Shown in pieces: positions 1-64,000 of a stretch of DNA of 64,000 bases. This DNA is from Gemmatimonas groenlandica (GTDB lineage Bacteria > Gemmatimonadota > Gemmatimonadetes > Gemmatimonadales > Gemmatimonadaceae), in NCBI RefSeq assembly GCF_013004105.1, contig NZ_CP053085.1, forward strand, positions 4,464,001 through 4,528,000. The letters are read 5' to 3'. The notes beneath the pieces were generated by a model, which was given only the letters and a program-made list of their open reading frames with translations, did no database searches and was not told the DNA's origin. The position numbers were made by a program, and so were the translations under genes. Within the stretch, counting starts at the first letter, position 1; each line of letters starts with the position of its first letter.

Positions 1-2
1 AC

Positions 3-1592
3 GAGCTCCGCTACTCGGGGAAGTCGGCGTCGGTGGTGCGCGGCTTTCGCGCGGTGTACCTGGGTCTGTTCTTCAATTGCTTCATCATGGGCATGGTGAC
101 GTTGGCGGCGTGCAAGATCGCCAACATCCTGTTTGGCCTCGCGCCGTGGCAGACGATCGTGATCTGCGGCGTGCTCAACGTGGCGTTCGCGGCGCACTCC
201 GGGCTCTGGGGTGTGCTGGTGATCGACATGATCCAGTTCTTCATCAAGATGACGGCGGTGTTCGCGGCCGCGTGGTTCTCGCTGGTGGAAGTCGGTCGCC
301 GTCTGGCCGGTGAGCCCAGTGGCTGGCTCGGTCTCAAGCTCCTCACGGAGCGGTTGTCCACGTTGCAGGTAGTGCAGAGCACGACCGCGAACGCGCAGCC
401 GGTGATGTCGGTGAAGGACGGCACCGGGCAGCCCATTCTCGACATGCTGCCCAACTTCAGCATGTCGGAGTTGGCGCTCATGATCTTCATTCTGCCGATC
501 GCGGTGAGCTGGTGGGCCAACTGGTATCCGGGGGCCGAGCCGGGTGGTGGGTCGTATATCGCGCAGCGGATGTTGGCGTCGAAGTCGGAGAAGGATTCGC
601 TGGGCGGCACGTTGTTCTTCAACATCGCGCACTACGTGCTGCGTCCGTGGCCGTGGATCATCACCGCGCTCTGTTCGATCATCGTGTATCCCGATCTGGC
701 GTCGATCCAGGCCGCGTTTCCGAATGCCGACGCGTCGTTGATCGGTCACGATTCGGCCTTCCCGGCCATGCTCAAATTCCTGCCGGTGGGTTTTGTCGGG
801 CTGATGATCGGTGGATTGTTGGCGGCCAATTCGTCGACGATTCTCACGCACTTGAACTGGGGCTCGTCGTATCTCGTGCACGACTTCTACCGTCGCTTCA
901 TCAAGAAGGACGGCAGTGAAGCGCATTACGTGAACGCGGGCCGTCTGTCCACCATCGTGTTGTACATCGTGGCGGCGCTGCTGAGTCTCACGATGAGCTC
1001 CGCGCAGCAGGCATTTCAGGTGTTGTTGTCGATTGGTGCGGGCACGGGGCTGCTGTACATCGCGCGCTGGTTCTGGTGGCGCGTGTCGGCGTGGTGTGAG
1101 ATCGTGGCGATGGTGATGTCGCTGATCACCTCACTCGCCGTACCCTACTTCATGCCCGGCGCCGGCTTCGCCACGACGACAATCGTGCAGGTGGGCATCA
1201 CCACTGTGGCGTGGTTGATCACGGCGTTCGTGGGTCCCACGACCGATCGCGCCACGCTGATCGCGTTCGTGCAGAAGGTGAAGCCGGTGGGTGGCGGGTG
1301 GAGCGAATTGCGTGCGGCGGCGGGTGTTTCCGACGCCGACGTGGCGCAGGAGAATCGCATCGGCGCCGCGTTCGCGGGGTGGATCTCGGGGTGCGTCGTG
1401 ATCTGGTCGTCGCTGTTCGCGATCGGCAACTTCCTGTACGCGTCGGGCGATCCGTCACGGTTGAAGACCGCGTGGATCCTGACTGCGGTGCTGGCCGTGA
1501 GCGGGTTCGTGCTGTTGCGGGTGACGCAGCAATTGTGGACCGACAGTACGGCGTCGCAGGCGCGGGAAGACGCGCGGGTGGCGCGGGGGTAG
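3..1592 (+). CDS. Sodium:solute symporter (SSS family), 5'-truncated by the window edge
   Basis: The reading frame is already open at the window start (ELRYSGKSAS precedes the first possible start at 33), so the N-terminus is missing. The 520-odd visible residues form about ten hydrophobic segments. The charged loop ending in LNWGSSYLVHDFYRRF and the upstream ANSSTILTHLN helix are typical of Na+-coupled SSS carriers, where Ser/Thr in that helix contribute to the sodium site. SSS carriers import sugars, amino acids or similar solutes across the inner membrane; the substrate cannot be read here. A strong hairpin follows the stop. Family call is firm, substrate unknown. Confidence 0.88.
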   Translation, partial: ELRYSGKSASVVRGFRAVYLGLFFNCFIMGMVTLAACKIANILFGLAPWQTIVICGVLNVAFAAHSGLWGVLVIDMIQFFIKMTAVFAAAWFSLVEVGRRLAGEPSGWLGLKLLTERLSTLQVVQSTTANAQPVMSVKDGTGQPILDMLPNFSMSELALMIFILPIAVSWWANWYPGAEPGGGSYIAQRMLASKSEKDSLGGTLFFNIAHYVLRPWPWIITALCSIIVYPDLASIQAAFPNADASLIGHDSAFPAMLKFLPVGFVGLMIGGLLAANSSTILTHLNWGSSYLVHDFYRRFIKKDGSEAHYVNAGRLSTIVLYIVAALLSLTMSSAQQAFQVLLSIGAGTGLLYIARWFWWRVSAWCEIVAMVMSLITSLAVPYFMPGAGFATTTIVQVGITTVAWLITAFVGPTTDRATLIAFVQKVKPVGGGWSELRAAAGVSDADVAQENRIGAAFAGWISGCVVIWSSLFAIGNFLYASGDPSRLKTAWILTAVLAVSGFVLLRVTQQLWTDSTASQAREDARVARG

Positions 1593-1612
1593 ATGCGAGT
1601 GGCCAGCAGGAA

Positions 1613-1651
1613 ACGCGCGTGTCGTGACCATCGCGGTCGCGGCACGCGCGT
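1613..1651 (+). terminator. Hairpin after the symporter gene
   Basis: Two 17-nt arms (1613-1629 and 1635-1651) pair almost perfectly around a 5-nt loop. They lie 20 bp after the symporter stop, so a transcription terminator is the natural reading, although no long T run follows. The hairpin is also the first part of a 250-bp sequence repeated at 26537, where the stem is kept but less perfect. Confidence 0.6.
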
Positions 1652-1861
1652 TATGCGTCATAGCCCATGATGTCGGCGATGCCGCGTGTCGCGTTAGCTC
1701 GGTCGATCGAATATCTCGAGCGGAATACGCGCGGGGACGAGGCGCATGGATGCCGTGAACTGGCGGGGTTGCGATGTGGCGGGCCGAGTGGGATCGTGAT
1801 GTGTGCGCCGGAACTCGACGGCTGTCGCGCTGTTATGTCGGTCGAGTGAACAGGCGTTAGC
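1613..1861 (+). repeat. 250-bp intergenic repeat, copy A, at the left edge of cassette array A
   Basis: This stretch aligns over its whole length with 26537-26787 at roughly 75-80 percent by eye. Each copy begins with a terminator-like hairpin just after a chromosomal gene and ends with an attC-like right core (here the last bases are AGGCGTTAGC; in copy B AGGTGTTCGGC). Each is followed by cassette material. Short ORFs in the two copies resemble each other on both strands, so that resemblance is not evidence of coding. It may be a large decayed attC or an attI-like array boundary. The IS110 element is inserted at its right end. Confidence 0.6.
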
Positions 1862-1875
1862 AACTGTCTTGAAAG

Positions 1876-3012
<1,137 letters not shown>

Positions 3013-3101
3013 GAACTACGCCAGAATCAACTGATCGCTAGATACAAGACCGCTTCAGAGACTTTGCCAGCATCAGCATCTCACCGCGCAGAGGATTGTA
3101 A

Positions 3102-3359
3102 ATGGGCCTCGTCGTCGGCCTCGTCGCCATAGTCCTCCTCATTTTCGCGCTCCCGGTCCTTGATCGGCTGACGGACGCACCCATCATGCGCCGGGACGTG
3201 AACGTCGGAACGCGGTGGTGGCAGCTCCGCGAGCGTCAACGGCAGCGGGAAGATCCCGCCTGGCCGACGGGCTTGGATGAGGAGAACGCGGCGGACCTCG
3301 GCCGCATTGCTGCGCCGCGTTCCCGGCGGCGCTCTTGGCACCGTCCTTGGCGGAACTAA
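3102..3359 (+). CDS. Small single-pass membrane protein, unknown function (cassette ORF)
   Basis: The 85-aa product begins with a hydrophobic helix (residues 2-20) followed by a charged Arg-rich tail. The ATG follows AGAGG at good spacing. The stop codon TAA lies inside the left half of the next attC-like site, as in several other cassette genes here. It is the first ORF to the right of the IS110 element, so its promoter may have been separated from it by the insertion. I do not recognise the family. Confidence 0.45.
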   Translation: MGLVVGLVAIVLLIFALPVLDRLTDAPIMRRDVNVGTRWWQLRERQRQREDPAWPTGLDEENAADLGRIAAPRSRRRSWHRPWRN

Positions 3360-3433
3360 TGCGGGCACGGGCGGGCATGACGCAAGCGGCGTAGAGGCGC
3401 CGCAACGCTCGCAGTTGAGCTTTGGCGTTAGAT
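3355..3433 (+). other. attC-like recombination site (about 79 bp)
   Basis: The right core GTTAGAT (3427-3433) fits the GTTRRRY consensus exactly. The left core is degenerate (ACTAATG instead of YTAACG). Between them an imperfect palindrome has an apical GCGGCG/CGCCGC stem with a 5-nt loop. The site lies between two short same-strand ORFs. Confidence 0.55.
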
Positions 3434-3509
3434 CGGCGTGGACCCTCAGTCGCGACCGCAAGAATTCATGTGGGCGAAACAATTGTCGAAGTCAGAGAGG
3501 ACCTTTGAG

Positions 3510-3983
3510 ATGTCAATTATGAGAAGCAGCGCTGTGCCTATGCGCGTCATCGCTGCAGTCGGCGCGTGGATGGTCCTTTTCGCCGGCTGCACGAGCCCGG
3601 ACGCCGCGTCGACGCCGACACAGTCGGTGCAGGTGCGCATCGATTCGATGGACGTACATGGCGTGAACCCGAGCGCCCTTAGCATACTGATCTACGCGGA
3701 TGGCCCGGCATCGGTAAAGTTTGGCACAGAGCCACCCCATCTGTTGGTGGACACCGTCCGATTGCGGAGCGCGCCGAGCTTCACGCTCGACGTCTCGAAA
3801 GGTGCCGTACACGTGGAGTTTGTCGACGGACAATTAGATGGCGGCGGCGTGCTGATGCTGGCCGGACACGTCATCGGCCAAGACTCGATTCGCCTTCGTG
3901 CCGTCGGTCGGCACCTGCTTGCTGAGCAGGGGGGAACGGGCATCCGAGTGATCGACCGTGGCAATCCGCGCCTGATGAAATAG
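3510..3983 (+). CDS. Small lipoprotein, unknown function (cassette gene)
   Basis: The 157-aa product has a signal peptide ending in a lipobox (LFAGC, Cys at about residue 26) and a beta-rich exported domain with no motif I recognise. The frame is open back to 3438. I use the ATG at 3510 because it follows GAGAGG and places the lipobox correctly. The gene lies directly between two attC-like sites with almost no spare sequence, the classic gene-cassette arrangement. Probably anchored to the outer membrane. Confidence 0.6.
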   Translation: MSIMRSSAVPMRVIAAVGAWMVLFAGCTSPDAASTPTQSVQVRIDSMDVHGVNPSALSILIYADGPASVKFGTEPPHLLVDTVRLRSAPSFTLDVSKGAVHVEFVDGQLDGGGVLMLAGHVIGQDSIRLRAVGRHLLAEQGGTGIRVIDRGNPRLMK

Positions 3984-3985
3984 CG

Positions 3986-4111
3986 GTCTAACGAAACGTT
4001 GCTGCTGGCAGCGCGAGGCGGTATGCGGCAGGCGGGCGCCGTGCTGGCGCACGGCGCCCGTCCGGCCGCATTTTGTATGATGCGCTGCAGCGGAACGCTG
4101 AGGCGTTATAC
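3986..4111 (+). other. attC recombination site (126 bp), best conserved in array A
   Basis: The left core GTCTAAC (3986-3992) matches RYYYAAC exactly; the right core is GTTATAC (4105-4111). Inner boxes ACGTTGC and GGAACGC pair, and the interior forms an imperfect palindrome with GCTGGCAGCG against CGCTGCAGC, as in long attC sites such as VCRs. The interior is very similar to those at 4750-4874 and 28317-28440. Confidence 0.8.
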
Positions 4112-4125
4112 CATCGCCACCGGCC

Positions 4126-4154
4126 TTGCGTAGCTGTATATACACCTGTATACT
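4126..4154 (+). promoter_or_regulatory. Promoter and candidate operator of the brnTA cassette
   Basis: A -35 box TTGCGT (4126-4131), a 17-bp spacer and a -10 box TATACT (4149-4154) lie directly after the attC site. GTATA (4136-4140) and TATAC (4149-4153) form an inverted repeat over the spacer and -10, a plausible site for autorepression by the BrnA antitoxin. The expected transcription start is at or next to the GTG at 4161, so the mRNA may be leaderless. Confidence 0.6.
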
Positions 4155-4160
4155 GTTACG

Positions 4161-4487
4161 GTGACTTTCGAGTGGGACGCCGCCAAGAGCACCCGCAATC
4201 TGTCGCAGCGCGGATTCGATTTTGAATTCGCGACGTTGGTCTTTCGGGGACCGCATGTCGAAGTCGATGACACGCGCCGTGATTACGGCGAGCGCCGCGT
4301 CATCGCCCTTGGTGTGGCGGACGGTATCCCGCTGACGATCGTTTATACCGATCGCGTGGATTAGACCGGCGGCATCATTCGCCGACTGATCAGTGCCCGC
4401 GTGAGCCATCGCAAGGAGCGACGTCGTTATGTCCAAGCCCTCGAAGCCATCCACCCGCAAGACGACGCCGACGCGGGGGCGGGCTGA
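4161..4487 (+). pseudogene. brnT: BrnT-family toxin interrupted by an in-frame TAG
   Basis: BrnT toxins are small RelE-fold ribonucleases of about 90-100 aa. The N-terminal part is normal for the family (FEWDAAKSTRNLSQRGFDFE, then the VIALGVADG strand and VYTDR). A TAG at 4362-4364 follows RVD, and the frame continues with the conserved C-terminal part (RRLISARVSHRKERRRYV) to a TGA at 4485-4487. One substitution, for example GAG to TAG, explains this. The truncated 67-aa product lacks the conserved C-terminal ISAR/ERRxY segment and is probably inactive. The start is GTG. It overlaps the antitoxin gene in another frame, as in intact brnTA operons. Confidence 0.75.
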
Positions 4488-4755
4488 TCTGAGCCGGCTT
4501 CGCCGGGTCACCGACGCGGAGATCGCGCGGACGTCGCCGCCCGCCCTGCGCAATTTGCCTGAGAGCGTCTGGCAGGATGTCCGGGTGGTGTCTCCGGTGA
4601 CCAAGCAGGCGATCTCGATCCGTCTCGATCAGGACGTGCTCGATTTCTTTCGGGCTTCCGGCCCGCGGTATCAATCGCAGATCAACGCGGTTCTTCGCCA
4701 GTACGTCGAGCATGTCGCCGCGGCGACCCCGCCACGTCGCAAGCGCGTGGTATAA
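4429..4755 (+). CDS. brnA: BrnA-family antitoxin
   Basis: The 108-aa protein ends in the BrnA ribbon-helix-helix-like region (KQAISIRLDQDVLDFFRASG, then YQSQINAVLRQYVEH), which binds DNA as a dimer and neutralises BrnT. The N-terminal half is basic and probably flexible. The ATG follows an ideal AAGGAG and lies inside the 3' part of the toxin frame. With the toxin truncated, the antitoxin is expected to persist only as an autorepressor. The stop codon lies in the left core of the following attC site. Confidence 0.88.
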   Translation: MSKPSKPSTRKTTPTRGRADLSRLRRVTDAEIARTSPPALRNLPESVWQDVRVVSPVTKQAISIRLDQDVLDFFRASGPRYQSQINAVLRQYVEHVAAATPPRRKRVV

Positions 4756-4874
4756 CGGAACGTGGCTGCTGGCAGCGCCAAGCGGTGTGCGGCAGGCGGG
4801 CGCTGTGCTGGCGCACGTCGCCCGTCAGGCCGCATTTTGTTGGATGCGCTGCAGCAGAAACTATAGCGTTCTGC
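4750..4874 (+). other. attC recombination site (125 bp), right core decayed
   Basis: The left core GTATAAC (4750-4756) contains the brnA stop. The interior (CTGCTGGCAGCG, GTGCTGGCGCACG, GGCCGCATTTTGT, GCGCTGCAGCAG) is nearly the same as in the sites at 3986 and 28317. The right core, GTTCTGC (4868-4874), keeps GTT but departs from the RRRY consensus. Confidence 0.7.
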
Positions 4875-5056
4875 CGCTACCCTGATGTACTGCACGCGTC
4901 CACTGTCGAGGTAATCCGGACCAGGCCGACGTCCCGCGTCACCCCCGCCCCTCTAGCGCTGCAGCCACATACGTGCCGTGGTAGCAGATGCTGAGTGTGG
5001 GCCTCCGACGAGCTCCGCCGATATTGCCGATTCTCTGCATATCAATTGATATCAAA

Positions 5057-6268
5057 ATGCCACGAATCTTTGCGGATCAGCAGCTCACTCGCGTTTCTGG
5101 CTTCGCAACTCAGAAATTCGGGCTGCTAATGGCCACTGCCTTTGTCATTCTCTTCGGTGCTTCCTGCGCACCGACAACACCTGACACTCGCTGGCCCGAC
5201 TGGCAGAACGCTGCAAGTTCAGACCAGATTTTTGAGATTCGAGAAAGCAGGTCCACCTGTCGCACATGCATTGGACTTCGCCAAGTGCTGCTCATCGCCG
5301 ACACGAGTCGGTTTGGAGCGGTCGATGAGAGCCCGTTTGTCACGATCGACAGCGCACACCGCATTTGGGTGGCGACCTACAACGGCTACAAGGTTTACGA
5401 TGCCAGAGGCCAGTATGTCCGTACTGTGGGGCGGTTCGGCGGCGGTCCCCTGGAGTTTACAGCCGCCGGCCCGATTTATACGGATGCTGATGGTCGACTC
5501 CACGCGTTTGACCCCGCCGTGTATCGCGAGCTGATAATCAGCAACAGCTTCGAGCTGCTGGACACGCGTCAATTACCACTGGGCGCCGTCGAGGACGTCG
5601 TCGGACTCTCCAACGACGGGCAACGTGCGCTGGTGAATGCCGAATTCATAGACCCGCAGCTCTTTGCAAGCGCAGTTCATCAGCTTGATTCCGGAAAGGT
5701 CACGCGATCATTTGCTACCTCGACTGACAGCGTTTCTCCGCATAGAGGGAGCGCGCTCGCGCGAAAAATTGCCGTGGCGCGGACCGGGCATTTCATCATT
5801 GCCAAGAAGTACGTATATGAGTTCGACGTGGTCAGCCAAGAAGGCACGTCACTCTTGCGCGCTCGTCGGACGAAGGTGTGGCCGTCACCACCGGGAGGAG
5901 TACCGAAGCCGCTTGAGCCAAGCGATGAACTCTGGGGTTCTATCCACGACATCACCGTCGACAGCGACGGGCGTCTTTGGGTTCTCTCGTGGGACCCCAA
6001 GCCCAATTGGCGCGACCTCGTTAGCATCCGCACTGGCCCCGATGGCGCGGCAGACGTCCGGCAAAAGGATGATAGTGAGTCGCTGTATGTTACGAGGCTC
6101 GAGGTCTTTGACCTGAGGAATGGGGAAATTCTCGGGACGCAGACATTTCAGAACATGATTTGGGGATTTCTCGGACCAGACCGTGCCTTTGGTTTCAACT
6201 ACGCAGCATCGGGCGAGCCGCAACTTGCCGTCTTCCAGCTTTCACTGGACGACGCTCCCAACAAATGA
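5057..6268 (+). CDS. Exported 6-bladed beta-propeller lipoprotein, unknown function
   Basis: The protein has a hydrophobic signal segment ending in GASC, a likely lipobox. About 360 residues with regularly spaced blade motifs follow (for example RIWVATYNGYKVYDARGQYVRTVGRFGGGPLEF and DGRLWVLSW). This pattern is typical of the 6-bladed propeller lipoproteins abundant in Gemmatimonadota and Bacteroidota. A CRTC motif is present near residue 70. The frame is open to 4988; I chose 5057 as a compromise, and 5129 is possible. At about 1.5 kb it is a large cassette. Its composition is less GC-rich than its neighbours. Ligand unknown. Confidence 0.7.
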   Translation: MPRIFADQQLTRVSGFATQKFGLLMATAFVILFGASCAPTTPDTRWPDWQNAASSDQIFEIRESRSTCRTCIGLRQVLLIADTSRFGAVDESPFVTIDSAHRIWVATYNGYKVYDARGQYVRTVGRFGGGPLEFTAAGPIYTDADGRLHAFDPAVYRELIISNSFELLDTRQLPLGAVEDVVGLSNDGQRALVNAEFIDPQLFASAVHQLDSGKVTRSFATSTDSVSPHRGSALARKIAVARTGHFIIAKKYVYEFDVVSQEGTSLLRARRTKVWPSPPGGVPKPLEPSDELWGSIHDITVDSDGRLWVLSWDPKPNWRDLVSIRTGPDGAADVRQKDDSESLYVTRLEVFDLRNGEILGTQTFQNMIWGFLGPDRAFGFNYAASGEPQLAVFQLSLDDAPNK

Positions 6269-6376
6269 CGACTACCGAGGCGGCAGATAAAGCGGGAATT
6301 TGCTCTGGTAGAGCTCCGCCGACTCCCGTCGTTAACACGGATTACGGAGATCTCGACAGTTAGCGCCCATCTCACG

Positions 6377-6470
6377 GCATAACGTGCGTTGCAGCGGACG
6401 AGCGAGCTGCGGAACCTCGCGGCGCTCGCATTTTATTGAGTTCGCTCGTAGCATAGCTGAGGCGTTCGGG
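6377..6470 (+). other. attC-like site (about 94 bp)
   Basis: The left core is GCATAAC (6377-6383) and the right end is GAGGCGTTCGGG with GTT at 6464. The inner left box GCGTTGCAGCG and right-half elements GCATTTTATTGAG, GCTGAGGCGTT match the other sites here. It separates the propeller gene from the next lipoprotein gene. Confidence 0.6.
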
Positions 6471-6544
6471 CCACGTAGTCGGGGCACATGGCAACTGCAA
6501 GTTTGGTGATATGTGCTCTGCGAATATCTTTGAGGGGGCAGTCG

Positions 6545-7051
6545 ATGCGAAATGCGCTGGGTATTGTAGTGCTGCTTGTTTCCGTGCTGAGCACGGCCTG
6601 TGACATCGGGCCGACAAATCCTCTTGAGTCGTTGCCAGGCGACGTTCGTTCGTTTCTCCAAGCCGATCCGACGCTCGGCGTACGGAAGAGCACGCCCATC
6701 GAGCTCACGGGCACGGACGTCTCGATGTACCGCATTTCGTATGGCGAGCCGCTCGACTGTCCGAGCGGGTGCTTCTATGCAGAGGCACTGGTGGTGCGCG
6801 CTGGTGGCCGGGTGGGCTGGGCGACCTATCTCAATCCGGCGCCGAATAGTCGTGTCTTTCGCGTGCAGCCTCAGGATACGTCCAGCTTTACCCCGGCGCT
6901 TCTCACCGCACTCCGACGCAAAGACGTCAGTGCACATTCTGCGATCGCCTTCATGCTCGCCTGCTCGCCGAACATGGCTGACGCTTTTCGTGAGCGAATT
7001 CGGCTTGAGACGCCCACGCTTGCGCCGCCGAGCTATTGTCCCAAAGCCTGA
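6545..7051 (+). CDS. Small lipoprotein, unknown function (cassette gene)
   Basis: The 168-aa product starts with a short signal peptide and lipobox (LSTAC, Cys near residue 19). The mature domain contains a CPSGC motif. I start at the ATG at 6545, preceded by GAGGGGG, rather than the longer frame from 6488. It sits between an attC-like site and a compact core pair. Function not recognised. Confidence 0.6.
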   Translation: MRNALGIVVLLVSVLSTACDIGPTNPLESLPGDVRSFLQADPTLGVRKSTPIELTGTDVSMYRISYGEPLDCPSGCFYAEALVVRAGGRVGWATYLNPAPNSRVFRVQPQDTSSFTPALLTALRRKDVSAHSAIAFMLACSPNMADAFRERIRLETPTLAPPSYCPKA

Positions 7052-7065
7052 CCTGCGCGCGAAGC

Positions 7066-7088
7066 GCCCTAACGCAAGGCGGTTAGAC
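7066..7088 (+). other. Minimal attC core pair (possible deletion remnant)
   Basis: CCTAACG (7068-7074) and a perfect GTTAGAC (7082-7088) lie only about 10 bp apart. They could be the outer cores of an attC whose hairpin interior was deleted, or a fortuitous pair. The position between two cassette-like genes favours the former. Confidence 0.4.
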
Positions 7089-7122
7089 ATGCAAAGCTAC
7101 ACTTCACGACGGCGCTGATGAA

Positions 7123-7572
7123 ATGATGCACTGCGTGGTCGTGTACGAAGGAATCCCAATCGGCCACGTGGAATTGCCCGAAGGGCGCGATTGGTCCGGA
7201 GGCCTGCTCGATCCATTGGCCGGCTACGATCGTGTGCGTTCCATTGTTGAAGCGGCGGGCGGCACGGCTGATCTCGCCCTGCGCATTTTGCGACTGCCCC
7301 GTGACGACATGCCGCGCGTTGACGATCTGGAGTTCCACGTTGCTTCGGCCCTCCAGCGTCTCGCACTGTTGCACTTCGAATTGCGCGATGAGGCGGGCCT
7401 GACCGTACCGGCTGTGGTGGTACGCGTGGCGGATCCACGAGACGTTCCTGCCTTATCGGGTGATCGTAGCGTGCGGGTGCACGCGCACTTTCGCTATTCG
7501 CTTGGGACGCGAGGTGCCGAGGCGATCGCAAGAAGTGTGGGGGGTAGTGATGGCGCGCGCTTCGATGTCTAA
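7123..7572 (+). CDS. Hypothetical cytosolic protein (cassette gene)
   Basis: The 149-aa product has no signal peptide or membrane segment. It begins MMHCVVVYEGIPIGHVELPEG, followed by alternating strands and helices (RVRSIVEAAGG, ALQRLALLHFELRDEAG). I cannot name its family. The stop TAA lies inside the next attC left core GTCTAAC. The next ORF starts upstream of this stop, so the two overlap by about 23 bp. Confidence 0.6.
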   Translation: MMHCVVVYEGIPIGHVELPEGRDWSGGLLDPLAGYDRVRSIVEAAGGTADLALRILRLPRDDMPRVDDLEFHVASALQRLALLHFELRDEAGLTVPAVVVRVADPRDVPALSGDRSVRVHAHFRYSLGTRGAEAIARSVGGSDGARFDV

Positions 7573-7936
7573 CGAAACGTTGCTGAATCATCTTCTTTAC
7601 AAGGCTGTCCTGTTGCTGTTGGCGCCGAGCGAAGCATCGGCATTTCGCAGCGCGCCGCCCTGCAGTCTCGCGGCCGTTGACAGAAGCCAATGGATACAAG
7701 TGATCACCGGAACGATCGGCTTCTCGCTTCCTAAAAGTTTTCGGGAGATTCCCGGCCTCGCCATTGATTCCGACATGCAACGATGGAGCTCGCCAGGACA
7801 GGGCCGCATCGAATACGACTACGGTAGTCATTCGAGTGCATACGCTGGTGGACCAACTGATTCGTCAGTCACAGGGTGCACTATTACCCGGGATCGCCTC
7901 TTGGCGGTGCTGCCGACTATCCGTCGGGTTCGCTAG
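7550..7936 (+). CDS. Hypothetical protein, probably a truncated cassette gene
   Basis: The ATG at 7550 has a good GGGGGT site, but the first 45 codons run through the decayed attC, so the native start may be later (GTG at 7700). The recognisable part (IGFSLPKSFREIPGLAIDSDMQRW, then IEYDYGSHSS) resembles small exported proteins of this phylum. It ends early and without clear structure, suggesting loss of the C-terminus. The stop TAG at 7934 falls in a degenerate attC left core. Confidence 0.4.
   Translation: MARASMSNETLLNHLLYKAVLLLLAPSEASAFRSAPPCSLAAVDRSQWIQVITGTIGFSLPKSFREIPGLAIDSDMQRWSSPGQGRIEYDYGSHSSAYAGGPTDSSVTGCTITRDRLLAVLPTIRRVR
7567..7682 (+). other. Decayed attC-like site
   Basis: The left half is intact (GTCTAACGAAACGTTGCTG, identical to the start of the 3986 site). 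The right half keeps only GGCATTT, CTGCAG and a GTTGACA end at 7676, giving a total length close to the other sites. It overlaps the start of the next ORF. Confidence 0.45.
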
Positions 7937-7997
7937 CCGAGCCAAGGGGGTGCCTACCGAAGCATTGATGTCGACAGCACGCTGAGGCGTGAGGTGG
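7930..7997 (+). other. Decayed attC-like right half
   Basis: AGCACGCTGAGGCGTGAGG (from about 7975) closely matches the conserved right end GAACGCTGAGGCGTTA of the good sites, with the core mutated. CGCTAGCC at 7932 may be the remains of CTAACG on the left. No other gene is convincing between here and 8360. Confidence 0.35.
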
Positions 7998-8218
7998 CAA
8001 TCGCTCAGAATCGTGGGGAAGAGAATGCAGGCGACGACCGGGCACATTGCAGCCAAGGATGGTCCGATGGTCCGTGCGCCATCATCGTCCACACGGCCGT
8101 GGGCGCTGCGTATACGTCGTGTCCGTGGCTCTCCGGCTTCACGGATCACCGATCGGATGTGTTCCGTGTCGTGACGCCCCGCCCTGTGCCCACTCGTCGG
8201 CGCCCCCGTGGCGCGGGT

Positions 8219-8340
8219 GCCACTTAGCCTCGTATCGGTACCGAGAGCGATGCAAAGAACGGCGGCCGTTTGCTCCCTGCGCTCGCTGGCCGCATTGTTC
8301 AATGAGACACAGTCGATGGCGCAATCAATCGCGCGTGACG
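8219..8340 (+). other. Strongly decayed attC-like site
   Basis: CTGGCCGCATTGTTCAATGAG and the following CAGTCGATGGCGC resemble the interior right half of the well-conserved sites (GGCCGCATTTTGTATGATGCG). The outer cores are lost. The preceding 7998-8218 contains an open frame ending at 8227 that I cannot support as a gene. Confidence 0.3.
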
Positions 8341-8359
8341 TCAATCATGGAGTGCTTCG

Positions 8360-8644
8360 ATGAGTTGGGTCAGAATGCTCTTGCTGGGTAACGTCGGCCA
8401 GCAGCTTGACATTGACGATGTCGAGAATGAAGTCGTTCGCTTGCGTGCACGTTTGAGTTCCCAGCACACGACAGACCGAACGCAAGATGAAGCGCTGCTG
8501 ACCCTGCGACGCGAAATCACGGACTTGAAGCTCGTGGTCGGCGAGCTCACGCGATTGTTGGTCGCGGGCGGCACGCTCCCGGCTGAAGCGATCGAGCAGT
8601 TGGTCCGCGGCGTTGACGCGCGTGCTACACCACCAACAAGATAG
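8360..8644 (+). CDS. Small coiled-coil protein, unknown
   Basis: The 94-aa product is mostly a predicted coiled coil (DIDDVENEVVRLRARLSSQHTTDRTQDEALLTLRREITDLKLVVGELTRLLV, heptad-like Leu/Val spacing) with a short basic tail. The start ATG at 8360 has only a weak ribosome site; nearby starts are possible. No attC follows it, so it may be the first chromosomal gene right of array A. Confidence 0.5.
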   Translation: MSWVRMLLLGNVGQQLDIDDVENEVVRLRARLSSQHTTDRTQDEALLTLRREITDLKLVVGELTRLLVAGGTLPAEAIEQLVRGVDARATPPTR

Positions 8645-8725
8645 AGTCGTCTCGCGGAATTCCTGCGAGGGATCCGTCATTCATTACGATAGCAGAGGCG
8701 AGCGTTGGACACACGCGGGGGAAAC

Positions 8726-9271
8726 GTGAGATACTTTCGGCTGATCGGTGCCACCGTCGCATTGTTGGTGGGGTGCCGTCGCGGCGTTCCAGAAGAACAG
8801 ATGACACCGGACGATTGGGATGTGATGTCGATGTCGCTTTCGCCATGTCTCGAAGCCTCCGCTGTGCCACGCACTCAGGAGGGGAAGACGTGGGCGCTAC
8901 GAGACCCCGCGGGGATCATACAGTGGCCGGTCGACCTGGTCGAGCTGAGGGGTAGCAGCGGTACGCAACGCGTCTGGATCGGTATGGACTCGAGCAAAGT
9001 GGAGTACACAGTGGCGAGCATGCCCCCCGGCGGCATGGCATCGGCTATTCCCATGGTGATGGAGAACCGCTGCATGCTCCCGGTGGGAGGACATAGGGCG
9101 CTCACCCACCGGTTGCGGAGCGACTCGACCGTGACCAAGCGAGCCCTCTACCTCGCGGATGCAACGGTGGTGGTTCGTGACAACGTCGCCATTCACGTGT
9201 GGATCGAAGCCCCGAGTGCAGGCCGCCGCGACCTGTTGCTGCGCGCGGTAAGCGAACTGACGTTGCGATAG
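8726..9271 (+). CDS. Small lipoprotein, unknown
   Basis: Starting at the GTG at 8726, the product has a short signal peptide and lipobox (LLVGC). A domain of about 160 residues follows with no motif I recognise. The frame is open to 8705. It lies 10 bp upstream of the next gene, so the two are probably co-transcribed. Confidence 0.55.
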   Translation: MRYFRLIGATVALLVGCRRGVPEEQMTPDDWDVMSMSLSPCLEASAVPRTQEGKTWALRDPAGIIQWPVDLVELRGSSGTQRVWIGMDSSKVEYTVASMPPGGMASAIPMVMENRCMLPVGGHRALTHRLRSDSTVTKRALYLADATVVVRDNVAIHVWIEAPSAGRRDLLLRAVSELTLR

Positions 9272-9281
9272 CGCTTAATCG

Positions 9282-9989
9282 ATGTCACCTCAGCACCTCT
9301 ATCACGTGACCAAACGCTTTCGAAAGCACCTCGCCGCCAATTTCCTGTACGCGTTGCCGCTGAGCCTCGCGATGAACACCGCGCTCGCGGCACAGACGCC
9401 CGATACACGCGCCGTGCTGAAGACGGTGTTCCCCGAGAATATCGAGCGAGACTTGGCGGTGTCGGCAGCGCCGGAGCATCTGCGTGCCGGCGCGACGGTC
9501 TATGTCTACGGCGCGAAGGGCTTCAGCAGAGTGCAATCCGGCACCAACGGCTTCACCTGCCTCCTCAATCGTGACGCGTTCTTCTACGGCCGGACCGCGT
9601 TCAAGCCAACCTGCTGGGATGCCGAAGGCGCCACCAGCTACGTCCCCGTGATGATGCGCGTCGCCGAACTGCTCGCCGTCGGTAAGTCGGTCGAGGAGAT
9701 TCGCGCCGACGTGGACGCCGGCTTCAAGGATGGTCGATTCCATCGCCCACGGCGCACCGGTGTGGCCTTCATGCTCGCCGGTGACATCGAGCTGGAGCCA
9801 GCCACCGGGAAGATCGTGAAGCAGGCGTTCCCGGGACACTACATGATCTACGCCCCGGGCGTGTCGAGCGAGGACCTCGGCTATTCACGCGAGGCCGCCA
9901 CCGCCAATCCCAGCCTGCCGGTCATCTTTCGTTCCGGCGCGGGAGGCACGGAGCTCGGCTATCTGATCATCGTACCGCAGCACCAGTAA
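9282..9989 (+). CDS. Exported protein of unknown function
   Basis: The 235-aa product has an N-terminal signal region ending around ALAAQ (residue 36) and no further membrane segments. Conserved-looking features are VYVYGAKGFSRVQSGTNGFTCLLNR near residue 75 and GHYMIYAPGVSSEDLGY near residue 185. It is likely periplasmic or secreted. It probably forms a short operon with the preceding lipoprotein gene. Function not recognised. Confidence 0.65.
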   Translation: MSPQHLYHVTKRFRKHLAANFLYALPLSLAMNTALAAQTPDTRAVLKTVFPENIERDLAVSAAPEHLRAGATVYVYGAKGFSRVQSGTNGFTCLLNRDAFFYGRTAFKPTCWDAEGATSYVPVMMRVAELLAVGKSVEEIRADVDAGFKDGRFHRPRRTGVAFMLAGDIELEPATGKIVKQAFPGHYMIYAPGVSSEDLGYSREAATANPSLPVIFRSGAGGTELGYLIIVPQHQ

Positions 9990-10375
9990 ATACGGCAGAT
10001 TGCGAAGGAGGCCGTCTAGCGGCTTGCGCTCGCCGGTGTCGTGCGCTGGTGGAAGGCGCGTACAGGTCTAGAGGAGATTGGCGATGTCGATGTAGGATAC
10101 GGATCGGCGCGCGGCCTGCGCCCCAGGCTCGTCACCGAGATCGCCGCGAAGCCCACCGAGTTGTCGGACGCGGCGCTCAGTGCTCGTTTCGACGGGCCCG
10201 CGACGCGCGCGAAGGAGATCTCTCCGGATATCGGGGAGCGTGATTCGGAGGAAGACGATGCGCGTGCCTACCTTCCTGAGAACCTGGTAGGCCTTCGTAC
10301 GGCGGTGTCGGCGGCCGCGAGTCGTCAGCTCGGACTGGTCGTCCTGCTGCGTCAGCGTGCGGCAGTAACCCGCGT
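9990..10375. other. Gene-free stretch, nothing identified
   Basis: Overlapping open frames on both strands (10041-10460 +, 10068-10619 -) run through this 386-bp gap and into the receptor gene. None has a convincing start, motif or domain. I see no attC core, repeat or RNA signature. It separates the last + strand gene from the end of the leftward receptor gene. Confidence 0.4.
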
Positions 10376-12877
10376 TCACTGCAGCTCCACGCCCACCACA
10401 ATGGTGCGTCGGTTGAAGAACGGTCGCACGGCCTCGCGACGCTGCCAGCGCGCGTCGTAGCTCCAGCCGCTCACGTTGCCACGGTCGAGCAGGTTGATCG
10501 CCTCCACGAACGTGGCCGCCAGCCGGCTGCCGCGCACCGAAAGGTGCGTGAGGCGCACATCGGTGCGCGCGTACGACGGATACCGTGCGCCCTGTAGCGT
10601 ACCAAAACGCGGCTGCCACAGGTCACCGGACAGCGAATCGGCTCCGATCACCGCGGTGAACGGTCGACCGGTGGCCACGCGTTGCGTGACGCCCAGGCGC
10701 CATGCGGACGTGGGGCGCCACGTGATCACAGCAGTACCCGCATGCGACACGTCGAAGGGGAGCGGCGCGCGCGCTCCCGATGTCAGCGTCCCAACGGCGC
10801 GCGTGGCCGCGTACGTGATCCATCCGTCGACGCGTCGATCGGCCATCGACGCGCGGCGCACCAGCAGCTCCATGCCGTCCACGGTGCCGCGAGCGAGCGA
10901 GGGGCCACCGCGTGCTCGGTAGTCGCGATAGCGTTTACGAAACGCCTCGGCGCGGATGTCGAGTGCTCCCTTCCGCTCGGCGCCTGCCACGAGATGATCG
11001 GCACGCGTGGGGATGTCGGCCAGCTGCACTGGCGTGGAAAGGTCGAGCGTTGGGCGAAAGGCGCCCTGTCTGAACACCCCCGCCGCGAGATGCCACTGAA
11101 TGCGGCCGGTGGGTAACGAGAGGTTGACGCGCGGATCGAGCGTGACGCCGGCAAGCAGGGGCAGCCGGTCGGCACGAAGGCCGGTGGTGAGTTGGGCACG
11201 CCCCACGTCCCACACGGACTCGGTCCACACGCCCACGTGCGCGGCGTCGCGCCTCACCGCCAGTGCGCGTGAGGGCGCGTCCTGCGCCAGCGCCGGGGTT
11301 ATGGGCACGCGGCCGTCTTCGTCCAGCGCGAAGTGCGCCACGTCGACGCCGCTCCGCAGCCGCCACGACGATACCGCCTGCCACGTGACATCGGCCGATG
11401 TCGTCAGCGTGCGATCGGTGCGCGCGCGATCAAGCACGCCGAACGCCTGCCGTGATCGACGGAGCGATGCCGCCGCGGCGCCACGCCAGATGAGCGGCGC
11501 ATGCAACGCGGCCCGCCGCGCGGACACGACGAACGCACCGCCTTGTCCGTTGGAACGGTAGGCACCGGTGTAGTCACCGCGCGCCACGTCGCGCGCTACG
11601 TCGTCGCCACTCAGCATGAGCGTCGCGCGCAGTTCCGTACGACGATCGGGCTCGACGCCGAGGCCCAACGCGAGGTCCCCAGAGCGTGGCGCACTGGTGT
11701 ACTCGCCGAGGCGATCGTTCATCCACAGCATGGGCGTGGTGTGCGAGAGCCGGGTGCTGCCCCACCACCCGGCACGCCGACCGAGAGGCCGGCGTTCGGT
11801 GGTGGATGCGGTCACACTGGAGAGGCCGAATCGCCGCTGCGCCTGACGCGGCCGACCCTCCGTCTCCACCTCGATCACTCCGGAGAGCGCATTGCCAACG
11901 CGCGCCGAGAAGCCACCGGGGGAGAATTGCGTCGACTGCAGCACCTGCGGGTCGAGCGCCGCGAAGAGCGCGCCATCGAGCGACTCGAAGCGCGACGCAC
12001 CCACGAGCCGCGCCCCGTTCAGCAGCAGCGGCGACTCCGCCGGATCACCCCCGCGTGCATGCAGCTCGGCGCCGTCACCGACCAGCGTGGCGCCCCCCTG
12101 CAGCTGCATGGCCTGGAAGACGTCGGCGGCGGCGCCGGGGGCAAGCATCACGTCCATGCGCTGCATCTGACGTGTCATCCCCACGGCGGGCGGTGCCATA
12201 GGGCGGGCAGCGCGCACGACAACGGCCGAGATGCTGGTCGCGGGCGGTGGGCTGGACGAAGCGGCGAAGGGCTCGTAGGCCGCGCGCAGCAGCGAGTCCT
12301 GCGGAAAGAGGCGCAGCCCTCGCTGCAGCACCGCGCGGGCGCTGTCCAGCTGCCCCTGACGCTTCCAGAGCTGGCTACGCAGCTGGTAAGGACGCGCAAA
12401 TTCGCTGAGGTCGGTGCGCGCCCCTTGTAGCGCAAAGAGCCGGTCGAGTTCGCGAGCGGCCGCCCCCTCGCGTTTCATGAAAGGCGGGGCCTGCAGGTAG
12501 TGCTGCGCGCGCATGTACCGCGCGAGCCAATGCGTGGAATCGCGCTCCACGACGCGGTCGAGGTATTCGAGCGCCTGTGCGCTCAGCTCGCCCCGACGGA
12601 CCATCTCGGCCGCGGGAATACGACACTGGCTGATGACCCGGGCGGCCACGACAAGCGCGGGAATATCGTCGGGGGTCGCGGCCAATCGTCCGCTGAGCTG
12701 CTGCAAGGCGGCCTCGCCCAGCGCGTCGGCGCGTGCCAGGTCGCGTGCGGTGGCGGCCGCGAGACACGGGCCGAGCGGGTCAGGGGTCGGGGACTGGGTC
12801 GAAGCCCGCATCAGAGGAAATAGAACCAGCAGTGCCGCAGCGACCGCGGCACGGACGGCATTTCGGGAATGGCGCAT
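10376..12877 (-). CDS. TonB-dependent receptor with N-terminal TPR-like domain
   Basis: The 833-aa protein has a signal peptide (about 1-28), then about 180 residues of helical TPR-like repeats (for example RPYQLRSQLWKRQGQLDSARAVLQRGLRLFPQDS). A plug domain follows from about residue 225 (ELHARGGDPAESPLLLNGARLVG, the usual RGG/ING region), then a beta-barrel ending in VGVELQ. TonB-dependent receptors import ligands across the outer membrane. The periplasmic TPR region before the plug is unusual and may bind a partner. A strong AGGAGG precedes the ATG. It is divergent from a TetR gene with twin operators between them. Substrate not evident. Confidence 0.82.
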   Translation of the reverse strand: MRHSRNAVRAAVAAALLVLFPLMRASTQSPTPDPLGPCLAAATARDLARADALGEAALQQLSGRLAATPDDIPALVVAARVISQCRIPAAEMVRRGELSAQALEYLDRVVERDSTHWLARYMRAQHYLQAPPFMKREGAAARELDRLFALQGARTDLSEFARPYQLRSQLWKRQGQLDSARAVLQRGLRLFPQDSLLRAAYEPFAASSSPPPATSISAVVVRAARPMAPPAVGMTRQMQRMDVMLAPGAAADVFQAMQLQGGATLVGDGAELHARGGDPAESPLLLNGARLVGASRFESLDGALFAALDPQVLQSTQFSPGGFSARVGNALSGVIEVETEGRPRQAQRRFGLSSVTASTTERRPLGRRAGWWGSTRLSHTTPMLWMNDRLGEYTSAPRSGDLALGLGVEPDRRTELRATLMLSGDDVARDVARGDYTGAYRSNGQGGAFVVSARRAALHAPLIWRGAAAASLRRSRQAFGVLDRARTDRTLTTSADVTWQAVSSWRLRSGVDVAHFALDEDGRVPITPALAQDAPSRALAVRRDAAHVGVWTESVWDVGRAQLTTGLRADRLPLLAGVTLDPRVNLSLPTGRIQWHLAAGVFRQGAFRPTLDLSTPVQLADIPTRADHLVAGAERKGALDIRAEAFRKRYRDYRARGGPSLARGTVDGMELLVRRASMADRRVDGWITYAATRAVGTLTSGARAPLPFDVSHAGTAVITWRPTSAWRLGVTQRVATGRPFTAVIGADSLSGDLWQPRFGTLQGARYPSYARTDVRLTHLSVRGSRLAATFVEAINLLDRGNVSGWSYDARWQRREAVRPFFNRRTIVVGVELQ

Positions 12878-12913
12878 TGTCGCCTCCTGTTGAAAGGTGC
12901 CAGGACGGATTAT

Positions 12914-12956
12914 CTTGGCAGTGTCAAGTTATCCCTTCTATCTTTGCACTGTCAAG
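12914..12956. promoter_or_regulatory. Tandem operators between the TonB receptor and TetR genes
   Basis: Two 15-bp palindromes of the form CTTGnCAnTGnCAAG lie at 12914-12928 (CTTGGCAGTGTCAAG) and 12942-12956 (CTTTGCACTGTCAAG), 28 bp apart. The second abuts the tetR start codon. The inner TTGACA on the minus strand and TTGGCA on the plus strand can serve as -35 boxes for the two divergent promoters. A dimeric repressor bound here would shut both, so the TetR protein is the obvious ligand. Confidence 0.65.
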
Positions 12957-13676
12957 ATGCCCAGAAAACCCGCTGCGTCCGCGTATCATCACGGCGACCT
13001 CCGCCGAAGCCTGCTGGCGGTGGCGTTCGATATCCTGAAGACCAAGGGGCCGGAGGCCCTCTCACTGCGCGAGGTGGCGCGGGCGGCGAGCGTCAGCCAT
13101 CAGGCGCCGTATCATCACTTTCCCAGTCGCCAGCACCTGCTGGCCGCCCTCGCCACCGAGGGGTTCGACGACCTGGCGTCACGCCTCGACGAGGCGCAGC
13201 GGCAAACTCAGAACCTGGAGACGATCGGCCAGGCGACGGGCGTCGCCTATGTCCTCTTCGCTGCCCAGAACCCCGAGCGGTTCCGCCTCATGTTCGGCGG
13301 CGAAATCGGCTCGCGCGCGCCATACCCCGAGCTCGTTGATGCATCGCAACGGGTGTTCGCCCTGCTACGACGTCCGTTCGGGACGCCTCCGGGTTCGCGG
13401 CCAGGGCGCGATGACGACGGGCAAGTCGATCAGCACCCGCCGGCGTCAGTCGTCGCGAACGTGACGGCGGGGCAGAATCCGGTGGTGCTGACCCTCTGGT
13501 CTACCGTGCATGGACTCGCCTCGCTGGTGGTAGACGGGCAGGTCGTGCTCTCCGGCGATGCGCTCGAGCGCGCGGCGCTCGCGACGACGCAGATGGTGTG
13601 GCTGGGGGTGAAGCAAACGCTCGCGTCGGCACCGACGTCGGTCCCCACGCAGCAGAGTCGCCGGCCACCCTCGTGA
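12957..13676 (+). CDS. TetR-family regulator, probably represses the divergent receptor
   Basis: The 239-aa protein begins with a standard TetR helix-turn-helix (YHHGDLRRSLLAVAFDILKTKGPEALSLREVARAASVSHQAPYHHFPSRQHLL). A C-terminal ligand domain of the WHG type follows (about residues 90-215). I choose the ATG at 12957 although the frame is open to 12897, because it gives the canonical MPRK...YHHGDLR start. It has no ribosome site and touches an operator, so translation may be leaderless. A Pro/Gly-rich insertion lies at about residues 140-165. Confidence 0.85.
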   Translation: MPRKPAASAYHHGDLRRSLLAVAFDILKTKGPEALSLREVARAASVSHQAPYHHFPSRQHLLAALATEGFDDLASRLDEAQRQTQNLETIGQATGVAYVLFAAQNPERFRLMFGGEIGSRAPYPELVDASQRVFALLRRPFGTPPGSRPGRDDDGQVDQHPPASVVANVTAGQNPVVLTLWSTVHGLASLVVDGQVVLSGDALERAALATTQMVWLGVKQTLASAPTSVPTQQSRRPPS

Positions 13677-13766
13677 AACGAGACCTGTTTGGTGACGGGC
13701 CGCTCAGCAGGGGGCTCTCGAGCGCAAATGGTCGGTCAGCAATCATCACCGCGCATCACCTCGGGG

Positions 13767-13789
13767 ATCACCTTCAGAGGAGGTGATAC
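13767..13789 (+). terminator. Small hairpin after the TetR gene
   Basis: ATCACCT and AGGTGAT pair around a short loop within the 239-bp gap between the regulator and the next lipoprotein gene. The stem is short and lacks a T run, so this is a weak candidate. Confidence 0.25.
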
Positions 13790-13915
13790 GTGGGTGAGTT
13801 CGTTTTCGAAGTTCTCTCCATCGCCGGGCAGCACAAGGCGGCACGAACGCCACCTCCCGCCCGGTCCGATCGCAGGACTTTCGAACCTACCCACTGCTGA
13901 CTTGAGGATACGACG

Positions 13916-14635
13916 ATGAACCGCGCCTTCCGCTTTGCGACTCCCGCCCTGGCCGCCCTGGCCGCCCTGACACTCGCCGCCTGCGGCGAGGCGCCGTCCA
14001 CGGCGCCGGAGCAGACCGTGGAGATGGATGCCACCAACGCCGCGTTCGTGCCCCGCATCGTGGCCACGGTGAACCTGGTCGTTCGGGAGACGCCGAGCGG
14101 CAATATGATCGGCAACACCACGGTGGCCTTCACGTCCGGATCCAGGGGCACGCCAGTCAACATCGTCGATAATTCAACGGCGGACGCGGACAAGCGCTCG
14201 GGCTACTTCCAAGTCACGTTGACCAAGAGCACGATCTACGAGGCGACGGTGATCGCCGGCCCCTCGAAGTACGACCGCACGGAGGCCACGAAGCAGATCG
14301 GCTCGTCAGCCTCGACCGTGAACATGGGCACGCAATACCTACCCGTGAACCCGCTCTTCACGATCAACGTGAAGCGGGCGACCACCGGCGCGCTCCTCGG
14401 CGGTGCGACCTACACGGTCGGCTGGGCGGACGGAACCGCCCCGTGGATGCAGCGCACGGACAACGTGGACGACATGAGCGGCATCGTCGGCGTCATCACT
14501 TTCTACGGCCGGAGCGCCCGCAACCACCAGATCTGTGAGATCACGGCGCCGACGGGCTACCTGATCCCGTCGCCGAGCTGCAAGCTGGCGTATGCCACCT
14601 GGGGCAAGACCGCGTCGGTCGACTTCGTCCACTAG
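13916..14635 (+). CDS. Lipoprotein with beta-rich domains, unknown
   Basis: The 239-aa product has a signal peptide with lipobox LAAC (Cys near residue 23). Two beta-sandwich-like stretches follow, each built around a threonine-rich segment (TVNLVVRETPSGNMIGNTTVAF and TINVKRATTGALLGGATYTVGW). The internal similarity suggests two prealbumin-like or carboxypeptidase-regulatory-like repeats. Likely surface or periplasmic. GAGGATACGACG precedes the ATG. Confidence 0.65.
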   Translation: MNRAFRFATPALAALAALTLAACGEAPSTAPEQTVEMDATNAAFVPRIVATVNLVVRETPSGNMIGNTTVAFTSGSRGTPVNIVDNSTADADKRSGYFQVTLTKSTIYEATVIAGPSKYDRTEATKQIGSSASTVNMGTQYLPVNPLFTINVKRATTGALLGGATYTVGWADGTAPWMQRTDNVDDMSGIVGVITFYGRSARNHQICEITAPTGYLIPSPSCKLAYATWGKTASVDFVH

Positions 14636-14707
14636 TCCGATTTCGCGACCGAGACATCCCCCGACGACGCGTTGCTTCGACGCGCTTCATCCTTCTCTCC
14701 TGTGGCG

Positions 14708-16051
14708 ATGACCTGGCTCCTTTCTCTTGTGCATGCGCTGCTTGGCGCCGTCGCCGGCTTCATGGGCATGGCGGGTATCGCGTCGTTGTGGGTACGCTGG
14801 TTTCGGATCCCTACCGGCCAGAGTAACGCGGGGTACTACGTCTACTTTGTGGCGATCGCCGGCGGAATCATCGGCGCAATCGTCGGCTTCGTCGCCTCGC
14901 GCGCTGCGGTCGATGGCAGCGATTCCCATTTCGTCCGTGGGCTTGGGTACACGGCGTCGGCGGGGGCGATTGCACTCGCGCTTGTGCTCGCGGCGTCGTG
15001 GCTGCTCGCGGACCATCCGCCAACCATCGACGGGCGTCGCCTGCTGATCGAAGTGGAGCTACGGACACCGCCGGTCACGGCGCTCGTTGAACGCGCAGGC
15101 TTCGATCCGGGGATCACTCTATGGAACAAGCATCGCAAGGCGTACGGATTCAACACGGACTATGGCAGCACCGTTCGTCCGGATGGCGACCGGCGCGTTG
15201 TGACGACGCGCGTGGAGCTGGGGAGCAGTGCGGCAACCAGAGGCCTGTATGTCGGCTGGAGCGAAGGCTGCCAGCTTTTCGTCGAGTTGAGGCTCCCGGG
15301 CAAGCCGACGAAAGCCCAATTCGAGTGGAGCGAGTGGCAGGATGAGACCGTGTTCTCGCCGTCGAGTGGTTGGGAGCAACCTGGCGTCGATCTGCATTTC
15401 GCCGTGCGGTATCGCGTGATCTTCGCTCCCGAGCGTCCGAAGCCGCCGACGGCGGCGGAGCGCGCGACGCAGGAATCCGCCGAGGCGGCGCGGGCTGAAG
15501 CGTCACAACGCGAAGCGCTCGCCGCGATTCCCGTGGGCGCGCCGATCACGCAGTATCTGGAGTTCACGCAGTACCAGTTCCCGGACGCCATCAAGGCCGA
15601 CGCCTTTCGGCGGATGCGCGAGTCGGCGCACTTCGCGGAGGAGTATTCCGCAGTCGTGCTTCACGTGAATAGCGATACGGCCGCGCATTGGATGCGATTT
15701 GCCGCAGAGTTTCCGGGTGATCGCGCGCCGGTAATCGAGGCCGTCCGGCTGGCTGGCGCTGACCTCGCGGCGCGAATCGATTCCCTCTCGCGAAAAAGAA
15801 AGCAGACCGAGGGTGGCGGCGACGCCAACTACGACGCCCTCGCGCGATTTGGCGGGTTCTTCAGCGCGGCGTTCGCGTTGCGCGAGTCCGGTGTCGGCGA
15901 CTTTACGCCGGAGCTGCGCGCGATCCTCGTCGCGGCGAGAACGAAGCAGAATATTCCGGGCGTCCGGTCTGATATCGTGCGCATGGCGAGCTACTATCTG
16001 CAGCAATGGGCGGGCGACAAGCCAGCGCCGGACGATCCGCCTCCGAAGTAA
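14708..16051 (+). CDS. Membrane protein with extracytoplasmic domain, unknown
   Basis: Three hydrophobic segments lie at the N-terminus (LVHALLGAVAGFMGMAGIASL; YVYFVAIAGGIIGAIVGFVA; GAIALALVLAASWLLA). About 330 soluble residues follow, including a charged helical stretch (AAERATQESAEAARAEASQREAL). The chosen ATG at 14708 gives a clean membrane start; the frame is open from 14672. The C-terminus is Pro-rich. No family recognised. Confidence 0.65.
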   Translation: MTWLLSLVHALLGAVAGFMGMAGIASLWVRWFRIPTGQSNAGYYVYFVAIAGGIIGAIVGFVASRAAVDGSDSHFVRGLGYTASAGAIALALVLAASWLLADHPPTIDGRRLLIEVELRTPPVTALVERAGFDPGITLWNKHRKAYGFNTDYGSTVRPDGDRRVVTTRVELGSSAATRGLYVGWSEGCQLFVELRLPGKPTKAQFEWSEWQDETVFSPSSGWEQPGVDLHFAVRYRVIFAPERPKPPTAAERATQESAEAARAEASQREALAAIPVGAPITQYLEFTQYQFPDAIKADAFRRMRESAHFAEEYSAVVLHVNSDTAAHWMRFAAEFPGDRAPVIEAVRLAGADLAARIDSLSRKRKQTEGGGDANYDALARFGGFFSAAFALRESGVGDFTPELRAILVAARTKQNIPGVRSDIVRMASYYLQQWAGDKPAPDDPPPK

Positions 16052-16080
16052 TCGGTCCCGCTCCACGAACGGCACGTGGG

Positions 16081-16881
16081 CTAGACGTGAATCTTCGCGC
16101 CCTCTCCCACTGGCAACCACCGCACGCGCTCGCGCACGCTGGCGGGCGCGCCCGCGAACGCGCGCTCCACGTCGAGGCGTCCCTGCGTGAAGTGATACCA
16201 GCTTTCGTAGTGCACGGGGATAAAGGTGTGAGGCGCCATCAGCGCGCATAGCTTCACCGCGTCACTCGCTGTCATGGTGTAGTGCAACGGCCCCGTCACG
16301 GGAAAGCGCACGCCGCCGAGATGCACGAGTGCCGTACCCACGGTGACGCGATCAGCTACCTCGCGCACGCCATCGAACAACACCGTGTCGCCGGAAATCC
16401 ATAGCGTCCCGTGCGCTTGATTGTCCCACGCCAGCGAAAAGCCGATCACATCGCCCACCAGCGCGTGTGATCCCGGGGGGCCGTGTCGACACGGCGTTGC
16501 CGTGATATGAATGGTTGGGCGCCCTTCGTGCTGCAGGGCGTGCGTCGCCCACGGCGTGAGACCGACGGCGTTGCCGCCCAGTCGGTTCGCGCCGGACGCG
16601 GTGGTGATCACGCGGTTTGCCAGCGGCAACAGCGCGCGCCCAGCGGTATCGAGATTGTCGGCGTGATGATCGTGTGTGAGCAGCACCGCATCGATCGGCA
16701 GCACCGCCTGCGCCGCAACGCGTGGTCCAGCCAGCTTCACCGATCCTGTGCCAAAGCCGAAACGATATCTCTGTCCCGGCGCATCGAACGTGGGATCGGT
16801 GAGAAGCCGCCAGCCGCCAACCTCGATCAACACCGTCGGCCCCCCAATGTGGGTGATCCGCACTTCGGGGGGTGTCGTCAC
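16081..16881 (-). CDS. MBL-fold metal-dependent hydrolase (UlaG-like)
   Basis: The product of about 266 aa has the metallo-beta-lactamase-fold pattern: RITHIGGPTVLIEVGGWRLLTDPTF at the start, the metal-binding THDHHADNLD near residue 80, then further His and Asp ligands (PCRHGPPGS, SGDTVLF, PVHYESW). These enzymes use two metal ions to hydrolyse ester, amide or phosphodiester bonds. The GTG at 16881 is chosen because upstream codons run into the alpha/beta hydrolase gene, which ends 17 bp before it; the two are probably one operon. Confidence 0.8.
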   Translation of the reverse strand: MTTPPEVRITHIGGPTVLIEVGGWRLLTDPTFDAPGQRYRFGFGTGSVKLAGPRVAAQAVLPIDAVLLTHDHHADNLDTAGRALLPLANRVITTASGANRLGGNAVGLTPWATHALQHEGRPTIHITATPCRHGPPGSHALVGDVIGFSLAWDNQAHGTLWISGDTVLFDGVREVADRVTVGTALVHLGGVRFPVTGPLHYTMTASDAVKLCALMAPHTFIPVHYESWYHFTQGRLDVERAFAGAPASVRERVRWLPVGEGAKIHV

Positions 16882-16897
16882 GGGTGCACCATCGACG

Positions 16898-17755
16898 CTA
16901 GGCACGGAGAAAGTCGAGCAGGTCGTGAGACAGCTGGTCTTTGTGTGTATCGGTAATGCCGTGCGGTGCGCCGGGATACACGATGAGCTTCGCATTCCTG
17001 ACGCGCGCCGCCGACGCTTTGCCGCCAACCTCGAACGGCACCACCTGGTCGTCGTCGCCGTGTATAACCAAGGTCGGCACGTCGATCGCGTCGAGATCGG
17101 AACGAAAGTCCGTCGCCGAAAAGGCCGCAATGCACTCGAGCGCGTTGCGATGGCCCGACTGCATCCCTTGCAGCCAGAACGCGTCGCGCATGCCCTGCGA
17201 TGGGTGCTGCCCATCGCGATTGCCACCGAAGAAGGGCCCGTCGGCGAGTTGCCGATACAGCTGCGATCGGTCGGCGAGGGACGCCGCGCGAATCCCATCG
17301 AACACCTCGATGGGCACGCCGCCCGGATTGTCCGCCGTCTTGAGCATGAACGGCGGAACGGCCGACACGAGCACCACCTTGGCGACGCGCGACGTCCCGT
17401 GACGACCCACGTACCGCGCTACTTCACCCCCGCCGGTGGAGAAGCCAACCAGCACCGCGTCGCGCAGATCGAGTGCCTCGATGAGCGCGGCCAGGTCGTC
17501 GGCGTACTGATCCATGTCATTGCCCTGCCACGTCTGCGTAGACCGGCCGTGCCCGCGCCGATCATGCGCGACGCACCGGAACCCATGACCGGCCAGGAAG
17601 AGCATCTGCGCTTCCCAGCTGTCCGCGTTGAGCGGCCATCCGTGGCTGAATACCACGGGCTGTCCGGCGCCCCAGTCCTTGAAGTAGATCTGCGCCCCAT
17701 CGGCAACGGTGATGGTGGACGCGGCGCGCTGCGCGTCAATCATGCTTTTCGACAT
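16898..17755 (-). CDS. Alpha/beta hydrolase of the non-heme chloroperoxidase/arylesterase type
   Basis: The 285-aa protein shows the alpha/beta hydrolase set: [10 protein letters not shown] oxyanion region, DRRGHGRS, nucleophile elbow GFSTGGG (Ser near residue 107), Asp in [10 protein letters not shown] and His in [16 protein letters not shown] and the N-terminal [11 protein letters not shown] are typical of the chloroperoxidase-like esterases. It starts an operon with the MBL hydrolase. A palindrome lies between this gene and the divergent response regulator. Confidence 0.88.
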
Positions 17756-17869
17756 GGGACCTCCAGAAGATGGCGCGGAAGCTGCCTACCGCGAATGGCT
17801 GACCGTGTGAACGGCTTGAAGCTCCATCGCCGTCGCGGTCCGCGAATCGACCGAGCGGCGTGTTCTTCC

Positions 17870-17890
17870 CTACGTCGACCGACGTAGGCG
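17870..17890. promoter_or_regulatory. Palindrome upstream of the response regulator and hydrolase genes
   Basis: CCTACGTCG and CGACGTAGG form perfect 9-bp arms around AC in the divergent region. The 12-mer CCCTACGTCGAC recurs, inverted, at 22080-22091 upstream of another alpha/beta hydrolase. It is a candidate operator for the adjacent LuxR-type regulator. Confidence 0.5.
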
Positions 17891-17919
17891 GTCCGCGGCG
17901 CGCGAACGTATTATTTCGC

Positions 17920-18552
17920 ATGGCCACGTCCGATGTGATCTCGCTGCTGGTGATCGACGACCATCCGCTGATTCGCGCGGGGTTGGCGGCCGTCATTGCG
18001 GGGCAGCCGGATCTCCGACTCCTCGACGAGGCCGGCGATGGCGCCGCCGCGATTGAGCTGTATCGAACGCATCGGCCGGACATTGTGTTGATGGACTTGC
18101 GCATGCCGGGCATGGACGGACTCACCGCCATCAAGCGCATCCGCGCGGAATTCCCGAACGCGCGCATTATCGCGCTCTCGAGCTACGATGGCGACGAAGA
18201 CATCCATCGGGCGCTGGCGGCGGGCGCCAGTGGGTATCTCCTGAAAGACATGCTCCGTCGGGATTTGCTGCAAATCATTCGGCAAGTGCACAACGGCTAT
18301 CGTGGTATTCCGCCGGCGGTGGCGCGCAAGTTGGCCGAGCACATCCCGCGACAGGAGCTCACACCGCGTGAACTCGAAGTGCTGGCGATGCTGGCTCGCG
18401 GACGGAGCAATCCGCAGATCGCGACGGCGCTGGGCCGCGCGGAGAGCACCATGAAGGTGCATGTCCGCAGCATTCTGCGAAAACTCGGCACCGACGATCG
18501 CACCGAGGCGGTGATGATTGCCGTTCGTCGCGGCATTCTACATCTCGAGTGA
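17920..18552 (+). CDS. NarL/FixJ-type response regulator (REC + LuxR HTH)
   Basis: The 210-aa protein has a receiver domain (residues 6-120) with the acidic pair in IDDHP, phospho-Asp in DIVLMDLRMPGMDG and Lys in LLKDML. A LuxR helix-turn-helix follows (LTPRELEVLAMLARGRSNPQIATALGRAESTMKVHVRSILRKLG). It is the likely DNA-binding partner of the kinase at 18989. I use the ATG at 17920, which gives a standard regulator N-terminus. It converges on a receiver-only gene 15 bp away. Confidence 0.9.
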   Translation: MATSDVISLLVIDDHPLIRAGLAAVIAGQPDLRLLDEAGDGAAAIELYRTHRPDIVLMDLRMPGMDGLTAIKRIRAEFPNARIIALSSYDGDEDIHRALAAGASGYLLKDMLRRDLLQIIRQVHNGYRGIPPAVARKLAEHIPRQELTPRELEVLAMLARGRSNPQIATALGRAESTMKVHVRSILRKLGTDDRTEAVMIAVRRGILHLE

Positions 18553-18566
18553 TGCCGAGGACGGCG

Positions 18567-18947
18567 TTAGCGGTTGAAGACATCGCGAATGAGTGTGGGC
18601 AAATGGGTGCGCAGCTGATCCTTGAGGAGAAACGCTCTCGCCCCCGCGGTGAGTGCGCGTTCGATATCGGCGTCGCCCTCGAATGTGGTCAGCATGATGA
18701 TGCGCGCCGTGTCGTCAAGTGCGAGGAGGGCGCGCGTGGCGGCCAAGCCGTCCATCACCGGCATGCGCAAGTCCATCAACACGATGTCGGGGTGATGTGC
18801 ATCGTACCGCGCCAGTGCCTGTTCGCCGTTCTCGGCTTCGGCCACGACGGTCATGTCAGCGTGACCGGTAAGCAGCGCGGTCAGACCGTCTCGAATCATC
18901 GGATGGTCATCGACGATCAGCACACGAATGGGGTGAGAGTCTTGCAT
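18567..18947 (-). CDS. Stand-alone receiver domain (NarL-type, no output domain)
   Basis: The 126-aa protein has a full receiver domain (IVDDHPMIRDG, phospho-Asp in DIVLMDLRMPVMDG, conserved Thr in IIMLTTFEG, Lys in FLLKDQ). It stops at RDVFNR, where NarL-type regulators continue into a LuxR domain. No HTH is encoded downstream because the convergent regulator gene begins within 15 bp. It is either a true single-domain regulator (phosphate sink or competitor) or one that lost its output domain. It is divergent from the kinase gene. Confidence 0.8.
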   Translation of the reverse strand: MQDSHPIRVLIVDDHPMIRDGLTALLTGHADMTVVAEAENGEQALARYDAHHPDIVLMDLRMPVMDGLAATRALLALDDTARIIMLTTFEGDADIERALTAGARAFLLKDQLRTHLPTLIRDVFNR

Positions 18948-18988
18948 TCCGGATACTGGAGTGCGCGTCCACGTGTGCGCATCCTCAC

Positions 18989-21900
18989 ATGGACGTAGTC
19001 GCGCGTTGGCGTTTGTTGCTGGCGACGAGCACAGCGCTGCTCGCGGGCGCGACATCGTTGTCGGCGCAGCCGTCGGCGCAGTCGTCGGCGCAGTCGTCGG
19101 CGCAGTCGTCGGCGCAGTCGTCGGCGCAGTCGTCGATGCGCCGGCTGGTCGACTTGCATCACACGTCGTGGACGGCGCGCGAAGGGCTACCGGAGTCCGG
19201 TGTGGTGGCGCCGATGCGTAGCCCGGACGGCTATCTCTGGCTCGGGACCAGCGATGCGCTGATACGGTTTGATGGCGTGCGCTTCGTGCGGGTGGACTCG
19301 TCGACGGCGTCGGTGCTGCAGAGTGCGGCCGTGGGATACCTCTCGCCAAAATTGGTGGACCGGGCCGGGCGCTTGTGGATTTCCCGCCCGGACGGTGCGC
19401 TCGTGGTGTACGAACGGGGCGCGTTCCGCGAGGTGCTGAGCGCCGACTCGTCGCGTGGGCCCGTGGCTGAACTCATTGAAGATGGCAACGGTCGACTGTG
19501 GGCACGAGCGCGACGCGTGTTCGTGCTTCGTGGCGGCCGGCCGGAGGCGCCCCCACTTCCGGCGGCGATCGATGCGCGCGAAGTGTCCGGTATCGCTGCC
19601 GACTCCGGCGGCGGCCTTCTGATTGGCACCACGACTGGACAGCTGTGGCATTTGAGCCCGACGGGTGCGATTCGGCTCCCTTCCACGGGGACGCCAAACC
19701 TTCGTCCGTTACTTCAGGATCACGGCGGACGCATCTGGTTCATGCAGAATGGTTTCCAAAGCCAGTTGAACGGCGTCACGACGACCATCAAGCCGCCAAC
19801 GGGCACCGCGAGCGTCGGCGGTACTGTTGCCGCCGAATTGAACGACGGTTCGGTGGTACTGGCGACCCGCGGATACGGGCTGTTGCGCTGGCGTGACGGC
19901 CGTGTGGATCAGTTTTCGGAAGCGGCGGGCCTGACCGATGCCGTCGTGCGTGGGTTGCATCAGGATGACGACGGGAGCTTATGGGTCACGACCGACGCGG
20001 GACTCGATCGACTACGCATTGCGCCCTTCATCACGCTGGGAAAAGGACATGCGCTGCCGTTCCAGTCGCCGACCTCGATTGTGGCGGATGCTGACGGTTC
20101 GCTGTGGATGGCCGCATTCAACGCACGGGCGCTGTATCGGTTGCACGGCGGCGCGGTTCGTGGCGCCGATTCCGCGTTGCGCGTGGACAGTGTTCTGCCC
20201 CCTGGAGACCTGCCGATTCTGCTCGCGACCGCGTCGCCGGCTGGCGGGCCGTGGGTGTACGATCTGCGCCATCAGTTCTATCGCGTGGTCGATGGACGGG
20301 TACGCCCCGTGCCAGGATTGCTGGTGGCATCCAACACCGGCATCCACGCGCTTGAAGATGCGCGCGGTAGCTTGTGGCTCGGCAATTCTCCGACCGGTTT
20401 GCGCATCTGGCGGAACGGGACGCTGACACGACTGGTAATTCCTGATGAGTCGGCGCGTACGCTGATTGTGGGGATCACACAGGATGCGCGCGGCGCCGTC
20501 TGGGTGTCGATGCGCAACCCGAGCCAGCTGATACAGTACGCGAGTGACACCGTCGTGTCGCGCATCACGTCGCCGGGCGGTGCGCGGCTGCCGATGACCA
20601 ATGTGCTGTCGGAGGGGGGCGATACACTCTGGGCGAACGCTGATGGGACGTTGTTGCGCCTCATCGGCACTCGCGCCGCGACGGTGAAGATTCCATCCAT
20701 CGAGCTGCTGCTGCGTACGCCGTATCCATCGCTCCTCGTCGCGGCGGGATATCTGTGGTTCGGCGGTGAATCGGCATTGGGCCGCATTCCGCTCGCCGCC
20801 TTGCATCACGCCGCCGATAGCGCTGGTCGTCCTCCTCCCGTGCCCGAGTTTTTTGGCTCAGCGGACGGACTACGCAGCGCGAAGCTGACCAACTTGATCC
20901 GGAAGTCGGCGGCCACGGCGGCCGATGGACGCTTGTGGTTTGTCACGCCCGCGGGGCTGGCCGTGGTGTCTCCGGCTGAGCTGCGGCGAACGTCTCGAGT
21001 GGCGCGCGCCGTCGTTGAAGAGGTGCGCGTGAATGGGGTCGTCAGCCCGTCGCCAATCATTCCGCCCAATCCCGAGCGCGTGGAGATTCATTTCACGGCC
21101 ACTGAGCTGTTCGCGCCCGAGCGGGTCCACATTCAGTATCGTCTGGACGGTGCCGACGGCGACTGGGTGACCGCCACCGGAACGCGCAGTGCGATGTACA
21201 CGCAATTGCGCCATGGCCGCTATCGCTTTCGTGTGCGCGCGTGGAATGATGATGACGCGACAGGCGCGGAGGCGACGCTCGAGCTGCGAGTGGTGCCAGC
21301 CTGGTATCAAACGTGGTGGTTCGCCGTGGTGCTGGTGGTGACGGTGTTGGCGATCACGACGGCCCTCGTTCGCGCGCGGCTGAAAGAGAAAGAACGGCGG
21401 GCGGCGGAACGACTGCAGGCACGCTTCGACGCGGAACTGTCCGAGCGCACGCGGCTGGCGCGCGACCTGCACGACACGCTCTTACAGGGGCTCACCGGTA
21501 TCACCCTGCAAATTCAAGCGGTGCAGGACTCACTGATCCGCGAGCCAGAGGCGGCGCACACGGCGCTGGGACGAATTCTCGATATGACCGATACGACGTT
21601 ACGAGAATCACGGAGCATGGTGTGGGAGATGCGGGCGCCGGAGCTGAACGCGCAACCGCTGCCGGTGGCGCTGGAGTCGGCGGCGCTGTCGTTGGTAGGG
21701 ACATCGGGTATCGCCCTGACATTCGATGTCACCGGAGCGCCTCATCGTCTCGCGCTCGATACCGAAACCACGATTCTGCGCGTCGGGCGTGAGGCCATCG
21801 CGAACGCGGTACGCCATTCCGGGGCGTCAACGCTGCGCGTGACGTTGTCGTACGAAGCGGCGCGCGTATGCCTGATCGTGCAAGACAACGGCCGTGGCAT

Positions 21901-22057
21901 GAGTCCGGATCAAGAGTCGGTGGGTATTGCCAACGGGCACTGGGGATTGCGCGGCATGCGCGAGCGCGCGACGCACGCGGGCGGAATGCTCTCGATTGAC
22001 GGCGCGAACGGCGATGGGACGACGTTGCTGTTGTGTCTGCCATCGGCGATGTCATAG
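18989..22057 (+). CDS. Sensor histidine kinase with two-component propeller and triple-Tyr domain
   Basis: The 1022-aa protein has a signal peptide (about 1-25), a Ser/Ala/Gln repeat linker and a periplasmic Reg_prop beta-propeller (about 50-690; blades such as DGYLWLGTSDALIRFDG). A Y_Y_Y domain follows (about 695-765), then one membrane helix (about 772-790), a HisKA_3 domain with His in RLARDLHDTLLQG (about 827), and a HATPase_c domain (REAIANAVRHSG, DNGRGM). It senses an extracytoplasmic signal and phosphorylates NarL-type regulators, two of which are adjacent. It is divergent from the receiver-only gene. Confidence 0.93.
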   Translation: MDVVARWRLLLATSTALLAGATSLSAQPSAQSSAQSSAQSSAQSSAQSSMRRLVDLHHTSWTAREGLPESGVVAPMRSPDGYLWLGTSDALIRFDGVRFVRVDSSTASVLQSAAVGYLSPKLVDRAGRLWISRPDGALVVYERGAFREVLSADSSRGPVAELIEDGNGRLWARARRVFVLRGGRPEAPPLPAAIDAREVSGIAADSGGGLLIGTTTGQLWHLSPTGAIRLPSTGTPNLRPLLQDHGGRIWFMQNGFQSQLNGVTTTIKPPTGTASVGGTVAAELNDGSVVLATRGYGLLRWRDGRVDQFSEAAGLTDAVVRGLHQDDDGSLWVTTDAGLDRLRIAPFITLGKGHALPFQSPTSIVADADGSLWMAAFNARALYRLHGGAVRGADSALRVDSVLPPGDLPILLATASPAGGPWVYDLRHQFYRVVDGRVRPVPGLLVASNTGIHALEDARGSLWLGNSPTGLRIWRNGTLTRLVIPDESARTLIVGITQDARGAVWVSMRNPSQLIQYASDTVVSRITSPGGARLPMTNVLSEGGDTLWANADGTLLRLIGTRAATVKIPSIELLLRTPYPSLLVAAGYLWFGGESALGRIPLAALHHAADSAGRPPPVPEFFGSADGLRSAKLTNLIRKSAATAADGRLWFVTPAGLAVVSPAELRRTSRVARAVVEEVRVNGVVSPSPIIPPNPERVEIHFTATELFAPERVHIQYRLDGADGDWVTATGTRSAMYTQLRHGRYRFRVRAWNDDDATGAEATLELRVVPAWYQTWWFAVVLVVTVLAITTALVRARLKEKERRAAERLQARFDAELSERTRLARDLHDTLLQGLTGITLQIQAVQDSLIREPEAAHTALGRILDMTDTTLRESRSMVWEMRAPELNAQPLPVALESAALSLVGTSGIALTFDVTGAPHRLALDTETTILRVGREAIANAVRHSGASTLRVTLSYEAARVCLIVQDNGRGMSPDQESVGIANGHWGLRGMRERATHAGGMLSIDGANGDGTTLLLCLPSAMS
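19061..19132 (+). repeat. 12-bp tandem repeat inside the kinase gene
   Basis: Six units of TCGGCGCAGTCG (first unit with one change) lie end to end just after the signal peptide, coding for repeated SAQS. The unit is a multiple of three, so gain or loss of units would change linker length without breaking the frame. Confidence 0.85.
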
Positions 22058-22078
22058 CTCGACGAGCCGAATACGCCC

Positions 22079-22092
22079 GTCGACGTAGGGAA
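22079..22092. promoter_or_regulatory. Half-palindrome shared with the response-regulator promoter
   Basis: The minus strand reads CCCTACGTCGAC, identical over 12 bases to the site at 17870. It lies about 90 bp upstream of the alpha/beta hydrolase start, a plausible activator distance. Confidence 0.4.
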
Positions 22093-22176
22093 TGACTCTT
22101 CGACGGAACGATTCGACGGAAGTGCGTTCGCGCTACTGTCTGCGGTGAGTCCATACACCTCACCCAGGAGACTACA

Positions 22177-23040
22177 ATGACGGCAGCAGCATCGATCGAA
22201 ACACGCGAAGAGAAGATCGAGAGCATCGGCGGTACGATGATTCACGTCCGGTCGTGGCGACCGGAAACGGCACCGCGCGGCGTAGTGGTGATCTGTCACG
22301 GCGTCCTCTCGCACAGCGGATACTACGGCTGGGCGGCCGAGCAACTCGTCGCGGCAGGATACGCCGTGTATGCGCTCGACCTGCGCGGACGAGGACTCTC
22401 AGACGGCGAGCGCTTCTTCATTCACGCCATCGACGAATACCTCGGCGATGTCGGCGCCACCATCACGCTCGCAAAATCTCGCGAGCCCAGACTACCCGTC
22501 TTTCTGCTTGGTCACAGCGCCGGCGGCGTGATTTCGACGGTGTACGCGCTGGATCATCAGCACGACCTCGCTGGTCTCGTCTGCGAAAGCTTTGCCTTCC
22601 AGGTGTACGCGCCCGACCTCGCGGTGGCCGCGCTCAAGGGACTGGAACACATCATACCGCACGCGCGCGTGCTCAAGCTGCCGATTGATGGGTTCTCGCG
22701 CGACAAGGACGCCGTCGCCGCGATGAAAGGTGACCCGCTGCTGGCCAACGAAGCGCAGCCGATCGGTACCGTGGCCGAACTCGCCCGCGCGGGTGATCGG
22801 CTACGGAAGGAATTCCCGCACTTCACGATGCCCGTGATGATCCTGCACGGCACGGCCGATATTGTGACCAAGCCGGGCGGGAGTCAGCAGTTCTTCGATT
22901 CGGCGGGATCGACGGACAAGACGTTGAAGCTGTACGAGGGACATTTCCACGACTTGCTCAATGACGTGGACAAAGAGCTGGTGATGGCGGACATCACCGG
23001 CTGGATTGTGGCGCGGACGAAGGACGCGGTCGCGCACTAA
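22177..23040 (+). CDS. Alpha/beta hydrolase (monoacylglycerol lipase/lysophospholipase-like)
   Basis: The 287-aa protein has the Hydrolase_4 pattern: VVVICHGVLSHSGYYGWAAEQL, DLRGRGLSDGER, nucleophile elbow LGHSAGG (Ser near 117), Asp in LHGTADIVTKP and His in EGHFHDLLND. No signal peptide is seen, so it is probably cytoplasmic. AGGAG precedes the ATG. It lies just downstream of the kinase gene and carries an upstream motif shared with the response-regulator promoter, so it may be a target of that system. Confidence 0.88.
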   Translation: MTAAASIETREEKIESIGGTMIHVRSWRPETAPRGVVVICHGVLSHSGYYGWAAEQLVAAGYAVYALDLRGRGLSDGERFFIHAIDEYLGDVGATITLAKSREPRLPVFLLGHSAGGVISTVYALDHQHDLAGLVCESFAFQVYAPDLAVAALKGLEHIIPHARVLKLPIDGFSRDKDAVAAMKGDPLLANEAQPIGTVAELARAGDRLRKEFPHFTMPVMILHGTADIVTKPGGSQQFFDSAGSTDKTLKLYEGHFHDLLNDVDKELVMADITGWIVARTKDAVAH

Positions 23041-23050
23041 TCGACGGCGG

Positions 23051-23081
23051 TGGCGCGCCATCGACGGCAGATGGCGCGCCA
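23051..23081 (+). terminator. Hairpin after the hydrolase gene
   Basis: TGGCGCGCCAT (23051-23061) and ATGGCGCGCCA (23071-23081) are perfect 11-bp arms around a 9-nt loop, ten bases after the stop. There is no T run, but the position fits transcription termination. Confidence 0.5.
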
Positions 23082-23225
23082 GGTCCGGGGCGGAACAATG
23101 CCGCGGCGTCGGGCTCGCCATGGCGCGTCGCGTACCGCGCTCCTGAAACTGGCGGTTAGGATGTTCGTAGGGCCGATGAGCACCCGTCCCGATCGCTCCC
23201 ACCGCTACGCGTCGAGCACGCCCTC

Positions 23226-23930
23226 ATGCCTCAGCAAACCACCAACATCCCTGGAATGCCCGCGTCGGTCAGTTATACCGCAAATGAGGTGCTGTTGAGG
23301 TCGCTGCAGCAACGGCGTGAGGTGCTCGCGGATCAGTACGAAACCGCCATGCGCAGTCGCGGCCAGATCGGACAGGAGCGACTGAACGCCCAGGCCCGCG
23401 GTGATGCGTCGATGGTCCGGGAGTATGACGTCACCATTGAACGACTCGGCACGCGAATGCGGGAGATCGAGCGCTCCATCGAAGGGGTCGACCGACAAAT
23501 CGACGTCGCGATGAAACAGACCGGCCTGTCGGAGTCGCCGCTGACCGTGACATCGACCGAACCCGCGGCGTCAACACCCCTCTCGATCTCGGTGCTCACG
23601 ACCGCGTCCGAGCAGCTACTGGTGACGCAACGCCTCCAGTTCCAGAAGATGATGATGGCGGAAGCGGCGGTACTGCTGGCGCTCGGTGCATTGCTCTGGC
23701 GCTTCGGCTTTCTGCGTGGCCGACGACAGGCCCCGCGCGTCGACGCGCCGCGAGACGAGAGCAGACTGCAGGAGTCGATCGACGCGATCGCCATTGAAGT
23801 GGAGCGACTGTCCGAAGGTCAACGCTTCGTCAACAACGTCATGTCGGCGCGTCGTGTCGATCGGGACGTCGCGCCGGCACAGCCACCACTGCCCGCGCCG
23901 AACGAAACGTCCTGGATTACGCCGCACTGA
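23226..23930 (+). CDS. Coiled-coil membrane protein, unknown
   Basis: The 234-aa product has a long charged coiled coil (about residues 20-100; RREVLADQYETAMRSRGQIGQERL, TIERLGTRMREIERSIEGVDRQI). One membrane helix (about 145-160, MMMAEAAVLLALGALLWRF) and a second short charged helix follow. A stalk-like architecture is evident but no catalytic motif. Function unknown. Confidence 0.65.
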   Translation: MPQQTTNIPGMPASVSYTANEVLLRSLQQRREVLADQYETAMRSRGQIGQERLNAQARGDASMVREYDVTIERLGTRMREIERSIEGVDRQIDVAMKQTGLSESPLTVTSTEPAASTPLSISVLTTASEQLLVTQRLQFQKMMMAEAAVLLALGALLWRFGFLRGRRQAPRVDAPRDESRLQESIDAIAIEVERLSEGQRFVNNVMSARRVDRDVAPAQPPLPAPNETSWITPH

Positions 23931-23972
23931 ACGTGTAGTGCTCGACGCCACTCACGCATCGGCTCCCGCCGT

Positions 23973-24212
23973 TCAGTCCTTGCGCAGGCTGAACGTATCG
24001 ATCTGTCGTGAGTCGAGCACCTCGGCGGCGATCTCGGGTTGCTTCCAGAGCTGCACCCAGTACGCCTCCGTGGCGGACTTCACCTTCTCCAACGCTTCCT
24101 TGTTGGCGACACCGTCGGGCTGTGTGACGAGATACTCGGCCAGCGGGCTATAGATCGCGCGCACAGAGTCGGCGAAGACGGAATCACGTTGCCGCAACCC
24201 GTCTACTATCAT
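23973..24212 (-). CDS. Small hypothetical protein divergent from blaI
   Basis: The 79-aa product is helical and charged (GLRQRDSVFADSVRAIYSPLAEYLVTQ; KVKSATEAYWVQLWKQPEIAAEVLDS) with no signal or membrane segment as read from the ATG at 24212. It may be a fragment of a larger exported protein whose N-terminus is lost. Its start lies next to the BlaI operator/promoter region, so it may be co-regulated. Confidence 0.5.
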   Translation of the reverse strand: MIVDGLRQRDSVFADSVRAIYSPLAEYLVTQPDGVANKEALEKVKSATEAYWVQLWKQPEIAAEVLDSRQIDTFSLRKD

Positions 24213-24217
24213 CCTAG

Positions 24218-24262
24218 TTGACAAATTGATCTACGATCCACATAGTACTATGCAGATCGTAG
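24218..24262 (+). promoter_or_regulatory. blaI promoter with large palindromic operator
   Basis: TTGACA (24218-24223), a 17-bp spacer and CATAGT (24241-24246) form a promoter. Over it lies a nested palindrome: CTACGATC (24231-24238), CATAGTACTATG (24241-24252), GATCGTAG (24255-24262). A dyad over the -10 upstream of a BlaI/MecI repressor gene is the expected autoregulatory operator. Confidence 0.65.
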
Positions 24263-24298
24263 AACACCCGCGCGCACCCACCTCCCTCCCGTCCCCTC

Positions 24299-24676
24299 GT
24301 GAACGACTCCACGCTCGGCGATCGCGAACTCGACGTCATGTCCTCACTGTGGGAGCTCGGCTCCGGCACCGTGAGCGAAGTGCGGGAGCATCTGGGTGAC
24401 CCCCTCGCGTACACGACGGTGCTCACCGTGCTCCGAAACCTCGAGGCCAAGCACTTCGTGCGGCACGAAGAGGAGGGTCGCGCCCACCGCTACTTCCCAC
24501 TCGTGGAGCGACGGACGGCCCAGCGCAACGCCCTGTCGCGGCTGATGGCCAGCCTCTTCGCGGGCTCGCCGAGTGCGCTGATTGCGCAACTGGTGGACGA
24601 GCATGGGGTGTCCGCCGACGAGCTGCAACAGCTCGCGCGTAAACTCAAAGCGCGGCCGGAGGACGACGCATGCTAG
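24299..24676 (+). CDS. blaI: BlaI/MecI/CopY-family repressor
   Basis: The 125-aa protein is a typical BlaI: winged helix over residues 1-75 (LGDRELDVMSSLWELGSGTVSEVREHL, AYTTVLTVLRNLEAKHFVRHEEEGRAHRYFPLV) and a C-terminal dimerisation and cleavage region. It represses itself and the partner membrane peptidase until the peptidase signals its cleavage. The start is GTG at 24299. Its stop overlaps the start of the M56 gene, indicating translational coupling. Confidence 0.92.
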   Translation: MNDSTLGDRELDVMSSLWELGSGTVSEVREHLGDPLAYTTVLTVLRNLEAKHFVRHEEEGRAHRYFPLVERRTAQRNALSRLMASLFAGSPSALIAQLVDEHGVSADELQQLARKLKARPEDDAC

Positions 24677-26280
24677 GCCTCTGGATGCTGGCGGCAACGG
24701 CCTTCGCGCTGCTGGTGGGTGCGGCGGCGCTCGGGGTGGAGCGCGTGCTCCGCGCCAGGCATTGGCCCACGCGAGCCGTCTGGCTTGGCGCGCTTGGGGT
24801 GGCGTTCGCGTGGCCGCCGATCGCGTGGACTTTCCTCGCTCGACCCGCGTACAGCGCTGGCAGCGCACGCATGGGTGAGGTGACGGCGATGACCGCACCG
24901 CTCACCGACAGGCCGTCCACACTCGTCGATCTGCTGTTCCAGCATCTCGACGTCACGCTCCTCGTGCTCTGGGGCGTGGTTAGCGTGGTCATGTTGCTGC
25001 AGACGGCACGCGCTGTCGTGGTACTGCACCGCATCCGTCATCGCGCCGTTCCCCACGCGATCGATGGCGATGCGGTGCTCGTGTCCGACTCGCTCGGTCC
25101 GGCGGTGATCGGACTTCGCGACATGCACATCGTGATTCCCGCGTGGCTGCTCGATCTCGATGCCCCGCTGCGCGCGCTCGTGCTGCGACATGAGCGCGAA
25201 CACCGGTTGGCGCGCGACCCGTGGTTGGTGTGGCTCTCGGTCGCCGCCACGACGATCGCGCCGTGGAACGCCGGCCTCTGGTTCATCACCAGTCGACTTC
25301 GCCTTGCGATGGAGGTGGACTGCGATGCCCGAACACTCGTCGCTGCCGCCGATCGCCAGCGATACGCCAAGCTGCTGCTCCTCATCGCGCAACGCGGCAG
25401 CTCCGCGCGCTTCGCGCCCATGCTCGCCCATTCCCGTTCACAACTCGCCCGGAGAATCACCGTCATGACTGCTGCCCCTTCTCGACGTCCGATCGCTCAG
25501 GCACTCGTTGCCGGCACCGTGGCGGCGCTCGCGCTCGTTGCCGCGTGCTCCAATCGCGTGAGCGACAACCTCATGGGACCCGCACCCGCCGCTGCGCGAC
25601 AGTCGACCGCGCCGATCGTGGCTGACAAACCGGTGAGCATTCCAGAGGGAAAGCCGTACTTCGAATTTCAGGTGGACAAGCCGGCCGTGATGGCGCCGGG
25701 CAGCAAGGGGCCGATGTATCCCGCGTCGCTGCGCGCGGCGCGTGTCGAAGGTGCGGTCCTCGCGCAGTTCGTGGTGAACCCCGATGGCAAGGCGGACATG
25801 TCCACGTTCAAGGTGCTCAGGACCGCCGATCCACTGTTCGCGGAGGCGGTGCGCGCCTCGTTGGTTGAGATGCAGTTCATGCCAGCGATGGTGGGTGGAC
25901 GCGCCGTGAAACAGCTCGCGCAGCAGCCGTTTCAGTTCTCGCTCGGCGAAGACGCTGCCGCAGCACCGGTGCAGCCGCGCGTTGAATCGGGAGCTACGCT
26001 CGACCAGCAAGCGGCGATCGCACCCGGTGCGGTGGGGCCGGCGTATCCGCCCACGCTTCGCGCCGCCGGCGTCCAGGGGTCGGTGGTGGCGCAGGTGATC
26101 ATCAACGCCGACGGCACGGCCGATATGAGCTCGCTGAAGGTGCTTCGTTCGCCAGATCCGTTGTTCACCGAATCGGTCAAGACGGCGCTGGCGCAGATGA
26201 AGTTCTCACCGGCCACCGTGAAGGGACGGGCGGTGCGGCAATTGATGCAACTGCCGTTCGAGTTCTCGCTGCAGAAGTAG
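24670..26280 (+). CDS. BlaR1-like M56 peptidase with two TonB_C domains
   Basis: The 536-aa protein has membrane helices in its first half and a zinc-protease motif (LRHEREHRLARDP, HExxH near residue 178). A further helix lies near 280 (QALVAGTVAALALVAAC). Two tandem TonB C-terminal-like domains follow (about 345-425 and 455-535), each beginning MxPGxxGPxYPxxLRAAxVxGxVxAQ and ending QPFQFSL or LPFEFSL. M56 proteins with BlaI are signal-transducing proteases. Here the usual penicillin-binding sensor is replaced by duplicated TonB_C domains, a form common in this phylum. Confidence 0.9.
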   Translation: MLGLWMLAATAFALLVGAAALGVERVLRARHWPTRAVWLGALGVAFAWPPIAWTFLARPAYSAGSARMGEVTAMTAPLTDRPSTLVDLLFQHLDVTLLVLWGVVSVVMLLQTARAVVVLHRIRHRAVPHAIDGDAVLVSDSLGPAVIGLRDMHIVIPAWLLDLDAPLRALVLRHEREHRLARDPWLVWLSVAATTIAPWNAGLWFITSRLRLAMEVDCDARTLVAAADRQRYAKLLLLIAQRGSSARFAPMLAHSRSQLARRITVMTAAPSRRPIAQALVAGTVAALALVAACSNRVSDNLMGPAPAAARQSTAPIVADKPVSIPEGKPYFEFQVDKPAVMAPGSKGPMYPASLRAARVEGAVLAQFVVNPDGKADMSTFKVLRTADPLFAEAVRASLVEMQFMPAMVGGRAVKQLAQQPFQFSLGEDAAAAPVQPRVESGATLDQQAAIAPGAVGPAYPPTLRAAGVQGSVVAQVIINADGTADMSSLKVLRSPDPLFTESVKTALAQMKFSPATVKGRAVRQLMQLPFEFSLQK

Positions 26281-26536
26281 TCGGTGCATCGCTCGGGTGG
26301 TGCCTGCCGGTGGAGCGCGCGACTCGCATCCAGCCGGTAGGCATGCGCGGTGCAGGACCCACGCTGTGATGAAGACCGTCGCGGTGGCGCGGCGAACCGG
26401 GTCCACTTCGCGTTAGTGCGCGTCGTCGACGCTCGAGCTGCGGTACCGGCGGCCTCGCGACGCAAAGCGGATCAATGCGTCGCGGGTGACGGAAGGCGCG
26501 CGAGTGGAATGGACGTCGGTTCGACCGCGAGCTGGT

Positions 26537-26787
26537 GACGCAGGTGACGCGAGCGTAGCGGTCACGACACGTGCGTTCTGCGTCATGGCCCATACTGTCG
26601 GTGATGCGGCGTTGCGCATTCGCTCGGTCGAGCGAATATCCGAGGAGGAATACACACGGTGACCAAACGCGTGGATGCTGTGAAATGGCGGGGTTGCGAC
26701 GTGGCGGGCCGAATGGGATTGTAAGCGATGCGCCGGAACTCGACCGCCGTCACGGTGGTATGTCGGTCGAGCGAACAGGTGTTCGGC
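26537..26787 (+). repeat. 250-bp intergenic repeat, copy B, at the left edge of cassette array B
   Basis: Full-length relative of 1613-1861, beginning with a hairpin (arms near 26537 and 26560-26577) and ending AGGTGTTCGGC, an attC-like right end. The hicBA cassette follows. The preceding 26281-26536 shows no supported gene. The central block GGCGGGGTTGCGACGTGGCG is nearly identical in both copies. Confidence 0.6.
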
Positions 26788-26930
26788 ATGCAAGAGCGTG
26801 AGTGCGCGCGGACGATGTTCTGACCCAGCAGTAGTGCTCGGCGGAGTTTCGGTGCGCCTGCAGCAAATCGGTCGATGCGCTCACGGCCAAGTCCAGGTAG
26901 ATTTCAATGTTCCCTCCTTTCGAGGTGTGT

Positions 26931-27152
26931 ATGGCCGTCGAACTCACTGCGGTATATCAAGAAGTGCCCGAGGGGTTCATCGCGTTTGTCGAAGAGCTGC
27001 CAGGCGCTAACACGCAGGGCGCGACCCTTGATGAGGCGCGAGCCAACTTGCGCGAGGCCGTGGCGCTCGTGATGGAGGCGAATCGCGCCATGGCCGAAGA
27101 AGATCTCGCGGGCGCCGCCGTGATTCGCGAACCCCTCCGCCTCAGCGCGTGA
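26931..27152 (+). CDS. hicB: HicB-family antitoxin
   Basis: The 73-aa protein has the HicB fold signature: VYQEVPEGFIAFVEELPGANTQGATLDEARANLREAVALVMEAN. This partial RNase H-like domain masks the HicA toxin. It is short and lacks the C-terminal DNA-binding domain of longer HicBs, a common compact form. AGGTGTGT precedes the ATG at 26931. It overlaps hicA by 4 bp (GTGA). The antitoxin-first order is less usual than hicA-hicB. Confidence 0.88.
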   Translation: MAVELTAVYQEVPEGFIAFVEELPGANTQGATLDEARANLREAVALVMEANRAMAEEDLAGAAVIREPLRLSA

Positions 27153-27334
27153 AGCGGGTCGACCTCGTGCGCCATGTCGAGGCGCACGGCTGCGTCCTCC
27201 TCCGGGAGGGCGCCAACCACTCGGTTTTCGTTAATCGCCCCGCGCGTCGGACGTCCGTCATCCCACACCATCGTGAAGTGAATGATTATCTCGCGCGAAA
27301 GATCTGCCGCGATCTGGAGATTCCGGAGCCCTGA
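27149..27334 (+). CDS. hicA: HicA-family mRNA interferase toxin
   Basis: The 61-aa product has the HicA double-stranded-RNA-binding-like fold: KRVDLVRHVEAHGCVLLREGANHSVFVN with the catalytic His, then TSVIPHHREVNDYLARKICRDLEI. It cleaves mRNA when HicB is lost. Its GTG start overlaps the hicB stop. All family positions I can check are present, so it looks active, unlike the BrnT toxin in array A. An attC site follows directly. Confidence 0.88.
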   Translation: MKRVDLVRHVEAHGCVLLREGANHSVFVNRPARRTSVIPHHREVNDYLARKICRDLEIPEP

Positions 27335-27335
27335 T

Positions 27336-27431
27336 GCCGAACAGAGCGTTGCAACTGACAAGCGCGTTTCGGATTGCTCGCTACGCTCGCGTGTGATTTG
27401 ATGCGCTAGCAGTTGAACGCTGAGGCGTTAG
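27336..27431 (+). other. attC site of the hicBA cassette, interrupted at its right core by an IS remnant
   Basis: The left core is GCCGAAC (27336-27342) and the right core GTTAG starts at 27427. Inner boxes GCGTTGCAACTG and CAGTTGAACGC pair perfectly except for one extra G, the extrahelical-base pattern of functional attC sites. IS110-derived sequence starts immediately after GAGGCGTTAGC. Confidence 0.75.
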
Positions 27432-27606
27432 CAACATTCTTGAAAGTCAATCGACTACGAGTATCGCTGTCGTGGCTTTCGCGCTCCACGTGGTGTTCGT
27501 TCGCATCATCATATCGAGGATAGTGAGCCGTTTCCGCATACACGGGACGAGCGCGAGCTTCTTGGGCTTTCCGGCGGCGATCAATCGCAAGTAGAACTCG
27601 CGAATC
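27431..27606 (-). mobile_element. Truncated IS110 element (transposase 3' end only)
   Basis: About 175 bp match 1860-2035 with 13 differences by hand count (about 92-93 percent identity), covering the element's end and the last 50 or so codons of the transposase. The rest is deleted. It is inserted at the same position of an attC site and in the same orientation as the intact copy. Confidence 0.85.
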
Positions 27607-27637
27607 TACGCGCCAAAGACGGTCGGTTGGGGATACT

Positions 27638-28222
27638 ATGGGAACCGTAGGTTCGATGTGCCCACGTACCGTTCAAGTTGCCCGCTGGTCCGACACAAGT
27701 GGCGCTACAACCGCTACGGTAGCGGTCCGATACCGTACGTGGGCCTCGTTGTGCCAGTTGGCGTGCGTCCTACTGTCGGCGGCGCACCTGACGGGTTGCG
27801 CGCCACAGTCTGAGCGAGGCACAGCGTCGGACTCCTCGGCCTATGACATCAACGAAACCGCGCCACGTCCGTCGTTGCGAGCGGAACTTGCTGGGCGTGT
27901 GCTCGATTTTCGCGGTGCGCCGTTGGACTCCGAGCGAGTCACCTTGGAAGGTGGAGTAGGCAACCTCGCATACTGGGCAGGGCCCGTCTATTCCGACTCG
28001 ACGGGAGAGTTTGTGATCACGGTGAACGGCTATGGCCCAGGGTCGGTGGCGGCGTGGGACACCGCCATCATGCGGCCGCGGTTCGCACGCGTCACCTACA
28101 TGATTCAGTCCTTCAAGCGCTCGTACGGATTCGCCAAAATCGTGGATACCGTGACTCTGCACTTCACGCATCTCCGCGAACCCGTACAGCGTACGCGCAT
28201 GCCCGATGTGCGGTTGCGTTGA
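27638..28222 (+). CDS. Lipoprotein with carboxypeptidase-regulatory-like domain (cassette gene)
   Basis: The 194-aa frame holds a hydrophobic signal (LCQLACVLLSAAHLTGC) whose lipobox Cys lies near residue 54, so the true start is probably inside the frame, although no better ATG or GTG is visible. The mature part (LRAELAGRVLDFRGAPLDSERVTLEGGVGN, then YSDSTGEFVITVNGYGPG) resembles a carboxypeptidase-regulatory beta-sandwich. It lies between the IS remnant and a well-conserved attC. Confidence 0.55.
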   Translation: MGTVGSMCPRTVQVARWSDTSGATTATVAVRYRTWASLCQLACVLLSAAHLTGCAPQSERGTASDSSAYDINETAPRPSLRAELAGRVLDFRGAPLDSERVTLEGGVGNLAYWAGPVYSDSTGEFVITVNGYGPGSVAAWDTAIMRPRFARVTYMIQSFKRSYGFAKIVDTVTLHFTHLREPVQRTRMPDVRLR

Positions 28223-28316
28223 CGCCGCGGATCTTCGCTGGGTTACGTGCTCTGCACCTTGCAGGCACCCCCCGCCATGACCTCCGCGGGTGACCCCGCA
28301 GTGCGACATGTGAGTT

Positions 28317-28440
28317 GCCCAACGGATCGTCGCTGCTGGCAGCGGGCGGTATGCGGCAGGCGGCGAGCCGTGCTGGCGCACGTGGTCCGTCCGGCCGCGT
28401 TGTGTTTGATGCGCTGCAGCAGAACGCTGAAGCGTTCAGC
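28317..28440 (+). other. attC recombination site (124 bp), best conserved in array B
   Basis: The left core GCCCAAC (28317-28323) fits RYYYAAC exactly; the right core is GTTCAGC (28434-28440). The interior (CGCTGCTGGCAGCG, GTGCTGGCGCACG, TCCGGCCGCGTTGTGTTTG, GCGCTGCAGCAGAACGCTG) is very similar to the sites at 3986 and 4750 in array A, 24 kb away. Confidence 0.8.
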
Positions 28441-28469
28441 AGATTCCAACTTACCGGGAACGACATCGA

Positions 28470-28916
28470 ATGACGGGTCGCGACACAAATGACGAGCGTT
28501 GGCTCAGCGAGGCCGAGACGGCGGACTTCCTTCGTCGCGCCAGTGAGCTCGACGCCGGACAGGCCGTGAAGCTTCGCTATGTTCGCGAGGCGGCAGTCGA
28601 GGCGGGGCTGAGCGTCGACGCCGTGCATGATGCTGCTGAGGAGTTGTTCGAGCACGGGGCGGATGGCACGCCGCCTGACTGGGTTCGCTTCTGTCTGACC
28701 GGCGTCCCAAATCGCGCCGGTGCACAGTTCTGGTACCAACTTTTGTGCACGGCCGGTCTGGTCAGCGGTGCCGGCGCGATCCTTCTTCCCTCGATTGTTT
28801 CACCTGCGCACGGCTTCGCGGCCGGCCTGTGGTTCATGGGCTGTGCCGCCATCTCGTCCAAGGCGATGCGATGGATGGACAAGCATTCCGCTTGGGACAG
28901 ACTGACGCGTGAGTGA
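28470..28916 (+). CDS. Two-helix membrane protein, unknown (cassette gene)
   Basis: The 148-aa product has a soluble, acidic N-terminal half (SEAETADFLRRASELDAGQ...YVREAAVEAGLSVDAVHDAAEELFEHG) that looks like a small helical domain. Two membrane segments follow (about 90-110 and 115-132, LVSGAGAILLPSIVSPAHGFAAGLWFMGC). It starts 30 bp after the attC right core. Function unknown. Confidence 0.6.
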   Translation: MTGRDTNDERWLSEAETADFLRRASELDAGQAVKLRYVREAAVEAGLSVDAVHDAAEELFEHGADGTPPDWVRFCLTGVPNRAGAQFWYQLLCTAGLVSGAGAILLPSIVSPAHGFAAGLWFMGCAAISSKAMRWMDKHSAWDRLTRE

Positions 28917-28921
28917 GCACT

Positions 28922-29009
28922 GCTGAACAAGACGCTAGGCACCCACGGCGCACAGATTGCCAAATTCATGACAATCGAAAACGCCAACTGATGTGGATGG
29001 CGCTCAGCG
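28922..29009 (+). other. Possible decayed attC-like site
   Basis: GCTGAACAAGACGC (28922) looks like an attC left half, and GGCGCTCAGC ending at 29009 could be its mutated right core. Pairing in between is poor. The next ORF appears to start inside it. Confidence 0.3.
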
Positions 29010-29425
29010 GACTGGTCGCTCGTAACGCTTCGCCGACCACCAACCGCCGACCGCGCTACGCGCTGCGCACCGACGCCGTCGGGTGTTGGGCATTCGCCGA
29101 CGTGCCCGGCAGCGGTCAAGGTATGCAGCTCGCCCAGTCGCCGATCCTCGTAAAGTTGGATACCTCGCCCCTTCGCGTGGATATACCGGGCACACGTGTC
29201 GTCGATCGGCTCGACGGCGCCGGCCAACCGCTGCGTCGCGTTGTCGAGGGGCTAGGGCTGTCTGATGTGTGGACGGCGGACGCCCTGTCTGACAGGATTC
29301 AGGTCCGGTTCAGCAACGGTCTCTATGCGTCGACGTGGGCGCTCCAACTCCCGTCAGGCGGCGGCCGGGTCGATACGATACGCGGGCAGAGCGAGGAGTT
29401 CGGCGGCCTATCACTACGTGCTTGA
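28991..29425 (+). CDS. Hypothetical protein (cassette gene)
   Basis: The product of up to 144 aa shows GCWAFADVPGSG near residue 28, then LVKLDTSPLRVDIPGTRVVDRL and a late segment VRFSNGLYASTWALQLPSGGGRVDTIRG. This resembles small Gemmatimonadota proteins with a Cys-Trp-rich start and a beta-barrel-like tail, but I cannot name the family. The frame extends to 28913; the start is uncertain. Confidence 0.45.
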   Translation: MWMALSGLVARNASPTTNRRPRYALRTDAVGCWAFADVPGSGQGMQLAQSPILVKLDTSPLRVDIPGTRVVDRLDGAGQPLRRVVEGLGLSDVWTADALSDRIQVRFSNGLYASTWALQLPSGGGRVDTIRGQSEEFGGLSLRA

Positions 29426-29835
29426 TATACGAGAACCGTGCCGCTCGCTTGCGCTTGGTTCATCGTGTACGCCGTGCCCAATGCCGCGAGTAGCCGTGGC
29501 GATTTGATTGTCGTGGGACGCAACCCCTTGGTAACACAGACCGCGCCTTTGTGGGTCGACCGCCTACCGGAGTGTCGGCAATTGCGCGGTACTGCCCGGC
29601 CGCTGCGGAAAGGCATCGCTTTGGCTTTGCCGCGTAATGAATGGTCCGGGGGCGAGCGGTTCGCTCGTTCAGCGATTCGAGCCGGGGCTTGATGTGACCG
29701 TCGTCGATGCGACTGGGTTCGACGCCCTTTCGTTGATGGACTTCGCTTCGCGATATCACGCGGTCGCCGTTCTGGCGCAGGTCGCTCGTTTGGCCGCATG
29801 TTGTTTGATATGCGGCAGCAGCATGCCAGGCGAGA
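29426..29835 (+). other. Decayed cassette remains ending in an attC-like right half
   Basis: Open frames at 29438-29692 and 29637-29864 are not supported as genes. From 29772, GTTCTGGCGCAGGTCGCTCG, TTGGCCGCATGTTGTTTGAT and GCGGCAGCAGCATGCCAGGCG follow the order of the conserved attC interior and right end, with the terminal core lost (GCGAGAC). It precedes the HIT gene by 34 bp. Confidence 0.4.
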
Positions 29836-29868
29836 CTCAGACACAAACCATCCAGACCGGCTAGCCTC

Positions 29869-30315
29869 ATGGCATGTGTGTTCTGCGAGATCATCGACGG
29901 GGGTTCACCCGCGAGTATCATCTATCGGGACGAACTCGTGATCGCGTTCATGACGATCCATCCCTCCTCGCCTGGGGAGTGCACCGTCATTCCGCTGGTC
30001 CACGTCGACCATTTTACCGACGTCGAGGACCGCACCGCCGAGCGAATCATGCGCGTAGCGCAGCGCATCGGGCGCCGCATGCGGGAGGTGTTTCAACCAC
30101 AGCGGGTAGGCATGGTCGTTCACGGGTATGGTGTCGCCCATGCGCACCTGATTCTTGTCCCCCAGCACGGTCCGTATGACATCACCTCAGCTCGGTTTGC
30201 CCGGGTCGAGAACGGGCAAGTCGTGTTCACGGTTCAGCATATCGCCACCCCCGAACGCCGCGTCCTGGATGAACACGCACGCCTCCTGTCAGGTGTCGAA
30301 GCGCAGACTGCCTAA
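29869..30315 (+). CDS. HIT-family nucleotide hydrolase/transferase
   Basis: The 148-aa protein has the HIT architecture: CVFCEIIDGGSPASIIYRDELVIAFM at the start, SPGECTVIPLVHVDHF, and a C-terminal histidine triad region (VVHGYGVAHAHLILVPQH, HxHxxxxxxxH form near residues 88-100). HIT proteins hydrolyse nucleoside phosphoramidates or dinucleoside polyphosphates. Here the triad HAHLILVPQH is slightly off the common HxHxHxx pattern, so activity should not be assumed. The stop TAA lies in an attC left core, marking it as a cassette gene. Confidence 0.85.
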   Translation: MACVFCEIIDGGSPASIIYRDELVIAFMTIHPSSPGECTVIPLVHVDHFTDVEDRTAERIMRVAQRIGRRMREVFQPQRVGMVVHGYGVAHAHLILVPQHGPYDITSARFARVENGQVVFTVQHIATPERRVLDEHARLLSGVEAQTA

Positions 30316-30436
30316 CGAACGCTGCGCGTGACCGTGGCGCCGCGGAACGCGCGATTCGCAGGAGCAATGACCGTGTCTTGGAGTACGTCTGACGGACAAA
30401 CGTGGTGCGGAAGCGCCTGTCCTGAAGTCGTTACCG
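30310..30436 (+). other. attC-like site after the HIT gene (about 127 bp)
   Basis: The left core GCCTAAC (30310-30316) fits the consensus. GTTACCG at 30430 is the best right core, and TAACGA/TCGTTA pair. GCGGAAGCGCC near 30410 resembles the usual GCGGAACGC box. The interior differs from the conserved sites. Confidence 0.5.
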
Positions 30437-30573
30437 CCAGTCATCGGCGTAAGCCGGTTTGAGATTCGCCGATAGCGCGACTGTTCGTATGGTCTCCAAT
30501 CCCGTTGGTTAGGTAGGCCGCCCGCTGCCGAGCGTTGGCGGTAGCGAGCACCTCAACCATTTGAGCAAATCAG

Positions 30574-30897
30574 ATGCGTTCATTGTGGCGTGGTGATGAG
30601 TTCCTCGGGCGGATCCATCCCGAACTGCCGGGCGATGGCGACGATACACTCTTTGGCATGCTGGATCCGTCCGCGGCATTGCTACCAGGAATTGCGATCA
30701 CCCAACAGACCATGCGTGATTGGCCCGGGACGCCCGTCTTTCAGCACGTCGACAGTCACGCTGCCGTTCGCGCGCATGCGCATCGCGAGGAGATGTCCGA
30801 TGGGAGCATGCAACAGCGTTGCGAGGACGCCGGCGTCAGCTTCAGCGGGTGGTGCGTTCTTGTGGGCCTCGCCACGCCGTCGCGCGAGGCTCGCTAA
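30574..30897 (+). CDS. Hypothetical protein (cassette gene)
   Basis: The 107-aa frame reads FLGRIHPELPGDGDDTLFGMLDPSAALLPG and then a less structured tail. The stop TAA sits in CTCGCTAACGAGCG, an attC-like left core, which favours the plus strand. The antisense frame is also open and reads plausibly (ECIVAIARQFGMDPPEEL), so strand assignment is uncertain. No right attC half is visible. Confidence 0.35.
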   Translation: MRSLWRGDEFLGRIHPELPGDGDDTLFGMLDPSAALLPGIAITQQTMRDWPGTPVFQHVDSHAAVRAHAHREEMSDGSMQQRCEDAGVSFSGWCVLVGLATPSREAR

Positions 30898-30990
30898 CGA
30901 GCGCTGTGCAGTCAAAACGTAGGCGATGCGCCACATCGACGGTCGCTGGCCCATCGTGAATTACCACTACTCTGACCATGCGGACTATCG

Positions 30991-31503
30991 ATGACCCTGA
31001 CGCTGTGGCGTGGCAACCAGCAGCTCGGAGAGCTCCGTTCACGCGCCCAGCCGGCGGTTGCGCGTCCGCCGTCGCGCCCAAGACCGCCATCCCTCTCCGC
31101 GTTTCTCATCCCTTCGGGAGCGGGCGCGCCACTGGACGGCGTTTGGCAAAGCGTCTGGCCACGGGAGATGGGCGTTGGAGTCCAGCAAAGTCCCGTTGAA
31201 GTGGACATCGTAGCCGAGCGGGGAAAACGCTTCGCGACGCGCGTCACCAATCCCGGACCGGTGGCGCTGGAGCCGATGTCGGCGGAAGCGGTTGCCGGTG
31301 TGCCTTGGGAGCGACAGCTGACCGTTCGTGCTGCCGATGGCGCGGTCTATCTGCCGAGTCAGATTCTGCTCCAGGAAGTACGTTACGAACCGGCACTGTA
31401 CGTCGCCGCGTTCCGGGAGGCGCCGAGTGAGGCCCTGGTCGACGGCAGCGTTTGGTGCGTGTTCATCGCGTTCGCCTCAGACACCGAATCGCCAGCGATC
31501 TAG
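30991..31503 (+). CDS. Hypothetical protein at the right edge of array B
   Basis: The 170-aa product starts MTLTLWRGNQQLGELRSRAQ, has a Pro/Arg-rich stretch, then beta-type segments (VEVDIVAERGKRFATRVTNPG, GVPWERQLTVRAADGAVYLPSQILL). No signal or membrane segment. Its stop lies in ATCTAGCG, possibly a decayed attC left core. It overlaps the 3' end of the opposing SnoaL-like gene. Confidence 0.5.
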   Translation: MTLTLWRGNQQLGELRSRAQPAVARPPSRPRPPSLSAFLIPSGAGAPLDGVWQSVWPREMGVGVQQSPVEVDIVAERGKRFATRVTNPGPVALEPMSAEAVAGVPWERQLTVRAADGAVYLPSQILLQEVRYEPALYVAAFREAPSEALVDGSVWCVFIAFASDTESPAI

Positions 31504-31776
31504 CGTTGCGTGGGTACTGACGTCGGCCGTTGAGGTAGCGCCGTCGCCGCCGCCACGGCGGTATCGAAGTAGAACGGCTGGCAGGTGATCACACGGCCGC
31601 GCGGCCATGTCCTGAAAGCCGGCCTTCCCGCGCCACGTGCCGCCGAACGGGAGTGACGCGGCCACGTGCACCGGTACGTCATCGTGCAGCCGTGTGAGCA
31701 CGGCCTCGAAGTCGCCAGCGGCAACGGCGGCGTAGATCTCTCGCACGATGGCGACGGCGGACAAGGATGGTGTCAT
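31477..31776 (-). CDS. SnoaL-like/NTF2-fold protein, C-terminus probably altered
   Basis: The first 55 residues fit a SnoaL-like protein (VAIVREIYAAVAAGDFEAVLTRLHDDVPVHVAASLPFGGTWRGKAGF). After about residue 58 the sequence turns into an uncharacteristic stretch (RYRRGGGDGATSTADVSTH), and the protein ends at 99 aa against about 120-140 for the family. A frameshift or replacement of the 3' end where array B begins is likely. Confidence 0.55.
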   Translation of the reverse strand: MTPSLSAVAIVREIYAAVAAGDFEAVLTRLHDDVPVHVAASLPFGGTWRGKAGFQDMAARPCDHLPAVLLRYRRGGGDGATSTADVSTHATLDRWRFGV

Positions 31777-31800
31777 GTCGGGGATGGATGAGAGTGCGTA

Positions 31801-32400
31801 TCACGCCGCTAAGGCAATCCAGCCCACACCGATCACGACACTCAGCATAGACGAACCACCGAGGAGGATGCGGTGATGCACGACCGCGCGCGTGGTTCCG
31901 GCGAGGTGCGCGAACAGCGCCATCGACGCGGCAGATCCCGCGCCGAATGCGCTCAGGAAGAGCAGTTTGCCCGCCAGTGTCGGAATGAAGAGCGACGGCA
32001 AGACGCCGACCAGCTGCGCACTGCCGGCAATCCCATGAAACAGACCGACATGCATCGCCGCGCGCGACTCATGTCGATGGTCATGGCGAGTCGGGTGCGT
32101 TCGTGCGCGGAGTTGCATCAGACCCCAGATGCCAAGGATGATCAGCAGCACGCCCACCGCTCGCTCGGCCACCATCGAAATCGTCGCGATGGGAAAACGT
32201 TGGCCGATCACGATAGCTGCCGCGCCGACGAGCCCCGCTCCGGATGCATGGCCCAGTCCCCAGCTGGCACCCACGACCACCGCGCGCTGCTGCGCGGCGA
32301 CGGCGAGCGGCAAGATCGCGGCAATATGGTCCGGCCCGGAGATGGCGTGCAGGCAGCCCGCGCCGATGCCGCTGAGCGCGACCAGCAGCACGCCGCTCAT
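31801..32400 (-). CDS. NicO/UreH-type transition-metal transporter
   Basis: The 199-aa protein has six hydrophobic segments and the signature HAISGPDHIAAILPLAV in the first helix, as in NicO/UreH nickel-cobalt permeases. A His-rich cytoplasmic loop (THPTRHDHRHESRAAMH) and a second half beginning GLFHGIAGSAQLVGVLP follow. These proteins move Ni2+ or Co2+ across the inner membrane. No urease or hydrogenase genes are near. It is read in the same direction as the DUF4331 gene 22 bp upstream. Confidence 0.75.
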   Translation of the reverse strand: MSGVLLVALSGIGAGCLHAISGPDHIAAILPLAVAAQQRAVVVGASWGLGHASGAGLVGAAAIVIGQRFPIATISMVAERAVGVLLIILGIWGLMQLRARTHPTRHDHRHESRAAMHVGLFHGIAGSAQLVGVLPSLFIPTLAGKLLFLSAFGAGSAASMALFAHLAGTTRAVVHHRILLGGSSMLSVVIGVGWIALAA

Positions 32401-32421
32401 CCGGTGCGCGTGTCGTGGCGA

Positions 32422-33486
32422 TCACTCATTGCGCGTCGGCACGGCGACGCCGGGTCCACCGGGCAAGGGTCGTGGCGCCGGTACCCACGGCCAGCTCGCA
32501 CGGAGGTCGGCGAGGGGGGCGATGGCGGTATCCATTGGCCGGCCGAAGACGGCAGAGTACACCACCGCGCCGAAGTCATCGTGCAGCGTGCGGCCGTTCA
32601 CGCCGGCGAAGTCGAAGCCGCTGGGTAGCGTGGCGTCGAACGGAATCACATCCGGCAACAAGCTGCGCGCGACCCTCGTCGCGTAGCCAGCTGGATCGGG
32701 CACGCGACCGACGTTGGCCGCGACGATCGAGACCACGCGCTCGACGTCACCGCTGAAATCGCGGACGTCGTGCTCGGGCATCGACTCGTTCATGGCGCGC
32801 GACCGTTCCGGATGATCGACGAACGTGGCCGCGAAGTTCGGCCGGCCGCATCGCGAGACTTGATGCCAGTGCCCGTGGTCATTGGCGGACACCGCGGAAT
32901 TGAAGTGCAAGCGCTGGCCGAGCAGCGCGATTGGCAAATCGGCGACGATCGCCAGCACGTTCGTAGCGGCCGTCGTGACCTGACCGTTCGAGAAGCTCGA
33001 CACGGGCGGGCTGCCACCTGCCAGCGCCGCGTCCAGGAACCCCTTCGCGGCGACAGCGTCGAGCCAGAATGGATCACCGGCTTCACCGATCCAGATGCGC
33101 GCGCCCGGCATCGACAGGGTGATGGTGTCACCGACGGCGCCGGATCCGATCACCTCACCTATCGCGTGATCGTCGTTCGCCGCGGCGCCCTGTAGCCACC
33201 GCACCTCGACGCGTTGCGGGGCGTCATCCCCCGAAAAAATGCAGCGCAATACCCGATCCGGGCGAAGGTCGCCGTCGGTATCGAATCGCATATCGTAGGC
33301 GGCGGTCGGACGGAACGTCCGCCACTGGAGCTGGCCGTGATAGGGTGATGGCAACCCTGCCAGTGGGCTGACGCAGGTGATGGCAACGACCTTCGAGCGA
33401 TCGGCGGGATCGTGGAAGAGGAAGTTGTCGGTGATGTTGATGCGGCTGTCCGCGCGCGCTTCCGGAGAATCGAAGTGATGTGACAT
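32422..33486 (-). CDS. DUF4331 family protein
   Basis: The 354-aa product begins MSHHFDSPEARADSRINITDNFLF, the hallmark SHHxDSP and D(I/L)xDxF motif of DUF4331. Beta-rich segments and the expected HFNSAVSANDHGHWHQVSRCGRPNF stretch follow. There is no signal peptide. The family is uncharacterised. It is followed 22 bp later by the NicO/UreH-type transporter gene, so the two may form an operon. Confidence 0.8.
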   Translation of the reverse strand: MSHHFDSPEARADSRINITDNFLFHDPADRSKVVAITCVSPLAGLPSPYHGQLQWRTFRPTAAYDMRFDTDGDLRPDRVLRCIFSGDDAPQRVEVRWLQGAAANDDHAIGEVIGSGAVGDTITLSMPGARIWIGEAGDPFWLDAVAAKGFLDAALAGGSPPVSSFSNGQVTTAATNVLAIVADLPIALLGQRLHFNSAVSANDHGHWHQVSRCGRPNFAATFVDHPERSRAMNESMPEHDVRDFSGDVERVVSIVAANVGRVPDPAGYATRVARSLLPDVIPFDATLPSGFDFAGVNGRTLHDDFGAVVYSAVFGRPMDTAIAPLADLRASWPWVPAPRPLPGGPGVAVPTRNE

Positions 33487-33543
33487 GGCGCTACGGTATC
33501 ACCGCTCGACAAGGCCGTCTTGGACAAAAGTCGCACGCGGCGG

Positions 33544-34344
33544 TCAGCGCGGCTGAGTGCCCGAATAGACCATGCGGCGGTAGGCTGCCGGCCCCACGCC
33601 CGTGATGCGCCGGAACTGACGGGTGAGGTGACTTTGGTCGAAGAAGCCTACGGCCGCGGCGGTGTGCACGGGTGATCGCCCGGCCGCGAGCAGCTCGCGC
33701 GCGCGTCGCACACGGACGTGCATCTGGTACTGATGTGGCGTGACGCCCAGTTCGCGTGCGAACGACCGGATAAGGTGCGCGCGTGACAGTCCGGACACGG
33801 CGGTCAGGTCGGCCAGCGAAAGCGCGTCGCCGGATCGATCCTCAATGAGGTCGCGCACGCGCCGGATCGCCGGCCGATCGGCGGGCATGGCCGTCCACGA
33901 GAGGTTCAGGTCGGACGCCAGCGCACTAAAGCAGCACTCGATCGCGGTCTCCAGCGCCAATGGCGGATCGCCGGCGTCGATGCCCGCGAACAAGGCACGC
34001 AGTGCGTGGCGAAGCACCGGCGCGCCACTCGTACTGCTACGCAGATGCGGCGTGGCACGCACGCGAGCCCGCTGCGCGATCGCGTCCGTGAGGACCGCGG
34101 GATCGCACGTCAGCGACCGCGTGCGCGCGACGGCGGAGTGTCGACGGGTGACGCGGCGGAACTCTCCCGGGTCGGAGAGGACGACGACGCCGGGATGCAC
34201 GTGCTGAGCGCTTCCGCGCGCCCGCAGGTCCGCCTCGCCGTCGAGCACGAGGTTCATGACGAATCCCGGCGCCAGCCATCCCGGCGGCAGGGGGCCGGAG
34301 TGCGTCAGTTCGCAGACTTCGATGCGACGATCGCCCGTCGGCAC
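33544..34344 (-). CDS. AraC-family transcriptional regulator
   Basis: The 266-aa protein has an N-terminal cupin-like sensing region (residues 10-100) and a C-terminal AraC double helix-turn-helix (DALSLADLTAVSGLSRAHLIRSFARELGVTPHQYQMHVRVRRARELLAAG, then AAAVGFFDQSHLTRQFRRITGVGPAAYRR). It may control the downstream DUF4331/transporter pair, which lies 57 bp further on in the same direction. Confidence 0.9.
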   Translation of the reverse strand: MPTGDRRIEVCELTHSGPLPPGWLAPGFVMNLVLDGEADLRARGSAQHVHPGVVVLSDPGEFRRVTRRHSAVARTRSLTCDPAVLTDAIAQRARVRATPHLRSSTSGAPVLRHALRALFAGIDAGDPPLALETAIECCFSALASDLNLSWTAMPADRPAIRRVRDLIEDRSGDALSLADLTAVSGLSRAHLIRSFARELGVTPHQYQMHVRVRRARELLAAGRSPVHTAAAVGFFDQSHLTRQFRRITGVGPAAYRRMVYSGTQPR

Positions 34345-34433
34345 GACAAAATGCGATTGATAGATGGGACCGCGCTCCTCTCGAGGTTAGACCGGGAGCC
34401 AAGCGGCCGCCGGACGGCGTTGCTCGCTGTGTC

Positions 34434-35333
34434 TCAGGGGTCGGGCATGAATAGATCAAGTCCCTCGGGCGAGCGAAACCAGTAACCGCCCGCGGCTCGC
34501 CGTCTGCCTTCGGCCAGCCGCGCTTCCTCGGCAGCACGCGCCGCGGAGCGGTTGCGCCGGTTCGCATCCGAAATCTCGGCGTTCACCCATCCGGAACCGA
34601 CGCCATGCGGCAGCGGCACGAGCCCCTGCTCCAGCGCGTCGCCGACTTGCCGCCAATATCGCTCCCAGCTGTTTCGGGCCGACTCGCGCGCGGCCCGGAT
34701 CGCCGTCGCGTTGCCGCGATAGTTGGTCTGCCACAGCTGATGCACGCGATCATGCGCCAACCGACACCCCTCGGAGACGTCGGTGCGGAAGTAGCCACCG
34801 GTGCGCGCGCGTGCCGTCAGCCGCGCGTGTGGATTAATGTTCGGGAGATTGAAGATCCACGACGTAAGAATGCCACTCGCATCGGCGATAAAGAACAGCT
34901 TCTTGTTGTTCTCGCTCACATCTTGCGGCACGCGAAAGGTGGCCACCAACACCGCGGCCGCGATGCCCGCCGGGCCAGCCATCTCACCGATCGTGGTGGC
35001 CACCACGCCGGCCGACGCCCATCCGCCGATGGCAGGGATAGTGCCCAGCTCCGTCGCGGCTGCCACCAGGAATCCGAACGCGGACGCTGCATCACCGGCT
35101 ATGCCAATGAGCGTCAAGGCGACGTCGACATAATTGCCTTCCCGCATCTGACGTATCAGGTCGGGAATCGCGAACGGCGTCATCACCGGCGGTAGTCCGA
35201 TGCCTCCGCCTTCGAAGGCCGCATTCCGCAGCGACACGAACATCTGCAGCACGGTCGACGCGGCGCCTTGATCGGCCGGTGTGGACAGTGGAATTCGCCG
35301 CAGCAATTGCTCGACGTCAGCGCGCGTAGTCAT
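34434..35333 (-). CDS. Hypothetical protein with central hydrophobic segments
   Basis: The 299-aa product has an amphipathic N-terminus and a central hydrophobic, Gly/Ala-rich region (about 65-135: VALTLIGIAGDAASAFGFLVAAATELGTIPAIGGWASAGVVATTIGEMAG...). A charged C-terminal domain (WERYWRQVGDALEQGLVPLPHGVGSGW) follows. The central part could insert in membranes. No signal peptide or known family; I leave the function open. Confidence 0.6.
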   Translation of the reverse strand: MTTRADVEQLLRRIPLSTPADQGAASTVLQMFVSLRNAAFEGGGIGLPPVMTPFAIPDLIRQMREGNYVDVALTLIGIAGDAASAFGFLVAAATELGTIPAIGGWASAGVVATTIGEMAGPAGIAAAVLVATFRVPQDVSENNKKLFFIADASGILTSWIFNLPNINPHARLTARARTGGYFRTDVSEGCRLAHDRVHQLWQTNYRGNATAIRAARESARNSWERYWRQVGDALEQGLVPLPHGVGSGWVNAEISDANRRNRSAARAAEEARLAEGRRRAAGGYWFRSPEGLDLFMPDP

Positions 35334-35422
35334 ACGGGAGAAGCTGCGCCTGGGTCAGCGAACTGGCAAGCATTGACGGCGTGAGCCCGACGCCACGATA
35401 TCCCGACTGCGTAGCTGCCGGC

Positions 35423-35512
35423 ATGCCGCTCATCCTGAGCCGGCAGGACGTTCTCGCGGGCCTGCCGATGGGCGCGTGCATGCGCGTCATCATCGACTGC
35501 ATCCATCAATGA
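35423..35512 (+). pseudogene. N-terminal fragment of an ornithine cyclodeaminase-like gene
   Basis: The 29-codon frame reads MPLILSRQDVLAGLPMGACM and on to a TGA. It aligns with the start of the full-length gene at 46347 (MTLILSQQDVRECLPMDACM), with most positions identical. The rest of the gene is absent, so this is a relic of a deleted or transposed paralogue. Confidence 0.7.
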
Positions 35513-35558
35513 ACCGCTGGCGAAGTCTCTGAGAGCGAGTTTCCGTCTCACCAGACCC

Positions 35559-36708
35559 ATGCTACCGACCATGCCTTTCGCCGAATCATGGTGGCGCCGT
35601 GCGACGCGGCTACTGACGTCTTCACTACTGCTCGGCGCGTGTACGCGGCAGGCTCCTCTCCCACCGCTCCAGAACGCTCCTGACGTCTGGATTCGCGACG
35701 TTCACGTCATCGATCCGGTCAGCGCCGGTATTCGGTACCATCACGCCGTGGGTATTGCTGGCGGGCTGATCCAATCGATCATTCCGTCGCGCGACATTCC
35801 ACCCAACACCAGCGCGCGCGTGATCGACGGGGGCGGAACCTTCGCCATCCCCGGATTGTGGGACGCCCACGTTCACCTGCTGCAGAGCAATGACACGGTA
35901 GCAGAGCGGGACGCCGGCGTGATGCTGTCGTTCGGCATCACGCATGTGCGTGACATGGGATCATCCCTCGACGCGCGGAAGCGATTTCTGGCGCGGATCG
36001 GGTCGCCGGGCTTTGCCGCGCCTAGCATGATCGGCGCTGGTCCAACGGTGTGGGCGTTCTCGCTCCTTCGATCGCGTGATCGCCGCGCGCTTTCGCAAAT
36101 CCGGTGAATCGATTCCGGCCATCTACGCAGCGTTTGCGGCCGCCGTGGACACACCGGATTGCCATGCTCGACTCCGTCGTGCGGCGGAGGCGGGATTGGT
36201 GCTTACACCGACACTGGTCGCCACGTATATGTCTCACGCTGAGGCGAAACGCCTGCTTGGTGTTCTTCCCGCGAATCAGCGCAGCGGATGTGACTTGTAT
36301 CTGCGGCAGTTCGACGGCGTGAGCGATGTCGTCCGCGCACGGATCCTGGAAGCCGGCCGGCGCCTTGTCGGCATGGTCGTCGCGGCTGACGTCCCACTGC
36401 TTGCAGGGACCGATGCACCGACGTTCTGTGCCGCGCCCGGCGAATCGCTGGTACTCGAGCTACAGATGCTTGCGGATGGAGGGCTCTCGCCGATCTCGGT
36501 GCTGCAGGCCGCGACGAGTCTTCCCGCCAGAGTGTTCGACGCGGAGGAGCGCTTCGGCGTGCTTGCTGTCGGCCGACACGCTGATCTGGTGCTGCTCTCC
36601 GAGAATCCGCTCACGACCGCGCGCGCGTATGTGCATCCCGTCGGTGTCTATACACAGGGTTACTGGTATGACGCTGGTGCACTGGCGGCGTTACGGCAGC
36701 GGCAGTGA
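35559..36708 (+). pseudogene. Amidohydrolase lipoprotein with internal deletion and frameshift
   Basis: The first part (to about 36060) has a lipobox (LLGAC), VWIRDVHVIDPVSAG and IPGLWDAHVHLLQS, the metal-binding start of an imidazolonepropionase-like amidohydrolase. The second part (from about 36076, another frame) has the C-terminal half (LVLTPTLVATY, LLAGTDAPTFCAAPGESL, FGVLAVGRHADLVLLSENPL). About 130 residues expected in between, including the HxH and Lys metal-site region, are missing. The enzyme cannot be active as encoded. Confidence 0.75.
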
Positions 36709-36826
36709 GGCAGGTGCGGCTCTACGGTTCGAGTGACGATGCTTCCGTCGTCGCGCGCCGGTGGCGTACCCCAGACCCACACGTAAATTTAGCGATCCTC
36801 ACCACTCGGGTCGCCGTATATGTCCA

Positions 36827-39451
<2,625 letters not shown>

Positions 39452-39562
39452 GCACCAGCGCCGGGTGTGCAATGACGATCGTTCACTCCGTTCTCTCCAC
39501 CGGATGAGTCCGGGCGCGTTTCTCAGTTCGTCGTGTAGGCCAATGCCATCGGAGGTTAGGTC

Positions 39563-40093
39563 ATGCGTGTGAGTGTCCTGTGCATTGCACTGCTGATTAC
39601 ATCGCTCCTCGTCTCGCCAGTCAAGTTGTTCGCTCAGGACTCCGTCGAGGCGAAGCGCATTGATTGGCTGCTCGGCGCCTCGGTTGGTGTGCCAGCGTAC
39701 GACGGCGAGATGGCGGCGGAGCTTCTCACACTCGGGGTTCACTTCACGCAGTTCCGCGTGAACCGCGTTGGTGCCGATCTCTCGCTCGGCACGGTACCGC
39801 GCTTGCTCGGCAATGGGGTCGTCACGTTTGGTGCTCGCGCCGGTGTCGCACTACCGCTGGCACTCTCTCCACGAGTGCTGCTGCTACCCTCTGGTGGCCT
39901 CAGCCTTCTCGGCGCCTTTGGTGCCGGGGGCGGCGGAGGCACCTCGGGCTTGAACGCGGGCGTTGCCGCTCTGCTGCTCCGCGGGAACGCCATCGGATTA
40001 CGCACCGGCGTCACATGGCATCGCTTTCGAGACGCTAGCGGGGCATTGTTGCTGTGGGAAGTGGGATTCGTTCGCGGCCAACAGCAACGCTGA
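39563..40093 (+). CDS. Exported outer-membrane beta-barrel-like protein
   Basis: The 176-aa product has a signal peptide ending LFAQ (residue 25) and alternating hydrophobic strands (WLLGASVGVPAYDG, VTFGARAGVALPLAL, AIGLRTGVTWHRF, LLWEVGFVRG), consistent with a small eight-stranded barrel. A Gly-rich turn lies near 125. It stands between two kinase genes in the same direction. Function unknown. Confidence 0.65.
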   Translation: MRVSVLCIALLITSLLVSPVKLFAQDSVEAKRIDWLLGASVGVPAYDGEMAAELLTLGVHFTQFRVNRVGADLSLGTVPRLLGNGVVTFGARAGVALPLALSPRVLLLPSGGLSLLGAFGAGGGGGTSGLNAGVAALLLRGNAIGLRTGVTWHRFRDASGALLLWEVGFVRGQQQR

Positions 40094-40276
40094 CGTTCAG
40101 CGCGACAAGGATGACCGAGTGGCCCGCGCTAGTCCGCTCGGGCAGCGATGTGTCTGGACGGCCTCTGTTCCCGCGGTGTAGGTTGAAGGGGTGGATTGAG
40201 GTGCCGATCCGCCCTGAAGTTCTTCTCAATCATCGAGCTGGCCCGGCGAGAGAGGCAGTGACGCGCTTCATGCACC

Positions 40277-42961
40277 ATGACGAATCGCATGACTGATATT
40301 TCCGAGCACCTCTCTGCTGCACTCGTCAACCGCTACCGCATCGAGCGTCGACTCGGTGAGGGCGGCATGGCGACGGTGTATCTCGCCGAGGATCTGAAGC
40401 ACGATCGTAAGGTGGCGTTGAAGGTGCTGCGGCCGGAACTCGGCGTCGTGATCGGCGCCGAGCGGTTCCTGCAAGAGATCAAGACCACCGCGCGACTCCA
40501 GCACCCGCACATTCTGCCGCTCTTCGACAGTGGCAGCACGGTCGCGGCATACGGCGGCGGTACGGGACTGTTGTACTACGTCATGCCGTACATCGAAGGC
40601 GAAACGCTCAGGCAGAAGCTCGAGCGGGAACAGCAGCTCGGTATCGACGAGGCACTGAACATCGCCACCGAGGTACTGGACGCGCTCCAGTATGCGCACG
40701 AGCAAGGGGTCATTCACCGCGATATCAAGCCGGAAAACATTCTGCTGCGCAACGCTCGCGCGTTTGTCGCGGACTTCGGTATTGCGCTGGCGGTAAGCGC
40801 TGCCGCCGGCGGCCGGATGACGGAGACGGGTCTGTCGATGGGTACGCCGCACTACATGTCGCCAGAGCAGGCGACGGCGGACACGCACATCAACAACCGA
40901 TCCGACATCTACTCGCTCGGCTCGGTGCTGTTCGAACTGCTTACCGGCGAACCGCCACACACCGGCCCATCAGCGCAGGCGATCATTGTGAAGATCGTCT
41001 CGGACGTGGCGCGACCGGTCAAAGAGTTACGTAAGGCGGTGCCGCCGCACGTGTCGGCCGCGATTGCCAAGGCATTGGAGAAAATTCCGGCTGATCGGTT
41101 TGACAGCGCCAAAGCGTTTGCCGACGCGCTGCGCAATCCGGCGTTCACCTGGCCCGTCGCGACTGCGGCGACTCTCGGCTCACCGGCACCCGCTTCACGT
41201 CGCGCCCTGGTGCCCGCCTTGATCGCCGTAGCGCTGATGTCCATGGCGTTGGCGGCGTGGAGCTGGGCGCGCCCCAATCGAACAGCGTCGGTTGCGCGTT
41301 ACACCACGTCGCTCGGCGTTCCCGGCACTCTTGATGGCATCACGTTCGGCGTCGAGGCGGCGCTCTCCCCTGATGGCGCGTCGTTGGTGTTTCGCCGTCC
41401 GCTCACGGGACCGGGGCAACTGTACATCAAGCGTCGCGACGAAGTCGTCGCGCGTCCGCTGACCGGTACCGAGGGCGGGACGGGCCCGTTTTTTTCACCC
41501 GATGGAGCATCGATCGGATTCGTGGCGAACGGCCAGCTGCGGCGCATTCCAATCGCCGGTGGCGCACCGCTCAAGCTCGAGGACTCCGTCGATTCGACGT
41601 ACAATCGCGGCGCGTGGCTGGAAGACGGATCGATCGTGTACTATGACTCGCGGATGCGTACGCTGCGCCGCCTCGGTGCGGGCGACGGGGCGTCGAAGGT
41701 GATCGTCAGACCCGAGGCGCTCGGCGGGCGCTTTCCGTGGTTACCGAGCCCGCTGCCCGACTCGCGCGGCGTGTTGTTCACGGCCCATCTCACGCTGTGT
41801 GTTGGTCCGGTGAGCTGTCGGCCGAGTGGCGTGTACGTGTACGACGCGCGCCGCGATACGGTTCGCGCACTCTTCGAAGACGCCATCGGTGCGTGGTACA
41901 TACCGACGGGACACGTGCTGTATCTCACCAGCGGCGGCACGCTCATGGCCGTGTCGTGGGACAACTCAGCGCTCAAGCCGACAGGGAAAGCGGTGGCGGT
42001 GCTCGATGGGATTCAAGCGCCCGGGTTCGTCATTTCAAACGACGGGACGGCGTATTATCTGCTCGGTCGCTCGGAATTCGCACCAGGTCCGGTACCAAAT
42101 GCGAGAGTGGTGTGGGTGGATCGCACCGGAAACGTCGAACCGGTGGATTCCACGTGGCAGGTGAACACGGGCGGCAGGTACACCGGGGAGGAGGAAACGG
42201 ATTGGGGTCTTGCCTTGTCACCCGACGGCCAACGCCTCGCGCTCACCATGCTGACGGATCTTGGCACGGATATCTGGATCAAGCAGCTCCCGAACGGGCC
42301 GGTGTCACGACTCACGCAGGATACCGGCGCGGAGCGAATGCCCGCGTGGTCGCCCGATGGACGAACGATCACGTTTCTTTCCGATCGGCCCGTGGCGACT
42401 GGTTCGGCGTCGAAGGTGAACCCCTTTACAACATGGGAGCGGGCCGCTGACGGCACCGGCGAGCCCACACGCGCGACGAGACCCGCGTTGGACAGCATCG
42501 CGCGCACGTTGGTGGCACAGGGATTCAAGGCGACAGGCGCGGTGCTGTCGCCGGATGGGCGTTGGCTCGCCTATGTGTCGAATGAGCAGGGCCCTAACGA
42601 AGTGTTCGTCCGTCCGTATCCGAATGTGAACGGCGGCAAGTCGCAAGTCTCGAGCGGCGACGGCAGTGCTCCACTGTGGTCGCACAGCGGACGCGAGTTG
42701 TTCTACACGGCCAACGGTAAGATGCACGTCGTGAGCATCCAGCCGGGGCCCACATTTTCGGCGGCGCCACCGCGCGCCTTGTTCACGATTCCGGTCGACA
42801 TCCGCTCGGGATCTCCCCTTCGCGGTACGTTTGCCATCTCGCCTGATGATCGACGCTTTCTCATGGTGCGCGACAACAAGTGGGAAGACATGGCAGGAAC
42901 GCCTACGCTCGTGGTCGTGCAGAACTTTTTCGAAGAATTGCGCGCAAAGCTGAAACGATAG
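40277..42961 (+). CDS. Ser/Thr protein kinase with C-terminal beta-propeller
   Basis: The 894-aa protein has a kinase domain (about 20-290): GEGGMATVY, VALKVLRPE, HRDIKPENIL, DFGIAL, GTPHYMSPEQ, all intact. One membrane helix (about 310-331) and a WD40-like propeller follow (SPDGASLVFRRP, SPDGQRLALTM, WSPDGRTITFLSDRP, SPDGRWLAYVSNEQG). It is the second of three kinases in 8 kb, probably a paralogue of the first. Its 3' end overlaps the convergent third kinase gene by 59 bp. Confidence 0.93.
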   Translation: MTNRMTDISEHLSAALVNRYRIERRLGEGGMATVYLAEDLKHDRKVALKVLRPELGVVIGAERFLQEIKTTARLQHPHILPLFDSGSTVAAYGGGTGLLYYVMPYIEGETLRQKLEREQQLGIDEALNIATEVLDALQYAHEQGVIHRDIKPENILLRNARAFVADFGIALAVSAAAGGRMTETGLSMGTPHYMSPEQATADTHINNRSDIYSLGSVLFELLTGEPPHTGPSAQAIIVKIVSDVARPVKELRKAVPPHVSAAIAKALEKIPADRFDSAKAFADALRNPAFTWPVATAATLGSPAPASRRALVPALIAVALMSMALAAWSWARPNRTASVARYTTSLGVPGTLDGITFGVEAALSPDGASLVFRRPLTGPGQLYIKRRDEVVARPLTGTEGGTGPFFSPDGASIGFVANGQLRRIPIAGGAPLKLEDSVDSTYNRGAWLEDGSIVYYDSRMRTLRRLGAGDGASKVIVRPEALGGRFPWLPSPLPDSRGVLFTAHLTLCVGPVSCRPSGVYVYDARRDTVRALFEDAIGAWYIPTGHVLYLTSGGTLMAVSWDNSALKPTGKAVAVLDGIQAPGFVISNDGTAYYLLGRSEFAPGPVPNARVVWVDRTGNVEPVDSTWQVNTGGRYTGEEETDWGLALSPDGQRLALTMLTDLGTDIWIKQLPNGPVSRLTQDTGAERMPAWSPDGRTITFLSDRPVATGSASKVNPFTTWERAADGTGEPTRATRPALDSIARTLVAQGFKATGAVLSPDGRWLAYVSNEQGPNEVFVRPYPNVNGGKSQVSSGDGSAPLWSHSGRELFYTANGKMHVVSIQPGPTFSAAPPRALFTIPVDIRSGSPLRGTFAISPDDRRFLMVRDNKWEDMAGTPTLVVVQNFFEELRAKLKR

Positions 42962-44117
42962 CGGCTACCACGCGCGCGCCCGTCGCCAATCCCACGTTCG
43001 CGCCCGTGTGCTCGACCTCGACCGTGCCCTCAGCGAGTACGCCCAGCGCCAGCAATTCGCCTTCGATCTCGCGCATGGACGATGGTCGGTCTGCCCGCTT
43101 CTTCGACAGCGCGCGTTGGATCAGCGTAACGAGTGCGTCTGGAAGGTCGGTGCGAAAGTTGGGTAATGGAGTCGGCTCAGCGTGCGTGATCCGTGCGAGG
43201 AGCGCGGCGCCGCGCGCGTGAAAGGGACGTGCGCCGGTGAGCATTTCGTACAGCACCACGCCGACGGCCCACACGTCGGTGCCGGCATCGATGCGTTCGC
43301 CGCGCACCTGCTCCGGACTCATGTAGGCCGGCGTCCCGAGCAATCCCCCTCCACTCAGCACGATCGCCTGATCCAACAGCTTCGCGATGCCGAAATCTAA
43401 AATCTTCACCACGCCATCCTGGGTGATGAACAGATTTGAAGGCTTGATATCGCGATGGACGATCCCCGCGTCGTGCGCTTTCGCAAGTCCGCGAGCGATC
43501 TGCACTGCGATCTCGACGGCATCGGGAATGGCCAGAGGTCCGCGCGCGATCCGTTCGTGCAGCGTTTCACCGATATAGAGCGGCATCACGAGAAAGCGCT
43601 CGCCACCGTCTGTGGTGCCGATCTCGGATACGGTGCAGATGTTCGGATGATCCAGCGCCGCTGCCGCCCGCGCCTCCGTTTCGAAGCGACGTTGTGCGTG
43701 ACGATCGTTGGTGAGATGCGGTGAGAGGAACTTGAGCGCAACCGGTCGCTGGAGTCGCGCGTCGAAGGCCTCGTACACCACGCCCATTCCACCGTGACCT
43801 AAATGCGAGACAATCCGGTATGGCGTGATGGTGCGACCAACCAGCGTACTGGCTTCCTGATCATGCTCGCCGTCGCCCGGGCTGGTACCGCCGATGCGTA
43901 GGCCAGCCGCGAGCGGCGCGATGTCGGCTGCCAGCGCATCAACGGCTCCGGTCCGATCGTGGGCGGCAAGCAGCGACGTCACTTCGCGTCGCAGTGCTTC
44001 GTCACCCGTACACGCCTGGTCAACGAATGCACGACGAGCCGACCCGGTGCGCTCGAGCGCGCCGCCGAGCACCGCTTCGACGCGCTGCCATTCACCAGTC
44101 GGCAATTTTTCGATCAC
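42903..44117 (-). CDS. Ser/Thr protein kinase coupled to an ECF-like sigma factor
   Basis: The 404-aa protein begins with a helical region of about 90 residues (EWQRVEAVLGGALERTGSARRAFVDQACTGDEALRREVTSLLAAH), which typically precedes kinases of this sigma/kinase gene pair. A full kinase domain follows (GHGGMGVVY, VALKFLSPH, HRDIKPSNLF, DFGIAKL, GTPAYMSPEQ). There is no propeller; a short hydrophobic stretch near the C-terminus may be a membrane helix. The GTG start overlaps the sigma gene stop (GTGA), so translation is coupled. Confidence 0.9.
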   Translation of the reverse strand: MIEKLPTGEWQRVEAVLGGALERTGSARRAFVDQACTGDEALRREVTSLLAAHDRTGAVDALAADIAPLAAGLRIGGTSPGDGEHDQEASTLVGRTITPYRIVSHLGHGGMGVVYEAFDARLQRPVALKFLSPHLTNDRHAQRRFETEARAAAALDHPNICTVSEIGTTDGGERFLVMPLYIGETLHERIARGPLAIPDAVEIAVQIARGLAKAHDAGIVHRDIKPSNLFITQDGVVKILDFGIAKLLDQAIVLSGGGLLGTPAYMSPEQVRGERIDAGTDVWAVGVVLYEMLTGARPFHARGAALLARITHAEPTPLPNFRTDLPDALVTLIQRALSKKRADRPSSMREIEGELLALGVLAEGTVEVEHTGANVGLATGARVVAAIVSALRAILRKSSARPRA

Positions 44118-44650
44118 GGCAAGAGCTCGCGATTCAGAAACGCACGCGCTACTGCCCATTCGCGCTTCACCGTGGCCGTAGACAGCTCGAGCGCCTCCGC
44201 CGTTTCGTCGACGCTCATGCCTCCATAAAATCGGCACTCGACCACGCGGGCCGTACGGGCGTTGCGCGCCCCCAGTCGCTCGAGCGCTTCATCCAACGCC
44301 AGCAGGTCGTCGCTCCGCGATACCGCGAGGGCAACGGCGTCATCGAGCGGTACGGCGACCACACCGCTGCCGCGTTTTTGCGCCCGACGGGCGACGGCGT
44401 AGTCGATCAGAATTCGACGCATGGCCTGTGAGGCTGCCGATAGCACGTAGGCCCGCGAGGGCCATCGAATATGCTCGAGTGCGGCTAATTCGAGATACGC
44501 CTCGTGCACCAGTCCGGTGGTGTTCAGCGTGTGCCCGGTGGTCTCCTGCCGCAGATGCCGGTGCGCTACTCGACGTAGCGCCTCGTAGGTGGCGGTGAAG
44601 AGATCCGGCAGGGCCTCGTGCGCGCTCGGCGTCGGAATAGGCGAATCCAC
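44114..44650 (-). CDS. ECF-type sigma factor (Sig-70_X6-like)
   Basis: The 178-aa protein has region 2 (FTATYEALRRVAHRHLRQETTGHTLNTTGLVHEAYLELA, then WPSRAYVLSAASQAMRRILIDYAVARRAQKRG) and region 4 (LGARNARTARVVECRFYGGMSVDETAEALELSTATVKREWAVARAFL). This subclass is found with protein kinases rather than classical anti-sigma factors. The GTG at 44650 is chosen; the open frame extends upstream to 44767 without sigma-like sequence. It probably recruits RNA polymerase in response to the kinase it is co-translated with. Confidence 0.88.
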   Translation of the reverse strand: MDSPIPTPSAHEALPDLFTATYEALRRVAHRHLRQETTGHTLNTTGLVHEAYLELAALEHIRWPSRAYVLSAASQAMRRILIDYAVARRAQKRGSGVVAVPLDDAVALAVSRSDDLLALDEALERLGARNARTARVVECRFYGGMSVDETAEALELSTATVKREWAVARAFLNRELLP

Positions 44651-44781
44651 TCCGCAAGATTGGCCCCGCGCAGAGTTCCGGCAAGATCGATGATCCCGTA
44701 TGGACAGCTTTTCGGCTTCTCCTGAGTGACCACCTGCATTCGCTGGTGGATGGTATCGACGAACCACTTTTGGAGAACCGT

Positions 44782-45375
44782 ATGCGTTATTCCTTTCTCG
44801 CCACCGCTGCCGCCCTCGTGAGCGTCGGCGCGATCACGATGACTGCCTGCCGCGACGACGCGCCGACGGCCGTCCGAGCGGCTGATGCCCCGTCTGTGGC
44901 ACTCGCACGCGCTTCGTCCCGCATGGGGAGCAGTGCCGCGCCCGTAGTGTTGCCCCCTCGCGACTTCGCGTCAGAGGTGCTCAGTCGCGGCCGTTTCGAG
45001 GACGAATTGAACGTGCAATTCCGGATCAAGGACGGCCGTGCTACCGAGGTCGCGCACGTGACGGACCCCTCGGACATGGTGCTCGCCCGCGTTACGATCA
45101 AGCCCAACAGTTCCATCCCATGGCACACGCATCCCGGACCGGCGATGGTCACCGTGACCTCCGGAACACTGGTGTTCGTAGACGGCGAGACCTGCGAGGC
45201 CAGAACCTACTCCGCCGCTGACCCGAGCCAACCGAAACCCTCGTTCGTTGATCGGGGCCAGGGACACGTGCACGCCGCGTACAATCCCGGGGATGCGCCC
45301 ACCGTCCTCACGGTGACCTACCTTGGCGTGACCGGGCCTTCTGCCTTGATTCTGGCGACCAATCCGGGCTGCTGA
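44782..45375 (+). CDS. Cupin-domain lipoprotein
   Basis: The 197-aa product has a signal peptide with lipobox (MTAC, Cys near 23) and a single cupin domain: VLARVTIKPNSSIPWHTHPGPAMVTVTSGTLVFVDGE (motif 1 with HTH ligands) and FVDRGQGHVHAAYNPGDAPTVLTVTY (motif 2). It probably binds a metal or small ligand in the periplasm. It is divergent from the sigma/kinase operon, whose promoter region it shares. Confidence 0.78.
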   Translation: MRYSFLATAAALVSVGAITMTACRDDAPTAVRAADAPSVALARASSRMGSSAAPVVLPPRDFASEVLSRGRFEDELNVQFRIKDGRATEVAHVTDPSDMVLARVTIKPNSSIPWHTHPGPAMVTVTSGTLVFVDGETCEARTYSAADPSQPKPSFVDRGQGHVHAAYNPGDAPTVLTVTYLGVTGPSALILATNPGC

Positions 45376-45508
45376 CCCGACAGGCATCGACGAGGAGAAC
45401 GCTACAGCCCGTGGGCCACCACCGGGTGCCGTTGAAAGGCATCGGTGGTGGTCAGCGGTAGCGGCCACGACCGATGTATTCGCGCCGCCAGTGACACCGC
45501 CGCCCCTC

Positions 45509-45544
45509 GCGCGCGACGTCGCGCGCCGAGCGTGACATATGTCA
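45509..45544. promoter_or_regulatory. Two palindromes in a convergent intergenic region
   Basis: A perfect 18-bp GC palindrome centred on GACGTC (45509-45526) is followed by TGACATATGTCA (45533-45544) and another TGACATA. The region lies between two convergent genes, so the GC palindrome could terminate transcription; the AT-containing one looks like a protein site. No function can be assigned. Confidence 0.35.
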
Positions 45545-45568
45545 GGACTGACATACGCGCGGTGCTCG

Positions 45569-46135
45569 TCAGGTCGTTAGGGCGACGTTGGGTGGGCGCT
45601 TCATGCGCGCAATCGAGTACAGATACGCGAGCGCCACGACGCCACAGATGGCGGTGATGCGGTACGGCGCCGGTGCAAGCGCGAACGCAGCATAGCACCC
45701 GACCGCGCGCGCGAGCGCGTGGCGTAGTCCCACGGCATCGTCCGCGGCCCAGCCGTATGGGATCCAAATCACGCCCGTGAGAATCGCCATCCCAAGGACG
45801 ACGAGGGCGGGCTCATGCGCCGCGCGGGCACCGAGGATCACCAGCGGAACGGTCACGCCGATGCCCGCAATGGAGGCGAGGAACAGCTGCACCAGGGGAT
45901 TGCTCGTGCCGCCGGCAAAGAGCGCACGACCGCGGAGCCGCTCCAACAAGAAGGCCAGCGGCAAGATCATCGCCATGATGTACAGCGCGAGAGTACCGCT
46001 GATCCGCGCCGACACGGTCAGGGCCACCAGCCCGAGGCCACTCCACGCAATCAGGCCAGCCACTGGCATGGATGGGGTACTCGTGCGCAAGAAGTCGGCG
46101 CGCAAATCGCGCAGGGATTGGGAATCGTTGGCCAT
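45569..46135 (-). CDS. Multi-pass membrane protein (DUF7010-like)
   Basis: The 188-aa product has a polar N-terminus (ANDSQSLRDLRADFLRTSTPSMPVAG) and about six membrane helices in close succession. The layout and the N-terminal LRxxF...PVAGLIAW pattern recall DUF7010 proteins, but I assign this by resemblance only. The ATG at 46135 avoids an unlikely polar extension. Confidence 0.6.
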   Translation of the reverse strand: MANDSQSLRDLRADFLRTSTPSMPVAGLIAWSGLGLVALTVSARISGTLALYIMAMILPLAFLLERLRGRALFAGGTSNPLVQLFLASIAGIGVTVPLVILGARAAHEPALVVLGMAILTGVIWIPYGWAADDAVGLRHALARAVGCYAAFALAPAPYRITAICGVVALAYLYSIARMKRPPNVALTT

Positions 46136-46346
46136 AATTGTAGGCGCGATGGAATGAAGAACATGACGGGTGGGCACTGACGGGAGGCGCAGCGCGCCAC
46201 GATGTGTGCCTCATGTGCAGCGTACTGGCGCACGACGACTTTGGTTTCAGTGTGGCAGGAAGCCGAGTTCCTGCACGATCGCCTCTGGCCCTCGGCGCGA
46301 ACGCCCATCCCCTGTTTCCGATATCTATGCCGGCGTAGCTTGAGAC

Positions 46347-47339
46347 ATGACCCTCATCCTCAGCCAGCAGGACGTTCGCGAGTGCCTGCCGATGGACGCG
46401 TGCATGCACGTCATGCGCGACACGTTGGAGGCGCTCGCCGTTGGTGACGCCGTGCAGCCGCTCCGATCGGTCATGCGCGGTCCGGAGCAGACAGGCGTCC
46501 TCGGCGTCATGCCCGGATGGCTGCCCGGGCTCGGCGTGATGGGACTGAAGGCGGTGAGCGTGTTCTCCGGGAATCATGCGGCCGGGCTGGAGTCGCATAT
46601 CGGTGCCGTGCTACTTCACGAAACGCAGCATGGGCAACTGATCGCGATTGCGGATGCGTCCGAGATCACCGCCATTCGCACCGCCGCCGTGAGCGGCGTC
46701 GCCACGCAGGCTCTCGCCCGTGACGACGCCGGCGATCTCGCCATCCTGGGCGCCGGTACGCAGGCGCGCACGCATCTCGAGGCGATGCTGGTCGCACGCC
46801 CCTTACGACGGGTACGCGTGTGGAGCCGCACGCGTGCGCATGTCGACGCCTTCGCCACGTGGGCGGCGCAACGCTTTGGGGTGAAGGTCGAGGCGATGCC
46901 GTCGGTGCGCGATGCGGTCCACGAGGCGGACATCATTTGCACCACCACGGCATCCCGTGCGCCGATTCTCGAAGGCGCGTGGATCGCGCCCGGTGCGCAC
47001 GTCAACGCCGTGGGGTCGAGCGTCGCCTTTGCGCGCGAGCTCGATACGGCAGCGGTCGTCGCGTCTCGACTGTTCGTCGATCGGAAGGAGTCGACCATCA
47101 ACGAGGCGGGCGACTATCTCTTCCCCCTTCGCGAGGGTGCCATCACCGAGGCGCACATCGTGGGTGAACTCGGCGACGTGCTGCGTGGCGTGCTGCCAGG
47201 ACGACGCGACGCTGCCGAGATCACGCTGTTCAAGTCCCTCGGATTGGCCATCGAAGACATCGCGGCGGCGCAGCATGTGTACGCGCAGGCGAGAGCGACT
47301 GGGCGCGGCGTGACGGTGCATCTGGGCGGCAGGCGGTGA
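46347..47339 (+). CDS. Ornithine cyclodeaminase/mu-crystallin family protein
   Basis: The 330-aa protein has the family's order: LILSQQDVRECLPM start, GVMGLKAVSVFSGNHAAGLESHIGAVLLHETQHGQLIAIADASEITAIRTAAVSGVAT (substrate region with Lys and Arg), and the Rossmann motif LAILGAGTQARTHLEAM. DIICTTTASRAPILEGAWIAPGAHVNAVGS follows. Members use NAD(P) to deaminate ornithine or reduce related imines. It is translationally coupled to a dehydratase gene; together they may degrade or make an amino acid such as hydroxy-amino acids. A gene fragment at 35423 is a relic of a paralogue. Confidence 0.88.
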   Translation: MTLILSQQDVRECLPMDACMHVMRDTLEALAVGDAVQPLRSVMRGPEQTGVLGVMPGWLPGLGVMGLKAVSVFSGNHAAGLESHIGAVLLHETQHGQLIAIADASEITAIRTAAVSGVATQALARDDAGDLAILGAGTQARTHLEAMLVARPLRRVRVWSRTRAHVDAFATWAAQRFGVKVEAMPSVRDAVHEADIICTTTASRAPILEGAWIAPGAHVNAVGSSVAFARELDTAAVVASRLFVDRKESTINEAGDYLFPLREGAITEAHIVGELGDVLRGVLPGRRDAAEITLFKSLGLAIEDIAAAQHVYAQARATGRGVTVHLGGRR

Positions 47340-48319
47340 GCGAGCCGATGTTCGCCGATCTCACGCTGGCCCATATCGAGGCGGCGCGCGATCGCGTGCG
47401 CGGCGCGGCGGTTCGCACACCACTGGTGCGACTGCATGTGCCGCTCGACTACGACGGCGCGCCGCAAGAGATCTGGCTCAAGTTGGAGAACTTGCAGCCG
47501 ATCGGCGCATTCAAGATTCGCGGCGCCGCGAACGCGATCGCGATGGCCACGGAGGCCGAGCTCGCGCGCGGCGTGTATACCTGCAGCGCCGGGAACATGG
47601 CGCAGGGCGTGGCGTGGATGGCCCGCGAACGTGGTGTACCATGTACCGCCGTGGTGCCGGATCACGCGCCGCAGACCAAGCTCGATGCCATTCGCCGGCT
47701 CGGCGGAGACGTCATTCGCGTGCCGTTCGCCGAATGGTGGCAGGTGATGACGTCGCACCGGTACGAAGGCATGGACGGGCTGTTCATCCATCCGGTGAGC
47801 GATCCACGCGTGATGGCGGGGAACGGCACGATCGGGCTGGAGATTCTTGAGGATCTCCCCGACGTGGACGCGGTGGTCGTTCCGTATGGCGGAGGCGGGC
47901 TGGCCTGCGGTATCGCGACCGCCCTGCGCGCGCTCCGTCCCGGGGCGAAGACGCTGGCGAGCGAGGTGGAGACCTCGGCGGCGCTTGCGGCCGCATTGCA
48001 GGCGGGCGAACCGACGACGATCACCTACACGCCGAGCTTTGTCGATGGCATAGGCAGTAGTCGCGTGCTCGACGACATGTGGCCGCGCGCGAAGGCGCTG
48101 CTGGATGGATCGTGCGTCGTATCGCTCCACGACGTCGCGGCGGCCGTGCGCTTGCTCGTGGAACGCAATCGCGTGGTGTCGGAGGGCGCCGGCGCGTCCT
48201 CGGTGGCGGCGGCGCTCGCTGGGATGGCCGGCACGGGTAAGGTGGTGTGTGTCTTGTCTGGTGGAAACATCGATCGCCACACGTTGAGCGGAATTCTCAC
48301 GAGCGACGCGACGATGTGA
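47336..48319 (+). CDS. PLP-dependent threonine/serine dehydratase family protein
   Basis: The 327-aa protein has the fold-type II PLP pattern: IWLKLENLQPIGAFKIRGAANAI with the Schiff-base Lys, CSAGNMAQGVAW (Asn loop), the phosphate-binding PYGGGGLACG, and SGGNID near the end. Family members deaminate Thr or Ser or racemise Ser. There is no ACT domain, so it resembles the catabolic or racemase type. The GTG start overlaps the upstream stop by 4 bp. Confidence 0.88.
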   Translation: MSEPMFADLTLAHIEAARDRVRGAAVRTPLVRLHVPLDYDGAPQEIWLKLENLQPIGAFKIRGAANAIAMATEAELARGVYTCSAGNMAQGVAWMARERGVPCTAVVPDHAPQTKLDAIRRLGGDVIRVPFAEWWQVMTSHRYEGMDGLFIHPVSDPRVMAGNGTIGLEILEDLPDVDAVVVPYGGGGLACGIATALRALRPGAKTLASEVETSAALAAALQAGEPTTITYTPSFVDGIGSSRVLDDMWPRAKALLDGSCVVSLHDVAAAVRLLVERNRVVSEGAGASSVAAALAGMAGTGKVVCVLSGGNIDRHTLSGILTSDATM

Positions 48320-48367
48320 TGCGAACGCACAGCGCGAACGCACCATATACTCGTGTCTGGCGGCCCG

Positions 48368-49354
48368 TCAGCGCGTCGATTGCCCGACCGCTTCCTCGGC
48401 GCGGAACCGCCACGCTAGATGCCGCTCGGCGGCATCGCGTTTCCGGAACTCACCCGGCGACACACCGACCAGCTTCTTGAACGCCTTCGAGAAGCTGAAT
48501 GCATCGCGGTAGCCGACATCGGTAGCGACGCGCTCGAGCGTGGCGTCGCTCTCGGTCAGCAGACGCATCGCGCGCTGCATGCGCACCGTGCGCAAATACG
48601 AGAGCGGAGTGTCACGCATGCTGGCGCGGAATCGCAACGCCAGGACGCTGCGCGATACGCCCACTTCACTGGCGAGCATGTCGAGCGTCCAGTCGCGCGC
48701 GCTCTCCGCGTGTATCGCTTGTACGGCCTTGCGGACGGCAGTATCGCCAACCGCATGCATCCAGCCGGCGCCCACGGCATCATCTCGGGCCACGATCGTC
48801 CGCAGGAGATAGGTGAAGAGCACATCGAGCAGCCCGTGCACCACGGTACCGCGTCCGAGCAACTCGCTGGCGCCCGCCCCGTGCGTGGACTCGTTCGTCA
48901 GCATCGCGACGGCGAGACTCAGTGGCTCAAAGCGCGGCGACTCGTCGGTGCGCAACACAAACCACTCCGGCAACTCGCTGAAGAAGGGATGCACCGGCGT
49001 GTTCCAGAGCTGATAGGCACCGCTCACCAACGTTGGCGTGCTGCCATCGTTTGCGGCGACTCGTGCCGGAGTGACGTCCACGTCGACGTTATCGACGGGC
49101 ATTCCGCTCATGTGCGCACTGGTTGAGAGCCAGTGCGTGCAGCCCCGACCCATGACGGCGATGTCCCCCGCCGCGAGTCGTATCGGCGTGGGAAGTGAAG
49201 GCGCATGGAGGTAGACGACTCCTTCGAGTACAACGTGGAAGCCGAGGCTGCGATCACAAGGAAAGGCCAGCGTGCGGCCGGGAACCAGCCCACGCCTGTT
49301 CACCAAGCGCCGTCGGAGTCCGGAGTCCCGGAAGAGTTCGGAGAGAATGTCCAT
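48368..49354 (-). CDS. AraC-family regulator with cupin sensing domain
   Basis: The 328-aa protein has an N-terminal cupin (FHVVLEGVVYLHAPSLPTPIRLAAGDIAVMGRGCTHWLS) and a C-terminal AraC domain (LDMLASEVGVSRSVLALRFRASMRDTPLSYLRTVRMQRAMRLLTESDATLERVATDVGYRDAFSFSKAFKKLVGVSPGEFRK). It is divergent from the NmrA-like gene at 49459. Divergent AraC/oxidoreductase pairs of this type are usually regulator and target. Confidence 0.9.
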   Translation of the reverse strand: MDILSELFRDSGLRRRLVNRRGLVPGRTLAFPCDRSLGFHVVLEGVVYLHAPSLPTPIRLAAGDIAVMGRGCTHWLSTSAHMSGMPVDNVDVDVTPARVAANDGSTPTLVSGAYQLWNTPVHPFFSELPEWFVLRTDESPRFEPLSLAVAMLTNESTHGAGASELLGRGTVVHGLLDVLFTYLLRTIVARDDAVGAGWMHAVGDTAVRKAVQAIHAESARDWTLDMLASEVGVSRSVLALRFRASMRDTPLSYLRTVRMQRAMRLLTESDATLERVATDVGYRDAFSFSKAFKKLVGVSPGEFRKRDAAERHLAWRFRAEEAVGQSTR

Positions 49355-49396
49355 CGCTTAAATATCCGCTTCGTGGGACTCAAAGACAATAAATAC

Positions 49397-49429
49397 GGAC
49401 TAATCGCCATGTTTAGTCCCGTTTTGACA
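49397..49429 (+). promoter_or_regulatory. Inverted repeat and -35 box upstream of the NmrA-like gene
   Basis: GGACTAA (49397-49403) and TTAGTCC (49413-49419) form an inverted repeat just before TTGACA (49424-49429) in the divergent region with the AraC gene. GGACT also occurs at 49377. This AT-richer stretch is the likely promoter/operator for the pair; the -10 box is unclear. Confidence 0.45.
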
Positions 49430-49458
49430 AATAGCATTCGCATCACACTCTAACCCAG

Positions 49459-50316
49459 ATGCCCTCCATGTCCACAATCCTCGTCCTTGGCGCTGCCGGC
49501 AATGTCGGTAGCGAACTGTCCCGCCTGCTGGCCGCCGCCGGCCACAACGTCCGTCGCGCCACCAGCCGCACCGCCGGCGACGGGCAGGTGCACCTCGATC
49601 TCACGACCGGTGCTGGGCTCGACGCAGCGCTCACGGGCGCCGACGCCGCATTCCTGCTCGCTCCGCCAGGCTACACGAATCAAGATGCACTGCTCGGTCC
49701 GGTCATCGACGGCGCGAAGAAGCACGGTCTCAAAAAAGTCGTCCTGATGACGGCGATGGGAGCTGACGGCGATCCCAATGGCGCCATGCGCAAGGCCGAG
49801 CTGATGCTCGAGCAATCGGGGCTCGCGTGGAACGTGATCCGCCCGAACTGGTTCATGCAGAACTTTCACACCTTCTGGATGGGCGGCATTCAGCAGGCGA
49901 ATGCGATTTTGCTACCGGTCGCCCAAGCGAAGGGGAGTTTCATAGACGCCCGTGACATTGCTGCTGTGGCCTCGGTGCTGCTACAGGGGCGAGGCTTCGA
50001 CAATCAGGCGTTCGACCTCACGGGCTCCGAGGCGCTCGACCACGACGAGGTCGCGGCGATTCTTTCACGCGAGACGAACCGTTCGATCCGATACGAGGAA
50101 GTCACGACGGACGCGATGCGCGCTGGCCTGCTCGGTGCTGGCGTACCCGCCGACTACGCGGAGTTCCTGTTGGTGATTCTCGAGTACTTCCGTCTGGGCT
50201 ACTCGGAGCGCACGACTGATAGTGTCCGGACTATTACAGGCCAAGCGCCACGTGGCTTCGCGCAGTACGCTCGGGACTACAAGGCGGAGTTCGCGCTACC
50301 GAAGGCGTTGTCGTAA
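49459..50316 (+). CDS. NmrA-like NAD(P)-binding oxidoreductase
   Basis: The 285-aa protein is an atypical short-chain dehydrogenase: Rossmann start ILVLGAAGNVGSELSRLLAAAGH, a LLAPPGYTNQDALLGPVIDGAKKHGLKKVVLMTAMGAD stretch, KAELMLEQSGLAWNVIRPNWFMQNF and FIDARDIAAVASVLL. It lacks the YxxxK catalytic pair, as expected for NmrA/QOR2-like proteins, which sense or reduce quinone-type substrates. The translation start at 49459 or at the second ATG (49468) is uncertain. Probably controlled by the divergent AraC regulator. Confidence 0.88.
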   Translation: MPSMSTILVLGAAGNVGSELSRLLAAAGHNVRRATSRTAGDGQVHLDLTTGAGLDAALTGADAAFLLAPPGYTNQDALLGPVIDGAKKHGLKKVVLMTAMGADGDPNGAMRKAELMLEQSGLAWNVIRPNWFMQNFHTFWMGGIQQANAILLPVAQAKGSFIDARDIAAVASVLLQGRGFDNQAFDLTGSEALDHDEVAAILSRETNRSIRYEEVTTDAMRAGLLGAGVPADYAEFLLVILEYFRLGYSERTTDSVRTITGQAPRGFAQYARDYKAEFALPKALS

Positions 50317-50455
50317 GCACGGATTCGCATACGGGCCGAGCGCTGTTGAAGCACGCCAGTCTCGTTGACGGCATCGCGTTCCAGGTCCGCCGTTCCTGCT
50401 CGATCGCCGGCGACCGGCGCGTAACGAGAGCGCCAGCGACGATCTGACGCAAATC

Positions 50456-50492
50456 CACAGAGCGAACGCGCCATACACGCGTTCGCTCTGTG
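50456..50492. terminator. Perfect 15-bp hairpin between convergent genes
   Basis: CACAGAGCGAACGCG (50456-50470) and its exact complement (50478-50492) flank a 7-nt loop, between the NmrA-like gene and the convergent lipoprotein gene. It is most likely a bidirectional terminator. Confidence 0.7.
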
Positions 50493-50523
50493 AATCACAC
50501 TCGACAAGGTGTCGCTCAATCAA

Positions 50524-52545
50524 TCACAGTGGCTTCTGCCCAATGACCGTCACCGGTGTCGCCGTCGCGTCGGTTCCGGCAGCCGTCGCACCATTGCCCA
50601 ACTGTCCCGTGTCATTGCGCCCCCAGCACTTTACCGTGAGTCGATCGGCCGTCACGGCACAGGTGTGCGAGCCGAAGCCGGTGGCGATACCCGACGCCGC
50701 CACTTCGGCGGCGGTGAGGCCTGCAACGCGCGCCGGGCGAATCACCGCGACTGACGCTGCTTGCCCAACTTGTCCATTGCCATTCATCCCCCAGCACCAC
50801 ACCTCGGAAACCGTCGACAGCGCACAGCTGTGATTCGCACCGATGGCAAGCGACTTGAGCGCCGGCACGCCTGACAGCGGGCTTGGATTCGACGACTCCG
50901 CCGTGCCGCCGTTGCCGAGCTTCCCGCCATTGTTGCCCCAGCAGAAGCCCTGGCCAGCGGTCGTGAGTCCGCAGCTGTGAATCTGTCCGGCGCCGACCTG
51001 CGCCCAGCTGCGACCGCCGGCCACGAGCGACGGTACCGCGCTGAACGTGTTGCCGTACGAGATCGACTTGGCGTCGCCGAGGTTGCCCCAGCCATTGTAG
51101 CCCCAGCAGTAGGCTTGGGCCCCCGTCGTGATGCCGCAGGTGAACGTGGCGCCCACCGTGAGCGACGCGAATTGCATCGTCGGCGCGACGGCCACCGGCG
51201 CTTCACTCATGGCTGGTGCGTTCATGGCGAACTGCCGCCAATCGTTGTGCCCCCAGCAGTACATCGCACCGGCGCCGGTGAGCGCGCAGCTGTGTTCGGA
51301 GCCCACGGCAATGTCGGTGAACGCCAGACCACCCGCCACCGCTACCGGCGTTGCACTCTGCGCGATCGTGCTCACGCCAAGTGCACCCCAGCCGTTGCCG
51401 CCCCAGCACCACGCCTTGCTGTTCACGTCGAGCGCACAGGTGTGCCGACCGAAGCTCGCCAGCTTGCGCACACGAATTCCGTCAGGTCCCGTGTTCGGTA
51501 CACGCACCGGCGACGAGGAGATCACATCAGCGCCCAGCTGTGCCGCGCCGATGCGCCCTTCGTTGCCATTCTGCCCCCAGCACCACACGATGCCGCCGCT
51601 GGCGATATCGCACGAGTGCTGCGTGCCTGCCACCAGCGAGCGATACTTGATCACGATGACGCGTGACGCCGAACCGTTCTTGCCTTCGCTGGTCGCGGTC
51701 ACCGTCACGGTGCCACGATCGAGACCCGTGAGGACGCCGGTCACACTATCCACCCGCGCCACCGCCGGGTTGGAAACGCTCCACCGTACCACCCGGCCGG
51801 TGAGCAGCTGCTGATTCGCATCGCGCAACACCGCCACCAGCGGAAGCGCATCCCAGGCCTCAAGCGTATCAAGCGCGGTGTTCACCGACACAAAGGCCAC
51901 CGGCACATTCACCACGACGCGCGCGCTGCGGCTCTTCCCCTCACTCGTCGCCGTTACGAGCGCCGAGCCACCCTGCAACCCCTTCGCCACACCCGTCACG
52001 GAATCGATGCTCACGATGGCCGGCGCGGTCGAGCTCCACCGTACCACCCGATCAGACAGCGTGGCACCCAGATCATCCTTCACCTGTGCCGTGAGCGTCA
52101 CCGTGGCACCAAGCAGTACATGCGTGCTGTCGGGTGTGATCACCACGGTGGCGGCCGGCACCGGCTGCACGATCACCGCGGCCTGCGCACTCTTCCCCTC
52201 GGCCGACGCCGTGATGACCGCGCGCCCAGGCGCCACGCCGGTCGCGACACCGACCGCATTCACGCCCGCGATCTCCGGAGCTGCCGTGGTCCATGAAATG
52301 ACACGTCCGTTCAGCACATTGCCCACCGAGTCTCGCGCTACGACCACGAGCTCGCGTGTCCGTCCGGTAAAGACGTTGGCTGAGTCCGGAGTCAGCGAAA
52401 GCGACGCGATCGAAGCGACTGGCGGTGGAGGCGGTGGAGGTGGCGGAGGCGTTGGACGCGGTGCGGGCGAGGTCGCGCTATCGCTGCAGGCGGCGAACAC
52501 GATCATACTGATCGCGTAGGCGACGTGCCGAGGGGTGAATCGCAT
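50524..52545 (-). CDS. Lipoprotein with three Big_2 domains and seven RCC1-like repeats
   Basis: The 673-aa product has a lipobox (FAAC), a Pro-rich linker (about 28-42), and three bacterial Ig-like Big_2 domains (about 45-300; ASLSLTPDSANVFTG, repeated EGKSxxAxVxV ends). An RCC1-like propeller (about 305-673) carries seven CWGxN motifs. It is likely surface-exposed, with the Ig domains as a stalk. RCC1 propellers bind proteins in other contexts; the ligand here is unknown. It is read towards the hairpin at 50456. Confidence 0.88.
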   Translation of the reverse strand: MRFTPRHVAYAISMIVFAACSDSATSPAPRPTPPPPPPPPPPVASIASLSLTPDSANVFTGRTRELVVVARDSVGNVLNGRVISWTTAAPEIAGVNAVGVATGVAPGRAVITASAEGKSAQAAVIVQPVPAATVVITPDSTHVLLGATVTLTAQVKDDLGATLSDRVVRWSSTAPAIVSIDSVTGVAKGLQGGSALVTATSEGKSRSARVVVNVPVAFVSVNTALDTLEAWDALPLVAVLRDANQQLLTGRVVRWSVSNPAVARVDSVTGVLTGLDRGTVTVTATSEGKNGSASRVIVIKYRSLVAGTQHSCDIASGGIVWCWGQNGNEGRIGAAQLGADVISSSPVRVPNTGPDGIRVRKLASFGRHTCALDVNSKAWCWGGNGWGALGVSTIAQSATPVAVAGGLAFTDIAVGSEHSCALTGAGAMYCWGHNDWRQFAMNAPAMSEAPVAVAPTMQFASLTVGATFTCGITTGAQAYCWGYNGWGNLGDAKSISYGNTFSAVPSLVAGGRSWAQVGAGQIHSCGLTTAGQGFCWGNNGGKLGNGGTAESSNPSPLSGVPALKSLAIGANHSCALSTVSEVWCWGMNGNGQVGQAASVAVIRPARVAGLTAAEVAASGIATGFGSHTCAVTADRLTVKCWGRNDTGQLGNGATAAGTDATATPVTVIGQKPL

Positions 52546-52573
52546 GGGAGGATGCCTCAGTGAATTGGAATGG

Positions 52574-53497
52574 TCAGTTCTTCTGCGTGAGTTGCGTCAG
52601 GGCAATGCGGTACTCGTTGGCTGCCGCGTCCCACGCGATGCGATACGCCGCGGGGTACATGCCGGCCGGCGACGCCTGCGCGCCCATCGGGAGCGGGATC
52701 ACGCTGTCACGTTGCGCCGCGGTCGCGGCGGTGCGACGGCCGAGAATGAAATCGCGCGTGATCATCGGCTCGACGAAGGTGAAGCGTCCGTTCCACGAGC
52801 CGTAGATGAACGTCGTCGTGAAGGGCTTCGCGAGTTCGGGATGGCCAAGCAACGCCTGGATCTCCGGCGAACGCACGTCGATCCAATGCACACCCATCTT
52901 TGGCACCGCCGGCGTGGGCACATTCGGTGGTGTCAGCGTCGAGTAGAACTGCGGCACCATCGCGGCCGGCGGCAGGTTGTCTGCCTTCTGCTGGAACTGC
53001 GCGTCGGTCGGCAGAATCAGATCACGCTCGGCCTGCGTGATCGTGTAGAAGTGGAAGTCGAAATGCGGAATCGTATAGATGCCAGGGATCTCGTGCCCCT
53101 GCGGATTCCAGTCGAGCTCGAGGAACTTGAACGGTGTGCCGTTCTGCTGCGGCATCGGCAGGATGTATTCGTGCGAGTCCACATGTTCGTGCCCGTCGCC
53201 GCCACCTGGCGGCATGTTCATCGGTGCGGGCAGTCCTTCCAGCGCGGCGGGCGAGAGCGCCACGCCGAGTTCGATGGCGCGCCCCTGCTGCCGCTTGTCG
53301 AACAAGATGTACGTGCGCGCCGTGCCATTGCCGAGGGTCACGGACACGCCATACTGACGCGACTCGCCGGTCGGCAACGTCACTACGTCGGTCGGTCCGG
53401 CCGGCGACGCCGACTGCTCGTCGGAGCATGCGCCGACGGCGGCGCACGTGAGGAGCGCCACAATGGCGGGCGCTGCGGAGAATGAGAATGAACGCAT
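52574..53497 (-). CDS. DUF5602-like exported lipoprotein
   Basis: The 307-aa product has a signal peptide with lipobox (VGAC). The mature part has many His residues in metal-like clusters (GGGDGHEHVDSHEYILP; PHFDFHFYTITQAERDLI; GVHWIDVRSPE). The HFDFHFY motif is what I associate with DUF5602, called by resemblance. It may bind a metal in the periplasm. It precedes the RCC1 lipoprotein gene by 28 bp in the same direction, so the two are probably one operon. Confidence 0.65.
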   Translation of the reverse strand: MRSFSFSAAPAIVALLTCAAVGACSDEQSASPAGPTDVVTLPTGESRQYGVSVTLGNGTARTYILFDKRQQGRAIELGVALSPAALEGLPAPMNMPPGGGDGHEHVDSHEYILPMPQQNGTPFKFLELDWNPQGHEIPGIYTIPHFDFHFYTITQAERDLILPTDAQFQQKADNLPPAAMVPQFYSTLTPPNVPTPAVPKMGVHWIDVRSPEIQALLGHPELAKPFTTTFIYGSWNGRFTFVEPMITRDFILGRRTAATAAQRDSVIPLPMGAQASPAGMYPAAYRIAWDAAANEYRIALTQLTQKN

Positions 53498-53732
53498 GAG
53501 AAACTCCAGTGCAGGTGATGAAGACGAAAGTGATTTCACGCTTCGCTACGGTGTATCGCGTGACGTGGAGACAGCTTCGTCGCATCGCGCACTTCGCACA
53601 TGGGTCAGGCGCACCGGGTCATTCGACATGGGTCATTCGTCTCGGGTCGTTGTACCCGCGTGCGTACACCGCCACGCGCACATCATGGGCAACCACTGCT
53701 GCACATCCGATGATCAATTCCGCGAGGTGTTT

Positions 53733-54611
53733 GTGTCCCTTCGATTCGCCATTCTCTCCGGTGCCGGCGCCGTAGTCGGCGGTACGCTGCTCACCGTATT
53801 CGGCGTCGCCGAAATCCGTGCCCGTACGCACTACGATGTGCCGGAGCATACGCTCACGGTTCCGAACGACCAGGCCACTATTGATCGTGGTGCACGTCTG
53901 GCGCAGGTCCGATTCTGCGCCGATTGCCACGGCGACGGACTGACGGGACGCGTGATGGTGGAAGGGTCGGCCATCGGGCGTCTCGCGCCACCCAACCTCA
54001 CCAATGGCCGGTTACCGCGCGCGCTCACTGATCAGGAGTGGGAGCGCGGCGTTCGCCACGGCGTGCGCGCCGATGGACGACCGCTGCGCATCATGCCGTC
54101 GCATGAGTTCACGCAGATCACCGACGCGGATCTCGCTGCCATCGTGGCGTACGCCCGCCATCTGCCATCATCCACGACGCCGGTGCCGACGACGACGCTC
54201 GGGCCGCTCATCAAGGCGCTCGACATCGCTGGAGTGGTTGACGCCTACCCCGCGTCGCTCATCGACCACGACAGACCGCATGCGGCGCAGCTTGTCGCGG
54301 AACCCACGCCGGCCTACGGCAAGTACCTGGCAAGCACGTGCACCGGCTGTCACGGAACCGGGCTGTCCGGCGGCAAAGTGCCCGGCACGCCTCCCGAGTT
54401 TCCGGCGGCGGCGAACATCACGCCCACCGGCATCGGTCACTACACGCTGGTTGACCTGACCAGGCTGCTACGCAGCGGCGTTCGCCCCGACGGAAGTCGG
54501 GTCAACGATGGGATGCCGTGGAAGTTCACGCGCTCGCTCGACGACACGGAGATCGCGGCGATCTACGCCTACCTCAAGACGGTTTCGCCGCGCGAGTACG
54601 GTCGTCGGTGA
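53733..54611 (+). CDS. Diheme cytochrome c
   Basis: The 292-aa product has an N-terminal signal/anchor (FAILSGAGAVVGGTLLTVFGV) and two class I cytochrome c domains, each with one heme motif (CADCHGDGLTG near 68 and CTGCHGTGLSG near 205) and a distal Met (RIMPSHEF and DGMPWKF). Such proteins pass electrons from periplasmic dehydrogenases. I choose the GTG at 53733 after GAGG; the frame is open to 53448 without signal-like sequence. It overlaps the convergent response regulator by 38 bp. Confidence 0.85.
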   Translation: MSLRFAILSGAGAVVGGTLLTVFGVAEIRARTHYDVPEHTLTVPNDQATIDRGARLAQVRFCADCHGDGLTGRVMVEGSAIGRLAPPNLTNGRLPRALTDQEWERGVRHGVRADGRPLRIMPSHEFTQITDADLAAIVAYARHLPSSTTPVPTTTLGPLIKALDIAGVVDAYPASLIDHDRPHAAQLVAEPTPAYGKYLASTCTGCHGTGLSGGKVPGTPPEFPAAANITPTGIGHYTLVDLTRLLRSGVRPDGSRVNDGMPWKFTRSLDDTEIAAIYAYLKTVSPREYGRR

Positions 54612-55245
54612 TGTTCGTATCCAGCAGCATCTGCCCCACCGCCGCGCGATTGGCCACGCCGAGCTTCAGCATCACCTGCTCGGCGTGGTTGCGCGCCGTA
54701 AAAAAGCTGAGGCTGAGCCGCGCGGCGAGTTCGGCATTCGTGCAGCCCTCGGCCATCAACCTCGCCACGGCTATTTGCCGGTCCGTCAACCCGTGGCGCT
54801 CCTTCAGCTCGCGATCTTCGAGTACGCGGACCACGCCGGCCGGTACCGCTGCGGCCGGTGCCGGCGCAGCGCGACGTGTCCGACGCAGCAAGGCCGAAAT
54901 GCGCGCCAGAAGTTCCATCGCGCCGAAGGGCTTCGTCACGTAGTCGTCGGCTCCCAGTCGGAAGCCCTCGACCTTGTCGGCCTCCAGCGTGCGCGCCGAC
55001 AAGATGAGCACCGGGCAGTCGAGGCCACGCGCACGCAACTCTTTGAGCACGTGATAGCCGTCTTTATCGGGTAATCCGAGGTCGAGGAGCACGAGATCCG
55101 GCGGCTCGGCGCGCGCGCGGGCGAGCGCTTCGATCGCACGACCCGCCAACAGCACGGTGTGCCCTTCGAGCTCGAGCGTCTGCTGGAGCGCTTCGGCGTA
55201 GGCCGACGTGTCCTCCACGACCAGGATGCGCGCTGGTGTCGTCAT
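54574..55245 (-). CDS. Response regulator (REC + LuxR HTH), last gene of a phosphorelay operon
   Basis: The 223-aa protein has an OmpR-like receiver (ILVVEDTSAYAEAL, phospho-Asp in DLVLLDLGLPDKDG, Lys in VTKPF). An Ala/Pro linker and a LuxR-type HTH (LTDRQIAVARLMAEGCTNAELAARLSLSFFTARNHAEQVMLKLG) follow. It starts 7 bp after the hybrid kinase stop and is its probable output. Confidence 0.9.
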   Translation of the reverse strand: MTTPARILVVEDTSAYAEALQQTLELEGHTVLLAGRAIEALARARAEPPDLVLLDLGLPDKDGYHVLKELRARGLDCPVLILSARTLEADKVEGFRLGADDYVTKPFGAMELLARISALLRRTRRAAPAPAAAVPAGVVRVLEDRELKERHGLTDRQIAVARLMAEGCTNAELAARLSLSFFTARNHAEQVMLKLGVANRAAVGQMLLDTNITDDRTRAAKPS

Positions 55246-55251
55246 GTGAGC

Positions 55252-56499
55252 TCAGTCTTCGGGACGCCGTTCGCGATCCGCGAGCGGCAGCGTGAACGAG
55301 AATATCGCACCCGAGCCGGGAATGGAGACTGCCGTGAGATCACCGCCGTGTCCTTCGGCGATAGCGCGGGCGATCCATAGCCCGAGTCCCACGCCGTTGC
55401 GATCACGGCGATCTCCACGCCAGAAGGCCGTGAAGAGGTGTGGCATTACGTCGAACGGAATACCGGGCCCGGTATCGGACACCGATCCATGGAGCGTAGT
55501 ACCGTTGTCGGCCACCGTGAGTTTCACCCGCACCACGCCGTCGCGCGGTGTCACGGCGATCGCGTTCGCGATGAGGTTGCCCAGCAGTTGCGTCAAGCGC
55601 GGCCCATCGATCGCTACAACCTCATAGTCGGCATCCAGTTCGAGGCGCACGCCAGCGGCCTCGGCACGGGGCACCAGCATGCGAATGGCGTCGTCGGCCG
55701 GCGTGCGTGCGGGCACGGGCGCGCGCATCATGCGAAACGCGCCACCCTTGAGCGTGGACGCCTCGAGTAGATCCTGCACCAGTCGCTGCATCGCCGCCGC
55801 GCTGGTGTGAATCGTGCCGAGTGCCGTGCGGGCGTAGGCGCGAACGCGTTGCTCGGACTCGCTTCCGCTCGGATCGATGTCGGGCTGTAGGTTGGAGAGG
55901 ACTTCGGCGTACATCGCGATCGCGCCGAGCGGGTTGCGCAGATCGTGTGACACCACCGCTAGCAAGCGTTCACGCTCACTGGTCGCGAGCTGAGCCTCGG
56001 CCAACGCTTCGAGCGCCTGCGCTTCGGCAGCCTCAGCACGCCGCCGCGCCGATCGCTCCTCGAGATGCAACACGCGCGTATCGAGCAGATTCTCGACGCG
56101 CAACACGACCTCGGTGACATCGAAGGGCTTCGTGACGAAATCGCGTGCGCCCAATGACAATGCGCGATCGCGTGCGCTCACGGTGGCGTCGGCCGTCAGC
56201 ACCAGCACGGGGCGGTACTCGCCCGCCACGGTATGCGCGGCCAGGTCGCCAAGCACCTCGAGGCCGTTCCGATGCGGCATGTGCAAGTCGAGCAGAATCA
56301 GATCCGGCTCATGCGTTGCCGCCAACGACAGCACGTCGCGAGGATCCGTGGTGCGCACGAGTTTGGTGTACCCTTCTGCCTCGAGCACCCCCTCGAGCAA
56401 GTCGAGATTGCTCGGTTCGTCATCGACCAGGAGCAGCGTACACTCGCGCAGTCGCGCGCGGCGCGCATCGATCGGGGCAGGGGGAAGTGTGGTACTCAT
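55252..56499 (-). CDS. Histidine kinase with N-terminal receiver domain
   Basis: The 415-aa protein has a receiver (about 18-140: LLLVDDEPSNLDLLEG, DLILLDLHMPHRNG, VTKPFD) and a helical linker. A HisKA domain (ERLLAVVSHDLRNPLGAIAMYAEVL, His near 189) and HATPase_c (NLIANAIAVTP, DTGPGIP, GVGLGLWIARAIAEGHGG) follow. There is no membrane helix or signal peptide, so it is cytoplasmic. It overlaps the upstream PAS kinase by ATGA and sits between that kinase and the regulator in a relay order. Confidence 0.92.
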   Translation of the reverse strand: MSTTLPPAPIDARRARLRECTLLLVDDEPSNLDLLEGVLEAEGYTKLVRTTDPRDVLSLAATHEPDLILLDLHMPHRNGLEVLGDLAAHTVAGEYRPVLVLTADATVSARDRALSLGARDFVTKPFDVTEVVLRVENLLDTRVLHLEERSARRRAEAAEAQALEALAEAQLATSERERLLAVVSHDLRNPLGAIAMYAEVLSNLQPDIDPSGSESEQRVRAYARTALGTIHTSAAAMQRLVQDLLEASTLKGGAFRMMRAPVPARTPADDAIRMLVPRAEAAGVRLELDADYEVVAIDGPRLTQLLGNLIANAIAVTPRDGVVRVKLTVADNGTTLHGSVSDTGPGIPFDVMPHLFTAFWRGDRRDRNGVGLGLWIARAIAEGHGGDLTAVSIPGSGAIFSFTLPLADRERRPED

Positions 56500-59372
56500 G
56501 AGGCCCCACGGCGCACGGGTACGAATCGATCCACCACCCGCAGGAACTCGTCGACATCGAGCGGCTTGGTGACGTAGGCGTTGGCGCCGAGTACACGCAA
56601 GCGTTCCACCGACGACGGTGTGGCATCGGCGCTGACCACTACGATCGGCACATCGGATGTGCGTGCATCGTTGCGAAGACGGCGCAGCACCTCGTCACCC
56701 GACATATCGGGCAAGTGCAAGTCGAGCAGGATGACATCGGGACGATGTTCGCGCGCCAGCTCGACGCCGAGCAGTCCTTGCAGCGCCGGCAACACACGCC
56801 ACCCCGGACGCGCCATGAGAATCGTTTCGACGAGGCTCAGGTTGGCCAGATTGTCTTCGATGTAGAGCAGCGTGGCCTCGCGGTATGCCGCCGCCACGGC
56901 CGGAATGCTCGCGCCGCTCTCGTACACGCGCAGTGGACTGTCGACCGCGTCAAGGACGACGCGGAACACGCTACCCTGTTCGGACGTGCTTTCCAGCGAA
57001 AGTTCACCACCCATCGCCTCGCACAGGCGCCGTGACAACGCGAGACCTAGTCCAGTGCCTTCCACATCGCTCTGTTCGGCACCGAGACGCGCGAATGGTG
57101 TGAAGAGCTCCTCGAGCCGATTCGTCGGTACGCCGCGCCCCGTGTCAACGACGCGAATGGCGCAGGTTCCATCTGCGCTGAGCGCAGCGTGCAGGTGCAC
57201 GGTGCCGCCAGGCTGATTGTACTTGATGGCGTTGCTCAGCAGGTTGAGCAACACCTGCACCAGCCGTTGGCGGTCGGCGTACACGAATCCGTCTCCGGGC
57301 CAGGGGCCACCATGCAAGGTGACGCCATGCTGCTGCGCGAGGGGGCGTACCAGTCCGAGCGTTTCCTCGAGCGCGGACGACAGCGCCACCGGCTCCAGCG
57401 AAAACTGCTCGCGACCGGCTTCGATACGCGCAATCTCAAGCACCTCGTTGATCAGGTGCAGCAGATGACGTCCGGCCTTGAGGATGTGCTGCACCGACTT
57501 GCCCTGCTGCGCAGTCACTTCGCCGCGCGCGAGCAGCTGCGCGAAGCCGAGAATGCTGTTCATCGGCGTGCGCAGCTCATGGCTCATGCGACTCAGAAAC
57601 TCGCTCTTGGCTCGGTTGGCGCGCTCGGCCTCCTCCTTGGCACGTGCCAGCGCTTCCTCGGCGGCGCGACGTCCGGTGATATCGCGACCAAAGGCGATCA
57701 CGCCCTCGGTAACCGAGTGCGGTGACAGCGTGCGCCCCACGTTTTCCATGACGACGTAGGCACCGTCCTTGCGCCGGATACGGAACGTCGTCGTGATGAC
57801 CGTGCCCGGATGTTCAGCCAGCCACTGAAGATCGGCCATGGTGTGCTCGACATCGTCCGGATGCAACAGATCGGCCGGGCGCGCGCCCAACATTTCGTCG
57901 GGTGTGAATCCCAGCACCTGCATCGACGACGGGGCAGCGTACGTGATGGCGCCCGTCGCGTCGCAGATGAATACCAGATCGGCAGCCCCCTCGATGATCT
58001 GACGGAATCGCTCGTCGCGTTCGCGCAGCGCCTGCTCGGCTTCCACGAAATCGGTGATGTCGCGGCAGTTTGCCACAACGCCCTCCGCCGCACTAACGGG
58101 GGAGATCGTGCGGCCCACGCTCTCCAGCAGTCGCCATCCGCCATTCTTGTGACGACTCCGGTAGCGCAACTTCACCGTCGTTCCGGGGGACTGCATGAGG
58201 GTGTTGAACACGTCAATCACGTGCGGAATATCGTCAGGATGCAGCAGGTCGACGGGGCGCCAGCCATGCATCTCGGCGGGTGTATAGCCAAGCATGCGCT
58301 CGACCGATGAACTCACCGACGTGATCGCCGCATTCGTGTCGACGAGCATGATATAGTCCTGCGAGTTCTCGATCAGCCGTCGGAAGTGTTCCTCGCTCTC
58401 GGCCAGTGCCTCGCGCGCCGCCGCCTGCTCGGCCACCGCTTGCTCGAGCTGCGCCGTGCGCTCCGTCACCCGCTGCTCGAGCGCTTCATTCGCTTGGCGC
58501 AGTGCGATCTCGGCCGCCACGCGATCGTTGATGTCGCGCGCTGTGGCAAGGATGCGATCGACGCCACTCAGTGTGACACGGCGGAGCCGGACTTCGCCCC
58601 AGATGAGGCGGCCGTCCTTGTGCTTGCCCAACCACTCGAATCGCTGTGGGACGCCGGCCGCGGCACCTTGGATGTACTTCACGGCGTCTTCTACGCGATA
58701 CGGCGCGATGCCGGCGCTCATGCCGGACACGCCGCGCTGCATCTGTTCCTCGGCCGAGAAGCCGTACATGTCGACGGCGGCCTGATTGACGGCCAAAAAG
58801 TCCCCCGTCTCGAGATCGTGCACCCACATCGCGTCTGATGCGTGCTGAAAGATCGTGCGATAGCTCTCTTCACTGCCGCGGAGCGCCTCGACGGTTTGCC
58901 GGCGTTCGGTGATGTCGAGCGAGGTGCCGAGCACTCGCGTGAGGCGGCCATCGGTATTGGGCACGAGGAGTCCGCGGGCGTGAAACAGCCGTGCTTCGCC
59001 ATCGGTGCGGAGTCCGCGAAACTCCACCGTGACCGGATGGTCGGCGGTCAGCGCGGCCATACCCTCGTTCACGATGCCCACGTCGTCCGGGTGCAGCACC
59101 GAGGTCATGAAGGTCGAGTGACGCGTGGGCGCGCTGGCATCGTCGAAGCCGTGCATGCGCTTGAGCTCACGTGACCACCGGATCGCGTCGCGGTCGAGGT
59201 CGATCTCCCAGCTGCCGATGCCGGCGAGCTGCTCGATCAGGTCGAGGTGGCGCTGCCGCTCGGCGAGCAGGCGATGCGCGTCGCGGAGCGCGTCACGCAG
59301 CTGATCCGGGGCGAGGGTGTCCGGATCGGGCAGGATCGGGTTTGGCGACTGGGGCACGGCAGCGGACGACAT
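56496..59372 (-). CDS. Multi-PAS hybrid histidine kinase with C-terminal receiver
   Basis: The 958-aa protein has four PAS/PAC modules (about 40-155, 165-285, 335-450, 460-575), each ending in a PAC motif such as GTSLDITERR or GRDITGRRAAEEAL. A coiled coil lies between the second and third. HisKA (FLSRMSHELRTPMNSILGF, His near 598), HATPase_c (NLLSNAIKYNQPGG, DTGRGVP, GTGLGLALS) and a receiver (LYIEDNLANL, VILLDLHLPDMSG, VTKPLD) follow. It has no membrane helices, so it senses a cytoplasmic cue. I choose the ATG at 59372; sequence upstream to 59666 is open but not protein-like. Confidence 0.93.
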   Translation of the reverse strand: MSSAAVPQSPNPILPDPDTLAPDQLRDALRDAHRLLAERQRHLDLIEQLAGIGSWEIDLDRDAIRWSRELKRMHGFDDASAPTRHSTFMTSVLHPDDVGIVNEGMAALTADHPVTVEFRGLRTDGEARLFHARGLLVPNTDGRLTRVLGTSLDITERRQTVEALRGSEESYRTIFQHASDAMWVHDLETGDFLAVNQAAVDMYGFSAEEQMQRGVSGMSAGIAPYRVEDAVKYIQGAAAGVPQRFEWLGKHKDGRLIWGEVRLRRVTLSGVDRILATARDINDRVAAEIALRQANEALEQRVTERTAQLEQAVAEQAAAREALAESEEHFRRLIENSQDYIMLVDTNAAITSVSSSVERMLGYTPAEMHGWRPVDLLHPDDIPHVIDVFNTLMQSPGTTVKLRYRSRHKNGGWRLLESVGRTISPVSAAEGVVANCRDITDFVEAEQALRERDERFRQIIEGAADLVFICDATGAITYAAPSSMQVLGFTPDEMLGARPADLLHPDDVEHTMADLQWLAEHPGTVITTTFRIRRKDGAYVVMENVGRTLSPHSVTEGVIAFGRDITGRRAAEEALARAKEEAERANRAKSEFLSRMSHELRTPMNSILGFAQLLARGEVTAQQGKSVQHILKAGRHLLHLINEVLEIARIEAGREQFSLEPVALSSALEETLGLVRPLAQQHGVTLHGGPWPGDGFVYADRQRLVQVLLNLLSNAIKYNQPGGTVHLHAALSADGTCAIRVVDTGRGVPTNRLEELFTPFARLGAEQSDVEGTGLGLALSRRLCEAMGGELSLESTSEQGSVFRVVLDAVDSPLRVYESGASIPAVAAAYREATLLYIEDNLANLSLVETILMARPGWRVLPALQGLLGVELAREHRPDVILLDLHLPDMSGDEVLRRLRNDARTSDVPIVVVSADATPSSVERLRVLGANAYVTKPLDVDEFLRVVDRFVPVRRGAS

Positions 59373-59750
59373 GAGAGCCGGGTAAGGACCGGGTAAGGAC
59401 CGGGACTGGGACGAGCCGGAGAATGGGAATCGGCAGACTGTGCAGAATGTGCACGTCGGGGCGCCCGGCGGCCCGGGTCGAATGACCCAGCGGCCCTTCG
59501 CGGCCTCTGGGCGCGGAGGAATCGCCGACTCCGTAGGTGCCGCTGCTGGTCTTAGTTGCGCTTGGTGACGGCGCGATTCGTGCACGGAACCCGCTTCGTA
59601 CTGTTGGACGCCGCGGCAGAGAGTCGGATCGTTGGACTTGTCCGACCGACAGGCCACCGCTTTCATGCCAGTTTCCGAGATGGGCGCGCGGTTGCTCAGG
59701 GTGCGCTTGACTGCGGTATCGACTTTTGACTCAGGCTCACGGAGCGCTTC
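59373..59750. other. Intergenic region between divergent genes
   Basis: This 378-bp stretch should hold the promoters of the phosphorelay operon (leftwards) and the GlsB-type gene (rightwards). It contains two copies of GGGTAAGGACC about 12 bp apart near 59380-59403, but no promoter pair I can assign with confidence. Confidence 0.4.
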
Positions 59751-60014
59751 ATGGACATTGTTACGTGGATCGTCGTTGGACTCGTTGCCGGCTTGTTGGC
59801 CAGCGCGGTGGTAGGCGGCATCGGGTACGGATTGATCGGTGACATCATCGTTGGTATCGTCGGTGCCGTGTTAGGTGGCTGGCTCTTTGCCACACTCGGG
59901 GTCTCGCTGCCGTTCAGTGGCATCATCGCGACCATCACCGTCGCGTTTGTTGGAGCCGTGGTGTTGTTGCTCATCATCAGAGCGCTCAGGCCGGGTCCAC
60001 GAGGCCGCTCGTAG
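59751..60014 (+). CDS. GlsB/YeaQ/YmgE family stress-response membrane protein
   Basis: The 87-aa product is almost entirely three membrane helices with the family's Gly-rich pattern (WIVVGLVAGLLASAVVGG, GLIGDIIVGIVGAVLGGWLF, IIATITVAFVGAVVLLLIIRAL). Members are small inner-membrane proteins linked to envelope or acid stress; the biochemical role is unclear. GGAGCG lies upstream of the ATG. A strong terminator follows. Confidence 0.9.
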   Translation: MDIVTWIVVGLVAGLLASAVVGGIGYGLIGDIIVGIVGAVLGGWLFATLGVSLPFSGIIATITVAFVGAVVLLLIIRALRPGPRGRS

Positions 60015-60023
60015 CGTTGTAAA

Positions 60024-60058
60024 GAGCGCCCGTCGTCTTGTGCAGACGATGGGCGCTT
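60024..60058 (+). terminator. Terminator of the GlsB-type gene
   Basis: GAGCGCCCGTCGTC (60024-60037) pairs with GACGATGGGCGCTT (60045-60058) around a 7-nt loop, ten bases after the stop, with one mismatch. Confidence 0.7.
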
Positions 60059-60282
60059 CAGGGTTGTGTAGAAATGAATTTCACGCGATCCACGATCCAC
60101 GCGACAATGGCGTCGAATCGCTCCTGATCGAGCGCGTGTCCGCGATCGACACGGAGCTCGCTTGTGAAGTGATGGCGTCGGGTGCCAACACGGCCAGCCC
60201 CGAGGCGACGCTGCCGCTCGGCGTAAGGACCCGCGCGCCGTACCGCAAGTTCGGAAGGCGCTGTGCTCGAACGATACAACAT
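60058..60282 (-). pseudogene. Possible 3' fragment of a hydrolase-like gene
   Basis: The leftward frame ends in HFTSELRVDRGHALDQERFDAIVAWIVDRV, which looks like the C-terminal helix of an alpha/beta hydrolase, but no 5' part, start or catalytic region is present. The assignment is weak. Confidence 0.25.
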
Positions 60283-60317
60283 GATGTAAATGAACGCGCT
60301 ACGCAGAAGTCCTTTCA

Positions 60318-60500
60318 GTGACTTTCGGAAGATTGGCCGGTATATGCTCTCTCTGTGTCGTCAAGCGAGGCGAACGGCGATTCACTACCGACAACATCCA
60401 GCTGGCGTCGACCACTGTGCCGGAACCGGCGTCGGTCGTTCTCGTTGGGCTAGGGATCGACGGCATGTTCATGTCGCGACGGTTACGTCGGCAGGAGTAA
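60318..60500 (+). pseudogene. Orphan PEP-CTERM sorting tail
   Basis: The 60-codon frame ends in TVPEPASVVLVGLGIDGMF and then SRRLRRQE: a PEP motif, a hydrophobic stretch and an Arg-rich end, the standard PEP-CTERM protein-sorting signal. The body of the protein is missing; the upstream part has no signal peptide. It is probably the leftover 3' end of a deleted exported protein. Confidence 0.6.
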
Positions 60501-60573
60501 GGCTTCCTGACCGCCGCGCGTGGAGCACGTGATCCCACGATTCGATCGACTGTCCGCACTCCGTTCAATACCG

Positions 60574-61460
60574 ATGACGCCATCGTCCAGTCAGCAGTTC
60601 CTCGGCAACCTCTGCGTTGCCATCGCGGCAATTATCTACGCCATTCCAGTGCAGGCGCTGCTGCGGGAGCTGCAGAGCTGACTGTACTCGGAGCCGTGGC
60701 CATGGGCGTGGTATCGTTTGGCCTACGATTCGAGATGCCACGGGAAAGCACGGCCGTAGATCGTTTGGTTGGGCAGGTGCCAATCCATTTCTTCTCGCTG
60801 CTGACTATCGGACTCCTCATCGTCGGGCTCAACCCACGCGTGGCCTCCGTCGTCCCTCTCGGCGTGATCAGTCAGGGGTGGGGTGCCGTCGCCGGGCTCA
60901 CGCTCACGCTCTGCGCTGGCCTGCTCGGCTACCAGCTGCTCTTCGCCGGCGGGCAGCGTGCGGTCGGTCTCGGCTCCATGCTCCAGGCGGGATCCGTCGC
61001 GAGCACGAGCGATCTTGCGCGCATTCCGACGCTCGATCCCACGCGTGATTTCGATGAACTCGCGCGACTCACCGGTGAGTTCAACCGCGCCGGCGTTCGT
61101 TCTGCGGCGATGGTGCGGCTCCGACAGGCGCCAGACTTCATCGCCACTCTGGCGGCGCACCTGACGAACGGTACGGCGTCTAGCGGCGCCGCCGATCACG
61201 CGCTCGCTGTCGTGGCCATGGACGCATTTACCGCGGAGGAGCAGCAGCGCATTGCGGAACCGGCACGGTCCGCCATGCAGCGGATCGCGGCATACGTCGA
61301 ATCGGAGTACCGCTACATCACGAAGGACCGTCGCAAGGGCATGCGAAAGTCGTGGGGCGCGATGTTCCGGACCATCGCCGCCAAGCTTGCCTCGACCGGC
61401 GTCGACTTTCCGTCGACCATCGCGGCCTTTGATCGCGCGCTCGATGGCCCGAAGGACTAG
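60574..61460 (+). pseudogene. Membrane protein with an apparent frameshift near 60665
   Basis: The first frame (ATG 60574) encodes a membrane helix (LCVAIAAIIYAIPVQALL) and stops at 60681. Another frame takes over around 60665 (GAAELTVLGAVAMGVVSFGLRF) and runs to 61460. It adds two more helices (FSLLTIGLLIVGL, GLTLTLCAGLLGYQLLF) and a soluble domain of about 150 residues. Read together they make a normal membrane protein of about 290 aa. If the frameshift is real the product would begin within the second frame, for example at 60696. Family not recognised. Confidence 0.5.
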
Positions 61461-61481
61461 GGCGAATAGATCGTGCGCGCG

Positions 61482-62471
61482 TCAGGTCTCGCGCTCGTCC
61501 GGTGAGACGCCGAGCTGCCGTCGCAATTCCCGCCGTGCCTCAAGGCGCTCGGTCTGCCGCTCGGTGTTGAATCGCAGGAAGAGTGGGCGCATGGACCAGT
61601 CGAAGCGCGAGTCGATCTTGCCGTAGATCACCGCCAGTGTCGCTGCACAGTGATAGGCAACGGCACCGTCGCGCTCGATCAGCCCCGCGAAGAGTGCGTC
61701 GACGACGACCGGTGGATGGAACTCCTCGATCTGGTCCAGCGCTTCCGACAGCCCGCTCATAATCTCTGCGGACGTGAGTGCGTCACGCAGCATCTCCGTG
61801 TGAAGTGCATCATCAACCAGTTCCGGCGCTCGATCGGCAATGGCGAGTCGCACCGCGATGGCCCCGTGCTCTGCCGCTCGCTGCAACGCGTCGATGGCGC
61901 GCGCGCTCCCGACGGCGACGAGTGCTTCGACATCCCGCCAGTCGGACGGTGGGATGAGCGACTCGATCGTCGTGGCCTGTTCCGCCGCCGACATCTGGGC
62001 CAGCGCCTCGAGATCGTAGCCAATACCTTCACGCCACCGCTCGTAGTCGAGCTGGCGACTGCGCGCGAATCGCTGCCAGGCATCGCTGCCGCCTGACGAC
62101 CGCTCTCTCTCGGGCGGCGACGACGGGTTGGCGGCCTCGCGAATGGCGTCCATGTCGGGCGGCTCCGGTCGCGGACCGGGCGCCTCGAGCACAAAGAAAA
62201 ATCGCGACGGATCGGCGAACTCACCACGATACGACGAGTTGTTTCGATCGTAGAATCGAATGTCCGCGGTGCTGTGGCGCGGTTGCGTGGAGACGGGCTG
62301 CTCCAGCATGACGAACGCCCCGACCGGTGGCGCTGGATGCGTGTGTCCGACGTCGATGATACGGTTCCCGGCGGCGAGTTCAACATCGAGCAGACTGCGC
62401 AACGCCGCCGGTAGTGAAGCCACGGCCAGCCGGAACGCGACATCGATGTGATTGAGCGACGTGTCCGTCAT
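61482..62471 (-). CDS. Hypothetical protein with HEAT-like helical repeats
   Basis: The 329-aa product has a beta-rich first third (AGNRIIDVGHTHPAPPVGAFVMLEQPV, FVLEAPGPRPEPPDMDAIREA). An all-helical part follows (about 145-320) with short paired helices (IDALQRAAEHGAIAVRLAIADRAPELVDDALHTEMLRDALT). No signal peptide. It overlaps the upstream gene by 4 bp (ATGA). Function unknown. Confidence 0.65.
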   Translation of the reverse strand: MTDTSLNHIDVAFRLAVASLPAALRSLLDVELAAGNRIIDVGHTHPAPPVGAFVMLEQPVSTQPRHSTADIRFYDRNNSSYRGEFADPSRFFFVLEAPGPRPEPPDMDAIREAANPSSPPERERSSGGSDAWQRFARSRQLDYERWREGIGYDLEALAQMSAAEQATTIESLIPPSDWRDVEALVAVGSARAIDALQRAAEHGAIAVRLAIADRAPELVDDALHTEMLRDALTSAEIMSGLSEALDQIEEFHPPVVVDALFAGLIERDGAVAYHCAATLAVIYGKIDSRFDWSMRPLFLRFNTERQTERLEARRELRRQLGVSPDERET

Positions 62472-63034
62472 GGCTCGGCGTCCGCGCCGATGAACCCGAG
62501 TCGTCGGTAGCGTGCAACGCGCTGGGTCATGTCTGACACCGACGCGCGAATCTGCGCGGCGAGCTGCGCGCCGGCGACATCACGCGTGTCGAGTGAAATG
62601 CAGTGGGCGAGATACACATACGTGTGATCGCGCTCCTTGAACTCCGGCGCAAGGAGCGCTTCGACGGCGGCTGGCAGTACTTCGCTACCGAGTACGCTGG
62701 CGGACTGACGCCAGCGATTGTCCGTAAAGCGGAAGGCGGTCACGGGCTCCGTCAGCGTAATGGTGCCGTCGGGAAGCACCAGCGCAGCCACTTGATGGAT
62801 GAGCAGCAGTCGCGTGGATGATGAACTGTCGACCACCACGCGCCATCCGCCGTCGCTCGTCATCGCCCGCGCGCGCGCGGGCGGCAGCTGCAACTCGCGC
62901 AGCGTCTCGTTGACGGTGCGAAGCCGCTCGTCATCCGCCGCCGGCTTGCACGAGGCCATCAGGAGCATGGCCATGCCGACGCCGCACACGATCAGCGGGT
63001 CGCGTAGCACCGCTACTCCTGCACCGTGGGCCAC
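62468..63034 (-). CDS. Small lipoprotein, unknown
   Basis: The 188-aa product has a signal peptide with lipobox (LLMASC, Cys near 29) and a mixed domain with VVVDSSSSTRLLLIHQVAALVLPDG and a helical C-terminus. Genes on both sides overlap it, showing an operon with its neighbours. No family recognised. Confidence 0.65.
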   Translation of the reverse strand: MAHGAGVAVLRDPLIVCGVGMAMLLMASCKPAADDERLRTVNETLRELQLPPARARAMTSDGGWRVVVDSSSSTRLLLIHQVAALVLPDGTITLTEPVTAFRFTDNRWRQSASVLGSEVLPAAVEALLAPEFKERDHTYVYLAHCISLDTRDVAGAQLAAQIRASVSDMTQRVARYRRLGFIGADAEP

Positions 63035-63435
63035 GCGAACGTGACGGACTTGGGCGTATCCGGCGTGCCATCGATCGTGCGAAGTCGCACAAATATTTCG
63101 ATCGCTGACGGCGCACCGTTCACCACATGGACGCGAAATTCGATCTGCCGGGCGTCGTCGGCGGTGGGTTCAAAGGTGTAGCCCCAGACGAAGTACGGCT
63201 TCCCTTGGGCACCGGCGGCTCGGGCCTGCACGCGCATGGCATCGGGCTCGAACACGGCGCCCGCCGTCTGCGACGAGCGGATGCGCACGCGCCATCCGTA
63301 CGAGTCGACTTCCCGGTACGCCACGAAGGCATAGTCGCCATTTAGGACGGCATCGTAGGCGTCGAGGTAGCCCAGCGTTTCGTATCGGATCGACTCGGTG
63401 GAGGTCGGAGCGTCAATCAACATAGGCGTGCTCAT
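63013..63435 (-). CDS. Hypothetical protein
   Basis: The 140-aa product has no signal peptide as read from the ATG at 63435. It consists mostly of beta strands (YDAVLNGDYAFVAYREVDSYGWRVRIRSSQTAG; GKPYFVWGYTFEPTADDARQIEFRVHVVNG). It overlaps the next gene in the operon by 22 bp. Its upstream extension to 63504 reads through a short CA-rich repeat and is probably not translated. Confidence 0.6.
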   Translation of the reverse strand: MSTPMLIDAPTSTESIRYETLGYLDAYDAVLNGDYAFVAYREVDSYGWRVRIRSSQTAGAVFEPDAMRVQARAAGAQGKPYFVWGYTFEPTADDARQIEFRVHVVNGAPSAIEIFVRLRTIDGTPDTPKSVTFAWPTVQE

Positions 63436-63469
63436 CGGAGGGTTGGTGAGAGGAAGATCGGACTGCGGA

Positions 63470-63506
63470 ACACGGCATACGCACACGGCACACGCACACG
63501 GCACAC
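63470..63506. repeat. Short CACACGG-type tandem repeat between two operon genes
   Basis: Imperfect copies of GCACACGGCACAC follow one another in a 75-bp gap between the last two leftward genes. It looks like a small minisatellite; no function is evident. Confidence 0.5.
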
Positions 63507-63510
63507 GGCG

Positions 63511-64000
63511 TCAGTCCCCTTGCTGACGCCACTGATAACGCCCGGCGCGGAACTCGATACGCCCGCTGGCGGATTCGGCCTTGGCTACCAGCAGCGCAGC
63601 GCCCGCACCGATATCGCGTGGAACCACCTGCCAGCTGTCCATCCAATCGAAGTTGCGGCCGCCGTTTCCGAACGGCACACCGGCGCCGCACAGCTGCGCC
63701 GGACGACCGCTGGCGTGCACAATGAGGATGCCACGTTCGTGCGTGAGTCGATGCCGGACCTGCCAGGCCACATCGGGCCGACCGTCTCCATCGAAATCGG
63801 CCGACAGCATTGCGGGCGATACCGTGCTGTCGCGCACCAGCTGCCGCGCCGAAGCCTGCGTACGCCAGGCCACGTCGGCCCACGGTGGTGTGGGCGTCGT
63901 CGCGAGCGCCTGCACCACGCCTTCCGCCGTCTTCCCGGCGGCGAGGGCGCCCGGCGAGCGATCCAAGGTCCAGATCACGTTGTCGACCGCCACCATCAGA
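63511..64000 (-). CDS. FG-GAP/VCBS-like protein, truncated by the window edge
   Basis: About 160 residues of the C-terminus are visible. LSADFDGDGRPDVAWQVRHR is a calcium-binding FG-GAP/VCBS blade motif, followed by GRNFDWMDSWQVVPRDIG. The frame is open to the window end, so the start may lie beyond it; the ATG at 63996 could also be internal. It is the first visible gene of the leftward four-gene operon. Confidence 0.55.
   Translation of the reverse strand, partial: LMVAVDNVIWTLDRSPGALAAGKTAEGVVQALATTPTPPWADVAWRTQASARQLVRDSTVSPAMLSADFDGDGRPDVAWQVRHRLTHERGILIVHASGRPAQLCGAGVPFGNGGRNFDWMDSWQVVPRDIGAGAALLVAKAESASGRIEFRAGRYQWRQQGD

Follow-up and report, generated by a model that had tools for sequence, protein, structure and literature searches.

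In the hybrid two-component systems (HTCS) of Bacteroidetes polysaccharide-utilisation loci, a propeller/Y_Y_Y sensor is combined with a regulator in the form of a fused AraC-type domain, the response regulators of the VraR/LiaR group are known for autoregulation, and the heptamer recognised by NarL follows the consensus TACYYMT. NarL binds 7-2-7 inverted repeats, and a single repeat just upstream of the -35 element suffices for activation (PMC7419079). The same source gives the NarL-type operator as two inverted heptamers set 2 bp apart (PMC7419079), an arrangement found in both sites described below and in the motif of the related regulators. A literature search returned no operator described for a propeller/Y_Y_Y kinase with a separate NarL-type regulator in this bacterial group, and the locus presented here provides a candidate operator and candidate targets for such kinases.

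The locus lies within the window, the whole 64-kb stretch of DNA that was analysed, and comprises the following features:

16898-17755, minus strand: P0005, an alpha/beta hydrolase divergent from P0001 (nearest solved structures chloroperoxidase F and arylesterases).
17871-17886, no strand assigned: site 1, the 7-2-7 dyad TACGTCG-AC-CGACGTA, putative operator of P0001.
17909-17914, plus strand: TATTAT, which may be the -10 element of P0001, 5 nt upstream of its ATG.
17920-18552, plus strand: P0001, a NarL/FixJ-type response regulator (receiver and GerE HTH, by domain matches).
18567-18947, minus strand: P0002, a stand-alone receiver domain without HTH (by domain matches).
18989-22057, plus strand: P0003, a sensor kinase with Reg_prop propeller repeats, Y_Y_Y, HisKA_3 and HATPase_c (by domain matches).
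22072-22087, no strand assigned: site 2, the imperfect 7-2-7 dyad TACGCCC-GT-CGACGTA, putative second operator.
22177-23040, plus strand: P0004, an alpha/beta hydrolase (nearest solved structures monoacylglycerol lipases).

Domain matches thus confirmed the neighbours named by the sequence-only reading, i.e. a LuxR/NarL-type regulator, a propeller kinase and two alpha/beta hydrolases. P0001 has the domains of the NarL/FixJ type (PF00072, 4.9e-29; PF00196, 1.2e-17) and its best NCBIfam model was NarL at 170.2 bits, below the 250-bit cut-off of that equivalog; the closest solved structure was a VraR (5hev, E 5.7e-40). The domain search of P0003 gave no receiver or DNA-binding domain match, and a search of the genome contigs with this kinase yielded 44 loci with at most 29% identity over long stretches.

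The sequence-only reading had also described a 12-mer, CCCTACGTCGAC, shared by the regulator and hydrolase promoters. Exact copies were present at both places (17868-17879, plus strand; 22079-22090, minus strand), 1-2 bases from the coordinates it had quoted, and were the only two in the window, while the 5.18-Mb genome contains four, those at 2003728 and 4836844 falling inside ORFs as judged by a simple ORF filter. The palindrome reported at 17870 was borne out, as was the inverted motif at 22080, which belongs to an imperfect 7-2-7 dyad as well. Allowing up to two mismatches, CCCTACGTCGAC matched 12 window positions against 9.1 expected, i.e. without excess, and the bare 12-mer was therefore rejected as the unit; the signal is the dyad and its position, and the true unit, misdrawn in the earlier reading, is the 16-bp 7-2-7 dyad. 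Site 1 is located in the 164-bp divergent gap between P0001 and P0005, leaving 33 nt up to the P0001 ATG on one side and 115 nt up to the start of P0005 on the other. Its half-sites pair at 7/7 positions and it extends to a palindrome with 9-bp arms (CCTACGTCG-AC-CGACGTAGG, 17869-17888). The consensus promoter scan did not pick up the TATTAT at 17909-17914.

A symmetric 16-bp motif was identified upstream of 33 related regulators with a log-likelihood of 112.4 versus 35.6-42.7 in 10 resampled sets, and a 1- or 3-bp centre gave a poorer fit (log-likelihood 56 at width 15 and 70 at width 17). An unconstrained motif search returned a shifted, one-sided consensus, CGAACGGGGTATTGCC. In 18 of the 33 regulators the motif ended 33-36 nt ahead of an in-frame ATG/GTG, compared with a mean of 2.4 and a maximum of 9 in 2000 trials of random placement, and such a positionally conserved dyad before the regulator gene would be expected of an autoregulated module; the fixed spacing was absent in 15/33, and the best sites of L188, L189, L190, L191, L194, and L197 were weak (3.6-8 bits). 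Three further regulators related to P0001 are encoded in the same genome (4601729, 79253 and 59465), and in a paralogous module of this genome a dyad precedes the regulator by 34 nt. The divergent order hydrolase-dyad-regulator, together with the propeller kinase, recurred in G021 and G166, one a genome of the same genus and the other of another genus, as established by comparing the three hydrolase-regulator gaps (window, G021, and G166) by position. In G021 the hydrolase frame overlaps an over-long regulator ORF and is absent from the codon-usage gene calls there.

The spelling of the half-site appeared, by eye, to vary with the HTH recognition helix of the regulator. A single half-site common to all related regulators was ruled out by the CCAAAGGAGG-like elements of L107, L112, and L117 and by CTCCCCG in L177 and L178. 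Among more distant regulators (45-50% identical), no TA-ended dyad of the site-1/2 kind was present at the seven of eight loci read (without L110), and L108, L109, L113, and L114 have in common GCAA(T/C)TG-NG-CAGTTTC. A Shine-Dalgarno reading of AAAGGAGG was rejected, as this element stands at least ~35 nt upstream of the probable ATG in L094 and L095. Based on the likelihood of the family motif, its fixed spacing before related regulators, and half-sites that seem to track the recognition helix, site 1 is very probably the operator of P0001 itself, and it may also serve the divergent chloroperoxidase-like hydrolase P0005.

The motif was further associated with hydrolase genes. With genes called by a custom codon-usage caller (as for all intergenic, neighbour, and upstream-site counts) and those with too little upstream DNA excluded (here and in the upstream-site counts), sites of at least 12 bits, those in the training set among them, numbered 10 in 340,825 coding nt versus 35 in 59,265 intergenic nt. 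With the training stretches of the regulators themselves set aside, a site was found upstream of 6/21 hydrolases versus 8/225 other genes (p 3.6e-4), where a single G046 site was credited to both a hydrolase and a divergent kinase and a single L188 site to two of the other genes. When labels were set before the scores were seen, the counts were 4/13 hydrolases versus 10/233 others (p 0.0035). All five hydrolase seeds had been drawn from the loci themselves, two of them after the scores were seen, and leaving the seeds out gave 4/16 versus 8/225 for upstream sites (p 0.0047) and 16/333 versus 1/155 for the neighbour count (p 0.012). In the L093 and L196 modules, the epoxide-hydrolase genes had no upstream site of 12 bits (8.0 and -1.3, respectively). 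A general promoter element was rejected from the motif density in versus between genes and from the presence of sites at only 8 of the 225 other genes. These comparisons support a link, by position and by motif, between kinase/regulator pairs and alpha/beta hydrolases in several genera.

Site 2 probably places the monoacylglycerol-lipase-like P0004 under the same regulator, a reading less certain than that of site 1. It lies 15 nt past the stop of the kinase P0003 and 89 nt ahead of the P0004 start, outside the 33-36 nt range, and scored 12.9 bits with a motif model trained after removal of the window together with G166 and G021, its two closest relatives. An unlikely, though still weighty, alternative is that site 1 alone is functional, for P0001 and perhaps P0005, while site 2 matches by chance between the kinase and hydrolase genes. 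Site 2 is indeed imperfect (5/7 pairing by eye), but the held-out model gave six window positions at or above 12 bits, where 30 Markov-resampled versions of the window averaged 1.8, and sites 1 and 2 were the only intergenic ones among them in 64 kb. The pattern TACGYCSNNSGRCGTA, composed to fit both sites, occurred at four places genome-wide, site 2 being one, versus one for its backwards control. The greater frequency of sites at hydrolases than at other genes of related loci likewise argues against chance. The interpretation given by the sequence-only reading is partly supported: the shared motif looks operator-like and the kinase/regulator pairs are linked to hydrolases in several genera, but none of the four other P0004 homologues had a site within the 260 nt immediately preceding the gene, as scored with a model partly trained on the same three regulator gaps, which fits a chance site 2. 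In G046, the P0004 orthologue is downstream of another alpha/beta hydrolase gene and a dyad precedes the pair.

On the question of random genome-wide placement raised by the sequence-only reading, dyads with up to two mismatches occurred at 44 places versus 20 for a backwards control in which dinucleotides were not matched, and as only 10 of the 44 were intergenic, most weak matches sit in genes. Of the six dyads with at most one mismatch, four were intergenic. The 34 matches inside genes also favour a chance origin of site 2. Dyads with at most one mismatch were additionally found upstream of genes for an Nramp transporter, a lipid desaturase, and an RCC1-repeat protein, unrelated targets that would suit operators of a transcription factor other than P0001; this is very unlikely given the fixed distance of the motif before P0001 orthologues and paralogues in different genomes, its spelling that varies by eye with the regulator HTH, and its NarL-type architecture. 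That the dyads are a chance repeat or transcript hairpin of no regulatory meaning is scarcely credible, for although the 12-mer with two mismatches was no commoner in the window than in shuffles, neither site is terminator-like, which led to rejection of a terminator or hairpin, and the motif likelihood far above resampled sequence and the fixed spacing before related regulators already contradict chance for site 1.

The dyads, their conservation, their fixed distance before related regulators, and their hydrolase neighbourhood are established at the level of sequence, and it is fairly likely that both motif copies are operators of the NarL-type regulator P0001, with site 2 bringing in P0004. 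A P0001 dimer at site 1 would confer autoregulation, probably by activation, and perhaps act on P0005. The centre of site 1 lies 41.5 bp upstream of the start codon, and if the transcript is leaderless this would put the dimer on the -35 region or immediately upstream of it. Binding of P0001 at site 2 would control P0004, and P0003 is the likely partner that would phosphorylate P0001 once its propeller domain meets a ligand.

Compared with known systems, the pair resembles NarL/NarX-NarQ in its receiver plus GerE regulator and HisKA_3-type kinase core, and the operators resemble that of NarL in their two inverted heptamers with a 2-bp spacer and TAC at the outer ends. In contrast, TACGTCG agrees with the NarL heptamer at 5/7 positions (by eye), which suggests a different specificity, P0003 carries a propeller as its sensor and falls far short of the cut-offs for NarX and NarQ, and the candidate targets are hydrolases rather than nitrate respiration. 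VraR/LiaR-type regulators include the closest solved structure to P0001 but differ in their cell-wall stress function and probably in their operators. Tentatively, this bacterial family may possess parallel propeller-kinase/NarL-type modules, autoregulated via 7-2-7 operators set a constant distance away from a leaderless start, with half-sites matched to recognition helices such that paralogues would not cross-talk, and many of them serving alpha/beta hydrolases. As operator spelling differs between related modules, even within one genome, the set offers a natural series for the HTH recognition code, and the natural substrates of the hydrolases might emerge from what switches the kinase on. 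The Bacteroidetes HTCS share the Reg_prop propeller plus Y_Y_Y sensor and enzymes encoded next door, whereas here the NarL-type regulator P0001 is encoded apart from the kinase rather than fused to it, and the neighbouring enzymes are alpha/beta hydrolases. If the parallel modules exist as suggested, with hydrolases of the chloroperoxidase/arylesterase, monoacylglycerol-lipase, and epoxide-hydrolase types, they would do for the sensing of esters or epoxides what the Bacteroidetes systems do for that of polysaccharides.

The sequence-only reading had described a motif shared, in inverted orientation, by the regulator and hydrolase promoters, and this was borne out by exact copies of CCCTACGTCGAC that occur in the window solely at 17868-17879 (+) and 22079-22090 (-), both readable as dyads of two heptamers in inverted repeat with a 2-bp gap. 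The genome (a single contig of 5,179,092 bp, in which the window spans 4464001-4528000) holds two further exact copies, both within ORFs judged to be genes.

Genes (assigned by domain search) and intergenic dyads around the motif
16898-17755, minus strand: P0005, alpha/beta hydrolase
17871-17886: site 1, TACGTCG-AC-CGACGTA
17920-18552, plus strand: P0001, response regulator
18567-18947, minus strand: P0002, lone receiver between regulator and kinase
18989-22057, plus strand: P0003, propeller kinase
22072-22087: site 2, TACGCCC-GT-CGACGTA
22177-23040, plus strand: P0004, alpha/beta hydrolase

The near relatives of P0005 are chloroperoxidase F and arylesterases, and those of P0004 are monoacylglycerol lipases. 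The P0002 receiver matched the regulator of genome G004 at 65.6% vs 51% for P0001, and is possibly a phosphate sink or a remnant. The kinase gene carries a 12-nt tandem repeat (19060-19135, 6.3 copies) encoding (SSAQ)n just after its signal-peptide-like start, and a direct repeat, TTCGACGGAA, lies in two copies with 13 bp spacing between site 2 and P0004 (22099-22121).

P0001-like regulators (E up to 1e-62) were identified at 31 places in 17 of 179 family genomes and, with one further regulator and a second one in locus L187, brought the set to 33 regulators from 32 loci, each sharing 50% identity or more with P0001. A symmetric 16-bp motif search of the 170 nt upstream yielded a log-likelihood of 112.4 vs 35.6-42.7 in ten Markov-resampled sets. 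Widths 14, 15, and 17 gave 76, 56, and 70, and widths 18 to 22 gave 132-145 because flanking bases contribute information; without imposed symmetry the value was 138 with the shifted consensus CGAACGGGGTATTGCC, which covers one dyad half and the bases that follow it. For 18 of the 33 regulators, the distance from the end of the best site to an in-frame start codon (ATG or GTG) downstream was 33-36 nt (random placement: mean 2.4, maximum 9 in 2000 trials), a spacing absent from the other 15. When the window, G166, and G021 were left out of training, the resulting model gave 15.1 bits to site 1 and 12.9 bits to site 2, the only intergenic positions among six in the window reaching 12 bits. Site 1, ending 33 nt before the P0001 ATG, is thus very probably the operator of this regulator.

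The same arrangement recurs in a second propeller-kinase module of the window's genome (L093), consisting of a kinase, a regulator 56% identical to P0001, and an epoxide-hydrolase-type alpha/beta hydrolase, where the dyad at 4602384-4602399 (TACAACG-AA-CGACGTA in the regulator's direction) ends 34 nt before the ATG. The epoxide hydrolase is 88% identical to that beside a propeller-kinase module in G105 (L196), both loci having the gene order epoxide hydrolase, second small gene, further gene; no site of at least 12 bits was found upstream of either epoxide-hydrolase gene.

By eye and without statistics, half-site spelling was compared with the recognition helix: ESTMKVHVR goes with half-sites of the TACGTC type in the regulators of the window, G166, and G021; among EATVKVHVLHI regulators, CGACGTA or CGGCGTA with a following T or TTG predominates; and L177 and L178 (helix DETVKVHLKNIF) have CTCCCCG-AT-CGGG.AG upstream. 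A CCAAAGGAGG-like element replaces the TACGTCG dyad upstream of the L107, L112, and L117 regulators, and a different 7-2-7-like dyad, GCAA(T/C)TG-NG-CAGTTTC, precedes more distant NarL-type regulators (L108, L109, L113, and L114) at a distance of 74-75 nt from the acidic pair of the receiver.

The divergent order P0005, dyad, P0001 with an adjoining propeller kinase or kinase fragment was conserved in G021 (presumably the same genus; hydrolase 86% and regulator 68% identical) as well as in a genome of another genus, G166 (79% and 73%). The G021 kinase (L096, G021:C1:3924357-3927344) has one in-frame TGA. P0005-like genes (E up to 1e-85) were present once each in 19 of 179 genomes; the dyad preceded all three with a regulator within the ~1.5 kb fetched flank (14.8-17.5 bits, the model being partly trained on them) and reached 12 bits in two of the 16 without one, one of these 16 having only 106 nt upstream. 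Alpha/beta hydrolase seeds matched 21 of 338 genes in the 32 loci vs 1 of 155 control genes of the window's genome, or 16/333 vs 1/155 (p 0.012) after removal of the five seeds, all from these loci; Pfam confirmed the assignment for all 10 of the 21 genes submitted. Excluding the regulators' training stretches, sites of at least 12 bits lay within 200 nt upstream of 6/21 hydrolases, 2/34 kinases, and 8/225 other genes (p 3.6e-4), two of the six hydrolases being so labelled only via seeds picked after the site scores were seen; earlier labels gave 4/13 hydrolases vs 10/233 others (p 0.0035). Strong sites (16.5-18.2 bits) also precede genes of other classes than kinase, regulator, or hydrolase (L188 6572-6688, L189, and L192).

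P0004 homologues (E up to 1e-60) were identified in five of 179 genomes, the window's included. The G046 orthologue (63-64%) is the second gene of a same-strand pair, 55 nt after a further alpha/beta hydrolase gene. This pair is transcribed divergently from a propeller kinase and regulator, TACGCCA-AT-CGGTGTA lying in between, and its first gene matches P0005 at only 30% identity (122 residues). The G105 orthologue (69%) lies 25 nt downstream of a gene resembling P0005 (62% over 203 residues), at the beginning of a contig; therefore, both hydrolase types flanking the window's module sit together in two other genera. In the 260 nt immediately preceding the P0004-type gene, only one of the five homologues, that of the window, had a site; site 2 is a putative operator that fairly likely serves P0004.

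Random genome-wide placement had been named beforehand as the reading's refuter, and most weak matches do lie within genes. TACGTCGNNCGACGTA with up to two mismatches occurred at 44 genome places vs 20 for a backwards control lacking dinucleotide matching, and four of the six matches with up to one mismatch were intergenic by our gene caller; 34 of the 44 were not, leaving 10 intergenic. The L093 dyad is among the 44. Matches retaining both outer TAC and GTA were intergenic in 6/11 cases vs 4/33 for the rest (p 0.008, post hoc split). One-mismatch intergenic dyads precede genes for an Nramp transporter (G000:C1 134702, L102), a lipid desaturase (G000:C1 5078306, L100), and an RCC1-repeat protein (G000:C1 3614409, L104; 36 nt from an ATG), which are possible distant targets.

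In a literature search of open-licence PMC papers, as far as these were covered, no description was found of the operator, its variation between modules, or the hydrolase link; the kind of system is already known. Among the 18 spaced regulators, C at -1 (14) and G at -2 (13) were frequent and no common Shine-Dalgarno was found, individual purine runs being present (e.g., AAGG in L174), which may reflect leaderless transcripts with the putative operator centred near -42. For NarL, the portion of PMC7419079 consulted describes one promoter where a lone 7-2-7 site immediately upstream of -35 suffices for activation, and another where a site centred at -44.5 is functional.

Follow-up and report, generated by a model that had tools for sequence, protein, structure and literature searches.

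To which integron, if any, do the attC sites of this locus belong? The window analysed here is a stretch of 64,000 nucleotides from Gemmatimonas groenlandica (G000:C1:4464001-4528000, in a genome of 5,179,092 bases on a single contig). A sequence-only reading of it picked out three putative attC sites with almost the same interior, in two arrays, and took this homogeneity as the mark of a resident chromosomal integron in a lineage that probably had its own integrase. The three sites are:

3986..4111, forward strand: attC, long family, first site (covariance models)
4750..4874, forward strand: attC, long family, second site (covariance models)
28317..28440, forward strand: attC, long family, main site of the sequence-only reading (covariance models)

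A covariance model derived from the genome's other attC sites (R2; run with cmsearch) placed all three sites at exactly the coordinates first proposed, matching each on the modelled bottom strand. Pairwise identity among them is 84.9, 84.1 and 82.4%, as compared with 57.7 +/- 2.9% for shuffled sequence. Two of the interior strings on which the reading was based, CTGCTGGCAGCG and GTGCTGGCGCACG, each occur in the window as three exact copies, one per site, with none on the other strand; the remaining strings carry less weight, GGCCGC being uninformative (dozens of copies) and GCGCTGCAGC having one copy outside the three sites. The division into two arrays is also borne out: the sites at 3986 and 4750 lie in an array that starts at ~1.6 kb (array 1), and the site at 28317 lies in an array that starts at ~26.5 kb (array 2).

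The window attC sites form bottom-strand, attC-like hairpins with AAC/GTT ends. Indeed, both this long family and a second, shorter family display the imperfect inverted repeat, the AAC/GTT ends, the bottom-strand hairpin and the extrahelical bases on one arm by which attC sites are recognized. Folding of the single-stranded bottom strand beats shuffled sequences in four of five long-family members (z -7.5, -3.2, -4.2 and -4.1); positions 28318-28440, folded alone, give a marginal energy (z -1.1). Most of the one-sided variants that are kept in the long family allow G-U pairs on the bottom strand only, as attC should show, and 12 of the 24 pairs in the consensus fold of the short family have changed on both sides while still pairing.

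A model built from the long attC family (R1) gives 15 matches in the genome, eight of which score above 110 bits: four in the array headed by the integrase gene intI, three in the window, and one at 2.32 Mb. Identical interiors dispersed as repeats unrelated to cassettes, the finding that would have refuted the sequence-only reading, were sought genome-wide and are absent; the eight best matches (>110 bits) all fall within cassette arrays headed by attI. The family also recurs in genus-mates, where nearly the same interior is seen in G048, G098 and G022, and 16 sites from four species have a mean column identity of 88%. While a lineage-specific family does therefore exist, the description of the attC sites as homogeneous was overstated: the long family accounts for approximately eight of the genome's ~26 attC sites, and the rest are shorter or different. 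Given so mixed a pool, homogeneity alone would have been weak evidence for a resident integron.

The genome contains a single intact intI (G000:C1:4063604-4064674), ~400 kb upstream of the window. Its product matches the integron integrase family TIGR02249 of NCBIfam at 441.4 bits (cut-off 265), over residues 43-356 of 356 and with no internal stops. The gene is followed by an array of 19 attC sites, including members of the long family, spread over ~22 kb (4065605-4087868), with the first attC 1 kb past the intI stop codon. The attI site after intI is a leader (L006:6775-6946) ending GGCGTTAGAC, at which point the first cassette begins; copies of the leader elsewhere stop at the same point. 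With its intact IntI, its attC array and an attI with a GTT core, the locus is a predicted complete chromosomal integron, in which IntI would recombine attC with attI. The resident integron proposed from the three sites is hence supported, and the integrase that the lineage was thought to have had is not only a thing of the past: it is still there. An integron integrase gene is found in 81 of 148 genomes of the family, and in nine of the 14 genomes listed for the genus, the window genome counted.

The more interesting feature of the window is that both of its arrays start with an orphan attI, a design that recurs in the genus. The remaining features of the two arrays are:

1602..1860, forward strand: attI-like leader W1, head of array 1; GTT core at 1856-1858
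1861..3053, reverse strand: IS110-family insertion sequence (transposase 1876-2934), its left end abutting the GCGTTAG core of W1
3438..3983, forward strand: cassette ORF of 181 aa without a Pfam family, also present as a decayed copy in the intI-headed array
4161..4755, forward strand: BrnT/BrnA toxin-antitoxin cassette (BrnT 4161-4364, BrnA 4429-4755)
4988..6268, forward strand: cassette ORF of 426 aa with a weak propeller-repeat match
6377..6470, forward strand: attC, short family, 82 bits
26527..26785, forward strand: attI-like leader W2, head of array 2; homology stops at the GTT core
26907..27334, forward strand: first cassette of array 2, in which a HicB-like ORF (26907-27152; UPF0150-like, below cut-off) comes before a HicA toxin (27149-27334)
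27336..27433, forward strand: attC, short family, 85 bits, whose GCGTTAG core carries an IS110 remnant (27423-27605)
27638..28222, forward strand: cassette ORF of 194 aa without a Pfam family
29757..29835, forward strand: degenerate attC, long family, 3' half
29869..30315, forward strand: HIT-domain cassette, of which the intI-headed array has a truncated copy at 87% identity (L132:5857-6168)

By the usual definition (at least two attC sites and no intI nearby), both arrays are CALINs: array 1 has attC sites at 3986, 4750 and 6377, array 2 has them at 27336 and 28317, and the sole intI of the genome is 400 kb off. Parts of the arrays are decayed, with an insertion sequence at the core of W1 and degenerate attC sites in array 2. 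HIT-domain (87%) and lipoprotein-like cassettes are common to the window arrays and the intI array, in decayed form, and a BrnT-like ORF was noted by eye in the intI array (L008:9437-9950).

A blastn search with the leader matches the genome in exactly three places: directly after intI, and at the head of each window array. W1 is 78% identical to the leader after intI (over 171 nt) and 80% identical to W2 (over 257 nt). Every copy loses its homology to the others at the GTT crossover core, the point from which the first cassette or an insertion sequence runs on; this is the position that attI must occupy. A fourth copy, heading the array at 2.32 Mb, is found by a profile of the other three from which it had been left out (E 1.9e-9 in 1.5 Mb). 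Being homologous to the genome's own intI-proximal attI, ending at the core, and heading arrays in the correct orientation, W1, W2 and the 2.32 Mb copy are, on sequence grounds, orphan attI sites. An independent profile test ruled out that the leaders are chance similarities or attC remnants. A fifth candidate, at 3.58 Mb, is weak (E 0.012, 42 nt); it ends TCGGTCGAGCGAATAGAGGTTAGC, and a cassette and an attC come after it. In several cases the orphan attI lies just downstream of a host gene: a sodium:solute symporter gene has its stop codon 9 nt before W1, a BlaR/TonB-type gene ends ~250 nt before W2, and an FAD-oxidoreductase gene is found at the 2.32 Mb copy. No recognisable attI accompanies the attC at 4.999 Mb (L131:6850-6969). 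This single site, which follows a metallo-hydrolase-like ORF together with an IS110 fragment, is possibly an off-target insertion or a relic.

At the nucleotide level, the window leader has no real match in 148 genomes of the family beyond its own. The attI is thus species-specific at this level, and each genome was therefore searched with its own leader (either the intI-proximal leader or a profile from G048). Genus-mates G048 and G098 each have one intI and four attI copies, all of those in G048 being array heads, while G086 has one intI and four to five copies. In G022, a closed genome of the same genus, there is one good copy and one decayed copy, and blastn gives the intI leader only. G110, from another genus, has one extra copy. 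With the G048 profile (E<1e-3, 1.5 Mb), no match lies away from array heads, except for reverse-strand shadows of true copies. The attI sites of loci L012 and L110 do not match that of the window genome. In G109, as a separate observation, a broken intI adjoins an attI-like leader (L161:3858-5285; E 9e-8) and an intact intI lies elsewhere in the genome, a case of intI decay in place.

Cassettes appear to have moved between these addresses. The first cassette of the intI array and the first cassette of the 2.32 Mb array are 96.0% identical over ~780 nt; identity falls to 66.9% in the attI sites that precede them and to the level of shuffled sequence in the flanks beyond their attC sites, and the boundaries of the shared segment are GTT cores. 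A near-identical cassette behind diverged attI sites is, by all appearances, the footprint of site-specific cassette movement, with present-day activity of the orphan attI a matter of inference.

The three sites with which we began are, in our judgement, probably attC sites of a resident chromosomal integron that has several separate cassette platforms and a single IntI serving them. The reading draws on what the sequences show: one intI, attC sites, attI copies whose likeness stops at the GTT core, two diverged attI sites with a near-identical cassette after each, and the same design in sister species. Under the proposed arrangement, (i) intI is followed by its own attI and a long cassette array, while at least three more attI copies and one weak candidate lie elsewhere, without intI, (ii) the single IntI would excise cassettes at folded bottom-strand attC hairpins, and (iii) excised cassettes would be re-inserted by IntI, in trans, at any attI copy, such that one pool is stored and shuffled over several addresses. 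Cassettes at an orphan attI might, in addition, be read through from the host gene upstream. Weighing against this reading are the decaying parts of the two window arrays, the attC at 4.999 Mb that lacks a recognisable attI, and G022, with its decayed second attI and a blastn match to the intI leader only. The action of IntI in trans at orphan attI sites, the continued activity of these sites, and the route by which they were copied are what we infer. The wider proposal—a multi-address Gemmatimonas integron in which one IntI serves scattered attI sites, the copies are homogenised in each genome to match the integrase, and intI changes address between species—strikes us as evenly balanced between true and false.

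The main rival holds that the orphan attI-headed arrays are former complete integrons which lost intI in place (relic CALINs), leaving the present intI as the last of several. The addresses of intI in the genus are in line with this: it lies behind a DEAD-box helicase gene in G048 and G086, behind a sortilin-like gene in G098, and in a third region in the window genome. At the helicase locus of G022 there is, moreover, a decayed attI without intI (mutated core GCTAG, no attC within 1.2 kb), and the fifth, degenerate attI candidate of the window genome adjoins a sortilin-like gene fragment, from the gene that stands before intI in G098. (We considered whether the sortilin-gene locus is an intact address common to the two genomes, and rejected this; the intact orthologue lies several kb farther upstream, and only the fragment adjoins the fifth attI.) Three observations count against intI loss. 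Firstly, the sequence before W1, W2 and the 2.32 Mb copy contains no intI remnant, and neither do the other orphan loci tested. Secondly, the 9 nt between the symporter stop codon and W1 leave no room for a partial intI deletion. Thirdly, the attI copies within G048 and within G086 are 80-89% alike, closer than copies from one species are to those from another. For example, G048_o2 and G098_o141, two orphan copies that follow one and the same gene in their genomes (tblastx 85% over 786 residues), share 74% identity, whereas G048_o2 shares 85% with the intI leader of its own genome. The copies of G098 (65-73% among themselves) are too diverged to show any such likeness. Likeness within a genome calls for recent copying or homogenisation, either of which would explain it, rather than for old, separate integrons. 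We therefore regard intI loss in place as unlikely, if the best of the alternatives.

Far less probable is that array and leader spread together, through ordinary segmental duplication or IS-driven rearrangement of a single array in which cassette recombination played no part. Array 1 and the intI-headed array do carry two IS110-family copies that are 99.9% identical, so that the arrays could have been rearranged with one another, and the leader sequence common to W1 and W2 extends farther upstream than that which either has in common with the intI leader. However, the arrays differ in cassette content, their flanking host genes are unrelated, and the only cassette shared at high identity has GTT cores as its bounds and stands behind diverged attI sites, not within a longer duplicated block. 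Duplication may nonetheless be the origin of the attI copies themselves. The least credible explanation, that off-target IntI activity inserted cassettes at random attI-like sites (attG) and that leader similarity is incidental, has precedent in that off-target insertion is among the proposed CALIN origins (PMC8618304) and Xanthomonas CALINs away from ilvD have been discussed against attG insertion (PMC12444791), but it is refuted for W1 and W2 by leaders that share 170-260 nt at 73-83% identity, far more than a short core, with all strong leader matches at array heads, and it stands only for loci like the lone attC at 4.999 Mb, which could be such an insertion.

Several known systems resemble the multi-platform integron favoured here. 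Like the sedentary chromosomal integron of, for example, Vibrio cholerae, it has an intact intI, an attI, a long array, attC sequence shared across the lineage and toxin-antitoxin cassettes; it differs in having at least three extra attI-headed arrays elsewhere on the chromosome, and in the transcription of intI towards attI. That layout is known from the reverse-orientation integrons of Treponema (PMC3607928), which are not known to have multiple attI addresses; the same paper describes one attI in each integron, and one is also given as typical in PMC9024848. The two window arrays, having attC sites and no neighbouring intI, would be classed as CALINs by standard software, yet a homologue of the attI that this genome has after intI stands at the start of each. 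Delta-attI-type class 1 gene cassettes (PMC12901181) also carry attI sequence outside its normal position, and theirs is functional in recombination tests; those, however, are truncated attI at cassette ends in mobile arrays, while here full-length attI sites head separate chromosomal arrays. The literature on the integrons of Gemmatimonas or Gemmatimonadota yielded reviews or surveys only, and among papers on orphan, second or multiple attI sites none was evidently on chromosomal copies; the open-licence literature, mostly in the form of titles and opening abstracts, makes no mention of such copies at the head of separate arrays.

CALINs are more numerous than complete integrons (PMC9668308), and about half of Xanthomonas genomes have CALINs at a distance from the intI locus (PMC12444791). 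Their origin is debated; PMC8618304 lists off-target insertion, intI loss and rearrangement, and copied attI is not among the three. If our reading is correct, copied attI would be a further origin. Attachment sites other than those of class 1 are poorly described and missed by IntegronFinder (PMC9024848), and attI-headed arrays without intI are consequently filed as CALINs. Should intI-less arrays often be headed by attI, many CALINs may be active satellites of a distant integrase, not relics. Anyone can repeat the simple test of searching a genome with the leader that follows its intI. The system also provides diverged attI sites, naturally matched to one integrase, as material for learning what an integrase requires of attI outside class 1.

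Some observations on the integrase and on individual elements complete the picture. The intI gene reads towards attI in all nine Gemmatimonadaceae loci scored, and also in loci labelled Acidobacteria, Rokubacteria, Krumholzibacteriota and others; among the loci of 32 integrase-bearing genomes, 20 have this orientation and 12 are divergent (mostly labelled proteobacterial). The IntI of the window genome clusters with that of G018, from another genus, and that of a Gemmatimonadota groundwater MAG (SH-aLRT 96), not with the IntI of genus-mates, possibly reflecting replacement or exchange within the phylum. Three GCGTTAG cores have an IS110-family element or its end against them: those of attI W1, an attC in the intI array (L006:11697 to L008:886) and an attC in array 2 (the remnant). 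An IS110-family end also abuts an orphan attI of genus-mate G086 (L183 near 674). We take the element to behave like the attC-targeting group of insertion sequences, with attI hit here too. Finally, attC model matches recur at ~269-nt spacing at two loci of G070 (L147:2115-3016 and L149:3891-4523), as if a small cassette had been amplified in tandem.
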